Positions 1 to 64,000 of a stretch of 64,000 bases of DNA are shown in pieces; the first letter of the stretch is position 1; every line of letters begins with the position of its first letter. A program made the translations under genes and the position numbers. The stretch is from Caldicellulosiruptor hydrothermalis 108 (GTDB lineage Bacteria; Bacillota; Thermoanaerobacteria; Caldicellulosiruptorales; Caldicellulosiruptoraceae). Under the pieces are notes generated by a model. That model worked only from the letters and a program-made list of their open reading frames with translations. It was not told the origin of the DNA and made no database searches. The stretch is from positions 1,499,001-1,563,000 of the forward strand of contig NC_014652.1 in the NCBI RefSeq assembly GCF_000166355.1. The letters are read 5' to 3'.

Positions 1-312
1 AATGACATCATCTTCAAACCTAATTACTTCATCATCTGTAGTATTTTCTCTATTGGAGTACTCTTCATAAAAAGGAACATCAACTTCAACATAAGCATCA
101 TCTGTACATCTGTAACATATAGTTTTTAGTTTTGTTTTGACATTGCCACTGACCTCAATTAAATTTCCCTTCTTTGTAGCTACTCCATAAAAATAGACAG
201 GTTCAACAAAAAATAAAATATCACCTCTAAATTCGAGCTTTTCCCAAGATTCACAAAATTCAAACTCTTCAGAGTCACCATTTGTTTTTAATTTTGACAC
301 ATCTAATCTCAT
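1..312 (-). CDS. yceD: YceD/DUF177 family protein (partial, C-terminus outside window)
   Basis: The first 104 codons are visible; the gene runs off the left edge. It starts MRLDVSKLKTNG and carries a CYRCTDDA segment followed by an acidic stretch, the Cys-x-x-Cys hallmark of the DUF177/YceD family (YlbN in Bacillus). Members are usually encoded directly before rpmF (ribosomal protein L32) and are linked to 23S rRNA accumulation; rpmF would lie beyond the edge and is not seen. The ATG is preceded by GAGGTG at a normal distance. A near-perfect sigma-A promoter lies just upstream, so the gene is probably transcribed independently of comEA. Confidence 0.8.
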   Translation of the reverse strand, partial: MRLDVSKLKTNGDSEEFEFCESWEKLEFRGDILFFVEPVYFYGVATKKGNLIEVSGNVKTKLKTICYRCTDDAYVEVDVPFYEEYSNRENTTDDEVIRFEDDVI

Positions 313-343
313 CTTTACAGTCACCTCGTATCATAACGGTTGT

Positions 344-372
344 ATTATAAACTTTTATTTGAGTTTTGTCAA
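344..372 (-). promoter_or_regulatory. Consensus sigma-A promoter for yceD
   Basis: Read on the minus strand: TTGACA (367-372), a 17-base spacer, TATAAT (344-349). Both hexamers match the vegetative consensus fully. It lies between the comEA stop and the yceD start, so it drives yceD and whatever follows. Confidence 0.8.
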
Positions 373-377
373 TTGAT

Positions 378-1037
378 TTATTTCACTGTGATGGAATCCT
401 TAATACTCTCGAATATCTTCTCCCCGATACCGTTCACGTTTTTTATCTCCTCAATACTTTTAAATGGACCATGCTTTTGTCTATATTCTATTATCCTTTC
501 AGCAAGTTTATCACCAATTCTATCAAGAGTTTTCAACTCCTCCTTTGTGGCAGTATTGATGTTTATTTTTCCTTCACCTGCAGACACAGTCTCTTGTGCT
601 GTCCCACCTGTAGAAGAAGACAAACTACTTTGCGACTGCACTTCGCCCATCTTTGGAATATAAATCTTTTGCCCATCAGAAATTTTCTCGGCAAGATTAA
701 TTGAATTCAGGTCACTTCCAGGCAAAGCTCCACCCGCCAAAATCAAGGCATCGTTTATTCTGCTGCCTGGCAAAAGCTCATAAACTCCTGGATTTTTTAC
801 GTTTCCGCACACATAGACAACATATTTTTGCTGAGAATCTTGGATATTTGTCTCAGCTGTTTTTCTACCTTCATTGTTCGTAATGTCATTGTCGCCTTCT
901 TGTGACTCAAGGGTAACCACTTCTCCGGTGCTTTTGTCCGAAAAACTATTGTGTGTAAAATACTGGTATATATTGAGCATAAGAAGTACAGCAATAATCA
1001 CAATCATAACCTTTTCTCTTTTTGTAAATGCAGGCAT
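378..1037 (-). CDS. comEA: ComEA-like competence DNA-binding protein
   Basis: 219 residues. A short cytoplasmic head is followed by one membrane segment (about residues 9-26), a Ser/Thr/Gln-rich linker, a SLBB-type domain (about 70-125, YVVYVCGNVKNPGVYELLPG), a second low-complexity linker, and two C-terminal helix-hairpin-helix motifs (about 155-219, ININTATKEELKTLDRIGDK and VNGIGEKIFESI). This is the standard ComEA plan: a membrane-anchored receptor that binds incoming double-stranded DNA during natural transformation. The start is supported by AAGGTGA seven bases upstream. comEC is not adjacent; a separate ComEC-like hydrolase lies at 22927-23814. Confidence 0.9.
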   Translation of the reverse strand: MPAFTKREKVMIVIIAVLLMLNIYQYFTHNSFSDKSTGEVVTLESQEGDNDITNNEGRKTAETNIQDSQQKYVVYVCGNVKNPGVYELLPGSRINDALILAGGALPGSDLNSINLAEKISDGQKIYIPKMGEVQSQSSLSSSTGGTAQETVSAGEGKININTATKEELKTLDRIGDKLAERIIEYRQKHGPFKSIEEIKNVNGIGEKIFESIKDSITVK

Positions 1038-1108
1038 TTTATTTCACCTTCTTTTTTTGATTGTAGTACTTGACAGGAGAATAAAAAGTTTTGCCAGAAG
1101 TCCAGCAA

Positions 1109-1138
1109 TTGACATAAAAGCTGGTCATAATATATACT
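1109..1138 (+). promoter_or_regulatory. Putative promoter for the D,D-carboxypeptidase gene
   Basis: TTGACA (1109-1114), an 18-base spacer and TATACT (1133-1138), about 50 bases before the ATG at 1187. It lies in the divergent region between comEA and this gene. Confidence 0.55.
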
Positions 1139-1186
1139 TATTTTATCACATGCAAACAAAACTTTTAAAGGCGGTGACAGTATTTA

Positions 1187-2542
1187 ATGTCTCAGTTTCT
1201 AAAAAAGGTAGTCTTATATCTAATTATCTCAGCACTTTTTTTTGCAATACTTTTTACATACCCCTTGTATACATACTCACAGCAAGAGTCCACAGACAAA
1301 CTTGGCTTGAGCGCAAAGTCAGCCATTTTAGTTGAAGCACATACGGGGCAGATTTTATTTGAAAAAAATCCGAATTTAATATGCTTTCCTGCAAGCACTA
1401 CGAAGGTTCTCACAGCACTTGTTGCTATATCATATGAACATGATCTTAACAAGATATTTAAAGTTTCTTCAAAAGCCACAATGATTGAACCAGGAAGTAG
1501 CAGTTATTATTTGAATCCAGGTGAGACTATATCTTTCCAGGACCTCCTTTATGCAATGCTTTTGATATCTGCAAATGACGCAGCTAACGTGATTGCTGAA
1601 AATATAGCAGGTAGTATCCCCGAATTTGTTGAGAAAATGAACGAATACGCAAAAAGTATTGGTGCCGAGAATTCTCATTTTGTAAATCCAAATGGACTTC
1701 ATTCGCCACAGCACTATACAACTGCTTATGATTTGAGCCTTATTGCAAGACAGGCTTATCAAAATGAAATATTAAGAAAGATATTTTCTACAGTTGAATA
1801 TAGAATAACAACTGCTTCAATGCATAAAAAACCTGAGTGGCAGATAATTTATAATATAAACAAGCTTTTGCGAAAAAACTCTAAATATTATTACCCATAT
1901 GCAACAGGAATAAAAACAGGGTATACAGCCCAGGCAAAAAGATGCTTAATTGCCTCTGCTAAAAAAGACGACATAGAACTTATTGCTGTTATTCTCTCTT
2001 CTGAAGATGCTTTTTCAGACGCAATTAAGCTGTTTAATTACGGCTTTAACAACTTTAAAAGAGAGAAACTTTTTTCAGAGAATCAAATTGTCGGAAAGGT
2101 ATTAATAGACAAAACAAACCATAAATGGCTGGATGGGTATCTCAAAACCCCTGTTTATGTCCTTCAAAATGTTTATTCTCCAGCAGAATCTGATTTAACA
2201 TACACTGTAGACTTTTTAAAGGACCTGAAAATCCCAATATACAAGGACACAGTAATCGGGAATGTGTATGTGTACAGCAAGGGATATCTCATCAGTTCCA
2301 TTCCTGTTCTTTCATATGAAAGCTATGAAATGCAAACTTCAAAGAAAATTTTACAGAATGTAAAAAAGGGATTGATAAAGGGTACTAAAGTAGTGATAGA
2401 AATCTTGGCAGGAGTTATTTTGTGTGTGTTACTATTTACAATAATAACTATAATTAGGTTTAAGCGTAAAAAAATGAGACTAAAACTCAGGTCGACAAAA
2501 ACAATAGATTTTTCAACACTACAAAACAGAAGATTAAAATAA
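1187..2542 (+). CDS. dacF: D-alanyl-D-alanine carboxypeptidase (DacF/PBP5 type)
   Basis: 451 residues. An N-terminal signal segment (about 8-27) leads into the serine D-Ala-D-Ala carboxypeptidase domain with its three motifs: S-x-x-K in FPASTTKVLTAL, S-x-N in LLISANDAANVI, and K-T-G in GIKTGYTAQAK. A C-terminal region precedes a single hydrophobic segment (about 400-425) and a basic tail, so the protein sits outside the cell and is anchored at its C-terminus. It trims the terminal D-Ala of peptidoglycan stem peptides. DacF of Bacillus acts in sporulation, but vegetative paralogues look alike, so the symbol is provisional. It converges with leuS on a shared terminator. Confidence 0.9.
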   Translation: MSQFLKKVVLYLIISALFFAILFTYPLYTYSQQESTDKLGLSAKSAILVEAHTGQILFEKNPNLICFPASTTKVLTALVAISYEHDLNKIFKVSSKATMIEPGSSSYYLNPGETISFQDLLYAMLLISANDAANVIAENIAGSIPEFVEKMNEYAKSIGAENSHFVNPNGLHSPQHYTTAYDLSLIARQAYQNEILRKIFSTVEYRITTASMHKKPEWQIIYNINKLLRKNSKYYYPYATGIKTGYTAQAKRCLIASAKKDDIELIAVILSSEDAFSDAIKLFNYGFNNFKREKLFSENQIVGKVLIDKTNHKWLDGYLKTPVYVLQNVYSPAESDLTYTVDFLKDLKIPIYKDTVIGNVYVYSKGYLISSIPVLSYESYEMQTSKKILQNVKKGLIKGTKVVIEILAGVILCVLLFTIITIIRFKRKKMRLKLRSTKTIDFSTLQNRRLK

Positions 2543-2569
2543 AGAGGGCACAACTTAAATGCCCTCTTT
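2541..2569. terminator. Bidirectional terminator between dacF and leuS
   Basis: AAAGAGGGCA (2541-2550) pairs perfectly with TGCCCTCTTT (2560-2569) across a 9-base loop. A/T-rich flanks on both sides give U-rich tails in either direction. It overlaps the dacF stop codon and lies two bases from the leuS stop. Confidence 0.8.
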
Positions 2570-2570
2570 A

Positions 2571-5024
2571 TTATCTCACTACAATGTTAACAAGTCTATT
2601 TTTCACATACACAAACTTAACTATTTCCTTCCCATTCAAAAGCGCTTTAAGTTTCTGGTCATTGATAACTGCCTGTTTCACTTCTTCTTCTGTCATATCC
2701 ACAGAGATGTTCATCCTTGACCTTACCTTGCCATTTATCTGAATAGCAATCTCTACGTTCTTTCGAACAAGAGCAGCTTCATCGTACTGCGGCCAACTTA
2801 CCTCTTCAATGTCCTCACCAAACCCCATAATCTCCCATAGCTCACATGCAATGTGAGGTGTAAATGGATAAATCAATATTAATAAATTCCTGAGTGTATC
2901 TATAATTAAATCTTTATTTAATTTTCCATTCTCCTTATACTCATACAAGAAATTTAAAAGTTCCATGATAGTACTGATAGCAGTGTTAAAGTTGAACCTC
3001 TCTCCTATATCCTCTGTGACCTTTTTAATTGTATAATTTAATCTATATCTTAGTTCATCGTCAAGTTCAGACTCACCAATAAGATTATCATCTGCAAGTT
3101 TGTTTTTAAGTTCTATATAAAGTCTCCACAGCCTATTTAAAAACCTAAAACATCCCTCAACCCCTTGGTCTGACCACTCTAAATCTCTCTCTGGCGGTGC
3201 AGCAAAGAGTATAAACAGCCTTGCTGTGTCAGCTCCATACTTTTCTACTATGTCTTCAGGACTGACTATATTTCCAAGCGATTTTGACATCTTTGCTCCA
3301 TCTTTTAACACCATGCCTTGCGTCAAGAGGTTCTTGAAAGGCTCTTCAAAAGGTACATAGCCAAGGTCATATAGCACCTTTGTAAAGAACCTCGAATACA
3401 GAAGATGCAATATAGCGTGTTCAACCCCGCCAATATACTGGTCAACAGGAAGCCAGTAAGAAACAAGCGATTTTTCGAAAGGTTTTTGATCATTTTTGGG
3501 GTCTGTGTATCTAAAATAATACCACGAGGAACATATAAATGTGTCCATTGTATCAGTTTCTCTCTTTGCAGGCTTCCCGCACTTTGGACATGTAGTGTTG
3601 ACAAACTCTTCACAGTAAGAAAGTGGTGACTGGCCTGTTGGTTTGAACTCAACATTGTAAGGTAGCAAAACAGGCAAATCTTCCTCAGGTACAGGAACAA
3701 CCCCACATTCATCACAATATACAATAGGAATTGGAGCTCCCCAATAACGCTGCCTGGATATTAACCAGTCTCTGAGTTTATACGTTACACATGCCCTGCC
3801 AACACCTTTTTGTTCCAGGTACTGTGTTATCTTTTTCATGGCCTCTGTGTTTTTAAGCCCATCAAAAATTCCAGAATTAATCAAAACACCTTCGTCTTCA
3901 TAAGCATTTTGAAAATTTTCGATGTCAACACCCTCACCTTTTATTACAACTTTAATAGGAAGATTATATTTTTTTGCAAACTCAAAGTCCCTCTGGTCAT
4001 GGGCTGGAACACCCATCACAGCCCCTGTTCCATAATCAACCAGCACATAATTTGCAATGTATATTGGCACTCTTTCACCTGTTAGAGGATGAATAGCATA
4101 TCCACCCGTAAACCTTCCTTCTTTTTCTGTTTCTGTAGAAGTTCTTTCAATCTCATTTAGATATTGCATCTTTTCGATAAACTCAAGACACTCTCTCTCT
4201 TGAGGTTTTCCTGCTATTATCTCCTTTGTTAAAGGATGTTCTGGAGCCAAAACAAGGTATGTGACACCAAAAAGGGTATCAGGTCTTGTTGTGAATACTT
4301 TTATCTTTTTATTCAGTCCTTCAATTTCAAACTCAATCTCTGCACCTTCACTTCTTCCTATCCAGTTTTTCTGCATTATCTTTACCTTTTCTGGCCAGCC
4401 ATCAAGCTTTTCTATATCACGAAGAAGTCTTTCTGCATAGTTGGTAATTCTGAAAAACCACTGCTCTAAATCTTTTTTACCAACAAGTGATTTACATCTT
4501 TCACATCTACCATTTACAACCTGTTCATTTGCAAGCACTGTCTCACATGATGGACACCAGTTCACATATGACCTCTTTCTATAAGCAAGTCCAGCTTTAT
4601 AAAACTGCAAGAACATCCACTGAGTCCATTTATAATAATCTGGATGACATGTGGCTACTTCTCTATCCCAATCATAGCTAATTCCAAGTTCCATAAGCTG
4701 CCTTTTCATATTCTCAATGTTTGACCATGTCCAGTCAGAAGGATGAATTCCATGCTTTATAGCAGCATTTTCAGCGGGAAGACCAAACGCATCCCAACCC
4801 ATCGGATGCAAAACGTTGTAGCCCTTTAACCTCATAAAACGTGCAAATACATCACCAATCGAATAGTTCCTAACATGTCCCATATGAAGTTTTCCTGAAG
4901 GATATGGAAACATCTCAAGGACATAATATTTTGGTTTTGGACTGTCCTCTGATACTTTGTATTTGTTCTGTGAAAACCATTTTTGCTGCCATTTCTTTTC
5001 AATTTCTTTAAAATTATATTCCAT
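2571..5024 (-). CDS. leuS: Leucine-tRNA ligase
   Basis: 817 residues, normal for bacterial LeuRS. The HIGH motif appears as [15 protein letters not shown] near residue 40 and KMSKS as [10 protein letters not shown] near residue 575. Between them lie the zinc-binding cysteines ([21 protein letters not shown]) and the CP1 editing domain with TTRPDTLFG. It charges tRNA-Leu and hydrolyses misacylated product. It is last in the nadD-yqeK-LCP-rsfS-leuS run and has a terminator immediately after. The gap to rsfS is short and shows no T-box-like leader. Confidence 0.98.
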
Positions 5025-5070
5025 TTCTCATACCCCCATTGATTTTTTCATTTGAATCAGTTAGTTATTA

Positions 5071-5403
5071 CTACAATGCTGCAATCTCAACCTTTTGAGC
5101 ATCTATCCACAATCGTTCAAGGTTATAAAATTCTCTCTCTTTTTCGTGGAAGATATGAAGAATTATATCACCAAAATCTATAACAACCCACCTGAAACTT
5201 TCTTTTCCTTCAACTCTCAATATATGCACTGGTTCTTTTTCCTCTATTTCATCTACAATTGCTTTCACGTGCTGAACATTTGATGCACTGCATATAATAA
5301 AATAGTCAGCTATTATGGTTAGCTTTGAAATGTCCAAAACCACTATATCCTGAGCTTTTTTGTCAGATAGGAGTTTTACAATCTCATATATTTTTTGTTC
5401 CAA
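5071..5403 (-). CDS. rsfS: Ribosomal silencing factor RsfS
   Basis: 110 residues, the full length of the RsfS/YbeB/Iojap family, with the family core ADYFIICSASNVQHVKAIVD and the FRWVVIDFGDIILHIFHEKER segment. RsfS binds L14 of the 50S subunit and blocks subunit joining under nutrient limitation. The start is TTG, preceded by GGGGTGA. The location between the LCP gene and leuS, downstream of nadD-yqeK, matches the common Firmicute order. Confidence 0.95.
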   Translation of the reverse strand: MEQKIYEIVKLLSDKKAQDIVVLDISKLTIIADYFIICSASNVQHVKAIVDEIEEKEPVHILRVEGKESFRWVVIDFGDIILHIFHEKEREFYNLERLWIDAQKVEIAAL

Positions 5404-5425
5404 TTTGCTTTTTTCACCCCTTTTT

Positions 5426-6637
5426 TTATTTTACTTTAATATAAATATCATACTTTTCCTCATAGTCTGGTGAATAAACCACCTGAAAAGTTGAAAGGTC
5501 AATGTCATTTCTTAATTGCTCAAGATATTTTCTGTTAATTCTCTTTAGCTCAATTGTAGAATTTTGAATACTCTTTTGACTTCCCAACCCCACATTTACA
5601 TATCCTCTTGACTCAAGCTCACTTTTAAGCAAAGCTGCCTTTTCGCTACCACTTTCTCCTATCACTTTTATTCTGATATTCTCCTTTATTATCTCTGGCT
5701 CATTTAAATCTTCAACAAGCTGTTTGCATTTCTCTTCATCCAATATATAGTAAGAAACATTATCAATATACTTAGGATAGCCCGGTAGTACAGCTGTCAT
5801 TATATTTTGGCTACTGAATTTACCTGCATTTTGGACAAACCAAATCATCTCATTTCTTGTAAAATTGTGGTCCACGTACTTTGTAGCTGTTTGGATAATA
5901 CTTGGAAGTTTTATAAGGTTTTGTGGTTTTAATACCTTTTCAATCAAAGCAAACACAAATTTTTTCTGCATCTCAATTCTACCCAAATCTCCGCCTCTGC
6001 CATACTCTTTGCCGTTTGAATTGTGTCGCCAGCGCAAAAACTCAACTGCCTTTTCCCCATCCAAATGTTGAAGACCTGCAGGGATATCTATAAAAAGCTC
6101 TTTGCCCGGTGTTGTATCTTTGTAATATAAATGAAAAGGAACTTCAACATCCACTCCACCAACTGCGTCAACAATTTTTTTGACCGCTTCATAATTTAGG
6201 GCAACATATCTGTCAATTTTTACGCCCAGAAGATCTTCTACAGTTTTTATGGCCAGCTTTGACTTGCCATAGGCATATGCAGCATTGATTTTTGAATATC
6301 CTCTTATACCCTCTATCTTTACTCTTGTATCCCTTGGAATAGAAATAATAACTGGTTGGAAATCTTTCTGGATACGGACAAGCATTATGGTGTCTGACCT
6401 TCCACCTTCTTTTTCATCTCCTCCAAGAACCAAAATGTTCATTGGCAAATTATTCTCAAGCCCGTTTGTCTCAGTATTTGTAACCTTTTCAATGAGACTA
6501 TTTATTATTGGCGGAAGTGCCTTTGTATTTTTATAATACAAAGCTGTTGCAACAATGAGCAAAAATATAACTGCTACAGTAGCCAAAAAAGATGCCAAAA
6601 ACATTTTTGCTTCTTTCTTGATTCGTATCTTCTTCAC
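5426..6637 (-). CDS. LytR-CpsA-Psr (LCP) family cell-wall ligase with LytR_C domain
   Basis: 403 residues from a GTG start. One N-terminal membrane helix is followed by the LCP catalytic domain (NILVLGGDEKEGGRSDTIMLV, then ISIPRDTRVKI, then FLRWRHNS) and a C-terminal LytR_C-like domain (about 310-400). LCP proteins transfer undecaprenyl-linked anionic polymers to peptidoglycan on the outer face. I chose GTG at 6637 because it overlaps the yqeK stop as GTGA and places the basic KKIRIKKEAK stretch at the N-terminus. A TTG at 6670 would add 11 residues. A second LCP gene lies at 12869-14242. Confidence 0.9.
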   Translation of the reverse strand: MKKIRIKKEAKMFLASFLATVAVIFLLIVATALYYKNTKALPPIINSLIEKVTNTETNGLENNLPMNILVLGGDEKEGGRSDTIMLVRIQKDFQPVIISIPRDTRVKIEGIRGYSKINAAYAYGKSKLAIKTVEDLLGVKIDRYVALNYEAVKKIVDAVGGVDVEVPFHLYYKDTTPGKELFIDIPAGLQHLDGEKAVEFLRWRHNSNGKEYGRGGDLGRIEMQKKFVFALIEKVLKPQNLIKLPSIIQTATKYVDHNFTRNEMIWFVQNAGKFSSQNIMTAVLPGYPKYIDNVSYYILDEEKCKQLVEDLNEPEIIKENIRIKVIGESGSEKAALLKSELESRGYVNVGLGSQKSIQNSTIELKRINRKYLEQLRNDIDLSTFQVVYSPDYEEKYDIYIKVK

Positions 6638-7212
6638 CTTACTTCCCCGCTTTCTCGTAATATAAGCCAATTTCTTGCATAAATAGTATTGGGATGTATT
6701 AATCCACCACGGTCAATTACATACTTTAAAGTATTATCCATAGCCATCACAACTGCTTTTTCTAAATCTTCAAACGATTTTTCCCTCAGTTTTTCTACCT
6801 GTTCAAATTGTCTTGAAGGCTCAATCAAATCTGCTACATATATTATCTTTTCTAACTTTGACATATTTTCTCTTCCAGTTGTATGATATGCAATAGCATT
6901 TAAGATGTCAACATCTTCTATTCCAAAGAGCTTTCTTGCCAAATAACTTCCAGCAGGACCGTGTAAAAGCTCTATTTGACTTCGCATAATGTTATCTATA
7001 ACTATACCAGATTTCAAGGCACAATTCAACAACTGCTGCTTATCAAGGCACTTTGCAACATCATGAACAAGACCTGCAATCATTGCTTTTTGTACATCTT
7101 CGCCAAACCTTTCAGCAAGCTTTACTGCACACTCCATTGTTCCAATCGAATGCACGTACCTTTTCTCATCCAAAAGTTCTTTTAATTTATCTTTAATCTG
7201 TTCAATTTTCAC
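6634..7212 (-). CDS. yqeK: YqeK-type HD-domain dinucleoside tetraphosphate hydrolase
   Basis: 192 residues with the HD-domain signature: an early His region (VHSIGTMECAVKLAERFG), the metal-binding HD pair in GLVHDVAKCLD, and a later His in LHGPAGSYLARKLFG. YqeK enzymes split Ap4A symmetrically to two ADP. The GTG start overlaps the nadD stop by four bases (GTGA), and its own stop overlaps the LCP start in the same way, so nadD, yqeK and the LCP gene are probably translationally coupled. The nadD-yqeK-rsfS context is conserved in Firmicutes. Confidence 0.93.
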   Translation of the reverse strand: MKIEQIKDKLKELLDEKRYVHSIGTMECAVKLAERFGEDVQKAMIAGLVHDVAKCLDKQQLLNCALKSGIVIDNIMRSQIELLHGPAGSYLARKLFGIEDVDILNAIAYHTTGRENMSKLEKIIYVADLIEPSRQFEQVEKLREKSFEDLEKAVVMAMDNTLKYVIDRGGLIHPNTIYARNWLILRESGEVR

Positions 7213-7799
7213 CTTTTGTAAAGCCCCTTTCTCTTAATATATTCTTCCACCTTTGGATGAACCATATATCTTATACTTTTGTTCTGGCGAATTAGTTTTC
7301 TTATCTCTGTTGAAGATATATCAACAATAGGCATCTGAATCAAAGTAATCTCTTGAGCATATTTAGAAGAAAGCTTTTCTATTTCCTTTTTTATCGCACA
7401 CAAATCTCTTTCTCGTGGAAGAACAATAAGAGGGTATCTTCTTAAAATCTCTTCTGCCTTGTACCACTTCACTATCTCTGAAAGATTGTCGCTTCCAATA
7501 ATAAAATATACTCTTTCATAAATAGATGAAAAATACTCAAGCGTATCTATCGTCCAGCTTGGTCCACTTTTTTTGATTTCAAAGTCGCTTATATCAAAAT
7601 ATGGATTATCTTCTATTGAAAGCTTAACCATTTCAAACCTGTCGCTCGCATCTGCTACATCTTCAATCTTGTGCGGAGGATGTCCATTGGGGACAAATAT
7701 AACCTTTTGCACTTGCGAAAAATTCAAAACATACTGAGCCATAATTAGATGTCCAATGTGAATGGGATTAAAAGTACCACCAAACAAAGCTACCTTCAT
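7209..7799 (-). CDS. nadD: Nicotinate-nucleotide adenylyltransferase
   Basis: 196 residues. The nucleotidyltransferase signature FGGTFNPIHIGHLIMAQ sits at the N-terminus and the C-terminal DISSTEIRKLIRQ carries the second substrate-binding motif. It converts nicotinate mononucleotide to deamido-NAD, the step after NadC. The nadABC genes are about 36 kb away in this window. The start has AAGGAG seven bases upstream. It heads the operon ending in leuS. Confidence 0.95.
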   Translation of the reverse strand: MKVALFGGTFNPIHIGHLIMAQYVLNFSQVQKVIFVPNGHPPHKIEDVADASDRFEMVKLSIEDNPYFDISDFEIKKSGPSWTIDTLEYFSSIYERVYFIIGSDNLSEIVKWYKAEEILRRYPLIVLPRERDLCAIKKEIEKLSSKYAQEITLIQMPIVDISSTEIRKLIRQNKSIRYMVHPKVEEYIKRKGLYKR

Positions 7800-7886
7800 T
7801 CACAGACTCCTTGAAAAATTCTTCATATCTAAGATATTATAATAAAATAAATCCCTTTAAATCTCAAGAAAATTTAAGTTAGCTCA

Positions 7887-7915
7887 TTGCATAATTATTC
7901 ATTTAGGTGTATAAT
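7887..7915 (+). promoter_or_regulatory. argGH promoter
   Basis: TTGCAT (7887-7892), a 17-base spacer, then a perfect TATAAT (7910-7915), about 40 bases before the argG ATG. The weak -35 box overlaps the ARG-box-like palindrome, so a bound repressor would exclude RNA polymerase. Confidence 0.7.
7888..7901. promoter_or_regulatory. ARG-box-like operator (ArgR/AhrC site)
   Basis: TGCATAATTATTCA differs at one position from the perfect palindrome TGAATAATTATTCA, the typical half-site pair of an ARG box. It covers the -35 region of the only promoter visible upstream of argG. Repression by arginine-bound ArgR is inferred; no argR gene is in the window. Confidence 0.6.
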
Positions 7916-7956
7916 TTTATAAAACCAATTAAATCATGTGAGGGGAGATAAAGAAA

Positions 7957-9174
7957 ATGAAACTGAACAAAGTGGTCTTGGCATATTCAGGTGGACTTGA
8001 TACCTCAGTCATTATTCCCTGGCTTAAAGAAAACTTTGACTGTGAAGTAATTGCCGTGGTTGTTGATGTAGGACAGGAAGATGACTTTGAAGCCATAAAA
8101 GAAAAAGCTTACAAGACGGGTGCTTCAAAAGTTTACATCGAAGATGCCAAAGAAGAGTTTGTGAATGAATATATATTCCCCACTTTGAAAGCTGGAGCTA
8201 TATATGAAGGAAAATATCTGCTTGGAACATCAATGGCAAGACCTTTAATTGCCAAGAAACTGGTCAATATCGCGAAAAAAGAAAACGCTGATGCAATAGC
8301 GCACGGTGCAACAGGAAAAGGAAACGACCAGGTAAGATTTGAAGTGACAATTAAAGCGCTTATGCCACAAATAAAGATAATAGCTCCTTGGCGAATTTGG
8401 AATTTAAAATCGCGCGAGGATGAGCTCAATTATCTTGCCCAAAAAGGAATTGATATTCCTTTTAAAAAAGAAGAAAGTTACAGCATGGACGGGAACATAT
8501 GGCATCTTTCTCATGAAGGGCTTGACTTAGAAGACCCATGGAACATGCCTGACTTTGATAAGGTATTAAAGATTACAAAAAATCCTCTTAAACTTGCTGA
8601 CTCTCCAGAGACTGTGGAGATTGAATTTGAAAAAGGAATTCCTGTGAAGGTAAACGGTCAGCAAATGAATGGAGTTGAACTTTTGAAAACTTTGAACAAA
8701 ATAGGGGCAAATCATGGAATTGGCATTGCGGACATAGTTGAAAACAGGCTTGTTGGAATGAAATCGCGCGGCGTGTATGAAACCCCTGGCGGAACAATTC
8801 TTTATTATGCTCACAGGGAATTGGAATACCTCTGCCTTGACAGAGCTACTTTGCATTTTAAAGACATGGTTGCAATTAGATTTGCTGAACTTGTTTATGA
8901 TGGGCTTTGGTTTTCACCGTTAAGAGAAGCACTTTCAGCATTTGTTGACAAAACCCAAGAGGTTGTAAATGGCACAGTAAAACTCGTGCTGTACAGAGGT
9001 AATATTTACTCTGCTGGTTCAAAATCACCAAATTCGCTATATATCAAAGACCTTGCAACCTTTGAAGAAGACCAGATGTACAATCAAAAGGATGCGGAAG
9101 GATTTATAAACCTGTTTGGCTTGCCTTTGAAGGTATTTGGAATGGTGAACAGAAAGGAGGATGAGGAGAATTAA
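7957..9174 (+). CDS. argG: Argininosuccinate synthase
   Basis: 405 residues. The PP-loop ATP motif [15 protein letters not shown] is at the N-terminus, followed by [13 protein letters not shown] and the EGLDLEDPW region. It condenses citrulline and aspartate with ATP to argininosuccinate, the penultimate step of arginine synthesis. GAGGGGAGA precedes the ATG. It overlaps argH by 14 bases and is probably co-transcribed with it from the ARG-box promoter. Confidence 0.98.
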
Positions 9175-10549
9175 GCTCTGGGAAGGCAGGTTCTCAAAGT
9201 CTACAGCGCAGATTTTTGACCTTTTTAATGCTTCTATCATGACTGATATAAAACTCTTTGAATACGACATTCTTGGGTCTGTTGCCCACGTTAAAATGCT
9301 TGCAAAGTGCAATATTATCCTTGAGGATGAGGCAAAACTTATCATAGATAGTCTCTATCAAATATTAGAAGACTTTAAATCAGGTAAAATCGAATTTGAA
9401 ATTTCTGATGAAGATGTCCACATGCTGATTGAAAAAGAGCTCATAAAGAGAATAGGAGAAGTTGGCAAAAAGGTTCACACAGCCAGAAGCAGAAATGACC
9501 AAGTTGCTCTTGATGAGAGATTATTTTGTCGTGAAAAGAATTTGTATCTTCAAGAACTGATAAAAACGCTAATAAACACCATTGTAAACTTAGCCGAAGA
9601 AAATATTGATGTAATTATGCCAGGGTTTACTCATCTGCAAAAGGCTCAGCCCATACTTTTTTCTCATTATATTCTTGCATATGCTCAAATGCTAAAAAGA
9701 GATTTGTTAAGACTAAGACAAAACTACAGCATGACAAATTACAGCCCGCTTGGCAGTGCTGCTTTGGCAGGAACCACATTTGAAATAGACAGATTTTTTG
9801 TGGCAAGTGAACTTGGTTTTGAAAGCGTGACAGAAAACAGTATCGACACTGTCTCTGACAGGGATTTCATCCTTGAAATGTTATTTTTACTTGCCATGAT
9901 TCAGATGCATTTGTCACGACTTGCAGAAGATTTTATCATTTTCAATACTGATGAATTTAAATTTATTGAACTTGACGATAGTTTCTGTTCAGGCAGTAGC
10001 ATCATGCCTCAAAAGAAAAATCCTGACGCTTTAGAGCTAATACGTGGCAAAACAGGAAGAGTATATGCAAACTTGATTGGACTTTTAACAGTACTAAAGG
10101 GTCTGCCTCTTTCATACAACAAGGATTTGCAGGAGGACAAAGAATTTTTATTTGATTCAATTGAAACAGTAGAAATGAGTTTAGTAATAATAAATGAAAT
10201 ACTCAAAACTCTCAAAATTAACAAAGAAAACATGGAGCGTTCTTGCAAATCTGGATTTATCAATGCAACAGACCTTGCAGATTACTTGGTGACAAAAGGA
10301 ATAGCTTTTAGAGATGCCCACTTTATTGTGGGAAACATTGTAAAGTACTGTATTGAAAGCGGCAAAACATTAGAAGACTTATCGTTAGAGGAATATAAAA
10401 GATTCAGTGAGAAGATTCAAGAGGATGTATGTCAATTTATAAAGATTGAAACCTGCGTAAACCGGAGAAAAAGCTATGGCGGAACTTCGCTGGAGAGTGT
10501 AAGAAAACAAATTGATAATCTAAAGGAATTTTTGAATAAATTAAAGTAA
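9161..10549 (+). CDS. argH: Argininosuccinate lyase
   Basis: 462 residues of the aspartase/fumarase superfamily. The signature [19 protein letters not shown] is intact, and [16 protein letters not shown] and TVSDRDF supply other active-site segments. It releases arginine and fumarate. The ATG lies inside argG and is supported by AAAGGAGG, although the spacing to that ATG is tight. A strong hairpin terminator follows about 40 bases after the stop. Confidence 0.97.
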
Positions 10550-10588
10550 TATATTTAATTTGACATTGAAACAAATTACAATAAAAAA

Positions 10589-10625
10589 GAAAGGTGGTAC
10601 ATTTTGTTTGTTGTTGCCACCTTTC
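10589..10625. terminator. Bidirectional terminator between argH and rplY
   Basis: GAAAGGTGG (10589-10597) pairs with CCACCTTTC (10617-10625). On the plus strand TCTTTTTG follows; on the minus strand TTTTTTAT follows. It therefore serves both converging genes. Confidence 0.8.
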
Positions 10626-10674
10626 TCTTTTTGTAATTTCATATAGGTCACATTTTTTAATCTTTTCTGGGTGA

Positions 10675-11277
10675 CTATGCATTTGAAGAAGTCTCTTCTT
10701 TTTTCTCCTCTACCTCTGGCTCTTCTGTAATCTCGCTTACATCAATTACTGCAACAACTTCATCTAAATCTTCTGTTATTTTGATTCCCTCTGGAAGTTT
10801 TATATCTCTCAACTTTATAGCTGTAGGCTTTTCATAGCCCATCAAGTCAATTACCAAATGCTCTGGAATATCCTTAGGAAGCCCTTCTATCTCTACTGTG
10901 TCCATCTGTCTTTGCAGCACAAGTCCTCTTGACTTCAAAATCTCTGCGTTTTCAAATATAATTGGCACCTCAACATAGATAGGCTTGTTTTCGGAAAGTA
11001 TCTGAAAATCCACATGAATTATATTCCCTTTTGTATAATGGGTCTGAACCTCTTTTATAAGAGCAGTTCTCTCTTTCCCATCAATTGAAATCTTTATTTT
11101 ACCAGCCAAACCTTTTTGATGATATAATTTTTCAAACTCCTTTTTAGAAACATATCCAGGAAGGCTCTTTATGTCATCACCATACGCAACAGCAGGGATA
11201 TATCCTTCTTTTCTGAGTCTATTTAAATTGCTCTTTGTAAATACGTCCCTTCTGTTGTAGACAAGTACTGGTTCCAT
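10675..11277 (-). CDS. rplY: 50S ribosomal protein L25/general stress protein Ctc
   Basis: 200 residues, the long Ctc form: an N-terminal L25 5S-rRNA-binding domain (about 1-90, with VYNRRDVFTKSNLNRLRKEG and IHVDFQ) and a C-terminal TL5/Ctc domain (about 95-185), then an acidic Glu-rich tail. It binds 5S rRNA in the central protuberance of the 50S subunit. AAGGGAGG precedes the ATG. A promoter overlaps the end of the upstream gene, and the gene is flanked by a terminator, so it appears monocistronic. Confidence 0.95.
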   Translation of the reverse strand: MEPVLVYNRRDVFTKSNLNRLRKEGYIPAVAYGDDIKSLPGYVSKKEFEKLYHQKGLAGKIKISIDGKERTALIKEVQTHYTKGNIIHVDFQILSENKPIYVEVPIIFENAEILKSRGLVLQRQMDTVEIEGLPKDIPEHLVIDLMGYEKPTAIKLRDIKLPEGIKITEDLDEVVAVIDVSEITEEPEVEEKKEETSSNA

Positions 11278-11325
11278 AAAGAAGCAACCTCCCTTCGCAT
11301 ATTAAATTTTCGCGCAGTATTATAT

Positions 11326-11355
11326 ATTATACACTATCTTTGCTGTTGCTGTCAT
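11326..11355 (-). promoter_or_regulatory. Putative rplY promoter
   Basis: On the minus strand: ATGACA (11350-11355), an 18-base spacer and TATAAT (11326-11331). It overlaps the last codons of the yesL-like gene, with about 50 bases to the rplY ATG. Confidence 0.55.
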
Positions 11356-12268
11356 CATCTTTGCCGGAAGAAAGTTCAGTATTTTCTTGACTTTCAAGCT
11401 GTTCTTCAGATTCCTTTTGAGGATTGAGATATATCCCGAAGATGTAGTTTGTGTAGAAATTCTGGGCAAGCCCAATTATGCTCACCCATATTAAAGGATA
11501 AAGAAGCAGCACTGGTATAAATCGTGTCACAAATAAAAGTAGGAAAGGAATTAGCCATACTGTTACTAATAACAAAAACATTCCAATAGTATGAGGAAGT
11601 TTTAAAATGGTGAAGATAAAAGCATTTTTATAAATGTGTCTCACTTTCAGGTTGTATGTTACCATCATAGGGTAGATATATATATGCATCATGAAATAGA
11701 TAAAAAGTGTAAATATCAAAAAGTACTTTATAATTCCTACACTGGGATATTTAAGACTTTGAACTGAATAAAATCGTATAGCTACAGAAAATATCCACAA
11801 CACCAACAAATCTGTTATAAAACTTGTTATTCCTTCTTTGAGGTTCTTTTTTGTATGTTCAAAAAAATCACTTGTAACCCACGCATGTTCTTCCCTTGCA
11901 AAGTTCCTCACAATATACGTAAAACCTGCAGTTGTTGGTCCTATACCAAACACCATAAACCCACTTAAAAGTGTCAAGCCAAAAGCTGTCATCAAAAAAC
12001 CTTGCAGCGATTGAATATCTTTTATGTTTCCAGCTCCCTTTGTTGCAGATTGGATAATAGGATAAATATAATCACCAATAACAAAATAAAGTAATATTAG
12101 TATCGGCAACGAAACAAGAAAATACAAGATATTTAGCCAAGACAGTTTCCAAAACTTTCTCGCAAGTACTTCAAAAAACACTATAAACTTTGATTTTGGA
12201 GGCTCGTTTTCCGGCACACCCGGCCCAGGCTTTGTATAATCAAAGAATCCAAAAAATCCTGCCACCAA
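11327..12268 (-). CDS. YesL-like membrane protein (DUF624)
   Basis: 313 residues. The opening FFGFFDYTKPGPGVPENEPP and the phrase FARKFWKLSWLNILYFLVSLP-like start of the first helix are typical of DUF624/YesL proteins. About five or six membrane helices follow, then a Ser/Glu-rich soluble tail. The function is not established; Bacillus YesL sits in a rhamnogalacturonan-use cluster, but no sugar genes are next to this copy. It follows carD by 11 bases and probably shares its promoter. Confidence 0.75.
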   Translation of the reverse strand: MVAGFFGFFDYTKPGPGVPENEPPKSKFIVFFEVLARKFWKLSWLNILYFLVSLPILILLYFVIGDYIYPIIQSATKGAGNIKDIQSLQGFLMTAFGLTLLSGFMVFGIGPTTAGFTYIVRNFAREEHAWVTSDFFEHTKKNLKEGITSFITDLLVLWIFSVAIRFYSVQSLKYPSVGIIKYFLIFTLFIYFMMHIYIYPMMVTYNLKVRHIYKNAFIFTILKLPHTIGMFLLLVTVWLIPFLLLFVTRFIPVLLLYPLIWVSIIGLAQNFYTNYIFGIYLNPQKESEEQLESQENTELSSGKDDDSNSKDSV

Positions 12269-12279
12269 AAACTTCCCCC

Positions 12280-12786
12280 TTACTCTGCCGTCTCAAGCTC
12301 AAATAAAATACTATCAACCATCCTCTCAACTTCTTCAATGGCAAGACCTTTCGCAAGTCCAAGCTCACTTACTAAAATCTGTTTTGCCGTGTTGAACATC
12401 ATCTTTTCGTTTGTCGAAAGTCCTTTTACCTTTTCTCTCATTGCAAGCATCTTTAAAACTTCTACAACGCAGTAAATATTTCCGCTCTTTAGCTTTTGCT
12501 GATTTTCTCTTATTCGCTTGTTATAATTTCCGCAGCCATTTATGTCAACCTTAAAACTGTTGTCTTTCAAAAGTTCAAATACCCTGTTTGCTTCCTCTTC
12601 TGAAATAACATTCCGGATGCCAATCTCTGATGCGCTTTTGACAGGCACCAGTACCTTCATTCCATTGTACAATATCTTTACCACATAATATTTCTGAACA
12701 CTATCGAAAACCTTCTCCTCAACTATCTCAACTATCCTACCTGCTCCATGCAAAGGGTGTATTATAGTATCTCCCACCTTATACAT
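12280..12786 (-). CDS. carD: CarD family transcriptional regulator
   Basis: 168 residues from the chosen start. The N-terminal Tudor-like RNA-polymerase-interaction domain (MYKVGDTIIHPLHGAGRI to about residue 65) matches CarD and the transcription-repair coupling factor module. A helical C-terminal domain follows. CarD proteins bind the RNAP beta subunit and stabilise open promoter complexes. I selected the ATG at 12786 because GGGGTGG sits six bases upstream; an ATG at 12801 would add five residues and has no ribosome site. A TTGACA/TATACT promoter lies just upstream. Confidence 0.9.
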   Translation of the reverse strand: MYKVGDTIIHPLHGAGRIVEIVEEKVFDSVQKYYVVKILYNGMKVLVPVKSASEIGIRNVISEEEANRVFELLKDNSFKVDINGCGNYNKRIRENQQKLKSGNIYCVVEVLKMLAMREKVKGLSTNEKMMFNTAKQILVSELGLAKGLAIEEVERMVDSILFELETAE

Positions 12787-12830
12787 TCTTTGCCACCCCA
12801 TGCTATCTTACAATAACTTTACATAAATAA

Positions 12831-12859
12831 AGTATATCCAATTTAAAAACTTTTGTCAA
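12831..12859 (-). promoter_or_regulatory. carD promoter
   Basis: TTGACA (12854-12859), a 17-base spacer and TATACT (12831-12836) on the minus strand, in the gap between the LCP gene and carD. Its position suggests that carD and the yesL-like gene form their own transcript after the polysaccharide operon. Confidence 0.75.
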
Positions 12860-12868
12860 AAATTCTTC

Positions 12869-14242
12869 CTACCTGACCTCACTATAAACATTTGTATTTA
12901 CATCTGAGTCTGTAGAGGGTGAAGAATCACTTTGGACTGATGAAGTCTGACCTTGATTTTTGTACAAGCTATCTTGAGTATTTTCGGGTGGCAAAGTTTG
13001 CTGACTTTCCAGTGCTTGCGAAGATTGCTGAGCCTTAGCAGTAGTATCCCCAGTTGAAGGATTATCTGAATTTTGTGCAGGCAAGGAAGTATCAATTGAA
13101 CTACTTTGCTGAACTTGTCCTTCTGTTGTTTTCTGGTGTTCTTGGTCTGCAACCTGTGAATTTTTCTTCACAGTTTTTTGGGAAGAATTACTGGTTTTAT
13201 GTTTTACAATCCGCGGTACATATTTAAATCTTTCAGGAAGCTGAAGGTCTATTTCAATGTCATAGCCAAGTAGGTCCTTTACAAGCTTTTTTATCCCTTC
13301 ATAATCTGGTTTCCAGTAGCTCACTCCCGCATAGTTAAAATAAGTGCCAGGAATACTCTCAAATACCATGTCTTCTTTATTCATGCTCTGGGCAAAATAA
13401 GCAAGCGATGTTATCTGCTGAAGAGAAAGATTGGTAAAAAAGTGTTTTCTTATCTTCCAATATATTTCTGGCAGTTTTATTATCTTATTACTTTCTTTAA
13501 GCTGCTGAAAAACCGAAAGAATTAGCTCTTTATCTCTTTTTATCCTGTCTATGTCACCACCAGGAGTTTTTCTCCAAAGAGCGTAATAAAGAGTTTCTAT
13601 GCCATTCAGTTTCTGATACCCCGGTTTTAAATCAATGTCCACCCACTTTGTCTTTACCCTCACTGGCACCTCAACATTGACATAAACACCACCCAATATG
13701 TTTACAACCTTTCTTATAGCATCAAGGTCAAATCCAACGTAATAATCCACCGGCATCCCGCCCAAGAGCTTACTCACAGTTTCCATTGTATATATAAAAC
13801 CTTCTTTTTTCTCTCCTCCTCCATAACCAAATGCACTGTTAATCTTATCCCATTTTTCAACTTTGTATATTTGTGTAAGTGTGTCTCTTGGAATAGAAAT
13901 TCCTCTAACCTTTTTATCTTTGAAGTTAATGTTTATAAACAAAATTGTGTCTGTTCGGTGCATATCGTACACTGTTCTATTGCTTGCCTTGTCAAGTCCA
14001 ACAATCAAGATGTTCACACTACTGTCATCAAAAGGATACTTTAAAGAGGAGATTTTTGATGTTTGCGTTTTTTTTGTGAAAACCTTCTCAATATGTTTTG
14101 CATCAATAACAAAAACCTTGTAAATGTACCCACCCACAGCTACACTTATAAGCAAAATCGAAGCTATAATTGAAAGCACAATTTTTTTATTTCTTGCCCT
14201 GTTCATACCAGTCTTGTTTCTCCTTCCCCCGCACTTTTTCAA
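12869..14242 (-). CDS. LytR-CpsA-Psr family protein with Ser/Gln-rich tail
   Basis: 457 residues. A basic head and one membrane helix (about 19-40) precede the LCP domain, with NILIVGLDKASNRTVYDMHR, GISIPRDTLTQ and YALWRKTPGGDIDR carrying the family's Arg/Asp residues. From about residue 345 the protein is a low-complexity Ser/Thr/Gln tail likely to lie in the wall. As last gene of the polysaccharide operon it is the best candidate for attaching the finished glycan to peptidoglycan. The TTG start overlaps the glycosyltransferase stop (TTGA); an ATG at 14206 is an alternative. Confidence 0.88.
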   Translation of the reverse strand: MKKCGGRRNKTGMNRARNKKIVLSIIASILLISVAVGGYIYKVFVIDAKHIEKVFTKKTQTSKISSLKYPFDDSSVNILIVGLDKASNRTVYDMHRTDTILFININFKDKKVRGISIPRDTLTQIYKVEKWDKINSAFGYGGGEKKEGFIYTMETVSKLLGGMPVDYYVGFDLDAIRKVVNILGGVYVNVEVPVRVKTKWVDIDLKPGYQKLNGIETLYYALWRKTPGGDIDRIKRDKELILSVFQQLKESNKIIKLPEIYWKIRKHFFTNLSLQQITSLAYFAQSMNKEDMVFESIPGTYFNYAGVSYWKPDYEGIKKLVKDLLGYDIEIDLQLPERFKYVPRIVKHKTSNSSQKTVKKNSQVADQEHQKTTEGQVQQSSSIDTSLPAQNSDNPSTGDTTAKAQQSSQALESQQTLPPENTQDSLYKNQGQTSSVQSDSSPSTDSDVNTNVYSEVR

Positions 14243-15345
14243 TACTCTTCTATCCTTTTGTAAAATTGAAAAAGCTTTTTCTCCTCTTCAGACCAGTTGT
14301 ACTTTTCTATAAACGCCCTGTAACCATTTAAGCCTTTCTTTACTATTTGGTCTCTGTTGTTGTAAAAAAACAATATAGCATTTTTGATATCCTGAAGATT
14401 TGTAGGATCAACTAAAATACCACAGTCACTTTCCTCAACTATTCTTCCCCAAAGTTCAAAGTTTGAAGCAACGACAGCTACCTTTGCAGCCATATATTCA
14501 AAAAGTTTTAAAGGAAGCGAAGTTTTATACCGCGAAAGTGGTAGCAGCGTCACAAATCCAACATGAGCACTTTTTAAAATTCTAGGAATATCTTTTTTAG
14601 GCACTCTTCCCCATATCCTTATTTTTTCATCTTCGTATTTCTTTATCTCTTCAAAGTATTTTTGATTTTCAGCAGGACCAACAATGTCTAATCTTATGTC
14701 AAGTTCGTGCAAACTTTTCACTGCTAAAATCAAGTTTGTTATTCCTCTGCTCTGCGAAACGCTTCCTATATATATAAGGTTTAAGGTTCCATCAACAGTG
14801 CCATCTTTTTCTTCCAAAAATGTCTCAGCAACAGGATAATTTTTGATAACCTCCTTGTTCTTGCAATTAAATTTTAAATATATGTCTTCTGTAACAGTCA
14901 CAACACCGTCTAAAAGTCTGCTTATAGTTTTTTCGGCCAGATTAAAAAGTATTGAAAACAACATGGTAAACGGCTCTGGAAAATACTTCCTGTCTTTAAA
15001 AGCTAAAGGATAGTCCTCATGCACGTCGTATATCACTTTTTTCTTTAAGAAAAACTTAAAGTACAAGGATAAAACCAAAAGGTCAGGGTCATGAAAGTGA
15101 ATGATGTCAGGTTTAAATTCCTTAATTATCTTTATGATTTTTAAATAATTTTTATATCTCTTTGAGCGTGGCAATTTTAGAAGCCCAAAAATCTTTATCC
15201 CGTCAACTTCAAAAAATTGCTTGTCTGCAACAGCACATAGGGCTGTTTCATACTTTTTCGAAAGACTCTTTGTTATCTTGTTGAACACTCTTTCATCATC
15301 CCATGGATGGGCAGAAGACAAAACCAGCACCTTTTTCAAACTCAA
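14239..15345 (-). CDS. GT4-family glycosyltransferase
   Basis: 368 residues from a TTG start. The fold is GT-B: an N-terminal acceptor domain (KKVLVLSSAHPWDDERVFNK, DIIHFHDPDLLVLS) and a C-terminal nucleotide-sugar domain with IYIGSVSQSRGI, GRVPKKDIPRIL and SLPLKLFEYMAAKVAVV. It probably adds a sugar to a lipid-linked glycan. The start is the TTG at 15345, which overlaps the preceding stop as TTGA with AAGGAGAG upstream; the longer reading adds a hydrophobic run lying inside the upstream gene. It is the only glycosyltransferase of the operon inside this window. Confidence 0.85.
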   Translation of the reverse strand: MSLKKVLVLSSAHPWDDERVFNKITKSLSKKYETALCAVADKQFFEVDGIKIFGLLKLPRSKRYKNYLKIIKIIKEFKPDIIHFHDPDLLVLSLYFKFFLKKKVIYDVHEDYPLAFKDRKYFPEPFTMLFSILFNLAEKTISRLLDGVVTVTEDIYLKFNCKNKEVIKNYPVAETFLEEKDGTVDGTLNLIYIGSVSQSRGITNLILAVKSLHELDIRLDIVGPAENQKYFEEIKKYEDEKIRIWGRVPKKDIPRILKSAHVGFVTLLPLSRYKTSLPLKLFEYMAAKVAVVASNFELWGRIVEESDCGILVDPTNLQDIKNAILFFYNNRDQIVKKGLNGYRAFIEKYNWSEEEKKLFQFYKRIEEY

Positions 15346-16625
15346 TACTCTCCTTTTTCTTCTTTTGACTTTGCTAAAACAAACAGCGAAAGTGCAAATA
15401 CAAACCACATTATCCTCATCTCAATCATCTTTGATGAACTTATGCTTGATATAAAAAAGGCAGAAATAGAGCTTATTAAAGGGATTGTTGGTGGGTTTAA
15501 AGTATTACTGCTCTTTTTTATTTTAAAAAGATTGTAAAGTATATAGACTATCCAAATAAGATACAAGATGAATATTACCAAGCCGTAACACACAAGAACA
15601 TCCAAAAACCAATTATGAAGTTCAACATTTACAGTATACTGTTTTACCTTTTCCATCAAAACCCTGCTGTTGCCTGAACCAACTCCAAAAAAGAGATAGT
15701 CATACAAAAACGAAAGACCATACACAATCAAAAGTTCTCGCCGCACATTAGATGAAAGATAAGTCTGGGAAAAATCAACAAGCGAAGAAATCTGAATTTT
15801 TATCATTTCAACTGCCTTATTAAACGCTCCAAAATCCAGTCTAAAACCTATTATAAGCATTAAAAAAACTAAAAATATAGCTCCATACTGTAGAAGACTC
15901 TTTTTCTGGTCTTTACCAGCCAAAAGAAAATAAACAAACAAAGCTATTAAAAATCCTATGTAATTTGCTCTGCTTGTGGTAAGAATCAAAAGTGGGATAG
16001 CCAAAACTGCGCCTAAAAAGGCTGCCCACTTTTTGAAAAAATTATTTCTACTTTTGTTTATCGCAACAGCTAAAATAAAAGGCAAATATAAAACCAAATA
16101 AGTTGCAAAATCGTTTGGATTTGCAAAAAAGGTTGAAGGAGTTCTATGAAGATTGTATAAAGGTACCTTAGATGTCCACAAATGTTTGTCAGTCACTACT
16201 TCTAAATAGCCTACAGCAAGATGGATGATAAATGAAATCAATATTATGTTTTCAAAAACATCCCATCTAAGATATTTTGAGTAATACATAAATATCAGTA
16301 TCACAAATATATTGATGGTTAAAAAAACCTGGTCCCTCACTGCACTTTTTATATCCTGAGCCCATAAAAAACTTAAAAGTGAGTAGGCACACCACCCTAT
16401 TAGAAAAAAAGTCGAAAAGTTAAGAAAACTCTTCAGCTCAATCCCATTTAACATCAAGTCGATAAAAATGAGAAAAAACAAAAATGCCAAAAATATTCTA
16501 TATGCAAAAAGGTAACTTAGCTTTGGATACGCAAGAGTACTCCCAAAAAAACCACTCAAAAAGGTCAAGTACAAAATAGCTGGAATAACCTGCTGCTTCA
16601 ATCTAACTCTAAATGCATTCTCCAT
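15342..16625 (-). CDS. O-antigen ligase/polymerase-like membrane protein (copy 2)
   Basis: 427 residues, with ten or more hydrophobic segments and a large extracytoplasmic loop about two thirds along (VEMIKIQISSLVDFSQTYLS, then YDYLFFGVGSGNSRVLMEKV and the HNWFLDVLVCYG helix). This topology and the G-x-G-S-G-N...HN pattern are those of the Wzy_C/WaaL family, which polymerises or ligates undecaprenyl-linked glycans outside the membrane. It overlaps its upstream neighbour, a second protein of the same family, by 17 bases. Sequence alone does not decide polymerase versus ligase. Confidence 0.8.
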   Translation of the reverse strand: MENAFRVRLKQQVIPAILYLTFLSGFFGSTLAYPKLSYLFAYRIFLAFLFFLIFIDLMLNGIELKSFLNFSTFFLIGWCAYSLLSFLWAQDIKSAVRDQVFLTINIFVILIFMYYSKYLRWDVFENIILISFIIHLAVGYLEVVTDKHLWTSKVPLYNLHRTPSTFFANPNDFATYLVLYLPFILAVAINKSRNNFFKKWAAFLGAVLAIPLLILTTSRANYIGFLIALFVYFLLAGKDQKKSLLQYGAIFLVFLMLIIGFRLDFGAFNKAVEMIKIQISSLVDFSQTYLSSNVRRELLIVYGLSFLYDYLFFGVGSGNSRVLMEKVKQYTVNVELHNWFLDVLVCYGLVIFILYLIWIVYILYNLFKIKKSSNTLNPPTIPLISSISAFFISSISSSKMIEMRIMWFVFALSLFVLAKSKEEKGEY

Positions 16626-17799
16626 CTATAGCTCTCCACCTTTTAAATCTGTAAATAGGCAAGAAAAGATAAAATGTATATAGCATGTTAATTAATAGCA
16701 TCCTACTATTTGTAATTTCAGCCATATCAAACATCTGAAAAATGGTTATAAGAATAAATCCAATAAGAATATTTCTATCATATTCTTCTTTGTGTTTAAA
16801 AAAATTATATGCAGAAAGAAAAACCGAAAAATAAACTATAAAAACTAAAATCATATATCCTATTATACCATATTCAATAAGGGCATTTAAAAACAAATTA
16901 TGTGCCGAGTGAAGGGCAACTATACCAGGCGCTTTTAACTTTCTAAAAAATAGCTCAAATTGACCTGCGCCAATTCCTTCAAACAGGCTTCTGTGTGAAA
17001 AATATCTCAAAACAAATTCAATCACAAAAACTCTCTGCCCAACAGCCGTTTTAGGATTTGTTACATCACTTAAGCTTGGAATTCTATAGAGAATCTTAGG
17101 AAGGAAAATAGTCAATATACCAGCTACTGCTAAGAAAACCTTTAAGATATTTTTTCTGATAAGGTAAATATTTATAAGAAAAAACTCGAATATATATACT
17201 ACAAACCCTGTCCTTGAACCAGAAAGTAAGATTTCTATAAATATTAAGAACGATACCAAAAGTTTTGACTTTTCATCTTTCAACTTGTTTATCACAAGTG
17301 GGTAAACCATAACTAAAAAAAACGCAAATGTGTTTGGATTAAAAAAGATTGAAATAGTTCTCTCTCTAAAAGTTTTGAAAGCTATATAATACAAAAATTC
17401 AAAACTACACACAACTGAAGCAATTGCTAATAAAAACAACCATATTTTTTCTATTTTCAAAATGCAATCTTCGTTACATGAAATGAGGAAGATATAAAAT
17501 ATTGCTGGGAATATGAAAGCATTTATTACACCTATAATAGCCTTGTCCTTGTCTAAACTGACATTTAGTAACAAGAGAGAAATCAATGCAAGGCTCACAT
17601 AAAAAAACATAGGAACAAAATTCAAAATGTCAAATCTCATTTTTGGTTTATAGACATAAAAGGATATAAAAAATAGCGCCAATAAAAACAAATATACAGG
17701 AATATACGAATACCTAACAAACTGCAGGCAAACAGCAGTGCTTGCCCCAAGCAAAAGCTCATATTTATTGGTTTTCAAGTAACTGATCAGCCGGTACAT
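16609..17799 (-). CDS. O-antigen ligase/polymerase-like membrane protein (copy 1)
   Basis: 396 residues, polytopic, with the same family pattern as the next gene: ISIFFNPNTFAFFLVMVYPL, GSRTGFVVY, then a loop with EGIGAGQFELFFRKL and LHSAHNLFLNALIEYG. The HS-A-HN segment is characteristic of O-antigen ligase/polymerase proteins. GGGAG lies eight bases before the ATG. Its 5' end overlaps the acyltransferase gene by 35 bases. The tandem pair may divide chain elongation and transfer between them, which is inference. Confidence 0.8.
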   Translation of the reverse strand: MYRLISYLKTNKYELLLGASTAVCLQFVRYSYIPVYLFLLALFFISFYVYKPKMRFDILNFVPMFFYVSLALISLLLLNVSLDKDKAIIGVINAFIFPAIFYIFLISCNEDCILKIEKIWLFLLAIASVVCSFEFLYYIAFKTFRERTISIFFNPNTFAFFLVMVYPLVINKLKDEKSKLLVSFLIFIEILLSGSRTGFVVYIFEFFLINIYLIRKNILKVFLAVAGILTIFLPKILYRIPSLSDVTNPKTAVGQRVFVIEFVLRYFSHRSLFEGIGAGQFELFFRKLKAPGIVALHSAHNLFLNALIEYGIIGYMILVFIVYFSVFLSAYNFFKHKEEYDRNILIGFILITIFQMFDMAEITNSRMLLINMLYTFYLFLPIYRFKRWRAIDGECI

Positions 17800-18505
17800 C
17801 TTTTATCTCCCTTGCAGGATTTCCCACAACAATCTTTCTTGGCATGACATCTTTTGTAACAACACTACCGGCACCTACAAACCCTTCTTCTCCAATCACT
17901 TTTCCGGGAAGCACAGTTGCATTTGCACCTATCCTGCCACCTCGTTTCACTGTAACACCTTTGAAATACTTTGCCCTGTCCTTCCCTCTTCCCGCAAAAT
18001 TGTCATTTGAGGTCACAACACACGGTGCAATAAATGCCCAATCCTCAATCTCTGAAAGAGCAGTGATATATGCATTTGTCTCTATTTTACAACGGCTTCC
18101 AATAATTGTTTTGTTTTCTATGCTAACACCACGACCTATAATGGTATACTCACCAATTGTCACATTTTCTCTTATTGTCACAAGATCAGCTATAAAGACA
18201 TTGTCTGAGATTACAGCACCCCTGTAGATTATGCTATTTGCTCCAATCTTGACGTTGTTACCTATTTTAGCGGGTGGAAGAACAATTTCTTCTGTGGTCT
18301 TGCTCGCAATAGCCTTTTGAGGAGATTTTCCTATAATTGTCCCATCAGAAATTTCGACATTGTCTCCTATAATGCTTCCTTTTTTTATAATTACGTTGTG
18401 ACCAATCTTGCATCCGCTACCTATCTTAACATCATCTTCTATCACAACAAAATAGCCTATTTCAACGTCTTCAGCTATCTTTGCTTTCTCACTTATAAAT
18501 CTCAT
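17765..18505 (-). CDS. Left-handed beta-helix acyltransferase (WbpD-like N-acetyltransferase)
   Basis: 246 residues made almost entirely of hexapeptide repeats ([IV]-G-x-x-x-x), for example VIGDNVEISDGTIIGKSP, NVKIGANSIIYRGAVISDN and GRIGANATVLPGKVIGEEGF. Such proteins trimerise and bind acetyl-CoA between subunits. Its place directly after a WbpB-like oxidoreductase and near WbpA- and WbpE-like genes suggests 3-N-acetylation of a UDP-GlcNAc(3N)A intermediate, as for WbpD. The ATG is preceded by AGAGG and overlaps the oxidoreductase stop by four bases. An O-acetyltransferase role cannot be excluded. Confidence 0.85.
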   Translation of the reverse strand: MRFISEKAKIAEDVEIGYFVVIEDDVKIGSGCKIGHNVIIKKGSIIGDNVEISDGTIIGKSPQKAIASKTTEEIVLPPAKIGNNVKIGANSIIYRGAVISDNVFIADLVTIRENVTIGEYTIIGRGVSIENKTIIGSRCKIETNAYITALSEIEDWAFIAPCVVTSNDNFAGRGKDRAKYFKGVTVKRGGRIGANATVLPGKVIGEEGFVGAGSVVTKDVMPRKIVVGNPAREIKDVPADQLLENQ

Positions 18506-19626
18506 CTTACCAACCTCTGCCTTTCATAAACCTTTTTCATATCCATTGTTGAAAAGTTAGTAAGTGGCAGTTTTATTGGCCTTTTTTCAATTGCAGATTT
18601 ATAAATACCCAGGATTATCTCAAGCGACTTTTTACCTTCCTCTCCAGTTACCAGTGGATTCCGTCCGCTTTTGATGGCTTCAATAACATCCCTGAAAAGA
18701 GGAGTGTGACCAAACCCGTATACATTGTCTGGATTTTCGGCAAACTTTTCTAAAGCCTCTTTTTCATCCTCATCAGGCACACGCCACACAACAATTCTGT
18801 TAACCGATGTACCACCAAGCACTGCTGTGCCTGTTTGACCAAATACACTGAGCGTCTCTTCCAAATTTGAAGGCCAAACACATGTAGTCCCTTCAACAAT
18901 TCCTCTTGCCCCACTTTTGAATTTCAAGATAGCAAATCCTGTATCTTCTGCTTCAATCGGTCTTAAAAATGTTTCTATATCACCATAAATCTCGTCAACC
19001 TCAGAACTTATTATCCATTGTAAAAGGTCAATGTTGTGGGTACATTGGTTCATAAGCGCACCACCATCTTGTTCCCATGTGCCTCTCCAGCTACCTTGTC
19101 TGTAGTATTCATTGTTTCTATTCCATCTAATACTTGCGACAGCGTACAGTATCTTGCCGAATTTGCCACTGTCGATGGTACTTTTAAGTTTTTGCACACT
19201 TTTATTAAACCTGTTTTGCAGACATACACCAAGTACTTTTTTCTTTTCTCTTGCTTTTTTAATCATCAAATCTGCATCTTCTATTGAAAGTGCCATGGGC
19301 TTTTCTACAATCACATGCTTGTTAAAATCCAAAGCAACAAGTGTCTGCTCAGCATGGCACCCACTGTATGTTGCTATGTCAACTATGTCACATTCTTGTT
19401 CTTTTAACATCTTTATATAATCTGTGTATATGGGTATATCCTTTTTTATTTCAATTCCTTTGGTTGCAAGCAGTTCATAATACTTTTGTCTTGTCCTCAA
19501 AGCTTTCTGGCTATCTAAGTCACAAAATCCCACAACCTCAAGCTGGTCATAGTTGTTGGCATAAGCCTCAGCATGTTTGAATGATATTCTCCCACATCCA
19601 ACAAGACAGATCTTTAACTTGTCCAT
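18502..19626 (-). CDS. Gfo/Idh/MocA oxidoreductase (WbpB/WlbA-like)
   Basis: 374 residues from the chosen ATG. A Rossmann dinucleotide motif (LVGCGRISFKHAEAY) is followed by the family's E-K-P in VIVEKPMALS and a C-terminal domain with YYRQGSWRGTWEQDGGALMN and QCTHNIDLLQW, which strongly recalls WlbA/WbpB. That enzyme oxidises C3 of UDP-GlcNAcA to the 3-keto sugar, the substrate for the aminotransferase. GGAGG lies eight bases before the ATG at 19626; the ATG at 19641 contains that ribosome site and is unlikely. Confidence 0.87.
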   Translation of the reverse strand: MDKLKICLVGCGRISFKHAEAYANNYDQLEVVGFCDLDSQKALRTRQKYYELLATKGIEIKKDIPIYTDYIKMLKEQECDIVDIATYSGCHAEQTLVALDFNKHVIVEKPMALSIEDADLMIKKAREKKKVLGVCLQNRFNKSVQKLKSTIDSGKFGKILYAVASIRWNRNNEYYRQGSWRGTWEQDGGALMNQCTHNIDLLQWIISSEVDEIYGDIETFLRPIEAEDTGFAILKFKSGARGIVEGTTCVWPSNLEETLSVFGQTGTAVLGGTSVNRIVVWRVPDEDEKEALEKFAENPDNVYGFGHTPLFRDVIEAIKSGRNPLVTGEEGKKSLEIILGIYKSAIEKRPIKLPLTNFSTMDMKKVYERQRLVR

Positions 19627-19655
19627 CAACAAATCCTCCATTACATTGAATTTTT

Positions 19656-20969
19656 TTATAGTTTATAAACTTTGTCTGATTTTATGCTTTTTGTTGCGTT
19701 TCTTGTATCAAAAATGAGGTTAGCATTCTCTACGATAAACTTATAATCATATTTTGAGTGGTCTGTTGTGATAACAATTATATCATACTTTTTGAGCGAC
19801 TCTGCTGTAAAATCTACCGAGAAATATTGTTTGCCATTATAAGTAAAACTCGGTACATATGGGTCATTGTATTCTACCTCTGCATTCTCTTTTTCAAAAA
19901 TCTCGATAATTTTCAATGCAGGTGACTCTCTTATATCATCAATATCTTTTTTGTATGCCACGCCTAAAATTAAAATTTTTGAGCCGTTCAAAGGTTTTTT
20001 GAATTTGTTGAGGATTTTCATAACTCTTTCAACCACGTACTCTGGCATATAGTTGTTTATTTCACCAGCTATCTCAATGAGCCTTGTATGATAATCATAT
20101 TCACGCGCTTTCCAAGTAAGATAAAACGGGTCAATCGGTATGCAATGACCACCAAGCCCAGGTCCGGGATAAAATGCCATAAATCCATATGGTTTTGTCT
20201 TTGCTGCTTCAATGACCTCCCAAATATCAATGTTCATCCTTTCGCACAAAATAGCCATTTCGTTTACAAGGGCAATGTTTATATTTCTGAAGGTGTTTTC
20301 CAAAATCTTTTCCATTTCTGCAACTCGTGGAGAGCTAACCTTGAATACCTCTCCTTCTAACACATTCTCGTAAAGCCTTGCAGCTATCTCAGTACATGTT
20401 TTTGTCACACCGCCTACAACCTTTGGTGTGTTCTTTGTGTTATACACCTTGTTGCCCGGGTCAACTCTTTCAGGTGAAAAAGCTAAAAAGAAATCCTCAC
20501 CGCATTTTAGCCCACTTTCTTCCAAGATAGGTTTTACCACTTCTTCAGTTGTCCCTGGATATGTAGTACTCTCTAAAACAACCAACATCCCCCTGTGAAG
20601 GAATTTTGCAATCTCCCTTGTAGAATTTACAACGTACGAAATGTCTGGCTGTTTGTATTTATCAAGTGGAGTGGGAACACATATAGCAACAGCATCAACA
20701 TCACTAATTTTGCTGTAGTCAGTTGTGGCAAAGATTCTACCTTCCTTTACAAGATCAGCAAGTTCTTTGTCCACAACATCGCCTATATAATTTTGGCCTC
20801 TGTTTACCATGTCAACTCTCTTTTGCTGTATATCAAATCCAATAACCTTGTACCCTGCTTTTGCCTTTTCGACAGCAAGCGGAAGCCCTACATACCCAAG
20901 CCCCACAACTCCAATCACTGCTGTTTTGTTCTCAATCTTCTCAAGAAGTTTTTGTGCAATTTCATTCAT
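19656..20969 (-). CDS. Nucleotide-sugar 6-dehydrogenase (WbpA-type UDP-GlcNAc dehydrogenase)
   Basis: 437 residues with the three UDP-sugar dehydrogenase domains: NAD-binding (VGVVGLGYVGLPLAVEKAK), central helical, and C-terminal UDP-binding. The catalytic cysteine is in GPGLGGHCIPIDPFYL, and AFSPERVDPGN is typical of the WbpA/WecC group rather than of UDP-glucose dehydrogenase. It oxidises the C6 alcohol to a carboxylate using two NAD. The ATG overlaps the aminotransferase stop by one base (TAATG) with GGAGGGAG upstream. Substrate assignment rests on the neighbouring WbpB, D and E homologues. Confidence 0.88.
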   Translation of the reverse strand: MNEIAQKLLEKIENKTAVIGVVGLGYVGLPLAVEKAKAGYKVIGFDIQQKRVDMVNRGQNYIGDVVDKELADLVKEGRIFATTDYSKISDVDAVAICVPTPLDKYKQPDISYVVNSTREIAKFLHRGMLVVLESTTYPGTTEEVVKPILEESGLKCGEDFFLAFSPERVDPGNKVYNTKNTPKVVGGVTKTCTEIAARLYENVLEGEVFKVSSPRVAEMEKILENTFRNINIALVNEMAILCERMNIDIWEVIEAAKTKPYGFMAFYPGPGLGGHCIPIDPFYLTWKAREYDYHTRLIEIAGEINNYMPEYVVERVMKILNKFKKPLNGSKILILGVAYKKDIDDIRESPALKIIEIFEKENAEVEYNDPYVPSFTYNGKQYFSVDFTAESLKKYDIIVITTDHSKYDYKFIVENANLIFDTRNATKSIKSDKVYKL

Positions 20970-22078
20970 TATAAACTCCCTCCAAATTGATTTATTGAAG
21001 TTGTTATATACTCTATCTCTTCATCTGTCAGTTCAGGAAACATTGGAATTGCAAATAACTTTTTGCAAAGCCTTTCAGCAACCTCAAAATCACCTTCTTT
21101 ATATCCCAAAAAACTCAAAGCTTTAGTAAGATGTAATGGCACAGGATAATATATGCCTGTTGCAATTCCTTTCTGGGCTAAATATTCCATTATAAGCTCT
21201 CTTTTTTCATGTTGTAGAACATACAGATGATATATGTGTCCAAACTCAAAACTATTGCACTTTTTGGGGGTGACAAGTCCATCAAGCTTAAGCTCTGTAG
21301 AAAACTTTTGAGCTATTTCTATTCTTCTTCTATTCCAACTGTCAATATATTTGAGTTTAACAAGAAGTATTGCTGCCTGCACTTCGTCAAGCCTGCTGTT
21401 AAATCCTATCATTTCGTTGTAATACTTCTTTTTAGAACCATGCTGTCTGAGCATCCTTGCTTTTGAGGCAATCTCGTCAGAATCTGTTACAATCAGACCA
21501 CCGTCGCCAAACCCGCCTAAGTTCTTTGTAGGAAAGAACGAAAAACATCCCACATCTCCAATTGTGCCTGCTTTTTTCCCTTCAAATTCAGCACCAAATG
21601 CTTGGCAGGCATCTTCGATAATATACAAGTTATACTTTTTGGCAATTTGTACTATTTTCTTCATGTCACACACTTGACCAAATATATGGACAGGAATAAT
21701 AGCTTTTGTGCGCTCAGAAATCTTCTCTTCTATCTTTTCAGGGTCTATGTTGTACGACAGAGGGTCAATGTCAACAAAAACTGGTTTTGCACCCACTCTC
21801 ACTATTGCCTCAGCTGTTGCAAAAAAGGTAAAAGGAGTGGTTATAACCTCATCACCTTTTCCTATACCAAGGCTTTCAAGTGCTATGACAAGGGCGTCTG
21901 TACCATTTCCAACACCTATTGCGTGTTTTACATTCAGATATTCAGCACACTTTTTCTCAAACTCTGCAACTTTTGGTCCTAAAATATACTGTCCGCTTTC
22001 AAAGACTTCTTTCACACGTTCTATTATTTCCTGTGAAATGCTTTTGTACTGTCTTTTCAAATCAATAAGCGAAATCAT
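20969..22078 (-). CDS. DegT/DnrJ/EryC1/StrS aminotransferase (WbpE-like)
   Basis: 369 residues of the fold-type I PLP sugar aminotransferases. Visible landmarks are GVGNGTDALVIALE, the EDACQAFGAEFEG segment that stacks on PLP, and the Schiff-base lysine in CFSFFPTKNLGGFGDGG. The family aminates keto sugars on nucleotide carriers. Beside WbpA-, WbpB- and WbpD-like genes, amination of UDP-3-keto-GlcNAcA is the likely reaction. It lies directly after the chain-length protein and overlaps the dehydrogenase by one base. Confidence 0.88.
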   Translation of the reverse strand: MISLIDLKRQYKSISQEIIERVKEVFESGQYILGPKVAEFEKKCAEYLNVKHAIGVGNGTDALVIALESLGIGKGDEVITTPFTFFATAEAIVRVGAKPVFVDIDPLSYNIDPEKIEEKISERTKAIIPVHIFGQVCDMKKIVQIAKKYNLYIIEDACQAFGAEFEGKKAGTIGDVGCFSFFPTKNLGGFGDGGLIVTDSDEIASKARMLRQHGSKKKYYNEMIGFNSRLDEVQAAILLVKLKYIDSWNRRRIEIAQKFSTELKLDGLVTPKKCNSFEFGHIYHLYVLQHEKRELIMEYLAQKGIATGIYYPVPLHLTKALSFLGYKEGDFEVAERLCKKLFAIPMFPELTDEEIEYITTSINQFGGSL

Positions 22079-22121
22079 TTTTAGTCCTCATCTCCATTCT
22101 AATTTTGATATTTTGAAAAAA

Positions 22122-22907
22122 TTATAAATTCTGGATAATATATTTTCTCTCTCTATATATTACATACAAAATTGCCACAATCACACCTGCCAGCATTCCA
22201 GCAACAACTCTCAATGCCTTTTCGAACTTGCTTCCAGCAGACTCATATACCTTCACCTTTCCATATTGATAAATGGCACTCTTTAAATCAATCACTTTGT
22301 TGTAATGTCCATTCACCCACTTGATAAGACTTATAGCAGCTGAAATCTGGCTTAGTTGTTCTTGTTCACTTCCAGTTAACCTTGTCTTTTCATATTTGCT
22401 TCTTTCAAGCAAAAGCTCATCCAAAAGTTTTTGAGCAGCTTCTGACTTACTTTTCAAATCTGAGATTACCTGGTTATCCAAACTTTTGAGATATTCATTT
22501 AGCATATTCTGAGCAGCAGTCTGTGAATCTGCAACAGCTTTTACAACAACATAGTTTATACCACTCTTTGAAGCTTTAGGTTCAATAAAAACCCCAAATC
22601 TCTCATCTTCACCATATCTGCTTGTGACATAGTCAATAAAAGGAGGGTTTAGCGCCACCATCTCTAAGTATTCTTTGTTCAAATCCAATGCAGTCACGTT
22701 AGAATACAGACCTTGCACCATATTGGAAACGTCGGGTGATGAAGTATTGAAGTTGAATGGATTCAAAAGATTATTATCAAGCCTTAGGTTTGTCTCAGCC
22801 GTCCACAAAGTTTTTGTAAAAAATTGTACAATCACAGCTGATAGTATCAAAAATAAGATAATTATTGCTGTCATTTCCTTAATCCTCTTTTTAAATATAT
22901 AAATCAT
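22122..22907 (-). CDS. Wzz-type polysaccharide chain-length determinant protein
   Basis: 261 residues with one membrane helix at each end (about 12-31 and 232-252) and an extracytoplasmic middle containing a coiled coil (SKSEAAQKLLDELLLERSKYEK), the Wzz/YveK topology. Such proteins set the length of glycans made by a Wzy polymerase. No cognate tyrosine kinase is next to it. It starts the polysaccharide gene run, directly downstream of the ComEC-like lipoprotein. The classic Pro/Gly-rich motif before the second helix is not obvious, so the assignment leans on topology and context. Confidence 0.7.
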   Translation of the reverse strand: MIYIFKKRIKEMTAIIILFLILSAVIVQFFTKTLWTAETNLRLDNNLLNPFNFNTSSPDVSNMVQGLYSNVTALDLNKEYLEMVALNPPFIDYVTSRYGEDERFGVFIEPKASKSGINYVVVKAVADSQTAAQNMLNEYLKSLDNQVISDLKSKSEAAQKLLDELLLERSKYEKTRLTGSEQEQLSQISAAISLIKWVNGHYNKVIDLKSAIYQYGKVKVYESAGSKFEKALRVVAGMLAGVIVAILYVIYRERKYIIQNL

Positions 22908-22926
22908 TTTTCAGCTTTTCTCCTTT

Positions 22927-23814
22927 CTATCTCTGGGTGATGAGTTTCAATGTGCCATCTGGGAATATCAGTGCAGCAATGTTGCCATTTTGTTCTGTTG
23001 TAAATATTTTAACTTTAAATTTCTCCAATCTCCTTATTGTGGATGAGTGCGGATGACCGTACGGATTGTCTTTTCCCACACTTATGATAGCCACTTTGGG
23101 ATTTACCTTTTCTAAAAATAAACTTGAAGTTGCAGCATAGCTTCCATGATGAGAAACCTTCAAAACATCTGCCTTTATATCATGAACATTCCTTACTACG
23201 TCATATTCCACATTCTTTGAAATATCGCCAGTAAATAACACCCTTTTTCCCGCAAATTCAAGCATGACAACCACACTTGAATCATTCAAATCATCATAAT
23301 CTTTAAGAGGTGACAAAAAAGTCAATGTAACACCATTTAATTTCAGTCTATCAAATGGTCTTGCAATTGAAATCTTTAGGTTCTTTTTCTTCAGTGCGTT
23401 TAGCATATCCTCAAATGTCTGAGTATTTGTTGTTTTATTGTTTGTATAAAATCTTTCTATGTCATATTTAGAAATAATCTTGTCCATATTGCCAATATGG
23501 TCCTCATGCGGATGAGTTGCAATCACCACATCCAATTTTTTGACATTTAATCTATCTAAGGTTTGTAAAACATCCTGTTCAGCAGAATTCGGTCCTGAGT
23601 CAATCAATACAAACTTATTTTCGGGTGTTTTTATCAGTATACTATCTCCCTGACCTACATCCAAAAAAAATACACTACATACTTGCTTATCTAAAAACTG
23701 GGCTGAATTTGTTCCCCAAAAGTCAGAAGTTTGAAATAGATACGAACATCCACTTAAAAAAAGAAAGAAAGCAATTGTTATTAAAAGAACATATACTGAA
23801 AATTTTCTTTGCAT
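22927..23814 (-). CDS. Secreted ComEC-like metallo-beta-lactamase-fold lipoprotein
   Basis: 295 residues. A lipoprotein signal (ITIAFFLFLSGCSY) puts the lipid on Cys at about residue 23. The rest is one metallo-beta-lactamase domain of the ComEC/Rec2 C-terminal type: FFLDVGQGDSILIKTP, the metal motif ATHPHEDHIGN, VLFTGDISK and VSHHGSYAATS. In ComEC this domain is proposed to degrade the non-transported DNA strand; free-standing secreted copies are common in Firmicutes and mostly uncharacterised. It lies between etfA and the Wzz-like gene with short gaps. Confidence 0.85.
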   Translation of the reverse strand: MQRKFSVYVLLITIAFFLFLSGCSYLFQTSDFWGTNSAQFLDKQVCSVFFLDVGQGDSILIKTPENKFVLIDSGPNSAEQDVLQTLDRLNVKKLDVVIATHPHEDHIGNMDKIISKYDIERFYTNNKTTNTQTFEDMLNALKKKNLKISIARPFDRLKLNGVTLTFLSPLKDYDDLNDSSVVVMLEFAGKRVLFTGDISKNVEYDVVRNVHDIKADVLKVSHHGSYAATSSLFLEKVNPKVAIISVGKDNPYGHPHSSTIRRLEKFKVKIFTTEQNGNIAALIFPDGTLKLITQR

Positions 23815-23846
23815 TACTTAAACTTCCTCCAGTGCACCTCAAAAAA

Positions 23847-24851
23847 TCAGCAGCCTTTGAGCCTACTTTTAAAAGCTTTTATAAAACTTTTCATAATAGA
23901 GGTAGCATCTGCTACAATCCCGTAATGAGCAATTTTAAAAATCTGCGCATCTTTGTTTTTGTTAACTGCTATTATGAGTTTTGGATTGCCAATCCCACAA
24001 ATATGATGGGCTGCACCCGAAACACCAAAAGCAAAATATATCTGTGGTGATACAATCTTGCCACTTTGACCAATTTGATATTCTTTGTCAATCCAGCCCA
24101 TGTCAACAAGCGGCCGCGTGACACCCACCGCACCGTTTAAGATATTTGCAAGTTCAAAAGCATATTTTAAATTTTCCTTGTCTTTGATTCCCCTTCCTAC
24201 ACCAATAACTATTTTAGCACTTTCAAGTTTGTTATCAATACTCTGAGCTAAATTTTTTTCAATAATCTTAATTCTGCCAGAAAAAGGCTCAAAGTTCTCA
24301 AAGAGACTTTCAACAATCTCTACTTTACTATCAATGGTCTCAAAAGAACATTCAGCTACATTTTTTATCTTTAACGTAGCAAAGACAATAGAAGAATTTT
24401 TGACTAAAATCTCAGCGTTTATATTTCCTGCATATGCAGGCTTTAAAAAACTGTAGTTATGAGTACTCTCATCAAAAATAAGGTCTGTACAATCAACAGC
24501 AAACCCACATGAAAAGCGTGCAGCAACTCTTGCTAAAATTGACTTTATAAAATCGCTTGATATTGAAATGACAGCATGAGGTTTTATTGTATTTATATGC
24601 TGGGTTATAGCTTCGATGTAAGGCTGTTCCCAGTCTGAAAAAAGTTCATTTTCATAGATGACAATTTGACTTACTGGAAGTGTTTTCAGGTAATTTATAT
24701 CTTTATCTTCCACTTGCCTATTCGAATATAGGTATAAAATAATCTTTTTATCTTTAACTGTAATTCTGCTCTCAATGAAAGAAAGAAGAGAAGCAAGTTG
24801 TGAGATTTCATCAACATGATAAATTGCCGGCACAAATATCACATGTTCCAT
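23847..24851 (-). CDS. etfA: Electron transfer flavoprotein alpha subunit
   Basis: 334 residues. The C-terminal FAD domain is clear: VIGVGRGIKDKENLKYAFEL, then QIGQSGKIVSPQIYFAFGVS with GAAHHICGIGNPKLIIAVNK and HYGIVADATS. The N-terminal domain is more divergent. With EtfB it carries electrons from the acyl-CoA dehydrogenase encoded upstream. No ETF:quinone oxidoreductase or ferredoxin gene is adjacent, so the acceptor is unknown, and whether the pair bifurcates electrons cannot be told by eye. Confidence 0.93.
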   Translation of the reverse strand: MEHVIFVPAIYHVDEISQLASLLSFIESRITVKDKKIILYLYSNRQVEDKDINYLKTLPVSQIVIYENELFSDWEQPYIEAITQHINTIKPHAVISISSDFIKSILARVAARFSCGFAVDCTDLIFDESTHNYSFLKPAYAGNINAEILVKNSSIVFATLKIKNVAECSFETIDSKVEIVESLFENFEPFSGRIKIIEKNLAQSIDNKLESAKIVIGVGRGIKDKENLKYAFELANILNGAVGVTRPLVDMGWIDKEYQIGQSGKIVSPQIYFAFGVSGAAHHICGIGNPKLIIAVNKNKDAQIFKIAHYGIVADATSIMKSFIKAFKSRLKGC

Positions 24852-24891
24852 TTCTCTTTTTAGTCCCCCTTATGAAATTGAAATTTAACGT

Positions 24892-25680
24892 TTATAAAAA
24901 CCTCATAACAAGGTCGGCTATACATTCTATTTGAGCAGCTTCAAGGCCTTCATAAATCTCACATTTAACATCTTCAAAGCTTTGTTCAACAAATCTATCG
25001 ACCGAGGTCTTTGAACCTTCTGCTCCTACTTTGCTAAAATCAAAGTTTTCTAAATCATCTAAACTCAAGACTTGAGGAGTATAAGAAAGAGCTTTTATCA
25101 TAAGGCTCAGTTTTGGAAGCCTAAGAAATGCACTATCTTTCTTAACAGAAACCAGTGCTGGTAGTTTAACCTCAAACCTAAATAGTTGATTTTTAAATTT
25201 TCTTTCAATTTCAATGCGTTGCAAATCAAAAACTTTTATATTAGTTGCAAATGATATGTGAGGAATATTAAGATATTCCGCTATCTGAGGTGGGACAATA
25301 GATGTCTCACCATCTAAGGAAGACTCACCACACAGTACCAAGTCAAAATTGCCAAGCTTTTCAATAGCCTTTGCCAGCGCATACGCAGTAGAATACGCAT
25401 CAGAACCAGCAAGTCTTTTGTCGCTCAAAAGTACACAGCTGTCACAACCAACCTCTATAAGTTCTTTTATTTTGCTTTCACACTCAGCAGGACCCATTGA
25501 AAGGGTTGTGATATGAACATCTTTATAAACATCTTTTATTCTAAGAGCAAATTCTAAAGCGCTAAGGTCTGCAGGATTGTTCATCAAATGCTGAGCATTT
25601 CTTTTTATTGTCCTGGTTTCAGGATTATACTCCACCTTTTCCGGATCAACGACTTGTTTTATACACACAAGAATTTTCAT
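24892..25680 (-). CDS. etfB: Electron transfer flavoprotein beta subunit
   Basis: 262 residues. ILVCIKQVVDPEKVEYNPET at the start and the FDLVLCGESSLDGETSIVPP nucleotide-binding segment identify EtfB, and GCDSCVLLSDKRLAGSDAYSTA is also typical. The gene lies 32 bases after the dehydrogenase and 40 bases before etfA, consistent with one transcript. GGGGGAG lies about ten bases before the ATG. Confidence 0.95.
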   Translation of the reverse strand: MKILVCIKQVVDPEKVEYNPETRTIKRNAQHLMNNPADLSALEFALRIKDVYKDVHITTLSMGPAECESKIKELIEVGCDSCVLLSDKRLAGSDAYSTAYALAKAIEKLGNFDLVLCGESSLDGETSIVPPQIAEYLNIPHISFATNIKVFDLQRIEIERKFKNQLFRFEVKLPALVSVKKDSAFLRLPKLSLMIKALSYTPQVLSLDDLENFDFSKVGAEGSKTSVDRFVEQSFEDVKCEIYEGLEAAQIECIADLVMRFL

Positions 25681-25712
25681 CTTTCAAAAACTCCCCCTCA
25701 AGTCTTAAAGAT

Positions 25713-26858
25713 TTAATACTCTTTTATGATTTCAGACGCGATAATATTTCTCTGAATTTGATTTGCGCCTTCAAATATCTGAGTTACTTTAGCATCCCTC
25801 ATCATCTTTTCAACCGGATAGTCTTTAACATATCCATTTCCACCCATAATCTGAACGGCATCAGTGGTGACCTTCATAGCAACATCAGATGCAAAAACCT
25901 TGCACGCTGAAGATTCCTTTGAAAAATCCTTTGCACCACTATCAATCATTCGGCATGTTGAATAAAGCATAGCTCTTGCAGCTTCGATATTTATGTACAT
26001 GTCAGCCAGCATATGCTGGATTGCCTGAAAGGATGAAAGAGGTTGTCCGAACTGGACCCTTTCTTTTGCATACCTGATTGCATACTCATAGGCACCTTGA
26101 GCAATTCCAACAGCCATTGCAGCCACTCCAGGACGTGTCCTGTCAAACGTCTTCATTGCAACAATAAACCCTGTCCCTTCACGACCTAAAAGATTTTCCT
26201 TGGGAACTTTACAATCTTCAAATATAAGCTCTGTGGTAGAAGATGCTCTTATGCCCATCTTGTCCTCTTTTTTACCACAATAAAACCCTTCATATCCCTT
26301 TTCTACAATGAAAGCTGAAATTCCGCGCGGTCCTTTTGATTTGTCGGTTACTGCAAATACCACATACACGTCAGCTTCACCGCCGTTTGTAATCCAATGC
26401 TTGCTACCATTTAAAATATAATAATCTCCTTTTTTCTCTGCAGTTGTCTTTATACTGCTCACATCACTTCCAGCATCAGATTCTGTCAATGCAAACGCGG
26501 CTATCAACTCTCCTTTTGCTATTTTAGGTAAATACTTTTTCTTTTGTTCTTCTTTACCGTAAAGAATTATAGGATATGCACCCAGAGCTGTTGCAGCGTA
26601 TGATACCGCAACACCTGCACAATTTCTTGAAAGCTCTTCTACAACAAGGCACATTTCCATAACACCGCCACCAAACCCACCGTACTCTTTAGGAATGTAT
26701 ACACCAGTGAGCTCTGTGTATGCTAAAAGGTCCAATATATCTCTTGGGAATATACCTTCTTTGTCATATTTTATTGCAACCTTTGACACGTATTCATCTG
26801 AAATCCTTTTTGCAAGTTTCTTTATAATCTTTTGTTCTTCACTTAAAAAATATTCCAC
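25713..26858 (-). CDS. Acyl-CoA dehydrogenase
   Basis: 381 residues, the usual size of short- and medium-chain acyl-CoA dehydrogenases. The FAD signatures are present ([20 protein letters not shown] and [16 protein letters not shown]), and the catalytic-base glutamate of the butyryl-CoA class is in [18 protein letters not shown]. The start is GTG, the best in-frame choice after GGGGGC. It heads a three-gene unit with etfB and etfA. No thiolase, crotonase or hydroxyacyl-CoA dehydrogenase is nearby, so a branched or amino-acid-derived acyl-CoA substrate is possible. Confidence 0.93.
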
Positions 26859-26900
26859 CTTAAAAATTCGCCCCCTACTTTTGCAGTATCCTTCTTCATT

Positions 26901-26930
26901 AGTTTATCAGATGAAATTCTCTATTGTCAA
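26901..26930 (-). promoter_or_regulatory. Promoter for the acyl-CoA dehydrogenase/etfBA unit
   Basis: TTGACA (26925-26930), an 18-base spacer and TAAACT (26901-26906) on the minus strand. The -35 box sits within the near-palindrome TTGTCAAACAA. A second palindrome, AACAATAATTGTT, lies further upstream towards tmcAL. Either may be an operator, but I recognise no specific consensus. Confidence 0.5.
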
Positions 26931-27048
26931 ACAATCATAAATTTTTTACATTGATGGGTTTATTTTGTAACAATAATTGTTGTATTGCGTGATTATTTTT
27001 TGATATCATACTTCATATAAAAAAACTGTCCTGGGGAAGGATTACAAA

Positions 27049-28251
27049 ATGAAGGTTGCTGGAATAGTAGTAGAATACAACCCTTTTCACAATGGACACC
27101 TGTACCATCTGCAAAAGACAAGAGAAATAACAAATGCAGACATAGTTGTGGGCGTAATGAGCGGTAACTTTATTCAAAGAGGAGAACCTGCAATTGTAAA
27201 CAAATGGGCAAGGACAAAGATGGCTATTTTAAACGGAGTAGATGTCATCTTTGAGCTTCCATTTGCATATGCCTGTAACAGCGCTGAAATATTTGCATAC
27301 GGTGCAATATCCATTTTAAACCAGCTTGGCGTTGACTTTATTGTTTTTGGCTCAGAATGCGGTGATATAGATAAGCTTAAAGAAACTGCTAAACACTTGG
27401 CATTTGAAGAAGATGATTTCAAGTCAAGTTTGAAAAGTTATTTGAAAGAAGGGTATTCCTTCCCAAAAGCTCGTGAACTTGCTCTTATCAAAACATGTAA
27501 AACCAATATTGAATTTTCTTCTAACAACATACTTGGAATTGAATATATCAAATGGATTTACAGGTTAAGTTCAAAGATTGAACCATTTACTATAAGAAGG
27601 ATAGGTACCTCTTATAATGACCCCAACCTCACACAAGACACATACGCTTCAGCTACTGCTATAAGAAGAAACATAAATAACCTGCAGGCAATCAAAAACA
27701 AAATGCCATCTGCTTCTTATGAAATACTGATAGAAGAATTTGAAAGCGGAAGAGGACCTGTGTTTCTTGAGGATTACTTTAAGCTCTTTATCTACAACGC
27801 TATCGTTGTACCAGATTTTTTGAAAGACAAAATTGATGTCAAAGAAGGGCTTGAAAATAGATTTGAAAAGTACATTTTCAATTCTCCATCAGTGCAACAT
27901 CTTCTTGAGAATGTAAAAACTAAAAGATATACCCTTACAAGACTTCAGAGAATATTCATACACGCTATTGTGAGAAACAATTTTGACCAAAAAACTCTTC
28001 TTTCCATTACACCTTATGTGAGAGTTTTGGGATTCAACCATAAAGGAAAAGAATATTTAAATAAGATAAAAGACAAAATTGAGTATATCACAAAACTAAA
28101 TCAGCAGTGGTTAAAAAACCCTCAATACAAAGAGCTTCTTGAACTTGAAATAAGGTCTTCAATGCTGCATGCCCTGCAATATAAAGATTTTCACAAATAT
28201 CTGCAGACAGAATTTAAATCATCTCCTATCTATATCAGTTCAAGAAGCTAA
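27049..28251 (+). CDS. tmcAL: tRNA(Met) cytidine acetate ligase TmcAL
   Basis: 400 residues. The nucleotidyltransferase-like start VEYNPFHNGHLYHLQKTREI and the following VVGVMSGNFIQRGEPAI segment are diagnostic of the YlbM/TmcAL family. The enzyme uses ATP and acetate to make ac4C at the wobble position of elongator tRNA-Met. In Bacillus it lies in the ylb cluster with ylbK, ylbJ, coaD and rsmD, all nearby here but rearranged. Its 3' end overlaps the converging ylbK by 12 bases. Confidence 0.93.
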   Translation: MKVAGIVVEYNPFHNGHLYHLQKTREITNADIVVGVMSGNFIQRGEPAIVNKWARTKMAILNGVDVIFELPFAYACNSAEIFAYGAISILNQLGVDFIVFGSECGDIDKLKETAKHLAFEEDDFKSSLKSYLKEGYSFPKARELALIKTCKTNIEFSSNNILGIEYIKWIYRLSSKIEPFTIRRIGTSYNDPNLTQDTYASATAIRRNINNLQAIKNKMPSASYEILIEEFESGRGPVFLEDYFKLFIYNAIVVPDFLKDKIDVKEGLENRFEKYIFNSPSVQHLLENVKTKRYTLTRLQRIFIHAIVRNNFDQKTLLSITPYVRVLGFNHKGKEYLNKIKDKIEYITKLNQQWLKNPQYKELLELEIRSSMLHALQYKDFHKYLQTEFKSSPIYISSRS

Positions 28252-28998
28252 ATTCTTTAAGTTTTCTAACTCCTCTTCTGCCCTTTTCTTTCCTCTTTGA
28301 TACGCCTTTTCTACATCGGCAAGGGTATATGGATTTATATCCTCAAGATCAATCTTTATAAGATAGTCAAGATAACCTTGTTTGAGTCTGAATATCTCCT
28401 CTCCCATGATATCAATTGTTGTCATTATCATTTCTAAAATATTCTTGGGTTCTTTGAGCAAGCCTTTGCCTGAAACATCAACACCAATTACAAATTCACA
28501 ACCGTTTTCTCTCAAGACCTTTCCCGGCACTTTGTCTACTACCGCTCCATCAACCAGCACAGTATCCCCTATTTTATATGGTGGAAGAACACCAGGAACA
28601 GATATGCTGCTTCTTACAGCATCATATAAACTTCCCTCGCTGAAGACCACCTGCTCACCTCTTAAAAGGTCTGTTGCAACAACATAAAACGGATATTTCA
28701 AATCAGAAAACCTTTTATCTCTCAAAAAAAGCTTTAAAATCTCTTCTATATTTTTACCTGAAATGAGAGCATTTTTTCTTACTTTAAAATCTATAAGTAT
28801 GTCATTTCTTATTTGCTTTGCCACCTTATATATAAGGCCAAGGTCATATCCAAGACAGTAAAATGCGCCTATAACAGCACCAATGCTTGAACCTGAAAAA
28901 GCTTCAAATTTAAACTCCTTTTCCAGAACTTCTATAACCCCTATGTGTGCAAATCCTCTCATTGCACCAGAACCAAGTGCAAGCGAAACTTTTTTCAT
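28240..28998 (-). CDS. Patatin-like phospholipase family protein (YlbK-like)
   Basis: 252 residues from the ATG at 28998, which has GGAGGG four to five bases upstream. The patatin fold is visible as the oxyanion loop LALGSGAMRGFAHIGV, the nucleophile elbow GSSIGA (Ser of G-x-S-x-G) and the catalytic Asp in VLVDGAVVDKVPG. These proteins are Ser-Asp dyad acyl hydrolases; the substrate of YlbK is unknown. It is divergent from ylbJ and converges with tmcAL. The upstream extension of the open frame runs over the promoter region and is unlikely to be coding. Confidence 0.88.
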   Translation of the reverse strand: MKKVSLALGSGAMRGFAHIGVIEVLEKEFKFEAFSGSSIGAVIGAFYCLGYDLGLIYKVAKQIRNDILIDFKVRKNALISGKNIEEILKLFLRDKRFSDLKYPFYVVATDLLRGEQVVFSEGSLYDAVRSSISVPGVLPPYKIGDTVLVDGAVVDKVPGKVLRENGCEFVIGVDVSGKGLLKEPKNILEMIMTTIDIMGEEIFRLKQGYLDYLIKIDLEDINPYTLADVEKAYQRGKKRAEEELENLKNLAS

Positions 28999-29065
28999 TT
29001 TACCCTCCATACAGCAATAATATTTTAAGTAGAATACCATTTAAATATGTATTGGAGCAGAGCAC

Positions 29066-30043
29066 TTGAGAGAGATATTTAACTTTACCGTAATAATATT
29101 ATGTATACTCTATTTTTTATCTATACTTTTAAATCCTCAGCTTATCATTCAATCAACAACTAAATCAGTAATCATATGGTGGGAAAAAGTTTTGCCTTCT
29201 CTATTTCCGTATTTTTTAGTTATAAATATATTAATTGAATCAAAGCTAATAAACTATCTTTCAAGTATCTTTTATTTGCCTTCTAAAAAATTTTTTAAAC
29301 TTTCACCAAATGGCTTTTTAGCAATGATAATAGGAATGCTAACCGGATATCCAGTCGGTAGCAAGATGGTATGTAACTTATATAACCAAAAATTAATCAG
29401 TAAAAACGAAGCTGTAAGGCTCCTTTATTTTGTAAATAATTCTGGTCCTCTTTTTATCATTGGAACGGTTGGAATTAATCTGCTTAGCTCTAAAAAGTAC
29501 GGATATATGCTATTTTTTGCTCATATACTCGCAAGCCTGATAATAGCTTTGTGTACTTCTCGGCTTGCACAAAGTGAAATACTGTCAGCTTCCGCACCTT
29601 ACAAACTTTTAAATTTTGACATTGGAAAGGTTCTATCAAAATCAGTCAAAGACTCAGTTGAGTCCATACTCATTATAGGCGGTTTTATAACTCTCTTTTT
29701 CAACTTGAATAACGTTCTCGAATATTTCAAAATTTATCACACAATATGTAGTCTCTTCAGATTTACAGGTGCAGATGCTACTCTTATAAAAGGACTTTTA
29801 TATGGCTTGTTTGAAATAACAAACGGTAGTATGCAAATTAATACAAACTCTCTTCCTGTCTGGCAAAAATTGATAGCATCTGAGCTTATTATTTCCTGGG
29901 GCGGACTTAGTGTACACTTTCAAACCATATCCTTTTTGAGCGCAGCAGGTTTACAATCTTTTCACTATATCATTGGAAAATTGATTCATTGTACCTTATC
30001 TACAGCTATCATTTGTGTGGTTCTAATAATTATACCACTATGA
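29066..30043 (+). CDS. ylbJ: YlbJ-like sporulation integral membrane protein
   Basis: 325 residues with about eight hydrophobic segments. The GMLTGYPVGSKMVCNLYN and YFVNNSGPLFIIGTVG segments match YlbJ, a Gate-domain (nucleoside-recognition-like) membrane protein needed for spore cortex formation in Bacillus. The start is TTG with GGAG eight bases before it. It lies between ylbK and coaD as in the ylb region, but on the opposite strand. Its last six bases overlap the converging coiled-coil gene. Confidence 0.85.
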   Translation: MREIFNFTVIILCILYFLSILLNPQLIIQSTTKSVIIWWEKVLPSLFPYFLVINILIESKLINYLSSIFYLPSKKFFKLSPNGFLAMIIGMLTGYPVGSKMVCNLYNQKLISKNEAVRLLYFVNNSGPLFIIGTVGINLLSSKKYGYMLFFAHILASLIIALCTSRLAQSEILSASAPYKLLNFDIGKVLSKSVKDSVESILIIGGFITLFFNLNNVLEYFKIYHTICSLFRFTGADATLIKGLLYGLFEITNGSMQINTNSLPVWQKLIASELIISWGGLSVHFQTISFLSAAGLQSFHYIIGKLIHCTLSTAIICVVLIIIPL

Positions 30044-30499
30044 ATTTTTCTGTCTTATTTGGTCAATATTATCGTTTAATTCTTTTACAATATTTTCAAT
30101 AGTTTTCTTTGTCTGTTCCAAAAGCTCAATGGTATAACTTTGGGCCATGAGTCTATATTCTTTTGCATGTTCTTTTGCTTTTTGGATAATCTCCTCTGCC
30201 CTCTTCTCTGCCAATTTGACAATCTCTGTCTCATCCACAAGACCTTTTACCTTGCTCTCCGCATCATTTATGATTGCTTCTGCTTCCTTTTGAGCTCTCT
30301 CTAAAATCTTCTTCCTCTCTTCTTTTGCCCACTTGACTTGAGAAAGTTCCTGCGGCAGTAAAAGCCTTATTTCTTTTATTATCTCTAAAAGCTCATCCTT
30401 TTCCACCATAACCTTTGATGTAAACGGTATTGATTTGCTATTTTCTATTATTTCCTCCATTCTCTCTAAAAGCTCTAATATGCTCAGCTCACCCATCAC
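30038..30499 (-). CDS. Coiled-coil protein of unknown function
   Basis: 153 residues, almost entirely charged helix: heptad-like runs ([20 protein letters not shown] and [20 protein letters not shown]) predict a long coiled coil resembling the DivIVA or ATP-synthase b-subunit stalk. There is no membrane helix, so it is not an F0 b subunit. The ATG overlaps the coaD stop by four bases (ATGA), and the rsmD-coaD-coiled-coil order suggests one transcript. I do not recognise a specific function. Confidence 0.8.
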
Positions 30500-31002
30500 T
30501 TATTTTCCTCCGTTTCTGCATATTTCTTATTCAATTTTTTCATTACCTTTTTAGCAATCTTTTCAGGGACTAAGTCCTCTATGCACCCGCCAAATCTTGC
30601 AACTTCTTTGACCATGCTTGAACTGAGGTATGAATACTTGCTATTTGTCATCATAAAGATTGTTTCAATCGAAGGTTCAAGTTTTTTGTTCAAAAGTGCC
30701 ATCTGAAATTCATATTCAAAGTCGGACACTGCCCTCAATCCCTTTACTATAACCTTGGCATTTTCTTGTTTCATGAAATCAATTAAAAGACCTTTAAAAG
30801 CTTTTACCTCAACATTCGGCAGATGCTCTGTTGTCTCTTTTAAAAGTTCAACCCTCTCTTCAATGTCAAACACAGGAGTTTTATTTGGATTGACCAGAAC
30901 AGCCACAATTAATTTATCAAAAATTTTCGAAGCCCTTTCAATTATATCAAGATGACCATTTGTAACAGGGTCAAAACTTCCCGGATATACTCCTATCTTC
31001 AA
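30496..31002 (-). CDS. coaD: Phosphopantetheine adenylyltransferase
   Basis: 168 residues. The nucleotidyltransferase T/HxGH motif is in [19 protein letters not shown], and [16 protein letters not shown] and the [15 protein letters not shown] end are typical of CoaD. It converts 4'-phosphopantetheine to dephospho-CoA. It overlaps rsmD upstream and the coiled-coil gene downstream by four bases each, so the three are coupled. Confidence 0.97.
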
Positions 31003-31553
31003 CTTCTCTTACCCCCAAAACAGAATATTGTGATTTTAGTATCACCATATTCTCTCTCTCTCAAAATAGAAAGGTTTTCATCTTCATACTGAAACTCTAA
31101 ATTAGATTCAACAATTATAAGACCATTTTCATTGATTCTGTTATTTTCTATTATTTCAGAAATACACTCTTTTGCATAATCAGACTTGTACGGTGGGTCT
31201 AAAAAGATAATATCAAATACTGGACAGTTTTTAGACTTCAAAAATCTTATTACATCACCTTTTATTATCCTCGCCCTTTTCAACAAATCCAAATTTTTAA
31301 GGTTTTCCTTTATTAGATTAATGCACCTCACATCTTTTTCAACAAATGTAACTTCTCTGACACCTCTTGACAAAAACTCAATCCCCACATTTCCCGTCCC
31401 TGCAAAAAAATCAGCTACAATAAGCTTTTCATTCAAAAAAGGTGCTATCATATTAAAAATAGCTTCTTTTACTCTATCTGATGTGGGTCTTAACCCTTCA
31501 ATATTTGCACTTTTTAATTTTCTACCTTTTTGCTGACCGCTTATAACCCTCAT
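30999..31553 (-). CDS. rsmD: 16S rRNA (guanine(966)-N2)-methyltransferase
   Basis: 184 residues. The SAM-binding motif is [17 protein letters not shown] and the N-methyltransferase catalytic motif is [12 protein letters not shown]; the start [15 protein letters not shown] is typical of RsmD/YhhF. It methylates G966 (E. coli numbering) in the 30S P site. The pairing with coaD is one of the most conserved in Firmicutes. Confidence 0.96.
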
Positions 31554-31615
31554 CTTTTAAGCAACTTCTTACAATTTGTTTATATATTGATTATATAAAA
31601 ATCCCTCTAAAAAAA

Positions 31616-31652
31616 CAACAACGAAGAGACTCAAAAAGTCCCTTCGTTGTTG
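31616..31652 (-). terminator. Terminator of the SASP gene
   Basis: CAACAACGAAG (31616-31626) pairs with CTTCGTTGTTG (31642-31652), extended inside by GACT/AGTC around a small loop. On the minus strand the hairpin is followed directly by TTTTTT (31610-31615). It lies about 25 bases after the SASP stop. Confidence 0.88.
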
Positions 31653-31677
31653 GTAAATTTTTAAACACCTCGCGGGG

Positions 31678-31875
31678 TTATTTTCCAGCTGCTCTATTTT
31701 CATAATCCTGAATCATTCTCTTTACCATATAACCACCAATTGAACCTGCCTGTTTTGCTGTCAAATCACCGTTGTAACCTGGCTTGAGTGGTACTCCAAT
31801 TGAACTTGCTACCTCTGCTTTTAACTGGTCAAGAGCCTTTGTTGCTTCCGGAACAAGCTTTCTATTTCTTGCCAT
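31678..31875 (-). CDS. Alpha/beta-type small acid-soluble spore protein
   Basis: 65 residues from the ATG at 31875, which follows a GGGGG ribosome site. EVASSIGVPL includes the region cut by the germination protease, and GYNGDLTAKQAGSIGGYMVK is the DNA-binding signature of the family. These proteins coat spore DNA in the A form and protect it from heat and UV. The gene has its own terminator and a possible sigma-G -10 element upstream. It is direct evidence of a sporulation lineage. Confidence 0.96.
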   Translation of the reverse strand: MARNRKLVPEATKALDQLKAEVASSIGVPLKPGYNGDLTAKQAGSIGGYMVKRMIQDYENRAAGK

Positions 31876-31923
31876 GGCCTTCAACCCCCTTTTTTTGTTT
31901 GAGACTTTTCTTTTTTCACTATT

Positions 31924-31930
31924 TAATATG
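31924..31930 (-). promoter_or_regulatory. Candidate sigma-G -10 element for the SASP gene
   Basis: CATATTA on the minus strand fits the forespore sigma-G -10 consensus (CATnnTA), about 50 bases before the SASP ATG. The matching -35 region is only weakly recognisable, so this is tentative. Confidence 0.4.
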
Positions 31931-31973
31931 CTCTCTTTTTAAAAACATTATAACAAGAAATTTTTGAAAAGGG

Positions 31974-34013
31974 TTAAAGGCCAATATTTTCTATATTATT
32001 GTAAAATTGTTTGTTGATTTTCTCTAAAAGTTTGTTATCAACAAGATTGAGTCTAATCGTCTCTTCTGCAGCAATTCTCGCTTGCTTTAAAATATCCATA
32101 TCATTTATGATATCGGCTACTTTAAAGTTCATGACACCATGCTGTTTTGTTCCAAATAAATCACCAGGTCCTCGAAGTTTTAGGTCCATTTCAGCAATTT
32201 CAAATCCGTTCTGACTTCTTGTTATAGCTATCATCCTTTTTTTGGTAATCTCTGAATCGCTTTGATTAAACAAAATACAGTACGACTGGTGCTCGCCTCT
32301 GCCAACTCGCCCCCTTAGCTGATGCAGCTGGGCAAGTCCAAATCTTTCAGCATTCTCAATCACCATAACTGTGGCATTTGGAACGTTTATTCCAACCTCA
32401 ACAACTGTGGTTGAAACTAATATATGGATGTGTCCATCTTTAAAATCATTTAAGATTTTGTCTCTCTCTTTTGCAGAAAGTTTTCCGTGTAAGCAACCAA
32501 TATTGTAGTCTTTAAAAAATCCTTCTTTCAAAGATTTTGCAAATTCAACTGCCGATTTTGCATTCAAAGTTTCTGACTCTTCAATCAGAGGACATATCCA
32601 GTAAACCTGCCTTCCTTCATCTAACTGTTTCTTTATGAAATTGTACACCCGCTGGCGAAAACTCTCATCAACAGCGTATGTTAAAATCTTTTTTCTGCCG
32701 GGAGGTAGCTGGTCAATAATAGAAATATCAAGGTCTCCATACAAAACCAAACTCAAAGTTCTGGGTATTGGAGTTGCTGTCATAACAAGAATGTTCGGTG
32801 AACTTCCTTTTTTTGTGAGTTCTACCCTTTGGATAACTCCAAATCTGTGCTGTTCATCAGTGATTGCCAAGCCAAGGTTTTTAAATTTTACCTCATCTTG
32901 GATAAGTGCGTGAGTCCCAATGACCATTTTGCAAAGTCCATGTTCAAGCTCTTTTAAGATTATTTCCTTTTCTTTTTTTGGAGTTGACCCAATTAGAAGT
33001 CTTACATTGAATTTATTACCAAAGTATTTCTTACATTCGTTATAATGCTGCAAAGCTAAAACCTCTGTTGGTGCCATCAGTGCAACCTGATATCCCGCTT
33101 TTATTGTTGCATATGCGCTTGCCAAAGCTACAACCGTCTTTCCGCAACCAACATCGCCTTGGATAAGCCTGTTCATCTGTTTTGTACTCTCTAAATCCTG
33201 TGCAATCTCTGCCAGCACTCTTTTTTGTGCCTCGGTCAACTCAAACGGAAGAAGCTTTTCAAACTCTTTTAAGCTACTTTGCACATTTTCAATTTTTATT
33301 CCTTCGTTTTTTTCTATGTTTTCTTTTAGAAGCAAAAGGGAAAGCTGAAGAAGATAAAATTCTTCAAACACAAGCCTTTTCCTTGCAAGTTCTAAGCTCA
33401 ATTTGTTTTCTGGAAAATGAATATTTTTTATTGCAAAATTGATTTCACTCAAATTATATTTTTGCCTTATATAAGGCGGAATTATATCTATAAGCATTCC
33501 ATCAACTTGCTTCAGAAGATTGTTCACAATATTTCTAATCACCTTTTGAGAAAGACCTTCTGTAGAATTGTATACAGGAACAATCCTGCCTGTATGAAGA
33601 AGATGTTGGTCATATTTCTCAAATTCAGGATTTTTGACCTCAATATAAAAGCCTTTTCTCTCTATCTTCCCAGAAAAGCAGAATATCTCTCCTTCTTTCA
33701 AAACGTTTTTTATATAGTCCTGGTTAAACCATACTGTTGTAACAACGCCTGTACTATCTTCAACAGGAATTTTTATTATCTTTACTGACTTTGTTTCTAT
33801 CTCCACAGGCTTGCCAGCAACCTTTGCAACAAATGACTCTATCTCACCATCACAAAGCTCTCTTATTTTCTTTAGCCTACTATAATCAAGATATTTTCGT
33901 GGTATGTGCCAGAGCAAATCCTCGGCTTTTTTTATACCCAGCTTTTTAAATAGCTTTTCTCTGTTTTCTCCAACACCTTTTAAGAATCTTATGTCTTTTT
34001 CAAGAACATTCAT
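31974..34013 (-). CDS. recG: ATP-dependent DNA helicase RecG
   Basis: 679 residues from the ATG at 34013, the usual RecG size; a TTG at 34037 would add eight residues inside fakA. An N-terminal wedge/OB domain (about 60-200) precedes the helicase core: Walker A GDVGCGKTVVALAS, DEQHRFG box II, VMTATPIPRTL box III, and the motif VI segment QLRGRVGRGEHQSYC. RecG remodels stalled forks and Holliday junctions. It overlaps no essential part of fakA and lies just downstream of it, a common Firmicute order. Confidence 0.97.
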   Translation of the reverse strand: MNVLEKDIRFLKGVGENREKLFKKLGIKKAEDLLWHIPRKYLDYSRLKKIRELCDGEIESFVAKVAGKPVEIETKSVKIIKIPVEDSTGVVTTVWFNQDYIKNVLKEGEIFCFSGKIERKGFYIEVKNPEFEKYDQHLLHTGRIVPVYNSTEGLSQKVIRNIVNNLLKQVDGMLIDIIPPYIRQKYNLSEINFAIKNIHFPENKLSLELARKRLVFEEFYLLQLSLLLLKENIEKNEGIKIENVQSSLKEFEKLLPFELTEAQKRVLAEIAQDLESTKQMNRLIQGDVGCGKTVVALASAYATIKAGYQVALMAPTEVLALQHYNECKKYFGNKFNVRLLIGSTPKKEKEIILKELEHGLCKMVIGTHALIQDEVKFKNLGLAITDEQHRFGVIQRVELTKKGSSPNILVMTATPIPRTLSLVLYGDLDISIIDQLPPGRKKILTYAVDESFRQRVYNFIKKQLDEGRQVYWICPLIEESETLNAKSAVEFAKSLKEGFFKDYNIGCLHGKLSAKERDKILNDFKDGHIHILVSTTVVEVGINVPNATVMVIENAERFGLAQLHQLRGRVGRGEHQSYCILFNQSDSEITKKRMIAITRSQNGFEIAEMDLKLRGPGDLFGTKQHGVMNFKVADIINDMDILKQARIAAEETIRLNLVDNKLLEKINKQFYNNIENIGL

Positions 34014-34020
34014 TTTACCA

Positions 34021-35661
34021 TCACATCTCAGCCACAATAATTAATTGATAAATTTCATTTCCACTTTCATAGCTCTCAATGTCAATTTTCGGGTATCTTT
34101 CTTGTATGTTTTTAACAAGCACCTCTATATCTTCTAAGGCCACATCTTTGCCATAGTAGATACTCAAAATCTGGGTTGTAGAATCAACAATTTTTTTCAC
34201 ACAAGCCAGAGCTACTTTTTGCATATCTTTGTCGCATGCCACAATTTCTTTTTTTGAAATCCCTATAAAATCGCCTTCTTCAATCTCAAACCCGTTTATT
34301 TTTGTATTTCTCACTGCTTGAGTTATTTCTACAACCTTTACTGAGTCTATAGCTTCTTGCATGAGCTTTATATTTTCTTCAATACTCTTGTTCAAATCAA
34401 ACTTTATCATTGCAGCAATGCACTCGGGAATGTTGGTTGTCTTCATAATCACTACATTTTTATTTGTATTTACCAGCTGTAAAGAAAGCTCTGCAGACAT
34501 AATCACGTTTTTATTGTTCGGGAAAATAAATACATTTTTGGCTGGTACATTCTTTATAGCATTTACAAAGTCCTCAGCGCTTGGATTCATAGTCTGTCCG
34601 CCTTCAATTATAAAATCAACACCCAAGCCTTTTAATATTTCATTGAATCCTTCTCCCTGTGATACAGCTACAAAACCATATTCTTTTGTAATAACTTCAG
34701 CCTGTGTTTGAGCTTCTGTCTCAAGGTTTTCTCTTTTACTTATAAACTCCTGGTGCTGATATTTCATATTATCAATCTTTATATTTATAAGCTCACCATA
34801 CTTCAAAGCCTTTTCTATTACCTTGCCAGGCGAATTTGTGTGAACGTGAGTTTTGAGAATGTCACCATCCTGGATTACAATAATTGAATCACCAATTGTC
34901 TCAAGATATTCCTTAAATTCTTTTTCAATATTCTTTTTCAAACCGGTAATAAAAAACTCTGTACAGTAAGTAAACTTAATATCTTTAGGTTTAAAAGTGA
35001 GGGCTGTATAAACTTCCTGCTGTGATGGCTCTTCAAATACCATCCCTTCTTTTAAGAATTTATACATCCCTTCAAAAATTATGACAAGACCCATACCGCC
35101 ACTGTCAACTACATTTGCTTCTTTTAAAATAGGAAGCATCTCTGGTGTCTTTGCAAGCCACTTCTTTCCGCTTGAAACGCACACTTCCAGCAAATCCTCT
35201 ATTTCGCTCACAATGCCTTCTGCCACTTCTTTTTCAACATCCTCTGCAATCCCGCGTGCAACTGTAAGCATAGTCCCTTCTGTAGGTTTCATCACTGCTT
35301 TGTAAGCACTTGCAGACGCAGATTTTAAACAAGCAACAAATGTTGGTATATCTATAACATCTTTGCCTTTTAGCTCTTTGGCAAATCCGCGCAAAAGCTG
35401 AGAAAGAATAACTCCAGAATTGCCGCGTGCACCTTTTAAGCTGCCAAAAGCAACTGCATTCATAAGTTTGTCCACATCTTCAAAAGTCTTCCCGTTTATC
35501 TCTTTTATGCTGCTGTCAAGAGTCGCAGACATATTGGTGCCTGTGTCACCATCTGGTACTGGGAAGACGTTTAAAGAATTTATTTTATCTATGTGCAATT
35601 TTAAGTAGTTATTTGCAGCTTTTAACATATCTTTCAATACATCTGCAGTTAAAAGTTTCAT
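34021..35661 (-). CDS. fakA: Fatty-acid kinase catalytic subunit FakA (DAK2/YloV)
   Basis: 546 residues. The N-terminal DhaL-type kinase domain carries the ATP/Mg signature NVFPVPDGDTGTNMSATLDS and GARGNSGVILSQLLRGF; the middle and C-terminal YloV domains follow. FakA phosphorylates fatty acids presented by FakB (DegV) proteins. The asp23-fakA-recG order is conserved in Firmicutes. No fakB is in the window. Confidence 0.93.
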   Translation of the reverse strand: MKLLTADVLKDMLKAANNYLKLHIDKINSLNVFPVPDGDTGTNMSATLDSSIKEINGKTFEDVDKLMNAVAFGSLKGARGNSGVILSQLLRGFAKELKGKDVIDIPTFVACLKSASASAYKAVMKPTEGTMLTVARGIAEDVEKEVAEGIVSEIEDLLEVCVSSGKKWLAKTPEMLPILKEANVVDSGGMGLVIIFEGMYKFLKEGMVFEEPSQQEVYTALTFKPKDIKFTYCTEFFITGLKKNIEKEFKEYLETIGDSIIVIQDGDILKTHVHTNSPGKVIEKALKYGELINIKIDNMKYQHQEFISKRENLETEAQTQAEVITKEYGFVAVSQGEGFNEILKGLGVDFIIEGGQTMNPSAEDFVNAIKNVPAKNVFIFPNNKNVIMSAELSLQLVNTNKNVVIMKTTNIPECIAAMIKFDLNKSIEENIKLMQEAIDSVKVVEITQAVRNTKINGFEIEEGDFIGISKKEIVACDKDMQKVALACVKKIVDSTTQILSIYYGKDVALEDIEVLVKNIQERYPKIDIESYESGNEIYQLIIVAEM

Positions 35662-35682
35662 AGTCCAATCCTCCTCAGCAAG

Positions 35683-36042
35683 TTACAAACGAATACCATC
35701 TACAAAGATATTTATAGCCCCCGGTTTTAGACCTGTGTATTTTTCAATAGCATATGAAACTCTTTCTCTGATATTTTCAGCAATAACAGGAATTCTGGTA
35801 CCGTACTCCACAATTATGTGGATATCAACATTAACAACACCATTTTCTGCCAAAACCTTTATGCCTTTTTGCAAGTTTTCCCTGCCAAGAAGTGTAACTA
35901 TCCCGTCTGCTACACTCTTTGATGCCATACCAACAACACCATAGCTTTCCATACACGAAAGCCCAATTATTGTAGCAATGCAATCATTGGTAATCTCTAT
36001 CTTTCCAAATTCATTTTCAAAATGAACGCCCATAATCTTCAT
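35683..36042 (-). CDS. Asp23/Gls24 family envelope stress protein (YloU-like)
   Basis: 119 residues. The core GKIEITNDCIATIIGLSCME, the SYGVVGMASK segment and the DIHIIVEYGTRIPVIAENIR stretch identify the Asp23/Gls24 family. In Staphylococcus the homologue is a membrane-associated cell-wall stress protein. The gene directly precedes fakA, its usual partner, and the two are 21 bases apart. Confidence 0.92.
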   Translation of the reverse strand: MKIMGVHFENEFGKIEITNDCIATIIGLSCMESYGVVGMASKSVADGIVTLLGRENLQKGIKVLAENGVVNVDIHIIVEYGTRIPVIAENIRERVSYAIEKYTGLKPGAINIFVDGIRL

Positions 36043-36045
36043 CTC

Positions 36046-36630
36046 CTATCTTTTTACTATCTTCGACAACCTTTTATAAAGGACAAAAGTAACCACCGAA
36101 ATAATTGTACCTTTTACCAAATTAAATGGAATTATTGAAAACAAAATTAATGTAAACTTATCTGTCACAAGACCATTTACCTTCGCAGCAATTTTTACTA
36201 TATCTGAGATTGGAAATTTCAAAGCCTTTTCGTAAAGAGGAAGAAGTATAAAATAGTTTAGCAAGCCTGCCCAGATAGAAAATGCAATGGTAGAAATAAT
36301 AAGAGCTACTGCAGCACCTTTTTTAGTTCTATTCTTGGCATATATGTATCCCGCAATGTACACAAAAAAGCCGCCAATCATAAAGTTAGCAAACTCGCCT
36401 ATCCCAGCCGTTTTGGTAACAAACAGATGAAGTACATTTTTCAAAAATTCAACACCCATACCCCAAGCAGGTCCAAGAGCAAACGAAATTATCAATGCTA
36501 CACAGTCACTAAAATCAAGCTTTAAAAAGTCCGGAAATATCCCTAAAGGAAACTCTATAAGCATTACAACAAATGCCAAAGCACCAAAGATTGAAACCTT
36601 AACAAGATTTTTTAACTCAACCTGTTTCAT
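36046..36630 (-). CDS. ECF transporter S component, RibU-like (riboflavin)
   Basis: 194 residues, about six membrane helices, the size of ECF substrate-binding proteins. FPDFLKLDFSDCVALIISFALG and GPAWGMGVEFLKNVLHLF are characteristic of RibU. It would bind riboflavin and work with a shared EcfAAT module, not encoded here. No FMN riboswitch is visible upstream, where only 24 bases separate it from the pseudouridine synthase gene. Substrate assignment is by resemblance. Confidence 0.82.
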   Translation of the reverse strand: MKQVELKNLVKVSIFGALAFVVMLIEFPLGIFPDFLKLDFSDCVALIISFALGPAWGMGVEFLKNVLHLFVTKTAGIGEFANFMIGGFFVYIAGYIYAKNRTKKGAAVALIISTIAFSIWAGLLNYFILLPLYEKALKFPISDIVKIAAKVNGLVTDKFTLILFSIIPFNLVKGTIISVVTFVLYKRLSKIVKR

Positions 36631-36654
36631 CTTTCAATTACCTCTCCTCTCTTT

Positions 36655-37356
36655 TTACTTACCAAACACCAAATAAGCCTCTTCTTCTTTCATCACCCTG
36701 TATTCACCCGGTTTTAAACTTTCGTCTAAATTAAGACCTCCTATTCTCAGGCGTTTTAAGTCCACCACCTTATTTCCAATTGCTTCGAACATCCTTTTAA
36801 CCTGATGATATTTACCTTCATATATACACAATTTGACTGTGGTACTATCAATAATAGTATATTTTGCAGGAAGTGTCTTATAACCATCATCTAAAATAAT
36901 ACCATTTTCAAACTCTTTTAATCTTTCCTCATCCACCTCTTTTTCAAGCCTTACTAAATACTCTTTTTCAATTCTTTTTCTGGGTGAGATAACTCTGTGC
37001 GTATATTCACCATCATCTGTAATTATCAAAAGACCTTCTGCATCTTTGTCAAGCCTTCCAACTGTATGCAAATCTCGATACTTTAAATTATCAGAAATAA
37101 GTGAGAACACTGTAAGTGATGCCGGGTCGTCATTTGAGCACACATAACCTTTCGGTTTGTTCATCATGATATAAATCCGTCTACTGAACTTTACAATCCT
37201 GCCATCGACTTCTACTACATCTTCTTCGGGATTAATCTTAAAATCAACTTCTACTATTCGTTTCCCATTTACAGTCACAATTCCTCCTCTTATTAGTTTT
37301 TTAACCTGACTTCGTGAACCAAATCCACAGTGAGTCAGAAACTTGTCAAGTCTCAT
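36655..37356 (-). CDS. RsuA/RluB-family pseudouridine synthase
   Basis: 233 residues from the ATG at 37356. An N-terminal S4 RNA-binding domain (RLDKFLTHCGFGSRSQVKKL) precedes the catalytic domain with the active-site Asp in HTVGRLDKDAEGLLIIT. Target could be 16S Psi516 or a 23S site; family members are hard to separate by eye. The longer reading from 37374 starts inside the upstream methyltransferase stop region. The two genes are five bases or fewer apart and probably co-translated. Confidence 0.9.
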   Translation of the reverse strand: MRLDKFLTHCGFGSRSQVKKLIRGGIVTVNGKRIVEVDFKINPEEDVVEVDGRIVKFSRRIYIMMNKPKGYVCSNDDPASLTVFSLISDNLKYRDLHTVGRLDKDAEGLLIITDDGEYTHRVISPRKRIEKEYLVRLEKEVDEERLKEFENGIILDDGYKTLPAKYTIIDSTTVKLCIYEGKYHQVKRMFEAIGNKVVDLKRLRIGGLNLDESLKPGEYRVMKEEEAYLVFGK

Positions 37357-37358
37357 TT

Positions 37359-38726
37359 TTATTCCAATCTCCATCCTTTTGGAAAATAATTTTTTATTAT
37401 ATGTCCCTCTGCTTTACCCCATCCAAGGGTAAAGCCGTCTACACATATTCCTACAAATCCATTTAGATTTTCTTTATTCTCTATTGTCTCACCTTTTAAA
37501 TACCTCAACAGCCTTTCATCATCTTGAGAAAAGTTAATAGCAACCTTGAGATTTTCGCACTTTAAACTCGCAATCAAATGAGCAGAAGGATAAAATCTTC
37601 CTTTGTAAACTTCTCCCAGCAAAAGACCATTTCGAAGCGGTGTTATTTTATCAAAAGGTCCGTCAAAACCCAAATACAGTTTGCTTGCTTTTTTATAAAA
37701 CACCCTATCCTTGAAGTGACTTAAGTCTATGTTTAAGTATTTATTGTAAAATTTTTCAAAAATTTTCAATTCCTCGCTGTCCACCTCAAATCTTTGTGGC
37801 TGAAAAGTCCACTCAGCTCCACTTTCTCTCACCTTTTTTAGCTTGCAAATAAAATGTCCCTCGCCTCTGACCCTGTGTGGGTAAATTCTCACCGCTTTTT
37901 TCAAATTTTTATTGCCATTTATCTCAATCCCATCCGAAAAACCCTCATATTTTTTTATCTCAATAACTTCATAGTTTTTATGTTTTTTCAAGAACCAGTC
38001 AATAATTCCTTCATTCTCTTCTACTTCAAACGTACAGGTAGAATATACTATCTCGCCACCCACTTTTAAAAGTTCATCTACCTCTGTCATGATACTTCTC
38101 TGCAGATTAACATACTTTTCAGGGTGATTGGAAGTCCATTTTTTAGCTGCCGTCGGGTCTTTGCGAAACATTCCCTCACCAGAACAAGGTGCGTCCACTA
38201 ATATCTTGTCAAAATATGCGCCATAGCTTTCAGCTATCTCTTTCGGCTTGTTATTCAGAATTACAACATTTGTAAGCCCGAGATTTTCAACATTCTTTAC
38301 AAGCGCCTTGATTCTTGATGGTTTTACATCATTGGATACAAGCAAGCCATTTTGACCAAGTCTTGCTGCTATCTGAATGCTCTTTCCCCCAGGTGCTGCA
38401 CACAAATCCAAGACTTTTTCGCCTTCCTTTACATCCAAAGCCTCAACCGGAAACATGGCAGATGGTTCCTGAATATACACAAGCCCAGCAAAATAGTATG
38501 GGTGTTTGCTCAGTCTTATCTCTTCAGTGTAGTAAAAACCATCTTTACACCATGGGACCTTTTCAAATTCAATTCCCATTTTCTCTATAAACTCTTCGAC
38601 TGAAACTTTGGCAGTATTGACCCTAAAACCTTTATAACTGTCAAAGTCGTATACTTTTATAAACTGGTCAAACTCATCATTTAAAATCTCTTTCATCTTT
38701 GACAAAAATTCTTCTGGCAAGTTCAA
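37359..38726 (-). CDS. RsmF/YebU-type rRNA (cytosine-C5)-methyltransferase
   Basis: 455 residues from a TTG start preceded by AAGGAGG at 12 bases. The NOL1/NOP2/Sun core has the SAM motif VLDLCAAPGGKSIQIA and both catalytic cysteines, in VDAPCSGEGMFRKDP and VYSTCTFEVEENEG. A C-terminal domain (about 300-455) with a PUA-like end fits RsmF. It makes m5C in 16S rRNA. The frame is open further upstream, but that part overlaps the rlmI-like gene. Confidence 0.9.
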   Translation of the reverse strand: MNLPEEFLSKMKEILNDEFDQFIKVYDFDSYKGFRVNTAKVSVEEFIEKMGIEFEKVPWCKDGFYYTEEIRLSKHPYYFAGLVYIQEPSAMFPVEALDVKEGEKVLDLCAAPGGKSIQIAARLGQNGLLVSNDVKPSRIKALVKNVENLGLTNVVILNNKPKEIAESYGAYFDKILVDAPCSGEGMFRKDPTAAKKWTSNHPEKYVNLQRSIMTEVDELLKVGGEIVYSTCTFEVEENEGIIDWFLKKHKNYEVIEIKKYEGFSDGIEINGNKNLKKAVRIYPHRVRGEGHFICKLKKVRESGAEWTFQPQRFEVDSEELKIFEKFYNKYLNIDLSHFKDRVFYKKASKLYLGFDGPFDKITPLRNGLLLGEVYKGRFYPSAHLIASLKCENLKVAINFSQDDERLLRYLKGETIENKENLNGFVGICVDGFTLGWGKAEGHIIKNYFPKGWRLE

Positions 38727-38752
38727 TTTAAAGTTAGACCTCCTTGTAAATC

Positions 38753-39922
38753 TTATAAAACCTGAAAAATAAAACATTTGAGGTACAAAGACTCTTCATA
38801 GTTGATAAGATATGGATGGTCTTTTGCCTGTGTTCTGTACTCAATAAGTCTTAATGTCTTTTTTGCATCTTTTGCAGCATCTTTAATAACCTCAAAAAAC
38901 AGGTCTGGCTTCATATAATGTGAACATGAACAGGTCACAAGAATTCCACCTTTTTTGAGTATCTTCATAGCTCGCAAGTTTATCTCTTTATAACCTCTTT
39001 TCGCATTTTCCAAAGTGTGTATGCTTTTTGCAAATGCAGGAGGGTCAAGTATTATCATATCGTATTTTTCTTTCTTGTCGTCAAGTTCATTCAGATAATC
39101 AAAAACATTTGCAACCACAAATTCACATTTTGATTCAACCCCGTTTAACTTAGCATTTTTTACTGCCTGTTCAATAGCTGTATCTGAGATATCAACACCT
39201 ATGACCTTTGACGCACCGAACTTAGCAGCGTTTATTGTAAATCCTCCTGTGTGACAGAAACAGTCCAAAACCACTTTATCCTTTACAAAGTTCCTTATTG
39301 CAACCCTGTTCTCTTTCTGGTCCAAAAAATATCCTGTTTTTTGTCCATTTTCTATATCCACTATCATCTTAATACCATTTTCCTCTATCTCAACTTCCAC
39401 AGGCGAGCTGCCATATAAAAATCCTTTTCTCAAATCAAGTCCTTCAATTTCTCTTACCCTTGCATCATTTCTCTCATATATAGCTTTTGGATTGACAATC
39501 CCAACTAATATTTCTACCAGCTTATCTTTAAACTTGTCAACACCTTTTGACAATGTCTGCATCACAAGAACATCGCCAAATTTGTCAACAATAAGTCCAG
39601 GCAGGAAATCAGCCTCAGCAAATATGAGCCGGCAATTTTGTGTATAGCCTATACTTTTTCTGTAATCCCAGGCATCTTGAACTCTTTTTCTAAAAAAGTC
39701 AATATTAATCTCCTCATTTTTGCGTGTAAGAAGTCTTACAAGTATTTGAGACTTGGAATTTATAAATCCCTTTCCCACAAACTTTCCTTTAAAGTTCAAC
39801 ACATCAACAATCTGACCATCCTCGAACTCCCCATCTATCTTCTGTACTTCATGCCTGAAAACCCATGGATGACCGCTTTCTACTCTCAGTCCTTTCCCTT
39901 TTGCCAAAAACACTTTCGCCAT
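38753..39922 (-). CDS. RlmI-like 23S rRNA (cytosine-C5)-methyltransferase
   Basis: 389 residues. An N-terminal PUA domain (about 1-75, KGKGLRVESGHPWVFRHEV) is followed by a linker domain and a SAM domain with DCFCHTGGFTINAAKFGASK and the catalytic IILDPPAFAKS. The TCSCSHYM segment carries the nucleophilic Cys region. This is the YccW/RlmI plan for m5C1962 in 23S rRNA. It lies in a run of RNA-modification genes. Confidence 0.92.
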   Translation of the reverse strand: MAKVFLAKGKGLRVESGHPWVFRHEVQKIDGEFEDGQIVDVLNFKGKFVGKGFINSKSQILVRLLTRKNEEINIDFFRKRVQDAWDYRKSIGYTQNCRLIFAEADFLPGLIVDKFGDVLVMQTLSKGVDKFKDKLVEILVGIVNPKAIYERNDARVREIEGLDLRKGFLYGSSPVEVEIEENGIKMIVDIENGQKTGYFLDQKENRVAIRNFVKDKVVLDCFCHTGGFTINAAKFGASKVIGVDISDTAIEQAVKNAKLNGVESKCEFVVANVFDYLNELDDKKEKYDMIILDPPAFAKSIHTLENAKRGYKEINLRAMKILKKGGILVTCSCSHYMKPDLFFEVIKDAAKDAKKTLRLIEYRTQAKDHPYLINYEESLYLKCFIFQVL

Positions 39923-39943
39923 ACTCTAAACAACACCTCTTTT

Positions 39944-40540
39944 TTAGTTTATTTTCTTTCGTACAAGGTACTCATATACAAGATAAGTAGAATAGAACCT
40001 AAACTTGCCCCAATCACCCCAAAAACCTTTTTGTTCTTTCAAGATATCACAAAGATTTTTTAATCCATCCAAAGATATTTTTATTGTCTCTGAAATCTCA
40101 CCATCAGTTTTTGCAAGATTATCATTTTCATACTTTTCAATTAAAAATACAAACGAATAAAAATCGAAATGTTCTTGCAACCAGACAAGATTATACTTTA
40201 TCGCTCCAATCAGCAAAAAAGCTTTAATATTCAGTGCAAGCTCTTCTTTTACTTCTCTTTTCAAAGCCTCATCCACATCCTCGTTAAGACCGATACCACC
40301 AGAAGGTATCCTGTAAACCTTATCAGGATACTCTTTTTGCCTCACAACAAGCACTTCTTCACCATCTTTTATTGCAAACACCACTTCACCTATTCTATCA
40401 ACATTTATTTTGCTTTTAACATATTCAAAGAACTCTCTATCTTCTATTGTTACAGTAACCTCTCTTACAATCAAATCTGAAGCAATTGGTATTCTTCCTA
40501 AATCAAACCTGGTTTGAAAGATTCCTTCTAAGCCTTTCAT
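39944..40540 (-). CDS. Nudix hydrolase
   Basis: 198 residues. The Nudix box is GGIGLNEDVDEALKREVKEE, matching G-x5-E-x7-R-E-U-x-E-E, with the usual later Gly replaced by Ala. Members cleave nucleoside diphosphate linkages; the substrate is unknown. The ATG is inside the mobA-like gene, supported by GGAGGAGG, and the overlap is 38 bases. It may act on a product related to the NAD or molybdopterin genes upstream, which is only contextual. Confidence 0.88.
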   Translation of the reverse strand: MKGLEGIFQTRFDLGRIPIASDLIVREVTVTIEDREFFEYVKSKINVDRIGEVVFAIKDGEEVLVVRQKEYPDKVYRIPSGGIGLNEDVDEALKREVKEELALNIKAFLLIGAIKYNLVWLQEHFDFYSFVFLIEKYENDNLAKTDGEISETIKISLDGLKNLCDILKEQKGFWGDWGKFRFYSTYLVYEYLVRKKIN

Positions 40541-41099
40541 TTGCCTCCTCCAAATCAGATTGAGTATTTATGTTTTTAAAACTTTCTAGACAAGGGTCGA
40601 ATCTCAAAATTTCGTTAAGCTCAATCTTTTTTATATTTGAGCTTTGTAAGATAGCAGAAAGAGAAAATATACCTTTGTCTATAAAATCCAACGCTTTTTC
40701 CAAAAATGCTTTGCTATATACACAAAAAAGAGGCTCAAAATAGCCATTGTAATAAGGAACAACTGCATCGTACCCATCAAACCCAAGCATGTACTCTACA
40801 AGTTCTTTTTTGGTAAACGGCATATCGCATGCTATTATAAAATTCTTGTTTGTTCTGCTTACCATTAAACTTGTTAAGACACCTGCAACAGGTGCATCTA
40901 TTTCAATTCTATCTTTTACTACTTCAAACCCTTCAAACTCTATATACCCGTTTTTTACCACAATAAACTTTTTGTCAAAAAGGCCCCCTATACTCTTGTC
41001 TATTAATTGTATAACACTTTGATTACCAATCTTAAGATATAATTTGTCAAATCCAAGCCTTTTTGACTTTCCACCCGCCAAAATAAATAAATTTTTCAT
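40503..41099 (-). CDS. MobA-like molybdenum cofactor guanylyltransferase
   Basis: 198 residues. The nucleotidyltransferase signature LAGGKSKRLGFDKLYLKIG is the MobA motif LAGG-x-S-x-R-x-G-x-D-K, and IIACDMPFTKKELVEYM supplies the metal-binding Asp. MobA adds GMP to molybdopterin to make the MGD cofactor used by the DMSO-reductase family. The gene overlaps the molybdopterin oxidoreductase by four bases, which supports the assignment. No other cofactor-synthesis gene is in the window. Confidence 0.85.
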   Translation of the reverse strand: MKNLFILAGGKSKRLGFDKLYLKIGNQSVIQLIDKSIGGLFDKKFIVVKNGYIEFEGFEVVKDRIEIDAPVAGVLTSLMVSRTNKNFIIACDMPFTKKELVEYMLGFDGYDAVVPYYNGYFEPLFCVYSKAFLEKALDFIDKGIFSLSAILQSSNIKKIELNEILRFDPCLESFKNINTQSDLEEANERLRRNLSNQV

Positions 41100-43027
41100 G
41101 TTGTCACCTTTTCCACAAATACAAAATTTGAATTAAATGCTGCTTGACTTTCCATCTCTGCTGTCTTGGAAAAAATGCAAGAGTTTATTGTCTCAATATT
41201 TTGGTCTTGATAACCTTCTTCAACTATTATATACCCTCTTTTTACATCCTGCCTCAGAATTGCTTCAACAACAAAACCTCCACAGCCATTGTAAAGAAGC
41301 ACTTTATCGCCATTTCCAATTCCAAGTCTCTTTGCATCCTCAATATTAAAAATAGCAACTGGTCTTCTTTCAAAAAACTCCTGGGAATGCAATGTTTTTT
41401 GAGAATGAACGGTCACAAGTCTGAGCTGATTTTTTAATACCTTATTTTCATCTATAGATGGCACAGCTACATCTATCTTTTCATCTTCAAATTCAAATTT
41501 TTTGCTCTTTGTTGCAAATATTTTATCTTCCCACGGAACATCTATTTTGGTTGCACGCACAAAATGCTTGTCAAATTTAATGTTCAAAGCTTTCTCAAAA
41601 TGAGCTTTTACATATTCTACCCATTCTTTTTCTGATTTTATAGGAAAATCTAAATCAAGCCTTTTTGCAAGCTGGTTTATTATTTCAACCTCTGACTTTG
41701 ACTCACCGATGTTTTCAATAACCTTCTCAGAAACCCCAATATAATCATGCCACATATTTGGTACAAACACATCCTCTTTCTCAAGAAAACTTGCAGCAGG
41801 AAGTATAATGGTTGCTGCCTGGGCTGTTGCTGTCAAAAACATGTCAACAACAACCACAAATCTTTTTTGAAGTTCTCTAAATACCAAATCTGAGTCAGGA
41901 CACTGTGAAACAGGATTTCCGGCAGATATATAAACCATCTCAACCGGCGGATTTTGCTGGTCTTTTAGATATTCGCCAAGTTTTGCTTTGTTATAAAAAC
42001 GCTTATTCACAGCCCTGGTATCGTCTTTGAAAACGGAAGCTATATTTTGAGTGAACCTGTGAGCAAAGTTTGAACCTCCGCCTTTTATTCCCACATTACC
42101 TGAGATTGCAACAAGATAGTCAATTGTTCTTATTGTATTTACTCCATTTGTATATCTTTGCGGCCCGTACCCAATAAAAGTTGACACAGGTTTTTGAATA
42201 TAAATATTTGCAATGTTCTCTATATCTTTTTTATTTACACCACACCTTTTCTCTATCTCTTCATATGTTAATCTACTTGCAATCTCCTTTACCTTTTCAA
42301 ATCCAACAGTATACTTTTCGATAAATTCTCTGTCTTCCTTTCCATTTTCCAATATATACTTTATTGCTCCATAGGCAAGGTAAGAATCAGACCCAGGATT
42401 TATAATCAGACCAATATCAGCTATCTTGAATGTTTCGGTAGGGTAAATGTCAATCACTGCTACTTTTTTACCTTGTTTTTTTGCCATATGGACAAAATAA
42501 AAAAGGTGAAGATTTGTCCACAGAGCGTTTCTTCCCCAAAGAACAATCCAGTTAGAATTAAAAATATCAAACGGTGAATGACAAAGCGAATTTCCAAAAT
42601 CCATTTTCTGTGCAAGAAGACCTGCTCCCCAGCACAAACTCCCTTCAGAGTATGTCGCACCACCCAAATAATCAAAAAACAATCTTTCAATATTTCTCAA
42701 ATACCCTTCATACCCATCTCCACTATAGTATAAAATGGCACTTGAGTTGTACTTCTTTAAAATCTCTTTTATTTGCTCCGCAATCATGTCAAGAGCTTGA
42801 TTCCAGGAAATTTGGTGAAATTCATTCTTGACCCTCAAAAGAGGAGTGGTTACCCTCTCTTTTGAATAAACCTTCTCAAGCAATCTATAACCTTTTGGGC
42901 ACAAAAAACCATTGGTGATAGGGTGGTTCTTATCACCATAAAGCTTTACTGCTTTCCCATCTTCAACCTGAGCAACAATCGCACAGCTGTCAAAACAGTC
43001 AAGTGGACAAAATGTCTTTTTTTTCAT
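41096..43027 (-). CDS. Molybdopterin oxidoreductase (DMSO-reductase family, cytoplasmic)
   Basis: 643 residues. An N-terminal [4Fe-4S] motif (CPLDCFDSCAI followed by FLCPKG: C-x3-C-x3-C then a fourth Cys) precedes the bis-MGD domains. GSLCWGAGLLAQ aligns with the position of the Mo/W ligand and suggests a cysteine ligand. There is no signal peptide or Tat motif. The C-terminal MGD-binding domain includes LRLVTVHSQKTLHSQEFFERRP-like sequence. Relatives (YoaE/YyaE type) have unknown substrates. The metal could be tungsten in a thermophile. No electron-transfer subunit is adjacent. Confidence 0.85.
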   Translation of the reverse strand: MKKKTFCPLDCFDSCAIVAQVEDGKAVKLYGDKNHPITNGFLCPKGYRLLEKVYSKERVTTPLLRVKNEFHQISWNQALDMIAEQIKEILKKYNSSAILYYSGDGYEGYLRNIERLFFDYLGGATYSEGSLCWGAGLLAQKMDFGNSLCHSPFDIFNSNWIVLWGRNALWTNLHLFYFVHMAKKQGKKVAVIDIYPTETFKIADIGLIINPGSDSYLAYGAIKYILENGKEDREFIEKYTVGFEKVKEIASRLTYEEIEKRCGVNKKDIENIANIYIQKPVSTFIGYGPQRYTNGVNTIRTIDYLVAISGNVGIKGGGSNFAHRFTQNIASVFKDDTRAVNKRFYNKAKLGEYLKDQQNPPVEMVYISAGNPVSQCPDSDLVFRELQKRFVVVVDMFLTATAQAATIILPAASFLEKEDVFVPNMWHDYIGVSEKVIENIGESKSEVEIINQLAKRLDLDFPIKSEKEWVEYVKAHFEKALNIKFDKHFVRATKIDVPWEDKIFATKSKKFEFEDEKIDVAVPSIDENKVLKNQLRLVTVHSQKTLHSQEFFERRPVAIFNIEDAKRLGIGNGDKVLLYNGCGGFVVEAILRQDVKRGYIIVEEGYQDQNIETINSCIFSKTAEMESQAAFNSNFVFVEKVTT

Positions 43028-43049
43028 AAGAGTTTTCCTCCAAAAAACT

Positions 43050-43886
43050 TTAGTCTACAAAGTCAAGGCTAATATCAAGGCTTTTTACTGAATGGGTAAT
43101 AGAACCAACAGAAATAATATCAACACCTGTTTTTGCAATCTCCTCAATGTTATCAATATTTATATTTCCCGATGCTTCTATTAAAACTCTTCCTTCAGCT
43201 TTCTCAACAGCCTTTTTCATCTCATCAACTGTGAAATGGTCAAGCATAATTATATCTGCACCAGACGCCAATGCCTCTTCAAACTCTTGCATATTACGCA
43301 CTTCTACTTCAACCTTCATTGTATGTGGGACATTCTCTTTTGCCCTTTTTACAGCCTCTGTTATACTCCCAACAGCCTTTATGTGATTATCCTTAATTAG
43401 CACCGCATCAGACAAAGAATATCTGTGATTTTTCCCACCGCCAACAAAAACAGCGTATTTATCAAGCATTCTCAAGAGAGGAATGGTCTTTCGAGTATCA
43501 GTCACAGTCGCCCTATACCCTTTTATCTTTTGTGCAAGCATATTTGTAAATGTTGCAATGCCGCTCATCCTTTGAAGAAGGTTTAAAGCAAGCCTTTCAC
43601 CCATCAAGATTGCTCGTGTTTTTCCTTGTATTTTGGCCAAAACATCACCTTTTTGAATATTGTCTCCATCAGTTTTTAACTTTTCAAATTTTATGCTGCC
43701 ATCTAATATCTCAAATACCCTCTTTGCCACATCTATTCCACATAAAATTCCATTCTCTTTAGCCAATAAAACAGCACTCGACGTGCTCTCTTGCGGAATT
43801 AATAAGTCTGTTGTAATATCTCCATATGGCATATCCTCTACAAGTGCATCCTTAATAATTTTATCAATCACCAAAAAATTCAGCAT
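43050..43886 (-). CDS. nadC: Nicotinate-nucleotide diphosphorylase (carboxylating)
   Basis: 278 residues, the usual length. TVTDTRKTIPLLRMLDKYAV, GGGKNHRYSLSDAVLIKDNH and VEVEVRNMQEFEEAL are the QPRTase signatures. It converts quinolinate and PRPP to nicotinate mononucleotide. Its start abuts the nadB stop. It completes the de novo route nadA-nadB-nadC in one operon. Confidence 0.97.
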   Translation of the reverse strand: MLNFLVIDKIIKDALVEDMPYGDITTDLLIPQESTSSAVLLAKENGILCGIDVAKRVFEILDGSIKFEKLKTDGDNIQKGDVLAKIQGKTRAILMGERLALNLLQRMSGIATFTNMLAQKIKGYRATVTDTRKTIPLLRMLDKYAVFVGGGKNHRYSLSDAVLIKDNHIKAVGSITEAVKRAKENVPHTMKVEVEVRNMQEFEEALASGADIIMLDHFTVDEMKKAVEKAEGRVLIEASGNINIDNIEEIAKTGVDIISVGSITHSVKSLDISLDFVD

Positions 43887-45512
43887 TTAAAAGATTTCCT
43901 CCCATCCATAAATGTTTGAGTATACCAAATGCTTCTTCCAGTTAACATCGTCCTGGTACGGGAAATCTTTTCTGTAATGAGAACCCCTGCTTTCTTTTCT
44001 CATCAGTGCAGCATTTGCCAAGATGTACCCTATCATAAGCATGTTATAATATTCTATCTCTTTTTGCGTGCTGAGTCTCATTGTATTCAATATTTCTAAC
44101 CTTGAGACAATGTAATCTATCAATTTTTCAAGTCCTTCTTTTGTTCGCACAATCCCTGCATACTCACTCATTTTACTTCTCAAACCTTCAATCTCGGTAG
44201 CTACGTTCAAATCAAACTCCTTTTTACTCAAGCTTCTATGGCAGATTGCTATATGTTTCACATTTTTTTGTAACCTGCCATTGATATATTGAGCTATTCT
44301 TCTTCCAAAAACAAGACCTTCTAAAAGTGAATTTGATGCAAGCCTGTTTGCTCCATGAACACGTGTCCCTGCTGCCTCACCACATACAAAAAGGTTTTCC
44401 ACAGTGGTTCTGCCAAACTCGTCAGAAAGCACCCCACCCATACTATAATGCTGCGCAGGTGCAACAGGAATTCTCTGTTTTGTAATATCGATACCAAGTT
44501 CCAAACATTTTTGATATATATTAGGAAATCTCTTTCTTATAAAGTTAGCATCAAGATGAGTAATGTCGAGAAATACGTTTTCAGAACCTGTCCTTTGCAG
44601 CTCAAAGTATATACTACGAGAAACAATATCTCTTGGTGCAAGCTCTGCAAGAGGATGGTACTTGGGCATAAATCTTTCACCGAAACTGTTGTAAAGAAGA
44701 CCGCCTTCCCCTCTTACTGCCTCTGATATTAAAAAGCTCTTGTTTTTTTCATGATAAAGCACAGTGGGATGAAACTGTACAAGTTCCATATCCACAACCT
44801 TTGCTCCACACCTTACAGCTGCAGCACAGCCATCGCCTGTTGTCACCTCAGGGTTTGTTGTGTATTTGTACAAATATCCATAGCCACCAGATGCCAGAAC
44901 AATGTTTTTTGCAAATAAAATGACATTCTTATTCTTTATCTTTAGCAAAACTCCTATGGCAGTGTTCTGCTCATCGGTGAGTATATCAACCAGAAAAGCA
45001 TTTTCAAATATTGTAACGTTTTTATATGACTTAACTACATGTCCTAAATGCTCAGACACAATTCTTCCTGTCGCATCTCCACTTGCATGAATTATTCTTC
45101 TTCGGCTGTGTGCTCCTTCCTGACCTAAAATAATCTCCCCTTCGTCATCTAAATCAAATGGAATATTCATCTTAAGCAAAATGTTTATATTTTCAATAGC
45201 CTCGTCAACCAAAATTCTTACCATGTGCGAATCACAAAGACCGCTGCCTGCTCTTATTGTATCCATATAGTGTATGTCAGGACTGTCATCATGGCTAAGT
45301 GGCGCTGCAATCCCGCCTTGGGCCAAATTCGTATTGCTAACCTGCATGGTTTCTTTTGTTACAAGTGCCACTTTGAGCTTTTTATCCAAATTAACTGCCG
45401 TATATAGCCCTGCAACACCTGTTCCAATAATCACTACATCAAAATTTAAAACTTCATCGCTACCAGAGTCAAATTCAACACAAAACCTTTTAAACTCTGC
45501 CAAACTAACCAT
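43887..45512 (-). CDS. nadB: L-aspartate oxidase
   Basis: About 541 residues. The FAD motif VVIIGTGVAGLYTAVNLDK is at the N-terminus, with QFHPTVLYHEK, the active-site RGEGG segment and CGEAAGTRVHGANRLASNS in the body. It oxidises aspartate to iminoaspartate for NadA. The start is uncertain: ATG at 45512, TTG at 45518, or a TTG shortly downstream that is eight bases after GGGG. Confidence 0.96.
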   Translation of the reverse strand: MVSLAEFKRFCVEFDSGSDEVLNFDVVIIGTGVAGLYTAVNLDKKLKVALVTKETMQVSNTNLAQGGIAAPLSHDDSPDIHYMDTIRAGSGLCDSHMVRILVDEAIENINILLKMNIPFDLDDEGEIILGQEGAHSRRRIIHASGDATGRIVSEHLGHVVKSYKNVTIFENAFLVDILTDEQNTAIGVLLKIKNKNVILFAKNIVLASGGYGYLYKYTTNPEVTTGDGCAAAVRCGAKVVDMELVQFHPTVLYHEKNKSFLISEAVRGEGGLLYNSFGERFMPKYHPLAELAPRDIVSRSIYFELQRTGSENVFLDITHLDANFIRKRFPNIYQKCLELGIDITKQRIPVAPAQHYSMGGVLSDEFGRTTVENLFVCGEAAGTRVHGANRLASNSLLEGLVFGRRIAQYINGRLQKNVKHIAICHRSLSKKEFDLNVATEIEGLRSKMSEYAGIVRTKEGLEKLIDYIVSRLEILNTMRLSTQKEIEYYNMLMIGYILANAALMRKESRGSHYRKDFPYQDDVNWKKHLVYSNIYGWEEIF

Positions 45513-45526
45513 CCCCAATTTACAAA

Positions 45527-46447
45527 TTAACCCATCTCAAGCATCTTAGCAAGTGCTCTTTTCGCACCTTGCATAATTTCTTCTTCAACTTCTATCTGGT
45601 ATCTCTCATACAACAGAGCATCTCTTACCGATTGCAAGGTATTCTTCTTCATATTAGGACAAATCATCCCTGGATGAAGAATATAAAACTTCTTGTCGGG
45701 ATTCAGCTTCTTTAAACTGTACAGCACTCCCATCTCTGTTCCGATAATAAACTCTTTTTCTTTTGAAGCAGTAGCAAAATCTATTATCTGTTTTGTACTT
45801 CCGACAAAGTCAGCAAGCTCAACCACTTCTGGTCTACACTCAGGATGGACCAAAACCAAAGCATTTGGATGTAAAGATTTGGCCTTTTCAACATCTTCTT
45901 TTTTTATCTTGTAGTGTGTAATGCAAAATCCTTCCCATAAAATGATGTCTTTTTCAGGCACCTGTTTTCTAACAAAACTTCCTAAGTTTTTGTCTGGCAA
46001 AAAAATTATTTTGTCATTGGGAAATTCCCTTACAATTTTCACAGCATTTGATGAAGTACAGATAACATCTGATTTTGCTTTGACAGAAGCAGGAGAGTTA
46101 ATATAACACACAATTGAATAATCAGGATATTTCTTTTTTAAATTTTCAACATCTTCTGCAGTCACCATATCAGCAAGAGGACATCCAGCATCTATCTCTG
46201 GCAACAACACCTTTTTATGGGGTGAAAGTATCTTTGCACTCTCAGCCATAAAATGAACTCCACAAAACACTATAACTTCTTCAGGACGCTCAGCACATAC
46301 TTTGCTCAGATAAAAAGAGTCGCCCACAAAATCTGCAATCTCCTGCACTTCATCAATTTGGTAATTGTGAGCAACTATTAAAGCGTTCTTTTCTTCTTTT
46401 AGCTTGTAAATTTCATTTTTAAGCACTTCTATATTCAATAATATCAC
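45527..46447 (-). CDS. nadA: Quinolinate synthase
   Basis: 306 residues. Three cysteines expected to bind the [4Fe-4S] cluster are in [29 protein letters not shown] and [12 protein letters not shown]. It condenses iminoaspartate with dihydroxyacetone phosphate. The GTG start has only a weak ribosome site; a TTG four codons in is an alternative. First gene of nadA-nadB-nadC, with a promoter just upstream. Confidence 0.96.
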
Positions 46448-46476
46448 TCGCTTTTCTTGGTAAGATTTTTATCATT

Positions 46477-46505
46477 AATATACCATTTAAGAAGACCAAA
46501 ATCAA
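46477..46505 (-). promoter_or_regulatory. nadA promoter
   Basis: TTGATT (46500-46505), a 17-base spacer and TATATT (46477-46482) on the minus strand, about 30 bases before the nadA start. I see no clear NiaR or NrtR operator. Confidence 0.6.
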
Positions 46506-46521
46506 CATACACAAAAGATTC

Positions 46522-46938
46522 TTAACTTCCGTTATAAAAATCAAGATACCCCTGGAGAATATAAACTGCTGCAACCTTGTCAATTACCTTTTTCTTTCTT
46601 TTCCAGTTCAATTCTCCATTTATCACCTTTTCAACAGCTTTTGTTGAAAATCTCTCATCCCATTTTACAATCTCTACATTGTATCTGCTTTTAATCTTTT
46701 CAGAAATCTCATCAATTTTTTTGAGCTTTTCATCTTTCTGGTCAGGATGCAGCTTAGAAAGAGGATAGCCTATCACAACCTTTTCTATACTGTATCTTTG
46801 AAATATCTTGTCAAGCTCCTCAAACAAATCTTTATTTCGTAGCTCAATTGTCATAACTGGCTGGGCAGTAATTTTGAGTGGATCTGAAATTGCAACACCA
46901 ACTCTACTGTTTCCCATGTCAAGACACAGAATTCTCAA
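46522..46938 (-). CDS. ruvX: RuvX/YqgF RNase H-fold nuclease
   Basis: 138 residues, the standard YqgF length. RILCLDMGNSRVGVAISDP has the first catalytic Asp of the RNase H fold and KWDERFSTKAVEKVI the conserved D-E-R-x-[ST]-T. The family acts in 16S rRNA 5' processing or Holliday-junction resolution. In many Firmicutes it follows ireB (yrzL); here two genes separate them. Confidence 0.94.
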   Translation of the reverse strand: MRILCLDMGNSRVGVAISDPLKITAQPVMTIELRNKDLFEELDKIFQRYSIEKVVIGYPLSKLHPDQKDEKLKKIDEISEKIKSRYNVEIVKWDERFSTKAVEKVINGELNWKRKKKVIDKVAAVYILQGYLDFYNGS

Positions 46939-46971
46939 TTTGCAACCACCCTTCTATTTTTCCAATTTGCT

Positions 46972-47919
46972 TCATATTACTTTTAAAGCAAAAAACTTGC
47001 AATAGCTACTGCAGTATCCACAACAAAGACATTTGGAGTAGTCAACAAACACCTTTCCATCTTTCACAGACAATGCATTTTGGTGGCAATGCAAGACACA
47101 TTCTCCACAGCCTTCACACCAGCTTTCAACATGAAGCTTTTTTGTTTTTATATTTTCTAATAATTCCTTTTCCAAGTAAACCTTCTTTTCCTCAAAGCAT
47201 CTAATATTATAATCAACCTCAAATATACTTTGCATACCTATTGCAACAGAATGAAGATAAGGAAACTCAAATATAAATTCAAGTGCTCGCTTAAAATTGG
47301 AAAGGAGATTACCACCACCAAATATTTTCATAGCAAAAATTCCTTTGCCATGTATGTAGGCTTGTTTTATCGCCTCTGCCATCTCATCAACTGTACCATC
47401 TACAATTCCGATTCCTTTGTAGTTAAATATTGGATGGATAACTTCAATTTCTGGATATTTGAGGGCATCTTTTACCGCCTTTACATAGTGGGTAGAAATG
47501 CCAAAATGTTTTATATACCCTTTTTCTTTTGCTTTTAAAAAATATTCAACTGCTTCATAATGTCCTTTGAAAGTATGCTCACCTTCCTGTTCATGGAGCA
47601 TAAATAGGTCTATGTAGTCAACATCCAGCTCTTTCAAAGCCTTATTTAAAGAAAACTCTGCTGTTTTTTTATCATAAGCATATGATTTTGTAGATATTAC
47701 CGGTCGTATTCCGCTTATCAGGATTGACTTTCTTATATACTCATATGTCTCATACAGCTCAGCAGTATCAACAAAATTTATACCTTTTTGATACGCGTAC
47801 GCCAAAAGCCTTGCTCCATCTTCAATAGATAATCTCTTTTGAAGCGGTCCTAAAGTCAAGGTACCAAAACATATTCTGCTCACATAAAGTGATGTACTTC
47901 CAAGTTTAATTGTTTCCAT
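46972..47919 (-). CDS. Aldo/keto reductase with C-terminal 2[4Fe-4S] ferredoxin domain
   Basis: 315 residues. The barrel carries the AKR tetrad in FVDTAELYETYEYI (Asp, Tyr), ISTKSYAYD (Lys) and LFMLHEQEGEH (His). The last 60 residues hold two ferredoxin clusters: CEGCGECVLHCHQNAL and CLCCGYCSSYCKF, each C-x2-C-x2-C-x3-C. Such fusions occur in anaerobes and may couple carbonyl reduction to ferredoxin; substrates are unknown. The ATG overlaps the upstream membrane gene by 14 bases. Confidence 0.88.
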   Translation of the reverse strand: METIKLGSTSLYVSRICFGTLTLGPLQKRLSIEDGARLLAYAYQKGINFVDTAELYETYEYIRKSILISGIRPVISTKSYAYDKKTAEFSLNKALKELDVDYIDLFMLHEQEGEHTFKGHYEAVEYFLKAKEKGYIKHFGISTHYVKAVKDALKYPEIEVIHPIFNYKGIGIVDGTVDEMAEAIKQAYIHGKGIFAMKIFGGGNLLSNFKRALEFIFEFPYLHSVAIGMQSIFEVDYNIRCFEEKKVYLEKELLENIKTKKLHVESWCEGCGECVLHCHQNALSVKDGKVFVDYSKCLCCGYCSSYCKFFALKVI

Positions 47920-49414
47920 ACTCTTTCACCAGCTTTGCAAGGTATATACTCAAGTTTAAAAGTCCCAATAAAAGACCTACAATTATCGTACCTGAATCGT
48001 TCAAAAGCCATGCAAACATAGTGATTATAATAAACAATTTTATCTTTTCTCTTTCAAGTGATCTCAAAACCAAAATTTTATTTTTGGTCAAAGCTAAGAT
48101 ACTTAAAATCACAAAGCAACTAACAAGCAAAATTGTTAATGGATAGGATACAAAATAAGAAAGGTTCATGAGCATTTTTCTTTTTATTGTATCAAGCAAA
48201 ACCTCAGTGTTTGAAAAAACATTAAATAGATAGCTATTCTTGAAGATAGCAAAAACTATCAAGATTGCAACTGGTAACAACAAAAAAATCATCTTTTTTT
48301 TATTTCGTGAATTTATAACTGAAAACAAAATAAAACCTAAAAGTATGGAAACAAGCCCGCCAAAATTTATACCATAATATGGAATAGATAAAAATACAGC
48401 CAAGGCCCCAAGTATTATATAAAGATTTTTCAAAGGAATCTTAGTTACAATTGAAAATACAAATGTAAAGCCCAATAAATAAGCAAAAAATTCATTGCCT
48501 ATGCCATAAAACCTATTTGCAAATGAAGGATGATATCCTGCAGTAGAAATAAGTTGCAAATAGTTGTCATAAAAAATAGCCTGAATCAAAATAGAGAGGA
48601 TTCCAGCCAAAGCAACTCCAGTTTGAGTTTTTTCAAAACTGAAGTATGATAATATTAACGAGGTTGCAAAAAACAGTAATAAAAATACAAAAATATGGTT
48701 AATATACTGAACTATTATCGGTGAGTAGATAATAAAAAGGTACGAAAGCAACACAGTGGTAGGAAATAATTTTATAATATACATGTGCATACCATTTGAT
48801 AAATCTATCTTAAAACCACCAAAATAAATTATTGCTTCTAATATTGAGAAAATAATGATAGCAGCAAAAAGCAATATTAAATATCTATTAAGATACATAA
48901 GCTGATAATTCAATATCCAAAAAAATTTCCACAAGTATTGTAAAAAGTCATTTGCTACTAATATTTTAGCATCTTTATTAAACTTGCCTTCTAATATATC
49001 CATAAACTCGCTGTCCAGCACAAGCCCTGTTCTTTTAGTGTGAACTGATTTGAAAGTAAAAAAGCCTTCATCAGAAAGGTTATTGAGCACAAAGATTAAC
49101 CTGCCATCACCACTGTATAAAAAAAATAAGCCCTTTTGTTTCTTTTTTACTTGTGATAGATTATCAATGTTTACACCTTTTTTGCTAAGATACTCTTTAA
49201 CCATTTGACTTTTTTCTTTATCTTTTAAAACTACAATCACTGCCCAACCTTTTTTGCTGCTTGAGATAACTTTTTTTACAGAGGTAAAAAAATGTCTATC
49301 AAGAAACTCTTTCCCATTAAACTTGTAGAAACTGAATGCAAAAGCTGAGCTGAAAATTAAACTACTCAATGTTATTATCAATATAAAACTTAACAATTTC
49401 TTCCAATATTTCAT
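47906..49414 (-). CDS. Polytopic membrane protein of unknown function
   Basis: 502 residues from the ATG at 49414 (AAGGAG 11 bases upstream). A signal-like helix (about 8-30) precedes an extracytoplasmic domain of about 140 residues ([31 protein letters not shown]), then about ten to twelve helices. The [20 protein letters not shown] segment between helices is the most distinctive part. I do not recognise the family. Its 5' end lies 53 bases inside ireB in another frame. Confidence 0.75.
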
Positions 49415-49616
49415 CTCTTTCAATTCTCCTTATTATAGAGCGGGCATTCTTATGATTAGTAATATAAGTTGGGTCGCCCGATATTAAGTATCCTACAAGC
49501 TGAGCAATTGGATTGTAACCCTTTTCTTTCAGTGCACTGTAAACTTCACTCAATATCTCTTTAACCTTTTTTTCCATACTCTCTTCAAATGAGAAATGTT
49601 GAGTTTTATCGTTCAT
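49362..49616 (-). CDS. ireB: IreB family regulatory phosphoprotein (UPF0297)
   Basis: 84 residues, full length. [20 protein letters not shown] and [19 protein letters not shown] are the UPF0297 signature. In Enterococcus IreB is phosphorylated on threonine by IreK and modulates cephalosporin resistance. It shares an apparent transcript with the membrane protein, AKR and ruvX. Confidence 0.95.
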
Positions 49617-49642
49617 TTCTTATACCACCTTTTAATTAATTT

Positions 49643-49684
49643 TTAAGCCCTCATCCACAATTTTAACTCTGGATGAAGGCTTAA
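49643..49684 (-). terminator. Hairpin terminator after the SpoU methyltransferase
   Basis: TTAAGCCCTCATCCA (49643-49657) pairs with TGGATGAAGGCTTAA (49670-49684) with one mismatch. On the minus strand it begins three bases after the stop and is followed by an A/T-rich tail with only a short U run, so efficiency is uncertain. Confidence 0.65.
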
Positions 49685-49687
49685 ATT

Positions 49688-50500
49688 CTATCTTTTTCTC
49701 AATTCATACAACACAATTGAAGCTGCCACCGCTGCATTTAAAGACTCTGCTTTGCCAGCCATAGGGATTTTTATCTTTCTTGTTGCCACCTTTGCAAAAG
49801 AATCGCTAACTCCTTCAGACTCATTACCAATAACAACACAAAATCTTTTGTCAGGAACAATTTTTGAAATTTCAATATCACCATACGGCGTTGCCACATA
49901 AACTGCAAAGCTATTATCTTTTAGGATTTTGATTAATTTTCCCTCTTCAGCCTCTCTCATAATCTGCAGATGAAAAAGTGAACCCATTGTGGCACGTATT
50001 GTCTTGGGATTGTAGATATCAACTGTTCCCTTTGTTGTTACAACAGCATCAAATCCAAATGCATCAGCACATCTAATTAATGTTCCCAAATTGCCAGGGT
50101 CCTGTAGCTTGTTAGCTACAACTACTCTTCTCAGATTTTTTATAAAATTTATGCCTTTGTCAACAAAGTTGCACTCAGCTAAAATACCTTGTGGTGTAGA
50201 AGTTGTAGTAATGTATTCAAACAGCTTATCAGGAACCTCAATAACTCTTTCTATTTTCCCATCTTCTAAAAGACGCTTGCACTCCCAGTAAAATTCTTGA
50301 TACCTATCTTTCGCATGTTGAGAAAATATCACCAAGTTTATACATTCAATCTGATAGTCAATAGCTTCTCTTACCAGCTTTAAACCTTCAGTTATGAAAG
50401 ACCTAAACTCTTCTCTGTACTTTTTATCATGCAGCTTTTTTAGTCTCTTTATACATTCGTTCTCTCGACTGCTAATAAACTCAACTTTTTTTGTGGACAT
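49688..50500 (-). CDS. TrmH/SpoU-family RNA 2'-O-methyltransferase
   Basis: 270 residues. A small N-terminal substrate-binding domain (about 1-100, CIKRLKKLHDKKYREEFRSF) precedes the SPOUT knot: ANKLQDPGNLGTLIRCADAF, VVIGNESEGVSDSFA and IPMAGKAESLNAAVAASIVL, the three SpoU motifs. It resembles RlmB/TsnR and probably modifies 23S rRNA. It follows rplT, the usual Firmicute position. Confidence 0.92.
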   Translation of the reverse strand: MSTKKVEFISSRENECIKRLKKLHDKKYREEFRSFITEGLKLVREAIDYQIECINLVIFSQHAKDRYQEFYWECKRLLEDGKIERVIEVPDKLFEYITTTSTPQGILAECNFVDKGINFIKNLRRVVVANKLQDPGNLGTLIRCADAFGFDAVVTTKGTVDIYNPKTIRATMGSLFHLQIMREAEEGKLIKILKDNSFAVYVATPYGDIEISKIVPDKRFCVVIGNESEGVSDSFAKVATRKIKIPMAGKAESLNAAVAASIVLYELRKR

Positions 50501-50543
50501 CTTACCAATAGCCCTTGTTCAAAAAAATCAAAATTTAAATACT

Positions 50544-50903
50544 TTACTGAGCATTTATTTGCTTTTTGGCAATTTCAACCAGCTCAGCAAATGCTTTTTG
50601 ATCATTTACAGCCATATCTGCTAAGACTTTCCTATTAAGATTAATTCCTGCTTTTTTAAGACCATTCATAAACTTGCTGTACGAAAGACCATTTTGTCTT
50701 GCTGCTGCATTAATTCTTGTTATCCACAGCCTTCTAAAATCTCTCTTTTTAAGCCTTCTACCTACATATGCATATCTTAAAGACCTCATTACAGCTACAT
50801 GCGCTTGTTTAAAAATCTTGCTCTTTGCACCAAAATAACCCTTTGCAAGTTTTAGCCATTTTTTATGTCTCTTTCTTGCCCAAACACCATTTTTTATTCT
50901 CAT
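50544..50903 (-). CDS. rplT: 50S ribosomal protein L20
   Basis: 119 residues, full length. Start [20 protein letters not shown] and the [20 protein letters not shown] region identify L20, which nucleates 50S assembly and represses its own operon by binding the infC leader. AGGAGG precedes the ATG. Last gene of infC-rpmI-rplT. Confidence 0.99.
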
Positions 50904-50935
50904 TTATAACTCTACCTCCTGCTCAAAATTGTTGT

Positions 50936-51133
50936 TTATAGGTACGGCAAAAGCTTTTTGACTGCTTTAACGTTAGTAGCATCAACAACCACCGTCTTTT
51001 TCAAATTTCTCTTTCTCTTTCTTGACTTACCGCTCAAAAGGTGACTTTTACCTGCTTTCTTTCTCAAATATTTCCCACTTCCGCTAATCTTAATTCTTTT
51101 TGCAAGACCTCTATGTGTTTTTAGTTTCGGCAT
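50936..51133 (-). CDS. rpmI: 50S ribosomal protein L35
   Basis: 65 residues from the ATG at 51133, giving the canonical start MPKLKTHRGLAKRIK. KAGKSHLLSGKSRKRKRN is typical of L35. The upstream in-frame ATG at 51154 is unsuitable because it would include the GGGGAGG ribosome site. Middle gene of infC-rpmI-rplT. Confidence 0.98.
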   Translation of the reverse strand: MPKLKTHRGLAKRIKISGSGKYLRKKAGKSHLLSGKSRKRKRNLKKTVVVDATNVKAVKKLLPYL

Positions 51134-51160
51134 CAAAAAACTCCTCCCCATCAAAAATTT

Positions 51161-51676
51161 TTATTGCTGTTTTGGCGCAATGACCGCTGTAAGGTTCTTA
51201 CCATCCAATTTTGGCTTTTTCTCAACAACTCCGTACTCTTTTATCTTTTCTATAAACTTGTTTATAATCTCTTCACCTATTTCAGGATGCAAGACTTCAC
51301 GACCCCTAAAGCGAATAGATACCTTTACTTTGTCTCCATCCTGTAAAAACCTAATTGCATTTTTTATTTTTACGTTAAAGTCATGTTCTTCAATTGTGGT
51401 TGTAAGCCTGATTTCTTTTACGTTAATAACCTTTTGATTTTTCTTTGCCTCTTTCTCTTTTTTGGCAAGTTCAAACTTATACTTGCCATAATCCATTATC
51501 TTGCACACAGGCGGATTAGCATGAGGAGCAATCTTAACTAAATCAAGCTTTTTTTCCTCAGCAATCCTCAGTGCCTCTTTTATGCTCATAATTCCAAGTT
51601 GAACACCGTTCTCATCAATAACTCTTACCTCTTTGTCTCTTATCTGCTCATTAATGAGCAAATCTTTATTATTTAT
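51161..51676 (-). CDS. infC: Translation initiation factor IF-3
   Basis: 171 residues if translation starts at the AUA codon 51674-51676, nine bases after AGGAGG. That adds NNKDL before the familiar LINEQIRDKEVRVIDENGVQ. IF-3 messages commonly use AUU, AUC or AUA so that IF-3 can discriminate against its own start. The alternative is TTG at 51661, which lies about 24 bases from the ribosome site and is less likely. The N- and C-terminal domains are complete (KIMDYGKYKFELAKKEKEAK linker; VKVSIRFRGREVLHPEIGEE). It is preceded by a structured leader with an attenuator. Confidence 0.95.
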   Translation of the reverse strand: MNNKDLLINEQIRDKEVRVIDENGVQLGIMSIKEALRIAEEKKLDLVKIAPHANPPVCKIMDYGKYKFELAKKEKEAKKNQKVINVKEIRLTTTIEEHDFNVKIKNAIRFLQDGDKVKVSIRFRGREVLHPEIGEEIINKFIEKIKEYGVVEKKPKLDGKNLTAVIAPKQQ

Positions 51677-51861
51677 ATTAAAACACCTCCTGGAAATAAA
51701 TAACCCTAATTCCTAATTTAAACAAAAAGTGGATAGAAGCATAGTCTATCCACTCCCTTAACTCTTTTTGAGCCATATTAAATGGCTCAAAAAGCACTAT
51801 TGACCCTCCGAGTCATTTCTCGGAAAGGTGAGAAGCGATAGACTTCTACTTCTTTTTCACC
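51677..51861 (-). ncRNA. infC leader, L20-type autoregulatory RNA
   Basis: About 185 bases of untranslated leader. In transcript order it shows a GGTGA/TCACC pairing, a CCGAG/CTCGG hairpin, a perfect 13-base stem CTTTTTGAGCCAT/ATGGCTCAAAAAG (51764-51776/51782-51794), and a terminator hairpin before infC. This order matches the L20 leader described in Bacillus and relatives, in which L20 stabilises the terminator form. A covariance-model search would settle the family. Confidence 0.7.
51722..51754 (-). terminator. Attenuator (intrinsic terminator) in the infC leader
   Basis: AGTGGATAGA (51728-51737) pairs perfectly with TCTATCCACT (51745-51754). On the minus strand TTTTTG follows immediately. 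It lies between the leader hairpins and the infC start and would end transcription before infC-rpmI-rplT. Confidence 0.8.
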
Positions 51862-51867
51862 TCTATA

Positions 51868-51897
51868 AGGATACCATATATACTTTGAAAATGTCAA
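51868..51897 (-). promoter_or_regulatory. Promoter of infC-rpmI-rplT
   Basis: TTGACA (51892-51897), an 18-base spacer and TATCCT (51868-51873) on the minus strand. Transcription from here includes the whole L20-type leader. Confidence 0.65.
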
Positions 51898-51921
51898 TAT
51901 CAAAAAAGAAAAATTTGAAGT

Positions 51922-52320
51922 TTATGGCTTTAGCATAAAGTTAAGTCCCCACGTTACTCCAAACTTATCGGTTATAACTGCATGTAGCGCACCCCAAAAT
52001 GTCTTTTGTAAAGGAAATCTTACTGTCCCTTCCTTTGAAAGATTATTATAAATCATTTTAATCTCCTCTTCTGAGTCACATTCAATCACAAGTGTAATGT
52101 TGCTTCCTTCATTAGTGTTATTAAATTGGTCTGCTAAATATATTACGCATTCATCAGATAAAAAAAGTTCTGCATGGAGTACCTTACCTTTGGAATTCTC
52201 AAAACCTGGAACGTTATCAGCCATCTGAACATTTTTTACTTCTGCTCCAAACACATCTTTATAGTATTCTATTGCCTGTGCACAATCATTGAGATGAAGT
52301 TCAGGAATTACTTTTTTCAT
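51922..52320 (-). CDS. VOC/PhnB-like glyoxalase-fold protein
   Basis: 132 residues from the ATG at 52320, which follows AAAGGAGG. VIPELHLNDCAQAIEYYKDV and the closing FGVTWGLNFM are typical of PhnB/YP_-type vicinal-oxygen-chelate proteins. Such proteins form dimers that bind metal and diverse small substrates; the substrate is unknown. The open frame extends 25 codons upstream, but that part contains the ribosome site. Confidence 0.88.
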   Translation of the reverse strand: MKKVIPELHLNDCAQAIEYYKDVFGAEVKNVQMADNVPGFENSKGKVLHAELFLSDECVIYLADQFNNTNEGSNITLVIECDSEEEIKMIYNNLSKEGTVRFPLQKTFWGALHAVITDKFGVTWGLNFMLKP

Positions 52321-52371
52321 TTTTTTATTTCCTCCTTTCAAATCAAAAAAAATATAATAGCCTTTTGCAAA

Positions 52372-52390
52372 AACGCTCAAGATGAGCGTT
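52372..52390 (-). terminator. Small hairpin upstream of the VOC gene
   Basis: AACGCTC (52372-52378) pairs with GAGCGTT (52384-52390). On the minus strand TTTTTG overlaps and follows the 3' arm, so it looks like a weak terminator or attenuator about 50 bases before the VOC start. It may be a remnant of the region before the insertion sequence arrived. Confidence 0.35.
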
Positions 52391-52424
52391 ATCAAGCTTT
52401 ACATAGAATCAAAAAAGACTGGTC

Positions 52425-52487
52425 ACCCTCCTCATAATTGTAGTAAAATATGATTATATAAAACAAATTTTCTACTATGAGGAGGGT
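52425..52487 (+). promoter_or_regulatory. Inverted repeat sequestering the transposase ribosome site
   Basis: ACCCTCCTCATA (52425-52436) is the exact complement of TATGAGGAGGGT (52476-52487), and the inner flanks GTAGTAAAA and TTTTCTAC extend the match. The 3' arm contains the GGAGGG ribosome site seven bases before the transposase ATG. Transcripts entering from outside would fold and hide the site. This strategy is known for several insertion sequences; its use here is inferred. Confidence 0.65.
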
Positions 52488-52493
52488 TCCAAA

Positions 52494-53925
52494 ATGTTCA
52501 ACACCAAACCTAAACAACTTTCTTTCATAGACCTATTCTCCCACCTAAAGGCTTCGGCTCTCTACAAGCCTGAAAGCCTCTTGGGCTTGTTCAATAAATT
52601 CATTGACTTGTCACATTATATACCTTCTTCTTTCTACAATGCCTACTACAAATATTTCGGTAAGCATAGATACTTCTCTTTAGAATCTATGCTTTGTTGC
52701 TTCCTCGTCCAAAAATTGCTCAAACTCAATACTTTAACTCAGCTTCGTGCTGTCTTACTCAACTCATTCGAACTTCGCTCATTTTGTAATCTTCATGGCA
52801 ATGTCCCTTCTATCTCTACTCTCTCTCGCTTTAGAAAAATATTTGCAAGTGAAATCCATAAACTTTTTCAAAATATCTCTATCCATGCACATAATATTTC
52901 CATCCAACAATGCCCTCAAGATTCTTCAATCTTAATCTTCGACACAACAGGTATTGTCCCAAAAGGTTCGTGAAAACAATCCTAAATTCATTCATCTACT
53001 GCTGAAAAATACCTCAAAAGCTAACCCTGAACTTCCCTCTGAAAAAGTCTACTCTCTCGTTTATTCTTCTTTGCCTAAAACTGCTAACGCTAATTCTAAC
53101 ATCCGTCTTATGTTTGTAAATGGCCATTTCTGCTGGGCTTTAAAATTTGCAGTCATTACCAACGCTCTCGGTATCCCTTTAGCTTTAGTACCTCTGTTTA
53201 ACTATGATTCCCCTTCCTCTGACCCACAAGAAGCAAAAGCTATCTCCGACTCTAAAGGTTTAATTCCTTCGCTCGAAACTTTATTCTCTTATATCCCCAA
53301 AAATTTCTCCACTTTCATCGCCGACAGTGCTTTGGATTCCCACAACATATACTCCACTTTAAAAAATACCTTTAACTTCTCCAAAATCGTTATTCCACTA
53401 AATACAAGAGCTTCTAAAAATACTACACCTACATCAGACCCCAATATCGTTATTTCTGAAGATGGTATCCCTATCTGCAAAAAGTTCAACAAACCTTTTA
53501 AACCCGAAGGCAAATGTCAGGGTAAAAATCGCTCTTTGCGCCTTAAATGGACTTGCCCTATGTCACAATACAAAGATGGCAAACGCATCTGCTCTTGCCC
53601 TCAGCCTTGTACTACCTCTAAATCGGGTAGAATGTTCTATACATACCCAGATAACTTTCGCTCTTTCCCAGGTATCAACAGAAATTCACAAGAGTTTTTT
53701 GACCTCTACAAAAAACGTGTCGCTGTAGAGCAGACTATTTACCACCTGAAATCCTACATGGGCTCTGATACTATCTCTACTTATGACCATATTTCTATTT
53801 TCTCTGATTTCTTGCTATCTGCCATTACTTTCTCGCTCTTGTTTATCCTCGCTCACAATATCAAACTCTATTGCTCTAAATTGACTATCAAAAAACTTAA
53901 CAAGCTCAAAAAACTTATCGCTTAA
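52494..53925 (+). pseudogene. Transposase, DUF772/DDE type, with one frameshift
   Basis: Two frames together give about 477 residues. The first (52494-52973) has the DUF772-like N-terminal domain (YYKYFGKHRYFSLESMLCCF) and the first catalytic Asp in LIFDTTGIVPK. It then hits TGA after PKGS. The +1 frame continues in register as VRENNPKFIHLL and carries the second Asp in FIADSALDSHNIYS and the Glu in VAVEQTIYHLKSYMGSD. Removing one G from AAAAGGTTCG restores a continuous protein. It is most simply an inactivating insertion; programmed +1 frameshifting is possible but unproven. Confidence 0.85.
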
Positions 53926-54238
53926 TACTACTATTTTTTAAATCTATTTCTTACAAAAAATTTCTGGTTTTGTTTTTACTTAACCTTCTAAAACAAGGAG
54001 TTAAGAAGGCTTAGGATATTATTGTCTTTTTTGAAGTTGTTAATTTTTGTCATATGTTTGTTGCTGATTATTTTTGTTGGTATTGATAATATTTGGTTTT
54101 CACTTCTCTTTTCTTTTTGTATCTTGATTGTATTTCATGTTAGTATTGGTGCCTTTTACCTTCAATCACCACCTATTTTGCAAACGCCTAAATCAAAAAA
54201 AATATAATTTTTATACACACTTCATTTTAATACAAAGT
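53926..54238. other. Intergenic stretch after the transposase
   Basis: 313 bases, very A/T-rich. It contains a CTTAAC/GTTAAG inverted repeat near 53980-54010 with an AAGGAG between the arms, and one doubtful small open frame (54022-54207). The right end of the insertion sequence must lie here, but I found no repeat that defines it. No terminator is evident. Confidence 0.5.
54022..54207 (+). CDS. Possible small hydrophobic protein
   Basis: 61 codons from TTG. The product would have two hydrophobic segments (LKLLIFVICLLLIIFVG and FSLLFSFCILIVFHVSIGAF) and a short basic tail. The ribosome site is weak (AGGA at a long distance) and the region is so T-rich that a chance hydrophobic frame is plausible. 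I recognise no family. Confidence 0.2.
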   Translation: MSFLKLLIFVICLLLIIFVGIDNIWFSLLFSFCILIVFHVSIGAFYLQSPPILQTPKSKKI

Positions 54239-55075
54239 TCACAAATTCAAATTCAAACTCAAATTCATACTCCCTGTTCTGTACCCCTCTAAATCTAAAG
54301 TAATATACAAAAAACCTAACTCTTTAAACTTATTCCTAACACTCTCTATTAACTTAATATCTAAAAACTTCTCCATCTCATCCTTACCTATTTCTATTCG
54401 TGCAAGTTTATCTTGATGATACCTTACCCTCACCTGCTTAAACCCAAGTCCAAGTAAATATTCCTCAGCTTTTTCTATCATGCTTAATTTTTCTTTTGTT
54501 ATTCTTTCTCCGTAAGGTATGCGTGAAGAAAGGCATGCAAAGGCAGGTTTGTCCCATGTTGGAAGTCCCAACTCTTTTGACAATTTCCTAATATCCTCTT
54601 TTGTAAGCCCAGCAACTTTAAGTGGACTTACAACGTTAAGCTCACATGCCGCCTTCATGCCAGGTCTAAAATCGTTCAAATCATCAAAGTTTGAACCATC
54701 CGCAACATACTCAATTCCATGTGCCTTTGCTACTTTCCATATCTTTTCAAAAAGCTCCTTCTTGCAGTAATAGCATCTATCAACAGGGTTTTTATTGAAT
54801 CCCTCAATTTCAAGCTCTTCTGATTCTATGACTATGTGTTTTGCTCCTATTTGTTTTATGAATGTTATTGCATCATTGAGTTCTCTTTTTGGATAGGTTG
54901 AGGATGTTGCAGTCACGGCAATAACTCTATCTCCTAAAACATCATAAGCAACTTTGACTAAAAAGGTACTATCAACTCCACCTGAATAAGCAATTGCAAG
55001 GCTTCCTAAGCTTTTGATATAGTTTTTTAATTTTTCATATTTTTCTTGTAATGTTTCATCTATTATGATATCCAT
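54239..55075 (-). CDS. larE: LarE-like ATP-dependent sulfur transferase (PP-loop)
   Basis: 278 residues. The PP-loop AYSGGVDSTFLVKVAYDV is followed by RCYYCKKELFEKI and KPAFACLSSRIPYG, where the ACL cysteine corresponds to the sacrificial Cys of Lactobacillus LarE. With C-x-x-C plus this residue there are three cysteines, as in [4Fe-4S]-dependent LarE proteins. It sulfurates the nickel-pincer cofactor precursor of lactate racemase. larB, larC and larA are absent here. The C-terminus ends in an odd SLNLNL repeat encoded by tandem CAAATT-like units. ATG follows CAGGAGGG. Confidence 0.88.
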   Translation of the reverse strand: MDIIIDETLQEKYEKLKNYIKSLGSLAIAYSGGVDSTFLVKVAYDVLGDRVIAVTATSSTYPKRELNDAITFIKQIGAKHIVIESEELEIEGFNKNPVDRCYYCKKELFEKIWKVAKAHGIEYVADGSNFDDLNDFRPGMKAACELNVVSPLKVAGLTKEDIRKLSKELGLPTWDKPAFACLSSRIPYGERITKEKLSMIEKAEEYLLGLGFKQVRVRYHQDKLARIEIGKDEMEKFLDIKLIESVRNKFKELGFLYITLDLEGYRTGSMNLSLNLNL

Positions 55076-55100
55076 AAAATTACCCTCCTGTATGTTATTG

Positions 55101-55127
55101 TACTAAATTATTTAGATAGATTTAGTA
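55101..55127. promoter_or_regulatory. Palindrome in the larE leader
   Basis: TACTAAAT (55101-55108) and ATTTAGTA (55120-55127) are perfect inverted copies, 11 bases apart, between the larE promoter and its ATG. It could be an operator or a leader hairpin; I recognise no regulator consensus. Confidence 0.4.
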
Positions 55128-55134
55128 TAAATTT

Positions 55135-55163
55135 ATTTTACACGTCTCCTTTTATTCTATCAA
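55135..55163 (-). promoter_or_regulatory. larE promoter
   Basis: TTGATA (55158-55163), a 17-base spacer and TAAAAT (55135-55140) on the minus strand, in the 132-base gap after hemL. Confidence 0.6.
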
Positions 55164-55207
55164 CATCTTTTTAAACACTCTAAGTTAACTACAAGACGTT
55201 GTTCTTA

Positions 55208-56488
55208 TCATTTCCTTTTTGAAGAGCAAAATTCCTCAGCAATTTCAACGAATTTTTCTACATCATTTTCGCTATGTGCTACAGATAAGAACATCGCTTC
55301 AAATTGAGAGGAAGGAACATAAATATGGTTTTTTATCATATATTCTGCAAAACTTCTGAACAAGTCTAAATCGCTCATCTTTGCCATCTCGAAATTTTCT
55401 ACCTTTTCAACTCCAAAGAAGATTGTTAGCATTGAACCTACCCTGTTTATGCAAAAAGTTAAATTGGAATTAGAAAAGACTTGTGTCAACTCTTTTTCGA
55501 GTTTTCCTGCTAACATCTCCAAATTACCATAAAAATGAGGATTTTCTTTAAGCTTTTTGATAGTAGCGTACCCTGCACTCATCACAATTGGATTGCCCGA
55601 CATAGTACCTGCCTGAAAGACATTTCCTTGTGGTGCTAAGCACTGCATAATCTCTTTTTTGCCACCAACTGCGCCGCAAGGAAGCCCCCCGCCAATTATC
55701 TTTCCAAAAGTTATAAGGTCCGGCTCAACATCATATAAAGCTCTTGCACCTTTCAGTGAAAGTCTAAAACCGGTTATTACTTCATCAAAAATCAGAAGAC
55801 TGCCGTGGAGGTTGCAAATTTCTCTTAGGGCTTGCAAAAACTCTTTTTTGGCAGGTACAACACCCATATTCCCTGCCACAGGCTCGATTATAACAGCTGC
55901 TATCTCATCTTTGTTTTCTTTAAAAGCTTTTTCTACTGAATCTAAATTGTTGTATTCAACCACAATTGTATTTTGTACAATATCTTCATCAATTCCCTTT
56001 AATCTTAGCTCGGCTACTGCTGACCCTGCTTCTTTCAGAAAGATGTCATGATGACCATGATAACAGCCTGCAAACTTTACTATTTTTTTCTTCCCAGTAT
56101 AACCTTTTGCAAGCCTTACAGCAGTCATTGTAGCTTCTGTCCCTGAATTAACAAATCGAACCATATCAATTTGGGCTGTCTCACACACAAGCTTTGCCAT
56201 CTTATATTCAATTTCTGTTGGTGCTCCAAATGCTATTTGATCTTCCACCACTTCTTTTATGCTATTTACAACATCAGGGTCACAATGTCCTAATATCATC
56301 GCACCCCAGGACAGAACAAAATCAATATATTCATTGCCATCAATATCAAATATACGGCAGCCTTTTCCTTTTGAGATGACTGGCGGGGTAATACTCAAAT
56401 TTTTAAAGGCACGAATTGGACTGTTAACCCCGCCTGGTATATATCTTTTGGTCTTGTCAAATACTTCTTTACTTTTGTCAAGTCTCAT
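55208..56488 (-). CDS. hemL: Glutamate-1-semialdehyde 2,1-aminomutase
   Basis: 426 residues. PGGVNSPIRAFKNL at the start and the PLP lysine in DLITFGKIIGGGLPCGAVGG are diagnostic. It converts glutamate-1-semialdehyde from HemA to 5-aminolevulinate. AAAGGAG precedes the ATG, two bases after hemB. Last gene of the tetrapyrrole run. Confidence 0.97.
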   Translation of the reverse strand: MRLDKSKEVFDKTKRYIPGGVNSPIRAFKNLSITPPVISKGKGCRIFDIDGNEYIDFVLSWGAMILGHCDPDVVNSIKEVVEDQIAFGAPTEIEYKMAKLVCETAQIDMVRFVNSGTEATMTAVRLAKGYTGKKKIVKFAGCYHGHHDIFLKEAGSAVAELRLKGIDEDIVQNTIVVEYNNLDSVEKAFKENKDEIAAVIIEPVAGNMGVVPAKKEFLQALREICNLHGSLLIFDEVITGFRLSLKGARALYDVEPDLITFGKIIGGGLPCGAVGGKKEIMQCLAPQGNVFQAGTMSGNPIVMSAGYATIKKLKENPHFYGNLEMLAGKLEKELTQVFSNSNLTFCINRVGSMLTIFFGVEKVENFEMAKMSDLDLFRSFAEYMIKNHIYVPSSQFEAMFLSVAHSENDVEKFVEIAEEFCSSKRK

Positions 56489-56490
56489 TT

Positions 56491-57468
56491 TTAAAGCTCC
56501 TTTCCATTCAATATCCTTGCAGCTTCTAAAGCATGGTATGTTATAATCGCATCAGCACCTGCCCTCTTTATTGCAGTCAATATCTCAATTACAACCTCTT
56601 CTTCATTCAAAAAACCCAATTTGCCTGCACTTTTTACCATGGCATACTCGCCGCTAACATTATAAGCTATAATAGGAATATTGAATTTCTCTTTTGCCAC
56701 AGAAATTACATCAAGTGATGTCAAGGCAGGTTTTATAATTACAGCATCGGCGCCTTCTAAAATGTCAGCTTCTATCTCTCGCAGAGCTTCTCTTTTGTTT
56801 TGATATGGCATTTGATAACTTTTTCTGTCGCCAAAAGCAGGCCGTGAGTTTGCTACATCTCTAAATGGTGCATAAAGTGAGGAGGCAAACTTTGCACTGT
56901 ATGGTATGATGGGAGTATAAACAAATCCGTGACTGTCAAGCTTTTTTCGGATAGCGGCAACCCTTCCGTCCATCATATCAGATGGACAAATTATGTCTGC
57001 CCCTGCTTTTGCATAAGATAATGCTATCTCGCCTAAAACCTCTATTGTCTTATCATTATCTATTTTATCACCTTTCAAAATACCACAATGTCCATGTGAT
57101 GTGTACTCACAAAGGCACACATCTGCAAACACCAATATATCTTCGGAATATTCTTTTATTTTCCTTATTGCCTGCTGGACTGCCCCATCATCCTTGGTAG
57201 CATAACTGCCCATCTCATCTTTCTGTGAAGTCACACCAAATAAAATTACACCGCCAATGTCAGCTTTCTTGATCTCATCCAAAATTTCATGTAGTCTGTC
57301 AACAGATACCTTCACAATGCCATCTAATTGCGGCATTCTTTCAAACACGTTTTTACCATCATCAACAAACAGGGGAAAAATAAACCCTTTGCTGTAAAGT
57401 CTTGTTTCATAAAAAAGTTCTCTTAAAGCCTTAGTCTGTCTTAACCTTCTCAATCTTTTAAACTCCAT
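56491..57468 (-). CDS. hemB: Porphobilinogen synthase (zinc type)
   Basis: 325 residues. The zinc cysteines lie in FADVCLCEYTSHGHCG, and the two active-site lysines in YSAKFASSLYAPFRD and AVIIKPALTSLDVI. It condenses two 5-aminolevulinates. Its start is 11 bases inside the cobA-hemD gene, with AGAGGTGG upstream. Confidence 0.97.
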   Translation of the reverse strand: MEFKRLRRLRQTKALRELFYETRLYSKGFIFPLFVDDGKNVFERMPQLDGIVKVSVDRLHEILDEIKKADIGGVILFGVTSQKDEMGSYATKDDGAVQQAIRKIKEYSEDILVFADVCLCEYTSHGHCGILKGDKIDNDKTIEVLGEIALSYAKAGADIICPSDMMDGRVAAIRKKLDSHGFVYTPIIPYSAKFASSLYAPFRDVANSRPAFGDRKSYQMPYQNKREALREIEADILEGADAVIIKPALTSLDVISVAKEKFNIPIIAYNVSGEYAMVKSAGKLGFLNEEEVVIEILTAIKRAGADAIITYHALEAARILNGKEL

Positions 57469-58933
57469 TTTTGACCACCTCTAAAATCTTATTTACTATT
57501 CCCTCATCGGTTGCCTCATTACTAATGATACTTTTAATACCGAAACTTTCCAATGTCTTTTGGGTATGCTCACCAATTGAAATAACTATTTTATTAGAAA
57601 GCACTTCAACCCCATAGCATTCTATAAAGTGTCTAAACATTCCTGAGCTTGTGAATACAAATATGTCTGAATCGTAAACTGCATCATTTGGGTTTTTAGT
57701 AAATTCCATTGAATATGCAAAGATGGTATCAACCTCAAATCCCAAGCTTTCAAGGGAATTTTTGAGGTAATCTCCTGCATTTTTTGACTGCACAGTCAAT
57801 ATCTTTTTGCTTTTATCAACTTCATTCTCGAAAATCTTGATCAAACCATCTGATGAATGTTCATCTGGAATATATTTTACCCTAAATCCTCTCTTTTGGA
57901 GTGAAAGTGCAGTTTTTTTACCTATTGCAGCAAAGTCACCTTTAATATTTCTCACATCTATATTTTTTTCAATCAAGTAGTCAAAAAAACTATCAACACC
58001 ATTTACACTCGTAAATACCAATATATTGTATTCAGGCAAAGAGTTTAAAATTTTATCAATCTCCTCCCTATGGAGAACCAGTTTTGAGCAGCAACCATCA
58101 ACAACGTCCGCACCAAGACTGAATAGCAAACTTTTTATATTCCTTGAGACATTTTTGGGACGTGTGATACAAACTCTTTTACCAAATAAAGGCAAATTCT
58201 CATAAAAAGAAAGCTTATTTCTAAATTTTATAACCTCACCTATCACAAATACCATTGGCGATGCAATTTGATTTTTAGACTTTCCACTTGCAAAGTCTTC
58301 TAAATACCCGCTAATTACTTTCTGCCGACCAGTTGTTGCATTAATTACTGCTGCAGCAAGAGTTTGAGGCTGTTTGCCGTGTAAAATCAGTTTTTGTGAG
58401 ATACTTTCAATATTTTCGGCAGACATGAGAAATATTAAAGTTCCATCAAGTTTAGAAATTATGTTCCAATTCAGTTCTTTATCATCGCACGTGTGCCCAG
58501 TAAACACATGAAATTCACGTGCAAGCTTTCTATACGTGATAGGAATACCCGCAAAGGTTAAAGCAGAGTAAAATGAACTAACACCAGGAATAATCTCAAA
58601 AGGTATGTTATTTTCAAATAGTTTTTCTGCCTCTTCTGCTCCCCTTCCAAATATATATGGGTCTCCACCTTTTAGCCGAACAACATTAAAACCTTTTTTT
58701 GCATACTCTATCATCAAGTTTATAATTCTGTCCTGAGAAAGTACATGTTTTTTTGGTTCTTTACCACAGTAGATATAAATTGCATCATCTTTTGCAAGCT
58801 TCAACAAATTTTTGTTTATTAACCTATCGTAAATTATTACATCAGCAGTTTTTATAGCATTCAGACACTTTACTGTTATCAAGTCCTCCATGTATGGACC
58901 AGCCCCAACAATATATACCTTTCCAACTTTCAA
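57458..58933 (-). CDS. CobA-HemD fusion: uroporphyrinogen-III methyltransferase and synthase
   Basis: About 491 residues from a TTG start nine bases after AGGAGG. The N-terminal half (about 1-240) is a SUMT: VYIVGAGPYMEDLITVKCLN, RLKGGDPYIFGRGAEEAEKL and PGVSSFYSALTFAGIPITYR. The C-terminal half (about 250-491) is a uroporphyrinogen-III synthase (GKRVCITRPKNVSRNIKSLL, FAAIGKKTALSL, VFTSSGMF). It closes hydroxymethylbilane to uro'gen III and methylates it twice to precorrin-2. Such fusions are common in Clostridia. The upstream extension to 58966 includes the ribosome site. Confidence 0.93.
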   Translation of the reverse strand: MKVGKVYIVGAGPYMEDLITVKCLNAIKTADVIIYDRLINKNLLKLAKDDAIYIYCGKEPKKHVLSQDRIINLMIEYAKKGFNVVRLKGGDPYIFGRGAEEAEKLFENNIPFEIIPGVSSFYSALTFAGIPITYRKLAREFHVFTGHTCDDKELNWNIISKLDGTLIFLMSAENIESISQKLILHGKQPQTLAAAVINATTGRQKVISGYLEDFASGKSKNQIASPMVFVIGEVIKFRNKLSFYENLPLFGKRVCITRPKNVSRNIKSLLFSLGADVVDGCCSKLVLHREEIDKILNSLPEYNILVFTSVNGVDSFFDYLIEKNIDVRNIKGDFAAIGKKTALSLQKRGFRVKYIPDEHSSDGLIKIFENEVDKSKKILTVQSKNAGDYLKNSLESLGFEVDTIFAYSMEFTKNPNDAVYDSDIFVFTSSGMFRHFIECYGVEVLSNKIVISIGEHTQKTLESFGIKSIISNEATDEGIVNKILEVVKNGV

Positions 58934-58983
58934 TATACTAATCCTCCTTTGGAAAATTAACTTCACACAAGTCTTACCATAAA

Positions 58984-59856
58984 CTAACTTTCAAGCATCT
59001 TACTTAGCTTATTTGCAAGAGACAAAAAGTCAGCTTTGTCACCCTCAATACTTGCTTTTACTAATTTATCACCTCTTAAAAGGGAAGCAAATGCATAAAT
59101 TTTGTCCTGGTCTGTTTTACAAAAAACACCAATCGACGAATGACACCCTCCTCCCAAAAACTTCAAAACAAGCCTTTCAAACTGGGTTTGGATATATGCA
59201 TTAACATCGTTTATTTTACTTAAGATGCTTTTATAGGGACTATCTTTAAGGCACTCAATGCATATTGCCCCCTGACCAGGGCAAGGTGTAATTTCATTTA
59301 TATCAAAAATATAACTTACATAAGAATCTAAGTTTAACCGCTTTAGTGCAGCATAGGCAACTATAACTCCATCAAGCCCTTCTGACTCAATCTTTGAAAG
59401 TCGTGTTTCTATATTGCCTCTTATATTAACAACTTGTATATCTTCTCTTAAATTTTTTAAATGTACCTCTCTTCTTAAACTACTTGTTCCAATTTTTGCG
59501 TTTGGCTTTAGCTGGTAGAATCCCACACCATCTTTTGATACAAGCACATCTCTGGGATCCTCTCTTTCAACAACTGCCACAATCTCAAAATTACTGTCTA
59601 TTTCACAAGGCAAGTCCTTTAGACTGTGCACAGCTAAATCTATTTCCCTCGTTAAAAGTGCACGTTCAATCTCTTTTACAAATACACCTGGACTTTTAAA
59701 GTCTTTTAGGCTTTTTGTTTTGTCAATATCTCCTTTTGTTTTTATAGGAACAAATTCACATTCAATACCTAAGGTTTGCTTGATTTTTCTTGCCACAATA
59801 TCAACTTGAATTCTGCTGAGTCTGCTGTCCCTTGCGCCAATTCTTAACTTTTTCAT
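58984..59856 (-). CDS. hemC: Hydroxymethylbilane synthase
   Basis: 290 residues. The dipyrromethane-anchoring Cys is in FLGGGCHSSIGVF, with RIGARDSRLSRIQVDIVARK and VHSLKDLPCEID in the first two domains. It polymerises four porphobilinogens. The ATG overlaps the sirC-like stop as ATGA with GAGGTGA upstream. Confidence 0.97.
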   Translation of the reverse strand: MKKLRIGARDSRLSRIQVDIVARKIKQTLGIECEFVPIKTKGDIDKTKSLKDFKSPGVFVKEIERALLTREIDLAVHSLKDLPCEIDSNFEIVAVVEREDPRDVLVSKDGVGFYQLKPNAKIGTSSLRREVHLKNLREDIQVVNIRGNIETRLSKIESEGLDGVIVAYAALKRLNLDSYVSYIFDINEITPCPGQGAICIECLKDSPYKSILSKINDVNAYIQTQFERLVLKFLGGGCHSSIGVFCKTDQDKIYAFASLLRGDKLVKASIEGDKADFLSLANKLSKMLES

Positions 59857-60527
59857 CTTGTCACCTCAAAATTTAAAACATCTTCGTAAAACAATTCTAT
59901 AATCTTATTAGCATATCCTTTTTTGAAAAAATAATAAAAGTCATCTGAACAAACGAATTCCAATATTTGGTCCTTTTGTGGATGATGCTTTAATTTTTCT
60001 CTCAAATCAGTTGCCCATTTGCAGAACATGGCAAAACTCTGAAGAAAATTGAGAACTTTCTGTGTAAGATATTTCGAAAGTTTCGGATTTCCCCTATTTA
60101 TTGACAAGCTAAAAACAAATTCATCAGTTCTTTTTTGAGCACCAAGTCTTAAGTTTCCGAGCTTATAATCTGAGCACACCAGATATAGTTTATTTAGTCT
60201 TTTGCAGTGCCAGATAATTCTTTTTTCAAGCTTTCTGTTTGACACCCCAATTACAACTATGTGCTTATCCTTTAAAAAACTTTTGCGAAATTTCCCTCTT
60301 TTGAGTTTTAGATATCCACTTTTCAACTCTCTGAAGCCTATATCAAACCTTGTCGATAAAACTTCAACCTTGCAACCAGCTCCTAAAAAGGTTTTGGTTT
60401 TTATCAAAGAAGCTTTTCCTGCTCCTATAACCCCCACCTTAATGTTATTTGCTACAAGTCCAATATGCATAAGATTTTCAAAGCCTGAATCTATTTCAAG
60501 AATATCCTCTTTATCAGGTTTGAGCAA
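59853..60527 (-). CDS. Divergent SirC/CysG-N-like precorrin-2 dehydrogenase
   Basis: 224 residues. A Rossmann motif ([20 protein letters not shown]) and [20 protein letters not shown], the counterpart of the AISTxGxSPxLA segment, place it in the CysG N-terminal/Met8/SirC family. It should oxidise precorrin-2 to sirohydrochlorin. The conserved Thr-Asp-Asp region, which includes the catalytic Asp of CysG and Met8p, is replaced by GVSNRKLEK, so ferrochelatase activity is doubtful. The TTG start lies 37 bases inside hemA; an internal ATG at Met20 is an alternative. Position between hemA and hemC supports the role. Confidence 0.82.
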
Positions 60528-61675
60528 ATTTCACCACTTCCCTCTTTGTGTGCCTCTCTTAAAACCTCAATTGCCCTATCAATATATAGATTTGCCATCC
60601 TTATCAAGACGCTTTCAATTTTTTCTATTTCTTCGCTATCAACATTCTTTAGATACTTCACCTGCATTCTGCCCAATTCCTCTGCGTGCTTTTTCATATC
60701 CATAATTAAGCCTTTATATTTCCTAAACTCAAGCCAATCAATAAACTCATCAACATATTTCTCAATTATATGGTAATTCTCTTGCATCTTGGAAATCCTA
60801 AATTCCCTGTTAATGGTATCTATCTTATGAACTTGGTCTATATCAATCACTTTAACGTTCGGAAGTTTATACACCTCAACATCCACATCTCTTGGTACAG
60901 CAAGGTCAAATATGAGCAGATTTTTTCCCTCTGGTATATCATCTTTGTGGACAACTGCATGTGGCGCAGATGTTGAGCATATCAGGCATTGTGCTTCTGA
61001 GATTGCATCTTTTTTGTCGCTATACTCAAATTTTTCAGGATATAGCTTGACAAATTGGTCAATTCTCTCGTTTTTGCGCCCAATTAAAAATACTTTGTCC
61101 ACATCTGAGTTTTTAAAGTAGTTGCAAAATGAAAATCCAATATTTCCAAGTCCAATTATAGCAATTTTTCTGATATTTGATTCTTTCAAAACCTTTCCAA
61201 CAACTGATGCGATGGTGATGGGATGCTCGTTTAACCTTGACTTTGTTCGAAATTCCTTTGAACATTTTAAGGCAACCTCAAAAAGCCTTTCAAGGACTGG
61301 ATTTTTACCGCCCACCTGCTTCGCAATCTCTTTTGCTTCTTTTACCTGAGCAACAATTTGTTCTTCGCCAATTAAAAGTGAATCAAAGCCGCATACAACT
61401 TCAAATAGGTGTTTTATACAATCTTTGTCTTTGTAAATATAAAATAAATGCATATATCTCTTATCCCAGTCAAGTTCAGTGAATATTTTTTCTATGTCCA
61501 CATACTCTTCTGAAAAGAAGTAGATTTCTGTTCTGTTGCAGGTACTGAGAATTATGACTTCATTTGCTAATTTTTTTAAACTAATCAACTTTTCTTGTAA
61601 CTTGGTCTTTGTCAGAGAAAATTTTTGTCTGGTATCAACTTCTACTTTGTGATTGATTCCAATGATCCATAGCAC
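60491..61675 (-). CDS. hemA: Glutamyl-tRNA reductase
   Basis: 394 residues from a GTG start with GGAG ten bases upstream. [15 protein letters not shown] has the nucleophilic Cys, and [16 protein letters not shown] the NADPH motif; [20 protein letters not shown] is also typical. It reduces glutamyl-tRNA to glutamate-1-semialdehyde, the committed step. The C-terminal dimerisation helix is present. First gene of hemA-sirC-hemC-cobA/hemD-hemB-hemL. Confidence 0.97.
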
Positions 61676-62081
61676 AAAACATCATCTCCGAAGGTTTTTG
61701 GATTATTAAGTGTTCTTATTAAAAAAGCCCTATGTGATTCTTGTTATAAGTTATTTTACTTTTTTCAATCTATCAGTTTGATTAACCTCTGGTATTTTTT
61801 TTGCGCTCTGTAATATGATTGCTATTAATTTCTTTTGTATCCAAATGCATCAGCCCCACCATCGGTTAAAACCTTAATTCTTTTGGATATTAAATTACCC
61901 TCAAGAGAAATTCTATCATGTTGCACATCTTAGTGCAATTCTCTTGAGGGACCAGCAAGCTTGAGTAAACACAGTTGCTGTAGACTATATAAAGATGTTG
62001 AAGTTACTCCCTGATGGCTTAAGCTTCTTTCAAATCTACCGTGTTTTTAATTTTCTGAGGAGAATCTTTAGAGGAGTTACT
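61676..62081 (-). other. 406-base intergenic region with a strong nested inverted repeat
   Basis: CCCTCAAGAGAA (61898-61909) and TTCTCTTGAGGG (61939-61950) form a perfect 12-base stem. Inside, TTGCAC/GTGCAA (61921-61926/61933-61938) forms a second stem abutting the first, leaving an 11-base bulge. I see no cobalamin riboswitch, T-box or clear promoter. A 34-codon minus-strand frame (61825-61929) ends in LTDGGADAFGYKRN and has no start; it may be a gene remnant. The region could be a leader RNA of the hem operon or debris of a mobile element. Confidence 0.5.
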
Positions 62082-62408
62082 TTACCTTTTAGGATACTCG
62101 ATGTCCAAATTAATATCAATTTTCTTCTTAGCCTCTCTTAAAAAAAGTTCTCCTTCTCTGGTAAGCTCATAATATGTGTGATTTCGATGCTTAACACTTT
62201 TTCGTCGACGATGGTAATATTTAACTATTCTTCTTTCCACTCGCTTGATAAGTCCTCTCTCCTCCAGACTTTGTAGTCGCTTTCTGGTTTCTTCCAAGGA
62301 TAAACCCAGACGTATCGCCAGAAGTTTTGCGTATTCCGGTCCAAGCTTTTTGAGGTAGGCAAGGATTGTTAAATCAAGAAGTTCATCTTGGTCATTCTTG
62401 ACCGGCAT
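62082..62408 (-). CDS. Winged-helix regulator (DUF2250-like)
   Basis: 108 residues. A helix-turn-helix spans about residues 10-60 (LTILAYLKKLGPEYAKLLAI, then RLGLSLEETRKRLQSLEERG) followed by a wing rich in Arg, Lys and His (RRIVKYYHRRRKSVKHRNH) and a TYYELTREGELFLREA segment as in MarR/ArsR-type regulators. AAGGAGATG precedes the ATG. It lies between the TatD-like gene and hemA and may control one or both; no operator is recognised. Confidence 0.8.
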   Translation of the reverse strand: MPVKNDQDELLDLTILAYLKKLGPEYAKLLAIRLGLSLEETRKRLQSLEERGLIKRVERRIVKYYHRRRKSVKHRNHTYYELTREGELFLREAKKKIDINLDIEYPKR

Positions 62409-62450
62409 GCTTTCATCTCCTTCATTATGGATTTACTCCTTGCCGAGCGT

Positions 62451-63215
62451 TCAAATACCAAAAACTTCCTCAGCATTGTATCGTGAAATTCGACCAATGA
62501 GTTCTGAATAAGCTTGGTTTAATTCTAAGTATCGTACTGTCCTGGGCACGCTGAGAGGATCATTAGGTCTTAAATTGCTGTAATCGCTATTTAGTACACC
62601 TCGTTGGAAACGTTCCAGATAATTCAGCAACAGTTGAGGAGTAAGACCATCCTGGCGAATTGTAAGACCGGGCACAGCACCAAAGTCTTCGATTAAGTCA
62701 ATAATATCTAAATTAGCATGGTCTATTATCACTTTTCGGGGTTCTATTCCTACCTTAGCAGCAATTTCAATTGTTTTATTGGTAATTTCGACCCTGTTCT
62801 CTGGAGGAGTATGAAGGATTACTGCAGCCCCATATTCCTTGGCAATCTTCAATTGCTCATGGAGGACCTCCTGCTCCCGCTTGTTTCCCTCATGTAGCCC
62901 AATCTCACCAAGACCAATTACACCACTCATTTTAAGGTAGTCTGGAAGAGCGTCGATCACTCTGGTCCAATCATCCGGTATTCCCATGGGATGAATTCCA
63001 ATGGTAACGTAAAGCTTAATACCATTTTTGGCAGCAATACTCATAGAAAGAGTTAACATCTGATGGAAATGATCAAAGAGTGTTTCGGCATGTTTTGCTC
63101 CAAAAAATAGTGAGCAGCTAATAACTTTCTTTACTCCTGCCAGGGCCATATTTTCCCATCCCTCAAATGGAAGCAATGAAACATGTACATGAGAATCTAC
63201 AAATTCTTTCATCAT
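62451..63215 (-). CDS. TatD-like metal-dependent hydrolase
   Basis: 254 residues. The amidohydrolase metal motif is FVDSHVHVS at the N-terminus; later ligands are the Glu in IGLGEIGLHE, His in VILHTPPENR, and His in VIIDHANLDI. The insertion KHAETLFDHFHQMLTLSMSI and the C-terminal NAEEVFGI fit a TatD-related subfamily rather than TatD itself. The substrate is unknown. Base composition looks richer in G+C than the hem genes (25 of 60 at 62881-62940 against 17 of 60 at 58561-58620), a possible sign of transfer. Confidence 0.82.
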   Translation of the reverse strand: MMKEFVDSHVHVSLLPFEGWENMALAGVKKVISCSLFFGAKHAETLFDHFHQMLTLSMSIAAKNGIKLYVTIGIHPMGIPDDWTRVIDALPDYLKMSGVIGLGEIGLHEGNKREQEVLHEQLKIAKEYGAAVILHTPPENRVEITNKTIEIAAKVGIEPRKVIIDHANLDIIDLIEDFGAVPGLTIRQDGLTPQLLLNYLERFQRGVLNSDYSNLRPNDPLSVPRTVRYLELNQAYSELIGRISRYNAEEVFGI

Positions 63216-63255
63216 TCTTATTCACCTGCCTTATTTTAAATTTAAGACATATAAA

Positions 63256-63642
63256 TCAAGGCTTGATATAAGCATACCCTTCTGCCTGTTTTCTTACAAT
63301 TTCTGTTATGCCAGCTGGCACAACCCTTACAAAATCGGGAATGCTCTCTTCATCGATAAGCTGCGCTTTGAGAGCATTCCGGCATGCTGTAAATTTCACT
63401 CCTACCTCTGATAATTTCTCCATCTGTTCCAAAAGCGACAAATTAGTTGATACATTGCACAAACTACCACTTTCAGCTTGCTGGCATTTATTTTTAAAAA
63501 TAGAAACTGCTTCGCCATTAATCACTACTTCAACGTTAGCATTGTTTTGCCCAACATCATTTAAAAAATTAGTGATATTAATGAGCACCATCTGCCACCT
63601 ACTAGATTCGTTGATATGGAAGAGCACCTTTAATTCGTTCAT
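63256..63642 (-). CDS. DsrE-like protein (COG1416 type)
   Basis: 128 residues from the ATG at 63642, which follows AAAGGAGGG. The DsrE-like fold shows in LKVLFHINESSRWQMVLINI and the conserved Cys in VKFTACRNALKAQ, where sulfur-relay relatives carry persulfide. VVPAGITEIVRKQAEGYAYI closes the domain. Its function is unknown, but it sits directly downstream of a siroheme/[4Fe-4S] domain protein, so a link to sulfur or nitrogen oxyanion reduction is plausible. Confidence 0.82.
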   Translation of the reverse strand: MNELKVLFHINESSRWQMVLINITNFLNDVGQNNANVEVVINGEAVSIFKNKCQQAESGSLCNVSTNLSLLEQMEKLSEVGVKFTACRNALKAQLIDEESIPDFVRVVPAGITEIVRKQAEGYAYIKP

Positions 63643-63722
63643 CCACTCCCTCCTTTCTGTCATCTTTTCAGTTACCCATGCGAAATGTTAAAAATATCTT
63701 TCCAAATCTTTACTTTTTCGCT

Positions 63723-64000
63723 TTATTTTAAAATACCATTTTTTCTAAGATACTCTGGTAACTGGTCCCCATCAATAACAACCATTTCGCCATTTTTATT
63801 ATATACCCATACTCTATCTTTTAAAACGACAACATTGTAATCTGCTTCCTTATCCATAGCACATGCATTACCACAACCACTGATAGTTATATTTCCTTGT
63901 AAATTGCCAGAGGATACTATGCGCTCAGCCATAGCATGGACATCACCAACGCCATTTTTGCAATAGCGCGCACCTATGCATGTCTTGATTCCTTCACTAT
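63723..64000 (-). CDS. Sulfite/nitrite reductase-like siroheme and [4Fe-4S] domain protein (partial)
   Basis: The last 92 codons are in the window and the frame stays open to the edge; the internal ATG at 63932 is not the real start. TCIGARYCKNGVGD and ISGCGNACAMDKEAD give Cys-x5-Cys-x28-Cys-x3-Cys, the signature that binds the [4Fe-4S] cluster bridged to siroheme in sulfite and nitrite reductases. A short beta-rich C-terminal part follows (VVVLKDRVWVYNKNGEMVVI). Whether it is a full reductase or a small siroheme protein cannot be seen. It is encoded upstream of the dsrE-like gene and the siroheme pathway. Confidence 0.82.
   Translation of the reverse strand, partial: SEGIKTCIGARYCKNGVGDVHAMAERIVSSGNLQGNITISGCGNACAMDKEADYNVVVLKDRVWVYNKNGEMVVIDGDQLPEYLRKNGILK

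Follow-up and report, generated by a model that had tools for sequence, protein, structure and literature searches.

At one end of the analysed window (the whole stretch of 64,000 nucleotides from the 2.77 Mb single-contig genome of Caldicellulosiruptor hydrothermalis 108; G000:C1:1499001-1563000), a reading frame that runs off the edge encodes four cysteines arranged like those of siroheme/[4Fe-4S] proteins. A sequence-only reading took them for a truncated siroheme domain, compact or divergent. Are they the remainder of a shortened sulfite reductase, or do they belong to something else?

The cysteine motif and its gene

The frame (63998-63723, reverse strand) is open up to the window end and encodes TCIGARYC...SGCGNAC. 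Its cysteine codons, at 63980-63978, 63962-63960, 63875-63873 and 63863-63861 on the reverse strand, confirm the motif C-x5-C-x28-C-x3-C. The full gene was read from L004, a 20 kb sequence around and past the window end. It is an ORF of 310 codons (L004:4723-5655:-, or window 63723 to 64655 in extended coordinates), named SIR310 here, whose start lies outside the window, as the sequence-only reading had stated, 655 bp past its end. The window part corresponds to the last 91 residues (220-310):

63723..64000, continuing to about 64655, reverse strand: D2 of SIR310, a predicted second NIR_SIR-like core with C226-x5-C232-x28-C261-x3-C265 (ORF, alignment, profile-profile comparison and predicted fold)

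Upstream of D2, the Pfam domains NIR_SIR_ferr (the ferredoxin-like half, residues 12-74) and NIR_SIR (PF01077, residues 84-213; 109.5 bits against a cut-off of 27) are recognised well over their cut-offs. This main domain, D1, has its own motif outside the window, C92-x4-C97-x33-C131-x3-C135, the first pair of which is unusual yet common to three other distinct sulfite reductase (SiR) motifs. The reductase domain proper is thus off the window with near-usual spacing (x4/x33/x3), and reading the full ORF rules out a truncated or compact reductase. Judging from alignment and modelling, the motif in the window is an additional, C-terminal iron-sulfur-type domain, the second on a near-normal small sulfite-reductase-like protein. 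What stands of the original proposal is a NIR_SIR-type four-cysteine motif in a divergent protein.

A frameshift or assembly artefact in the window is ruled out, as the identical full-length frame is present in other genomes. All eight cysteines of D1 and D2 are invariant in the 11 aligned members, namely the protein of the window and ten others 69-98% identical to it; since most residues next to the D2 cysteines are invariant as well, the motif cannot be ascribed to chance. Its gap is indeed short. An x28 gap is found in 12 of the 78 distinct motif matches among the collected relatives, 11 from the SIR310 family and one a false match to a ferredoxin motif. The other siroheme-type matches have gaps of at least x31 (10 AsrC-type matches have x31 and the rest x33-x39), bearing in mind that one x24 match is also a ferredoxin false match and that the C-x6 matches with x39 begin at an earlier cysteine. 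Two siroheme-type motifs are found in 15 of 81 distinct SiR-like ORFs, a set gathered mostly by likeness to SIR310; all 15 are SIR310, one being a frameshifted copy (G008). In four other ORFs of this set the second regex match is a ferredoxin motif, and two have no regex match.

Relationships and predicted fold of the second domain

Taken alone, D2 scores 14.7 bits against NIR_SIR, under the cut-off of 27, so that its relation to this family rests on profile-profile comparison and predicted fold. The profile-profile comparison of D2 with D1 gave 95.7% (E 8.4e-9, 33% identity over 63 columns). In a second run against several groups of cores, D2 matched group III (96.2%), AsrC (96.0%) and D1 (95.4%), followed by NirB (93.4), DUF1858-type (87.1), NirA (66.3) and small SiR (35.3) proteins. 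Because the best scores tie, both an internal duplication and the fusion of a core like that of AsrC or group III proteins are possible origins of D2.

The two cores differ in several features. D1 has a glycine-rich loop, YLGGKGGRQPQLGT, and a K-F-K ahead of its third cysteine, both of which are absent from D2; in the alignment, a short tail of its own after WVY replaces the loop and the subsequent helices. The Asn in C-x-N-x-C is retained in D2. We take the glycine-rich loop and K-x-K to be features expected for siroheme and anion binding in known enzymes. Nevertheless, K-x-K is also lacking before the third cysteine in the Cys-half of NirA-type proteins (16/16 proteins checked), so its absence from D2 does not by itself exclude siroheme.

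D2 is under purifying selection. Of 12 pairs compared over residues 217-310, 11 have a dN/dS of 0.06-0.31, with few changes counted (one pair rests on two changes), and in the twelfth dS is saturated. Within the genus of the window, D2 is looser than residues 1-216 (dN/dS 0.15-0.26 against 0.05-0.09, again from few changes).

An AlphaFold2 model of the Moorella sulfitireducens orthologue was built from 23 sequences (pLDDT 81.2, pTM 0.68). Its best structural matches are F420-dependent, dissimilatory and assimilatory sulfite reductases over approximately residues 1-240; they cover the SiR part and say little past residue 234, so the absence of D2 from them is no evidence. A model of D2 alone, from 7 sequences, reached pLDDT 83.0 and pTM 0.75. 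Foldseek found nothing under 1e-3 with it, the best match being IspG at 0.03. VIA-align superposed it on the [4Fe-4S] domain of IspG (Z 9.1, 2.6 A, 85 aligned residues) and on the Cys-half of spinach nitrite reductase (Z 9.1, 2.8 A, 86 aligned), on a scale where unrelated tRNA-synthetases score 5.8-6.6 and the best Z is typically 7-8 when there is no clear match. The predicted fold of D2 is therefore a moderate match to a NIR_SIR-type cluster domain.

Family placement and distribution of SIR310

The sequence-only reading would have been set aside by a full-length alignment placing the protein squarely in a characterised reductase family with normal spacing. The comparisons point the other way. 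At E up to 0.1, Pfam recognises only NIR_SIR, NIR_SIR_ferr, GcpE and DGC in SIR310, and the protein is under the cut-off of every NCBIfam family that it matches, mostly by far: NirB (TIGR02374, the best match; 135.2 against 578.35 bits), AsrC (TIGR02912; 56.8 against 324.1, the ferredoxin insert also being absent), DsrA (TIGR02064; 47.3 against 392.85), DsrB (TIGR02066; 32.6 against 341.5) and IspG (TIGR00612; 26.4 against 280.25, with 31.5 against 32 for Pfam GcpE, PF04551). A motif search found no ferredoxin-type C-x2-C-x2-C-x3-C in SIR310, unlike in AsrC and group III proteins. Of the four Arg/Lys that bind sulfite, Group I Dsr-like proteins have three or four. In SIR310, Arg87, Lys123 and Lys125, presumably equivalent to the sulfite-binding residues of CysI and Dsr, are invariant in the aligned members. 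His23 occupies what we presume to be the first of these positions, and it and Ala54 stand where, as we understand it, basic residues close to the heme are frequent in other SiRs; the substrate may therefore differ.

In a tree of 60 proteins and 202 main-domain columns, where group labels other than AsrC are presumed from length, motifs and what is typical of these families, the SIR310 proteins are monophyletic (100/99) and separate from AsrC, group III and NirA. They fall on the side of the small SiR, DUF1858-type and NirB proteins (91/85). Three small SiR proteins join them with weak support (89/61), at a node flagged as a meeting of long branches.

The family is rare and conserved. Homologues were sought with D2 and a few preceding residues (E <= 0.001) in 398 genomes drawn from the phylum, that of the window included. 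Matches were found in 21 of them: 11 full-length SIR310 frames, one remnant (G366) and nine weak matches to other NIR_SIR domains. The frame of G266 has its usual start codon out of frame with the remainder, and this copy may be impaired. In the class sample, 8 of 37 genomes matched (four full-length frames, the frameshifted G008, remnants in G023 and G033, and one weak match). A scan of a collection of 84,980 species with two 8-residue patterns, which divergent members escape and in which records close to the genome of the window are possibly absent, gave 22 loci. Six are SIR310, from Moorella sulfitireducens, M. stamsii, Desulfovirgula thermocuniculi, a Thermanaeromonas MAG and two Clostridiales bins; the remaining 16 are actinobacterial two-half proteins, classed as NirA-type by their make-up.

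The aligned SIR310 proteins of the window and of the presumed Moorella genomes share 83% identity, far above the 51-54% of HemB in that genus, which suggests that the family has spread partly by horizontal transfer. This signal is not clear for G194 (69% against 59% for HemB). None of 72,556 plasmid records (E <= 1e-20) and none of 50,697 phage records covers 80% of SIR310; three of the eight plasmid matches listed and two of the five phage matches listed are annotated as NirB, the others being otherwise annotated or unannotated.

Genomic context and possible roles of SIR310

SIR310 is followed in the window by several genes on the same strand:

63256..63663, reverse strand: DsrE-like protein, 135 aa (PF02635, 44.6 bits against 22.7), 59 nt downstream of SIR310
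62451..63215, reverse strand: TatD-like metal-dependent hydrolase, 254 aa (PF01026, 58.6 bits against 27), 40 nt downstream of the DsrE-like gene
62082..62408, reverse strand: winged-helix DUF2250 protein, 108 aa (PF10007, 63.8 bits against 24.4), 42 nt downstream of the TatD-like gene
60491..61675, reverse strand: a gene we take to be hemA-like, 406 nt from the DUF2250 gene and first of a presumed siroheme/heme precursor cluster reaching a hemL-like gene at 55208 (ORFs)

The context was compared across 13 distinct SIR310 loci, 10 outside the genus of the window and three within it (G000, G001 and G008; G005 and G010 were left out). The DsrE-like gene, whose product has an invariant cysteine in CRNA (8/8 aligned homologues), adjoins SIR310 in 12 of the 13, the exception being G038. 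The TatD-like gene is nearby in 10; it is absent from the K_7_2_bin.50 locus and from those of M. stamsii and the Thermanaeromonas MAG; the latter two loci start less than 1.4 kb from the end of a contig. The DUF2250 protein, likely a regulator, follows the module in 3/3 loci of the genus and in 0/10 outside it; its gene is also found downstream of asrABC in three genomes with a decayed SIR310.

In the genome of the window, the module runs asrA-asrB-asrC-SIR310-DsrE-TatD-DUF2250; starting at asrC, successive genes are separated by 121, 59, 40 and 42 nt. Three other genomes, G023, G033 and G366, keep asrABC with only a fragment of SIR310. These decayed fragments (L104, L105 and L106) lie between asrC and a DsrE-, TatD- or DUF2250-like gene, which suggests that the full operon was once present there. 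In G008 (L107), asrABC is missing between a LysR gene and SIR310, which is itself frameshifted within D2; the two seem to be in the course of being lost together. Outside the genus, none of the 10 full-length SIR310 loci adjoins asrABC, and a full AsrC over its cut-off is encoded in just 6 of the 12 genomes with a full-length SIR310 frame. Since asrABC also persists where SIR310 has decayed, a direct partnership with AsrABC is not obligatory, and the idea of SIR310 as an obligate AsrABC subunit is weakened. In G005 (L007), asrC appears shortened at its start, matching profile positions 44-314 only.

Several other observations concern the surroundings of the module. Downstream of it in the window (54239-61675) lie what we take to be genes for tetrapyrrole precursors and for a LarE-like protein, and similar genes stand directly ahead of asrABC in G366 (L104). 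L004:9915-17276, located outside the window at a distance of approximately 5 to 12 kb from its end, holds genes for CysD sulfate adenylyltransferase, a CysN-like protein, an AprA-type adenylyl-sulfate reductase with a ferredoxin (AprB-like), and MetY-, TusA- and JAB-like proteins, several of these names being presumed; AprAB would thus stand in an assimilatory-looking setting. The same cluster encodes a second sulfite reductase, ferredoxin-bearing, of 304 aa and 36% identical to SIR310 over the core. No RNA family was found at gathering scores in the 20 kb of L004.

Six of the 10 loci outside the genus hold a RACo-like ASKHA protein in the cluster. Its short frames begin at or near the linker, without the N-terminal [2Fe-2S] domain (two members were tested by Pfam and the others placed by PF14574 coordinates); such a neighbour scores 449.9 against 800 bits for the corrinoid activator AcsV (NF040756), aligned from profile position 121. 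One of the six, in G266, is split by approximately 1.9 kb (L096, ~5362-8600), and the G266 module, with its SIR310 start out of frame, may be decaying. No short RACo-like gene stands beside SIR310 in the 3/3 loci of the window's genus; these genomes have a single RACo, which is of greater length and encoded elsewhere, its N-terminal cluster motif having been seen in L110. Nor is there a SiR match near the short RACo genes of 14/14 further loci, some of which have LysR-, YeiH-, DsrE- or TatD-like genes. RACo as an obligate partner of SIR310 is weakened by both results. RACo-like ATPases without the [2Fe-2S] domain also occur near YeiH-like genes at L109:5176-10571 (by eye), L135:4635-7693 and L139:6067-10136, in regions that also have LysR, DsrE-like or sulfite reductase genes. 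In PH28_bin88, a LysR gene and a Cons_hypoth698 gene, which we take to be of YeiH type, lie beside SIR310. YeiH and the LysR regulator YeiE are tied to sulfite stress in Salmonella in the part of PMC12880088 drawn on here. From gene context, a role in sulfite response is possible for this branch of RACo-like ATPases.

What, then, would D2 do? The reading favored here is that SIR310 is a small siroheme sulfite reductase in which a duplicated or captured core, D2, serves as a built-in [4Fe-4S] relay, to which a probability of slightly under one half (about 0.47) is given. D1, with its ferredoxin-like half and NIR_SIR domain, would bind a coupled siroheme-[4Fe-4S] centre and reduce sulfite or a related sulfur oxyanion there. 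D2, a NIR_SIR core deprived of the post-core loop, would bind a [4Fe-4S] cluster without siroheme and would conduct electrons, the same job as that of the ferredoxin-type inserts of AsrC, Dsr and group III Dsr-like proteins; the DsrE-like carrier encoded alongside would probably receive the sulfur product. We infer the cofactors, the direction of electrons, the substrate and the hand-over to DsrE, and the D2 site could also be occupied by siroheme or another metal, or be empty. Furthermore, the ferredoxin motif is also missing from the small and DUF1858-type SiRs in the collection, so a built-in relay is not obligatory for such proteins.

The capacity of other small SiRs to manage without a relay also suits a different use of D2, as a structural, docking or redox-sensing Fe-S domain for the DsrE-like or another partner, outside electron flow. 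The near-constant DsrE-like neighbour and the resemblance of the predicted fold to IspG would agree with this, yet the four invariant cysteines of D2 are ordered as in an ordinary SiR cluster motif and SIR310 has no other relay motif, and such a use seems unlikely. Alternatively, the working siroheme-cluster pair could be carried by D2 itself, with D1 providing the anion-binding Lys/Arg as the two halves of NirA and CysI do, in a one-chain pseudo-dimer minus one ferredoxin-like half. Where NirA-type Cys-halves lack K-x-K, an R-K-F/Y-K stands in another part of the ORF (the other half, for the segments inspected), a division mirrored in SIR310 by the Asn kept in D2 and by the K-F-K and Arg87 of D1. 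Nevertheless, D2 has neither a ferredoxin-like half of its own nor the glycine loop that follows the D1 core, and this arrangement is given a low probability.

Two further explanations concern the protein as a whole. SIR310 might be the Fe-S electron partner of the RACo-like ATPase, which would drive the ATP-dependent, low-potential reduction of a siroheme or another centre, SIR310 not being the catalyst of sulfite reduction. The presence of the short gene in the cluster at most non-genus loci and its beginning at the RACo linker would suit an ATPase short of its own [2Fe-2S] domain; since the gene is missing beside SIR310 in the window's genus and its other loci are devoid of SiR matches, we find this quite improbable. 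The bolder combination of a new sulfite-reductase architecture, with a relay made from a duplicated catalytic core in place of an added ferredoxin, and a Moorella-type, ATP-boosted module fed by a RACo-like activator lacking its own iron-sulfur domain is likewise a long shot. SIR310 could finally be an ordinary small assimilatory sulfite reductase whose end carries a relict duplication of no importance. Its main domain is a clear NIR_SIR protein, and the gene looks dispensable, with fragments in three genomes and a frameshift in another; but a relict would hardly keep its cysteines invariant down to 69% overall identity under purifying selection, and this explanation is very improbable.

SIR310 can be set against several known systems. 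Its closest outside relatives by main domain are the siroheme part of NirB and the small SiRs linked to what we take to be DUF1858 (32-37% identity at the loci of the latter); those proteins have a single cluster motif and other added domains. AsrC shares the NIR_SIR fold and is encoded next to SIR310 in the genus of the window, but differs in its ferredoxin insert, its separate place in the tree and a family cut-off that SIR310 falls far short of. The C-terminal [4Fe-4S] domain of IspG, a NIR_SIR-like domain with a cluster and without siroheme, has a fold like that predicted for D2, whereas D2 has four cysteines and is fused to a reductase domain, and SIR310 is under the IspG cut-offs. By sequence features, the nearest described kind is that of the Group I Dsr-like proteins, with the small assimilatory sulfite reductase Dv-alSir, a class defined in PMC3448663. 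In the part of that paper drawn on here, these are NIR_SIR proteins with a coupled siroheme-[4Fe-4S] motif and no ferredoxin insert. SIR310 agrees in its invariant C92/C97/C131/C135 and its lack of a ferredoxin domain, and departs from the class in its C-x4-C first pair and in the extra four-cysteine core at its C-terminus, invariant in 11/11 aligned members, where a single cluster motif would be expected. A two-motif SiR was not noticed in the open-access literature at the level of titles and abstract starts, and no description was found there, within the same reach, of a sulfite-handling module of SIR310 with DsrE, TatD, asrABC or RACo-like genes. SIR310 recurs with a DsrE-like carrier, with a TatD-like hydrolase, and with asrABC or a RACo-like ATPase devoid of a ferredoxin domain, an association that would mark such a module in anaerobes. 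The extra clusters named in the same part of PMC3448663 are of ferredoxin type only, and siroheme reductases are proposed there to gain relay clusters by fusion of ferredoxin units; a second siroheme-cluster core in SIR310 would represent another route to relay clusters and illustrate how a catalytic cluster fold is turned into a wire.
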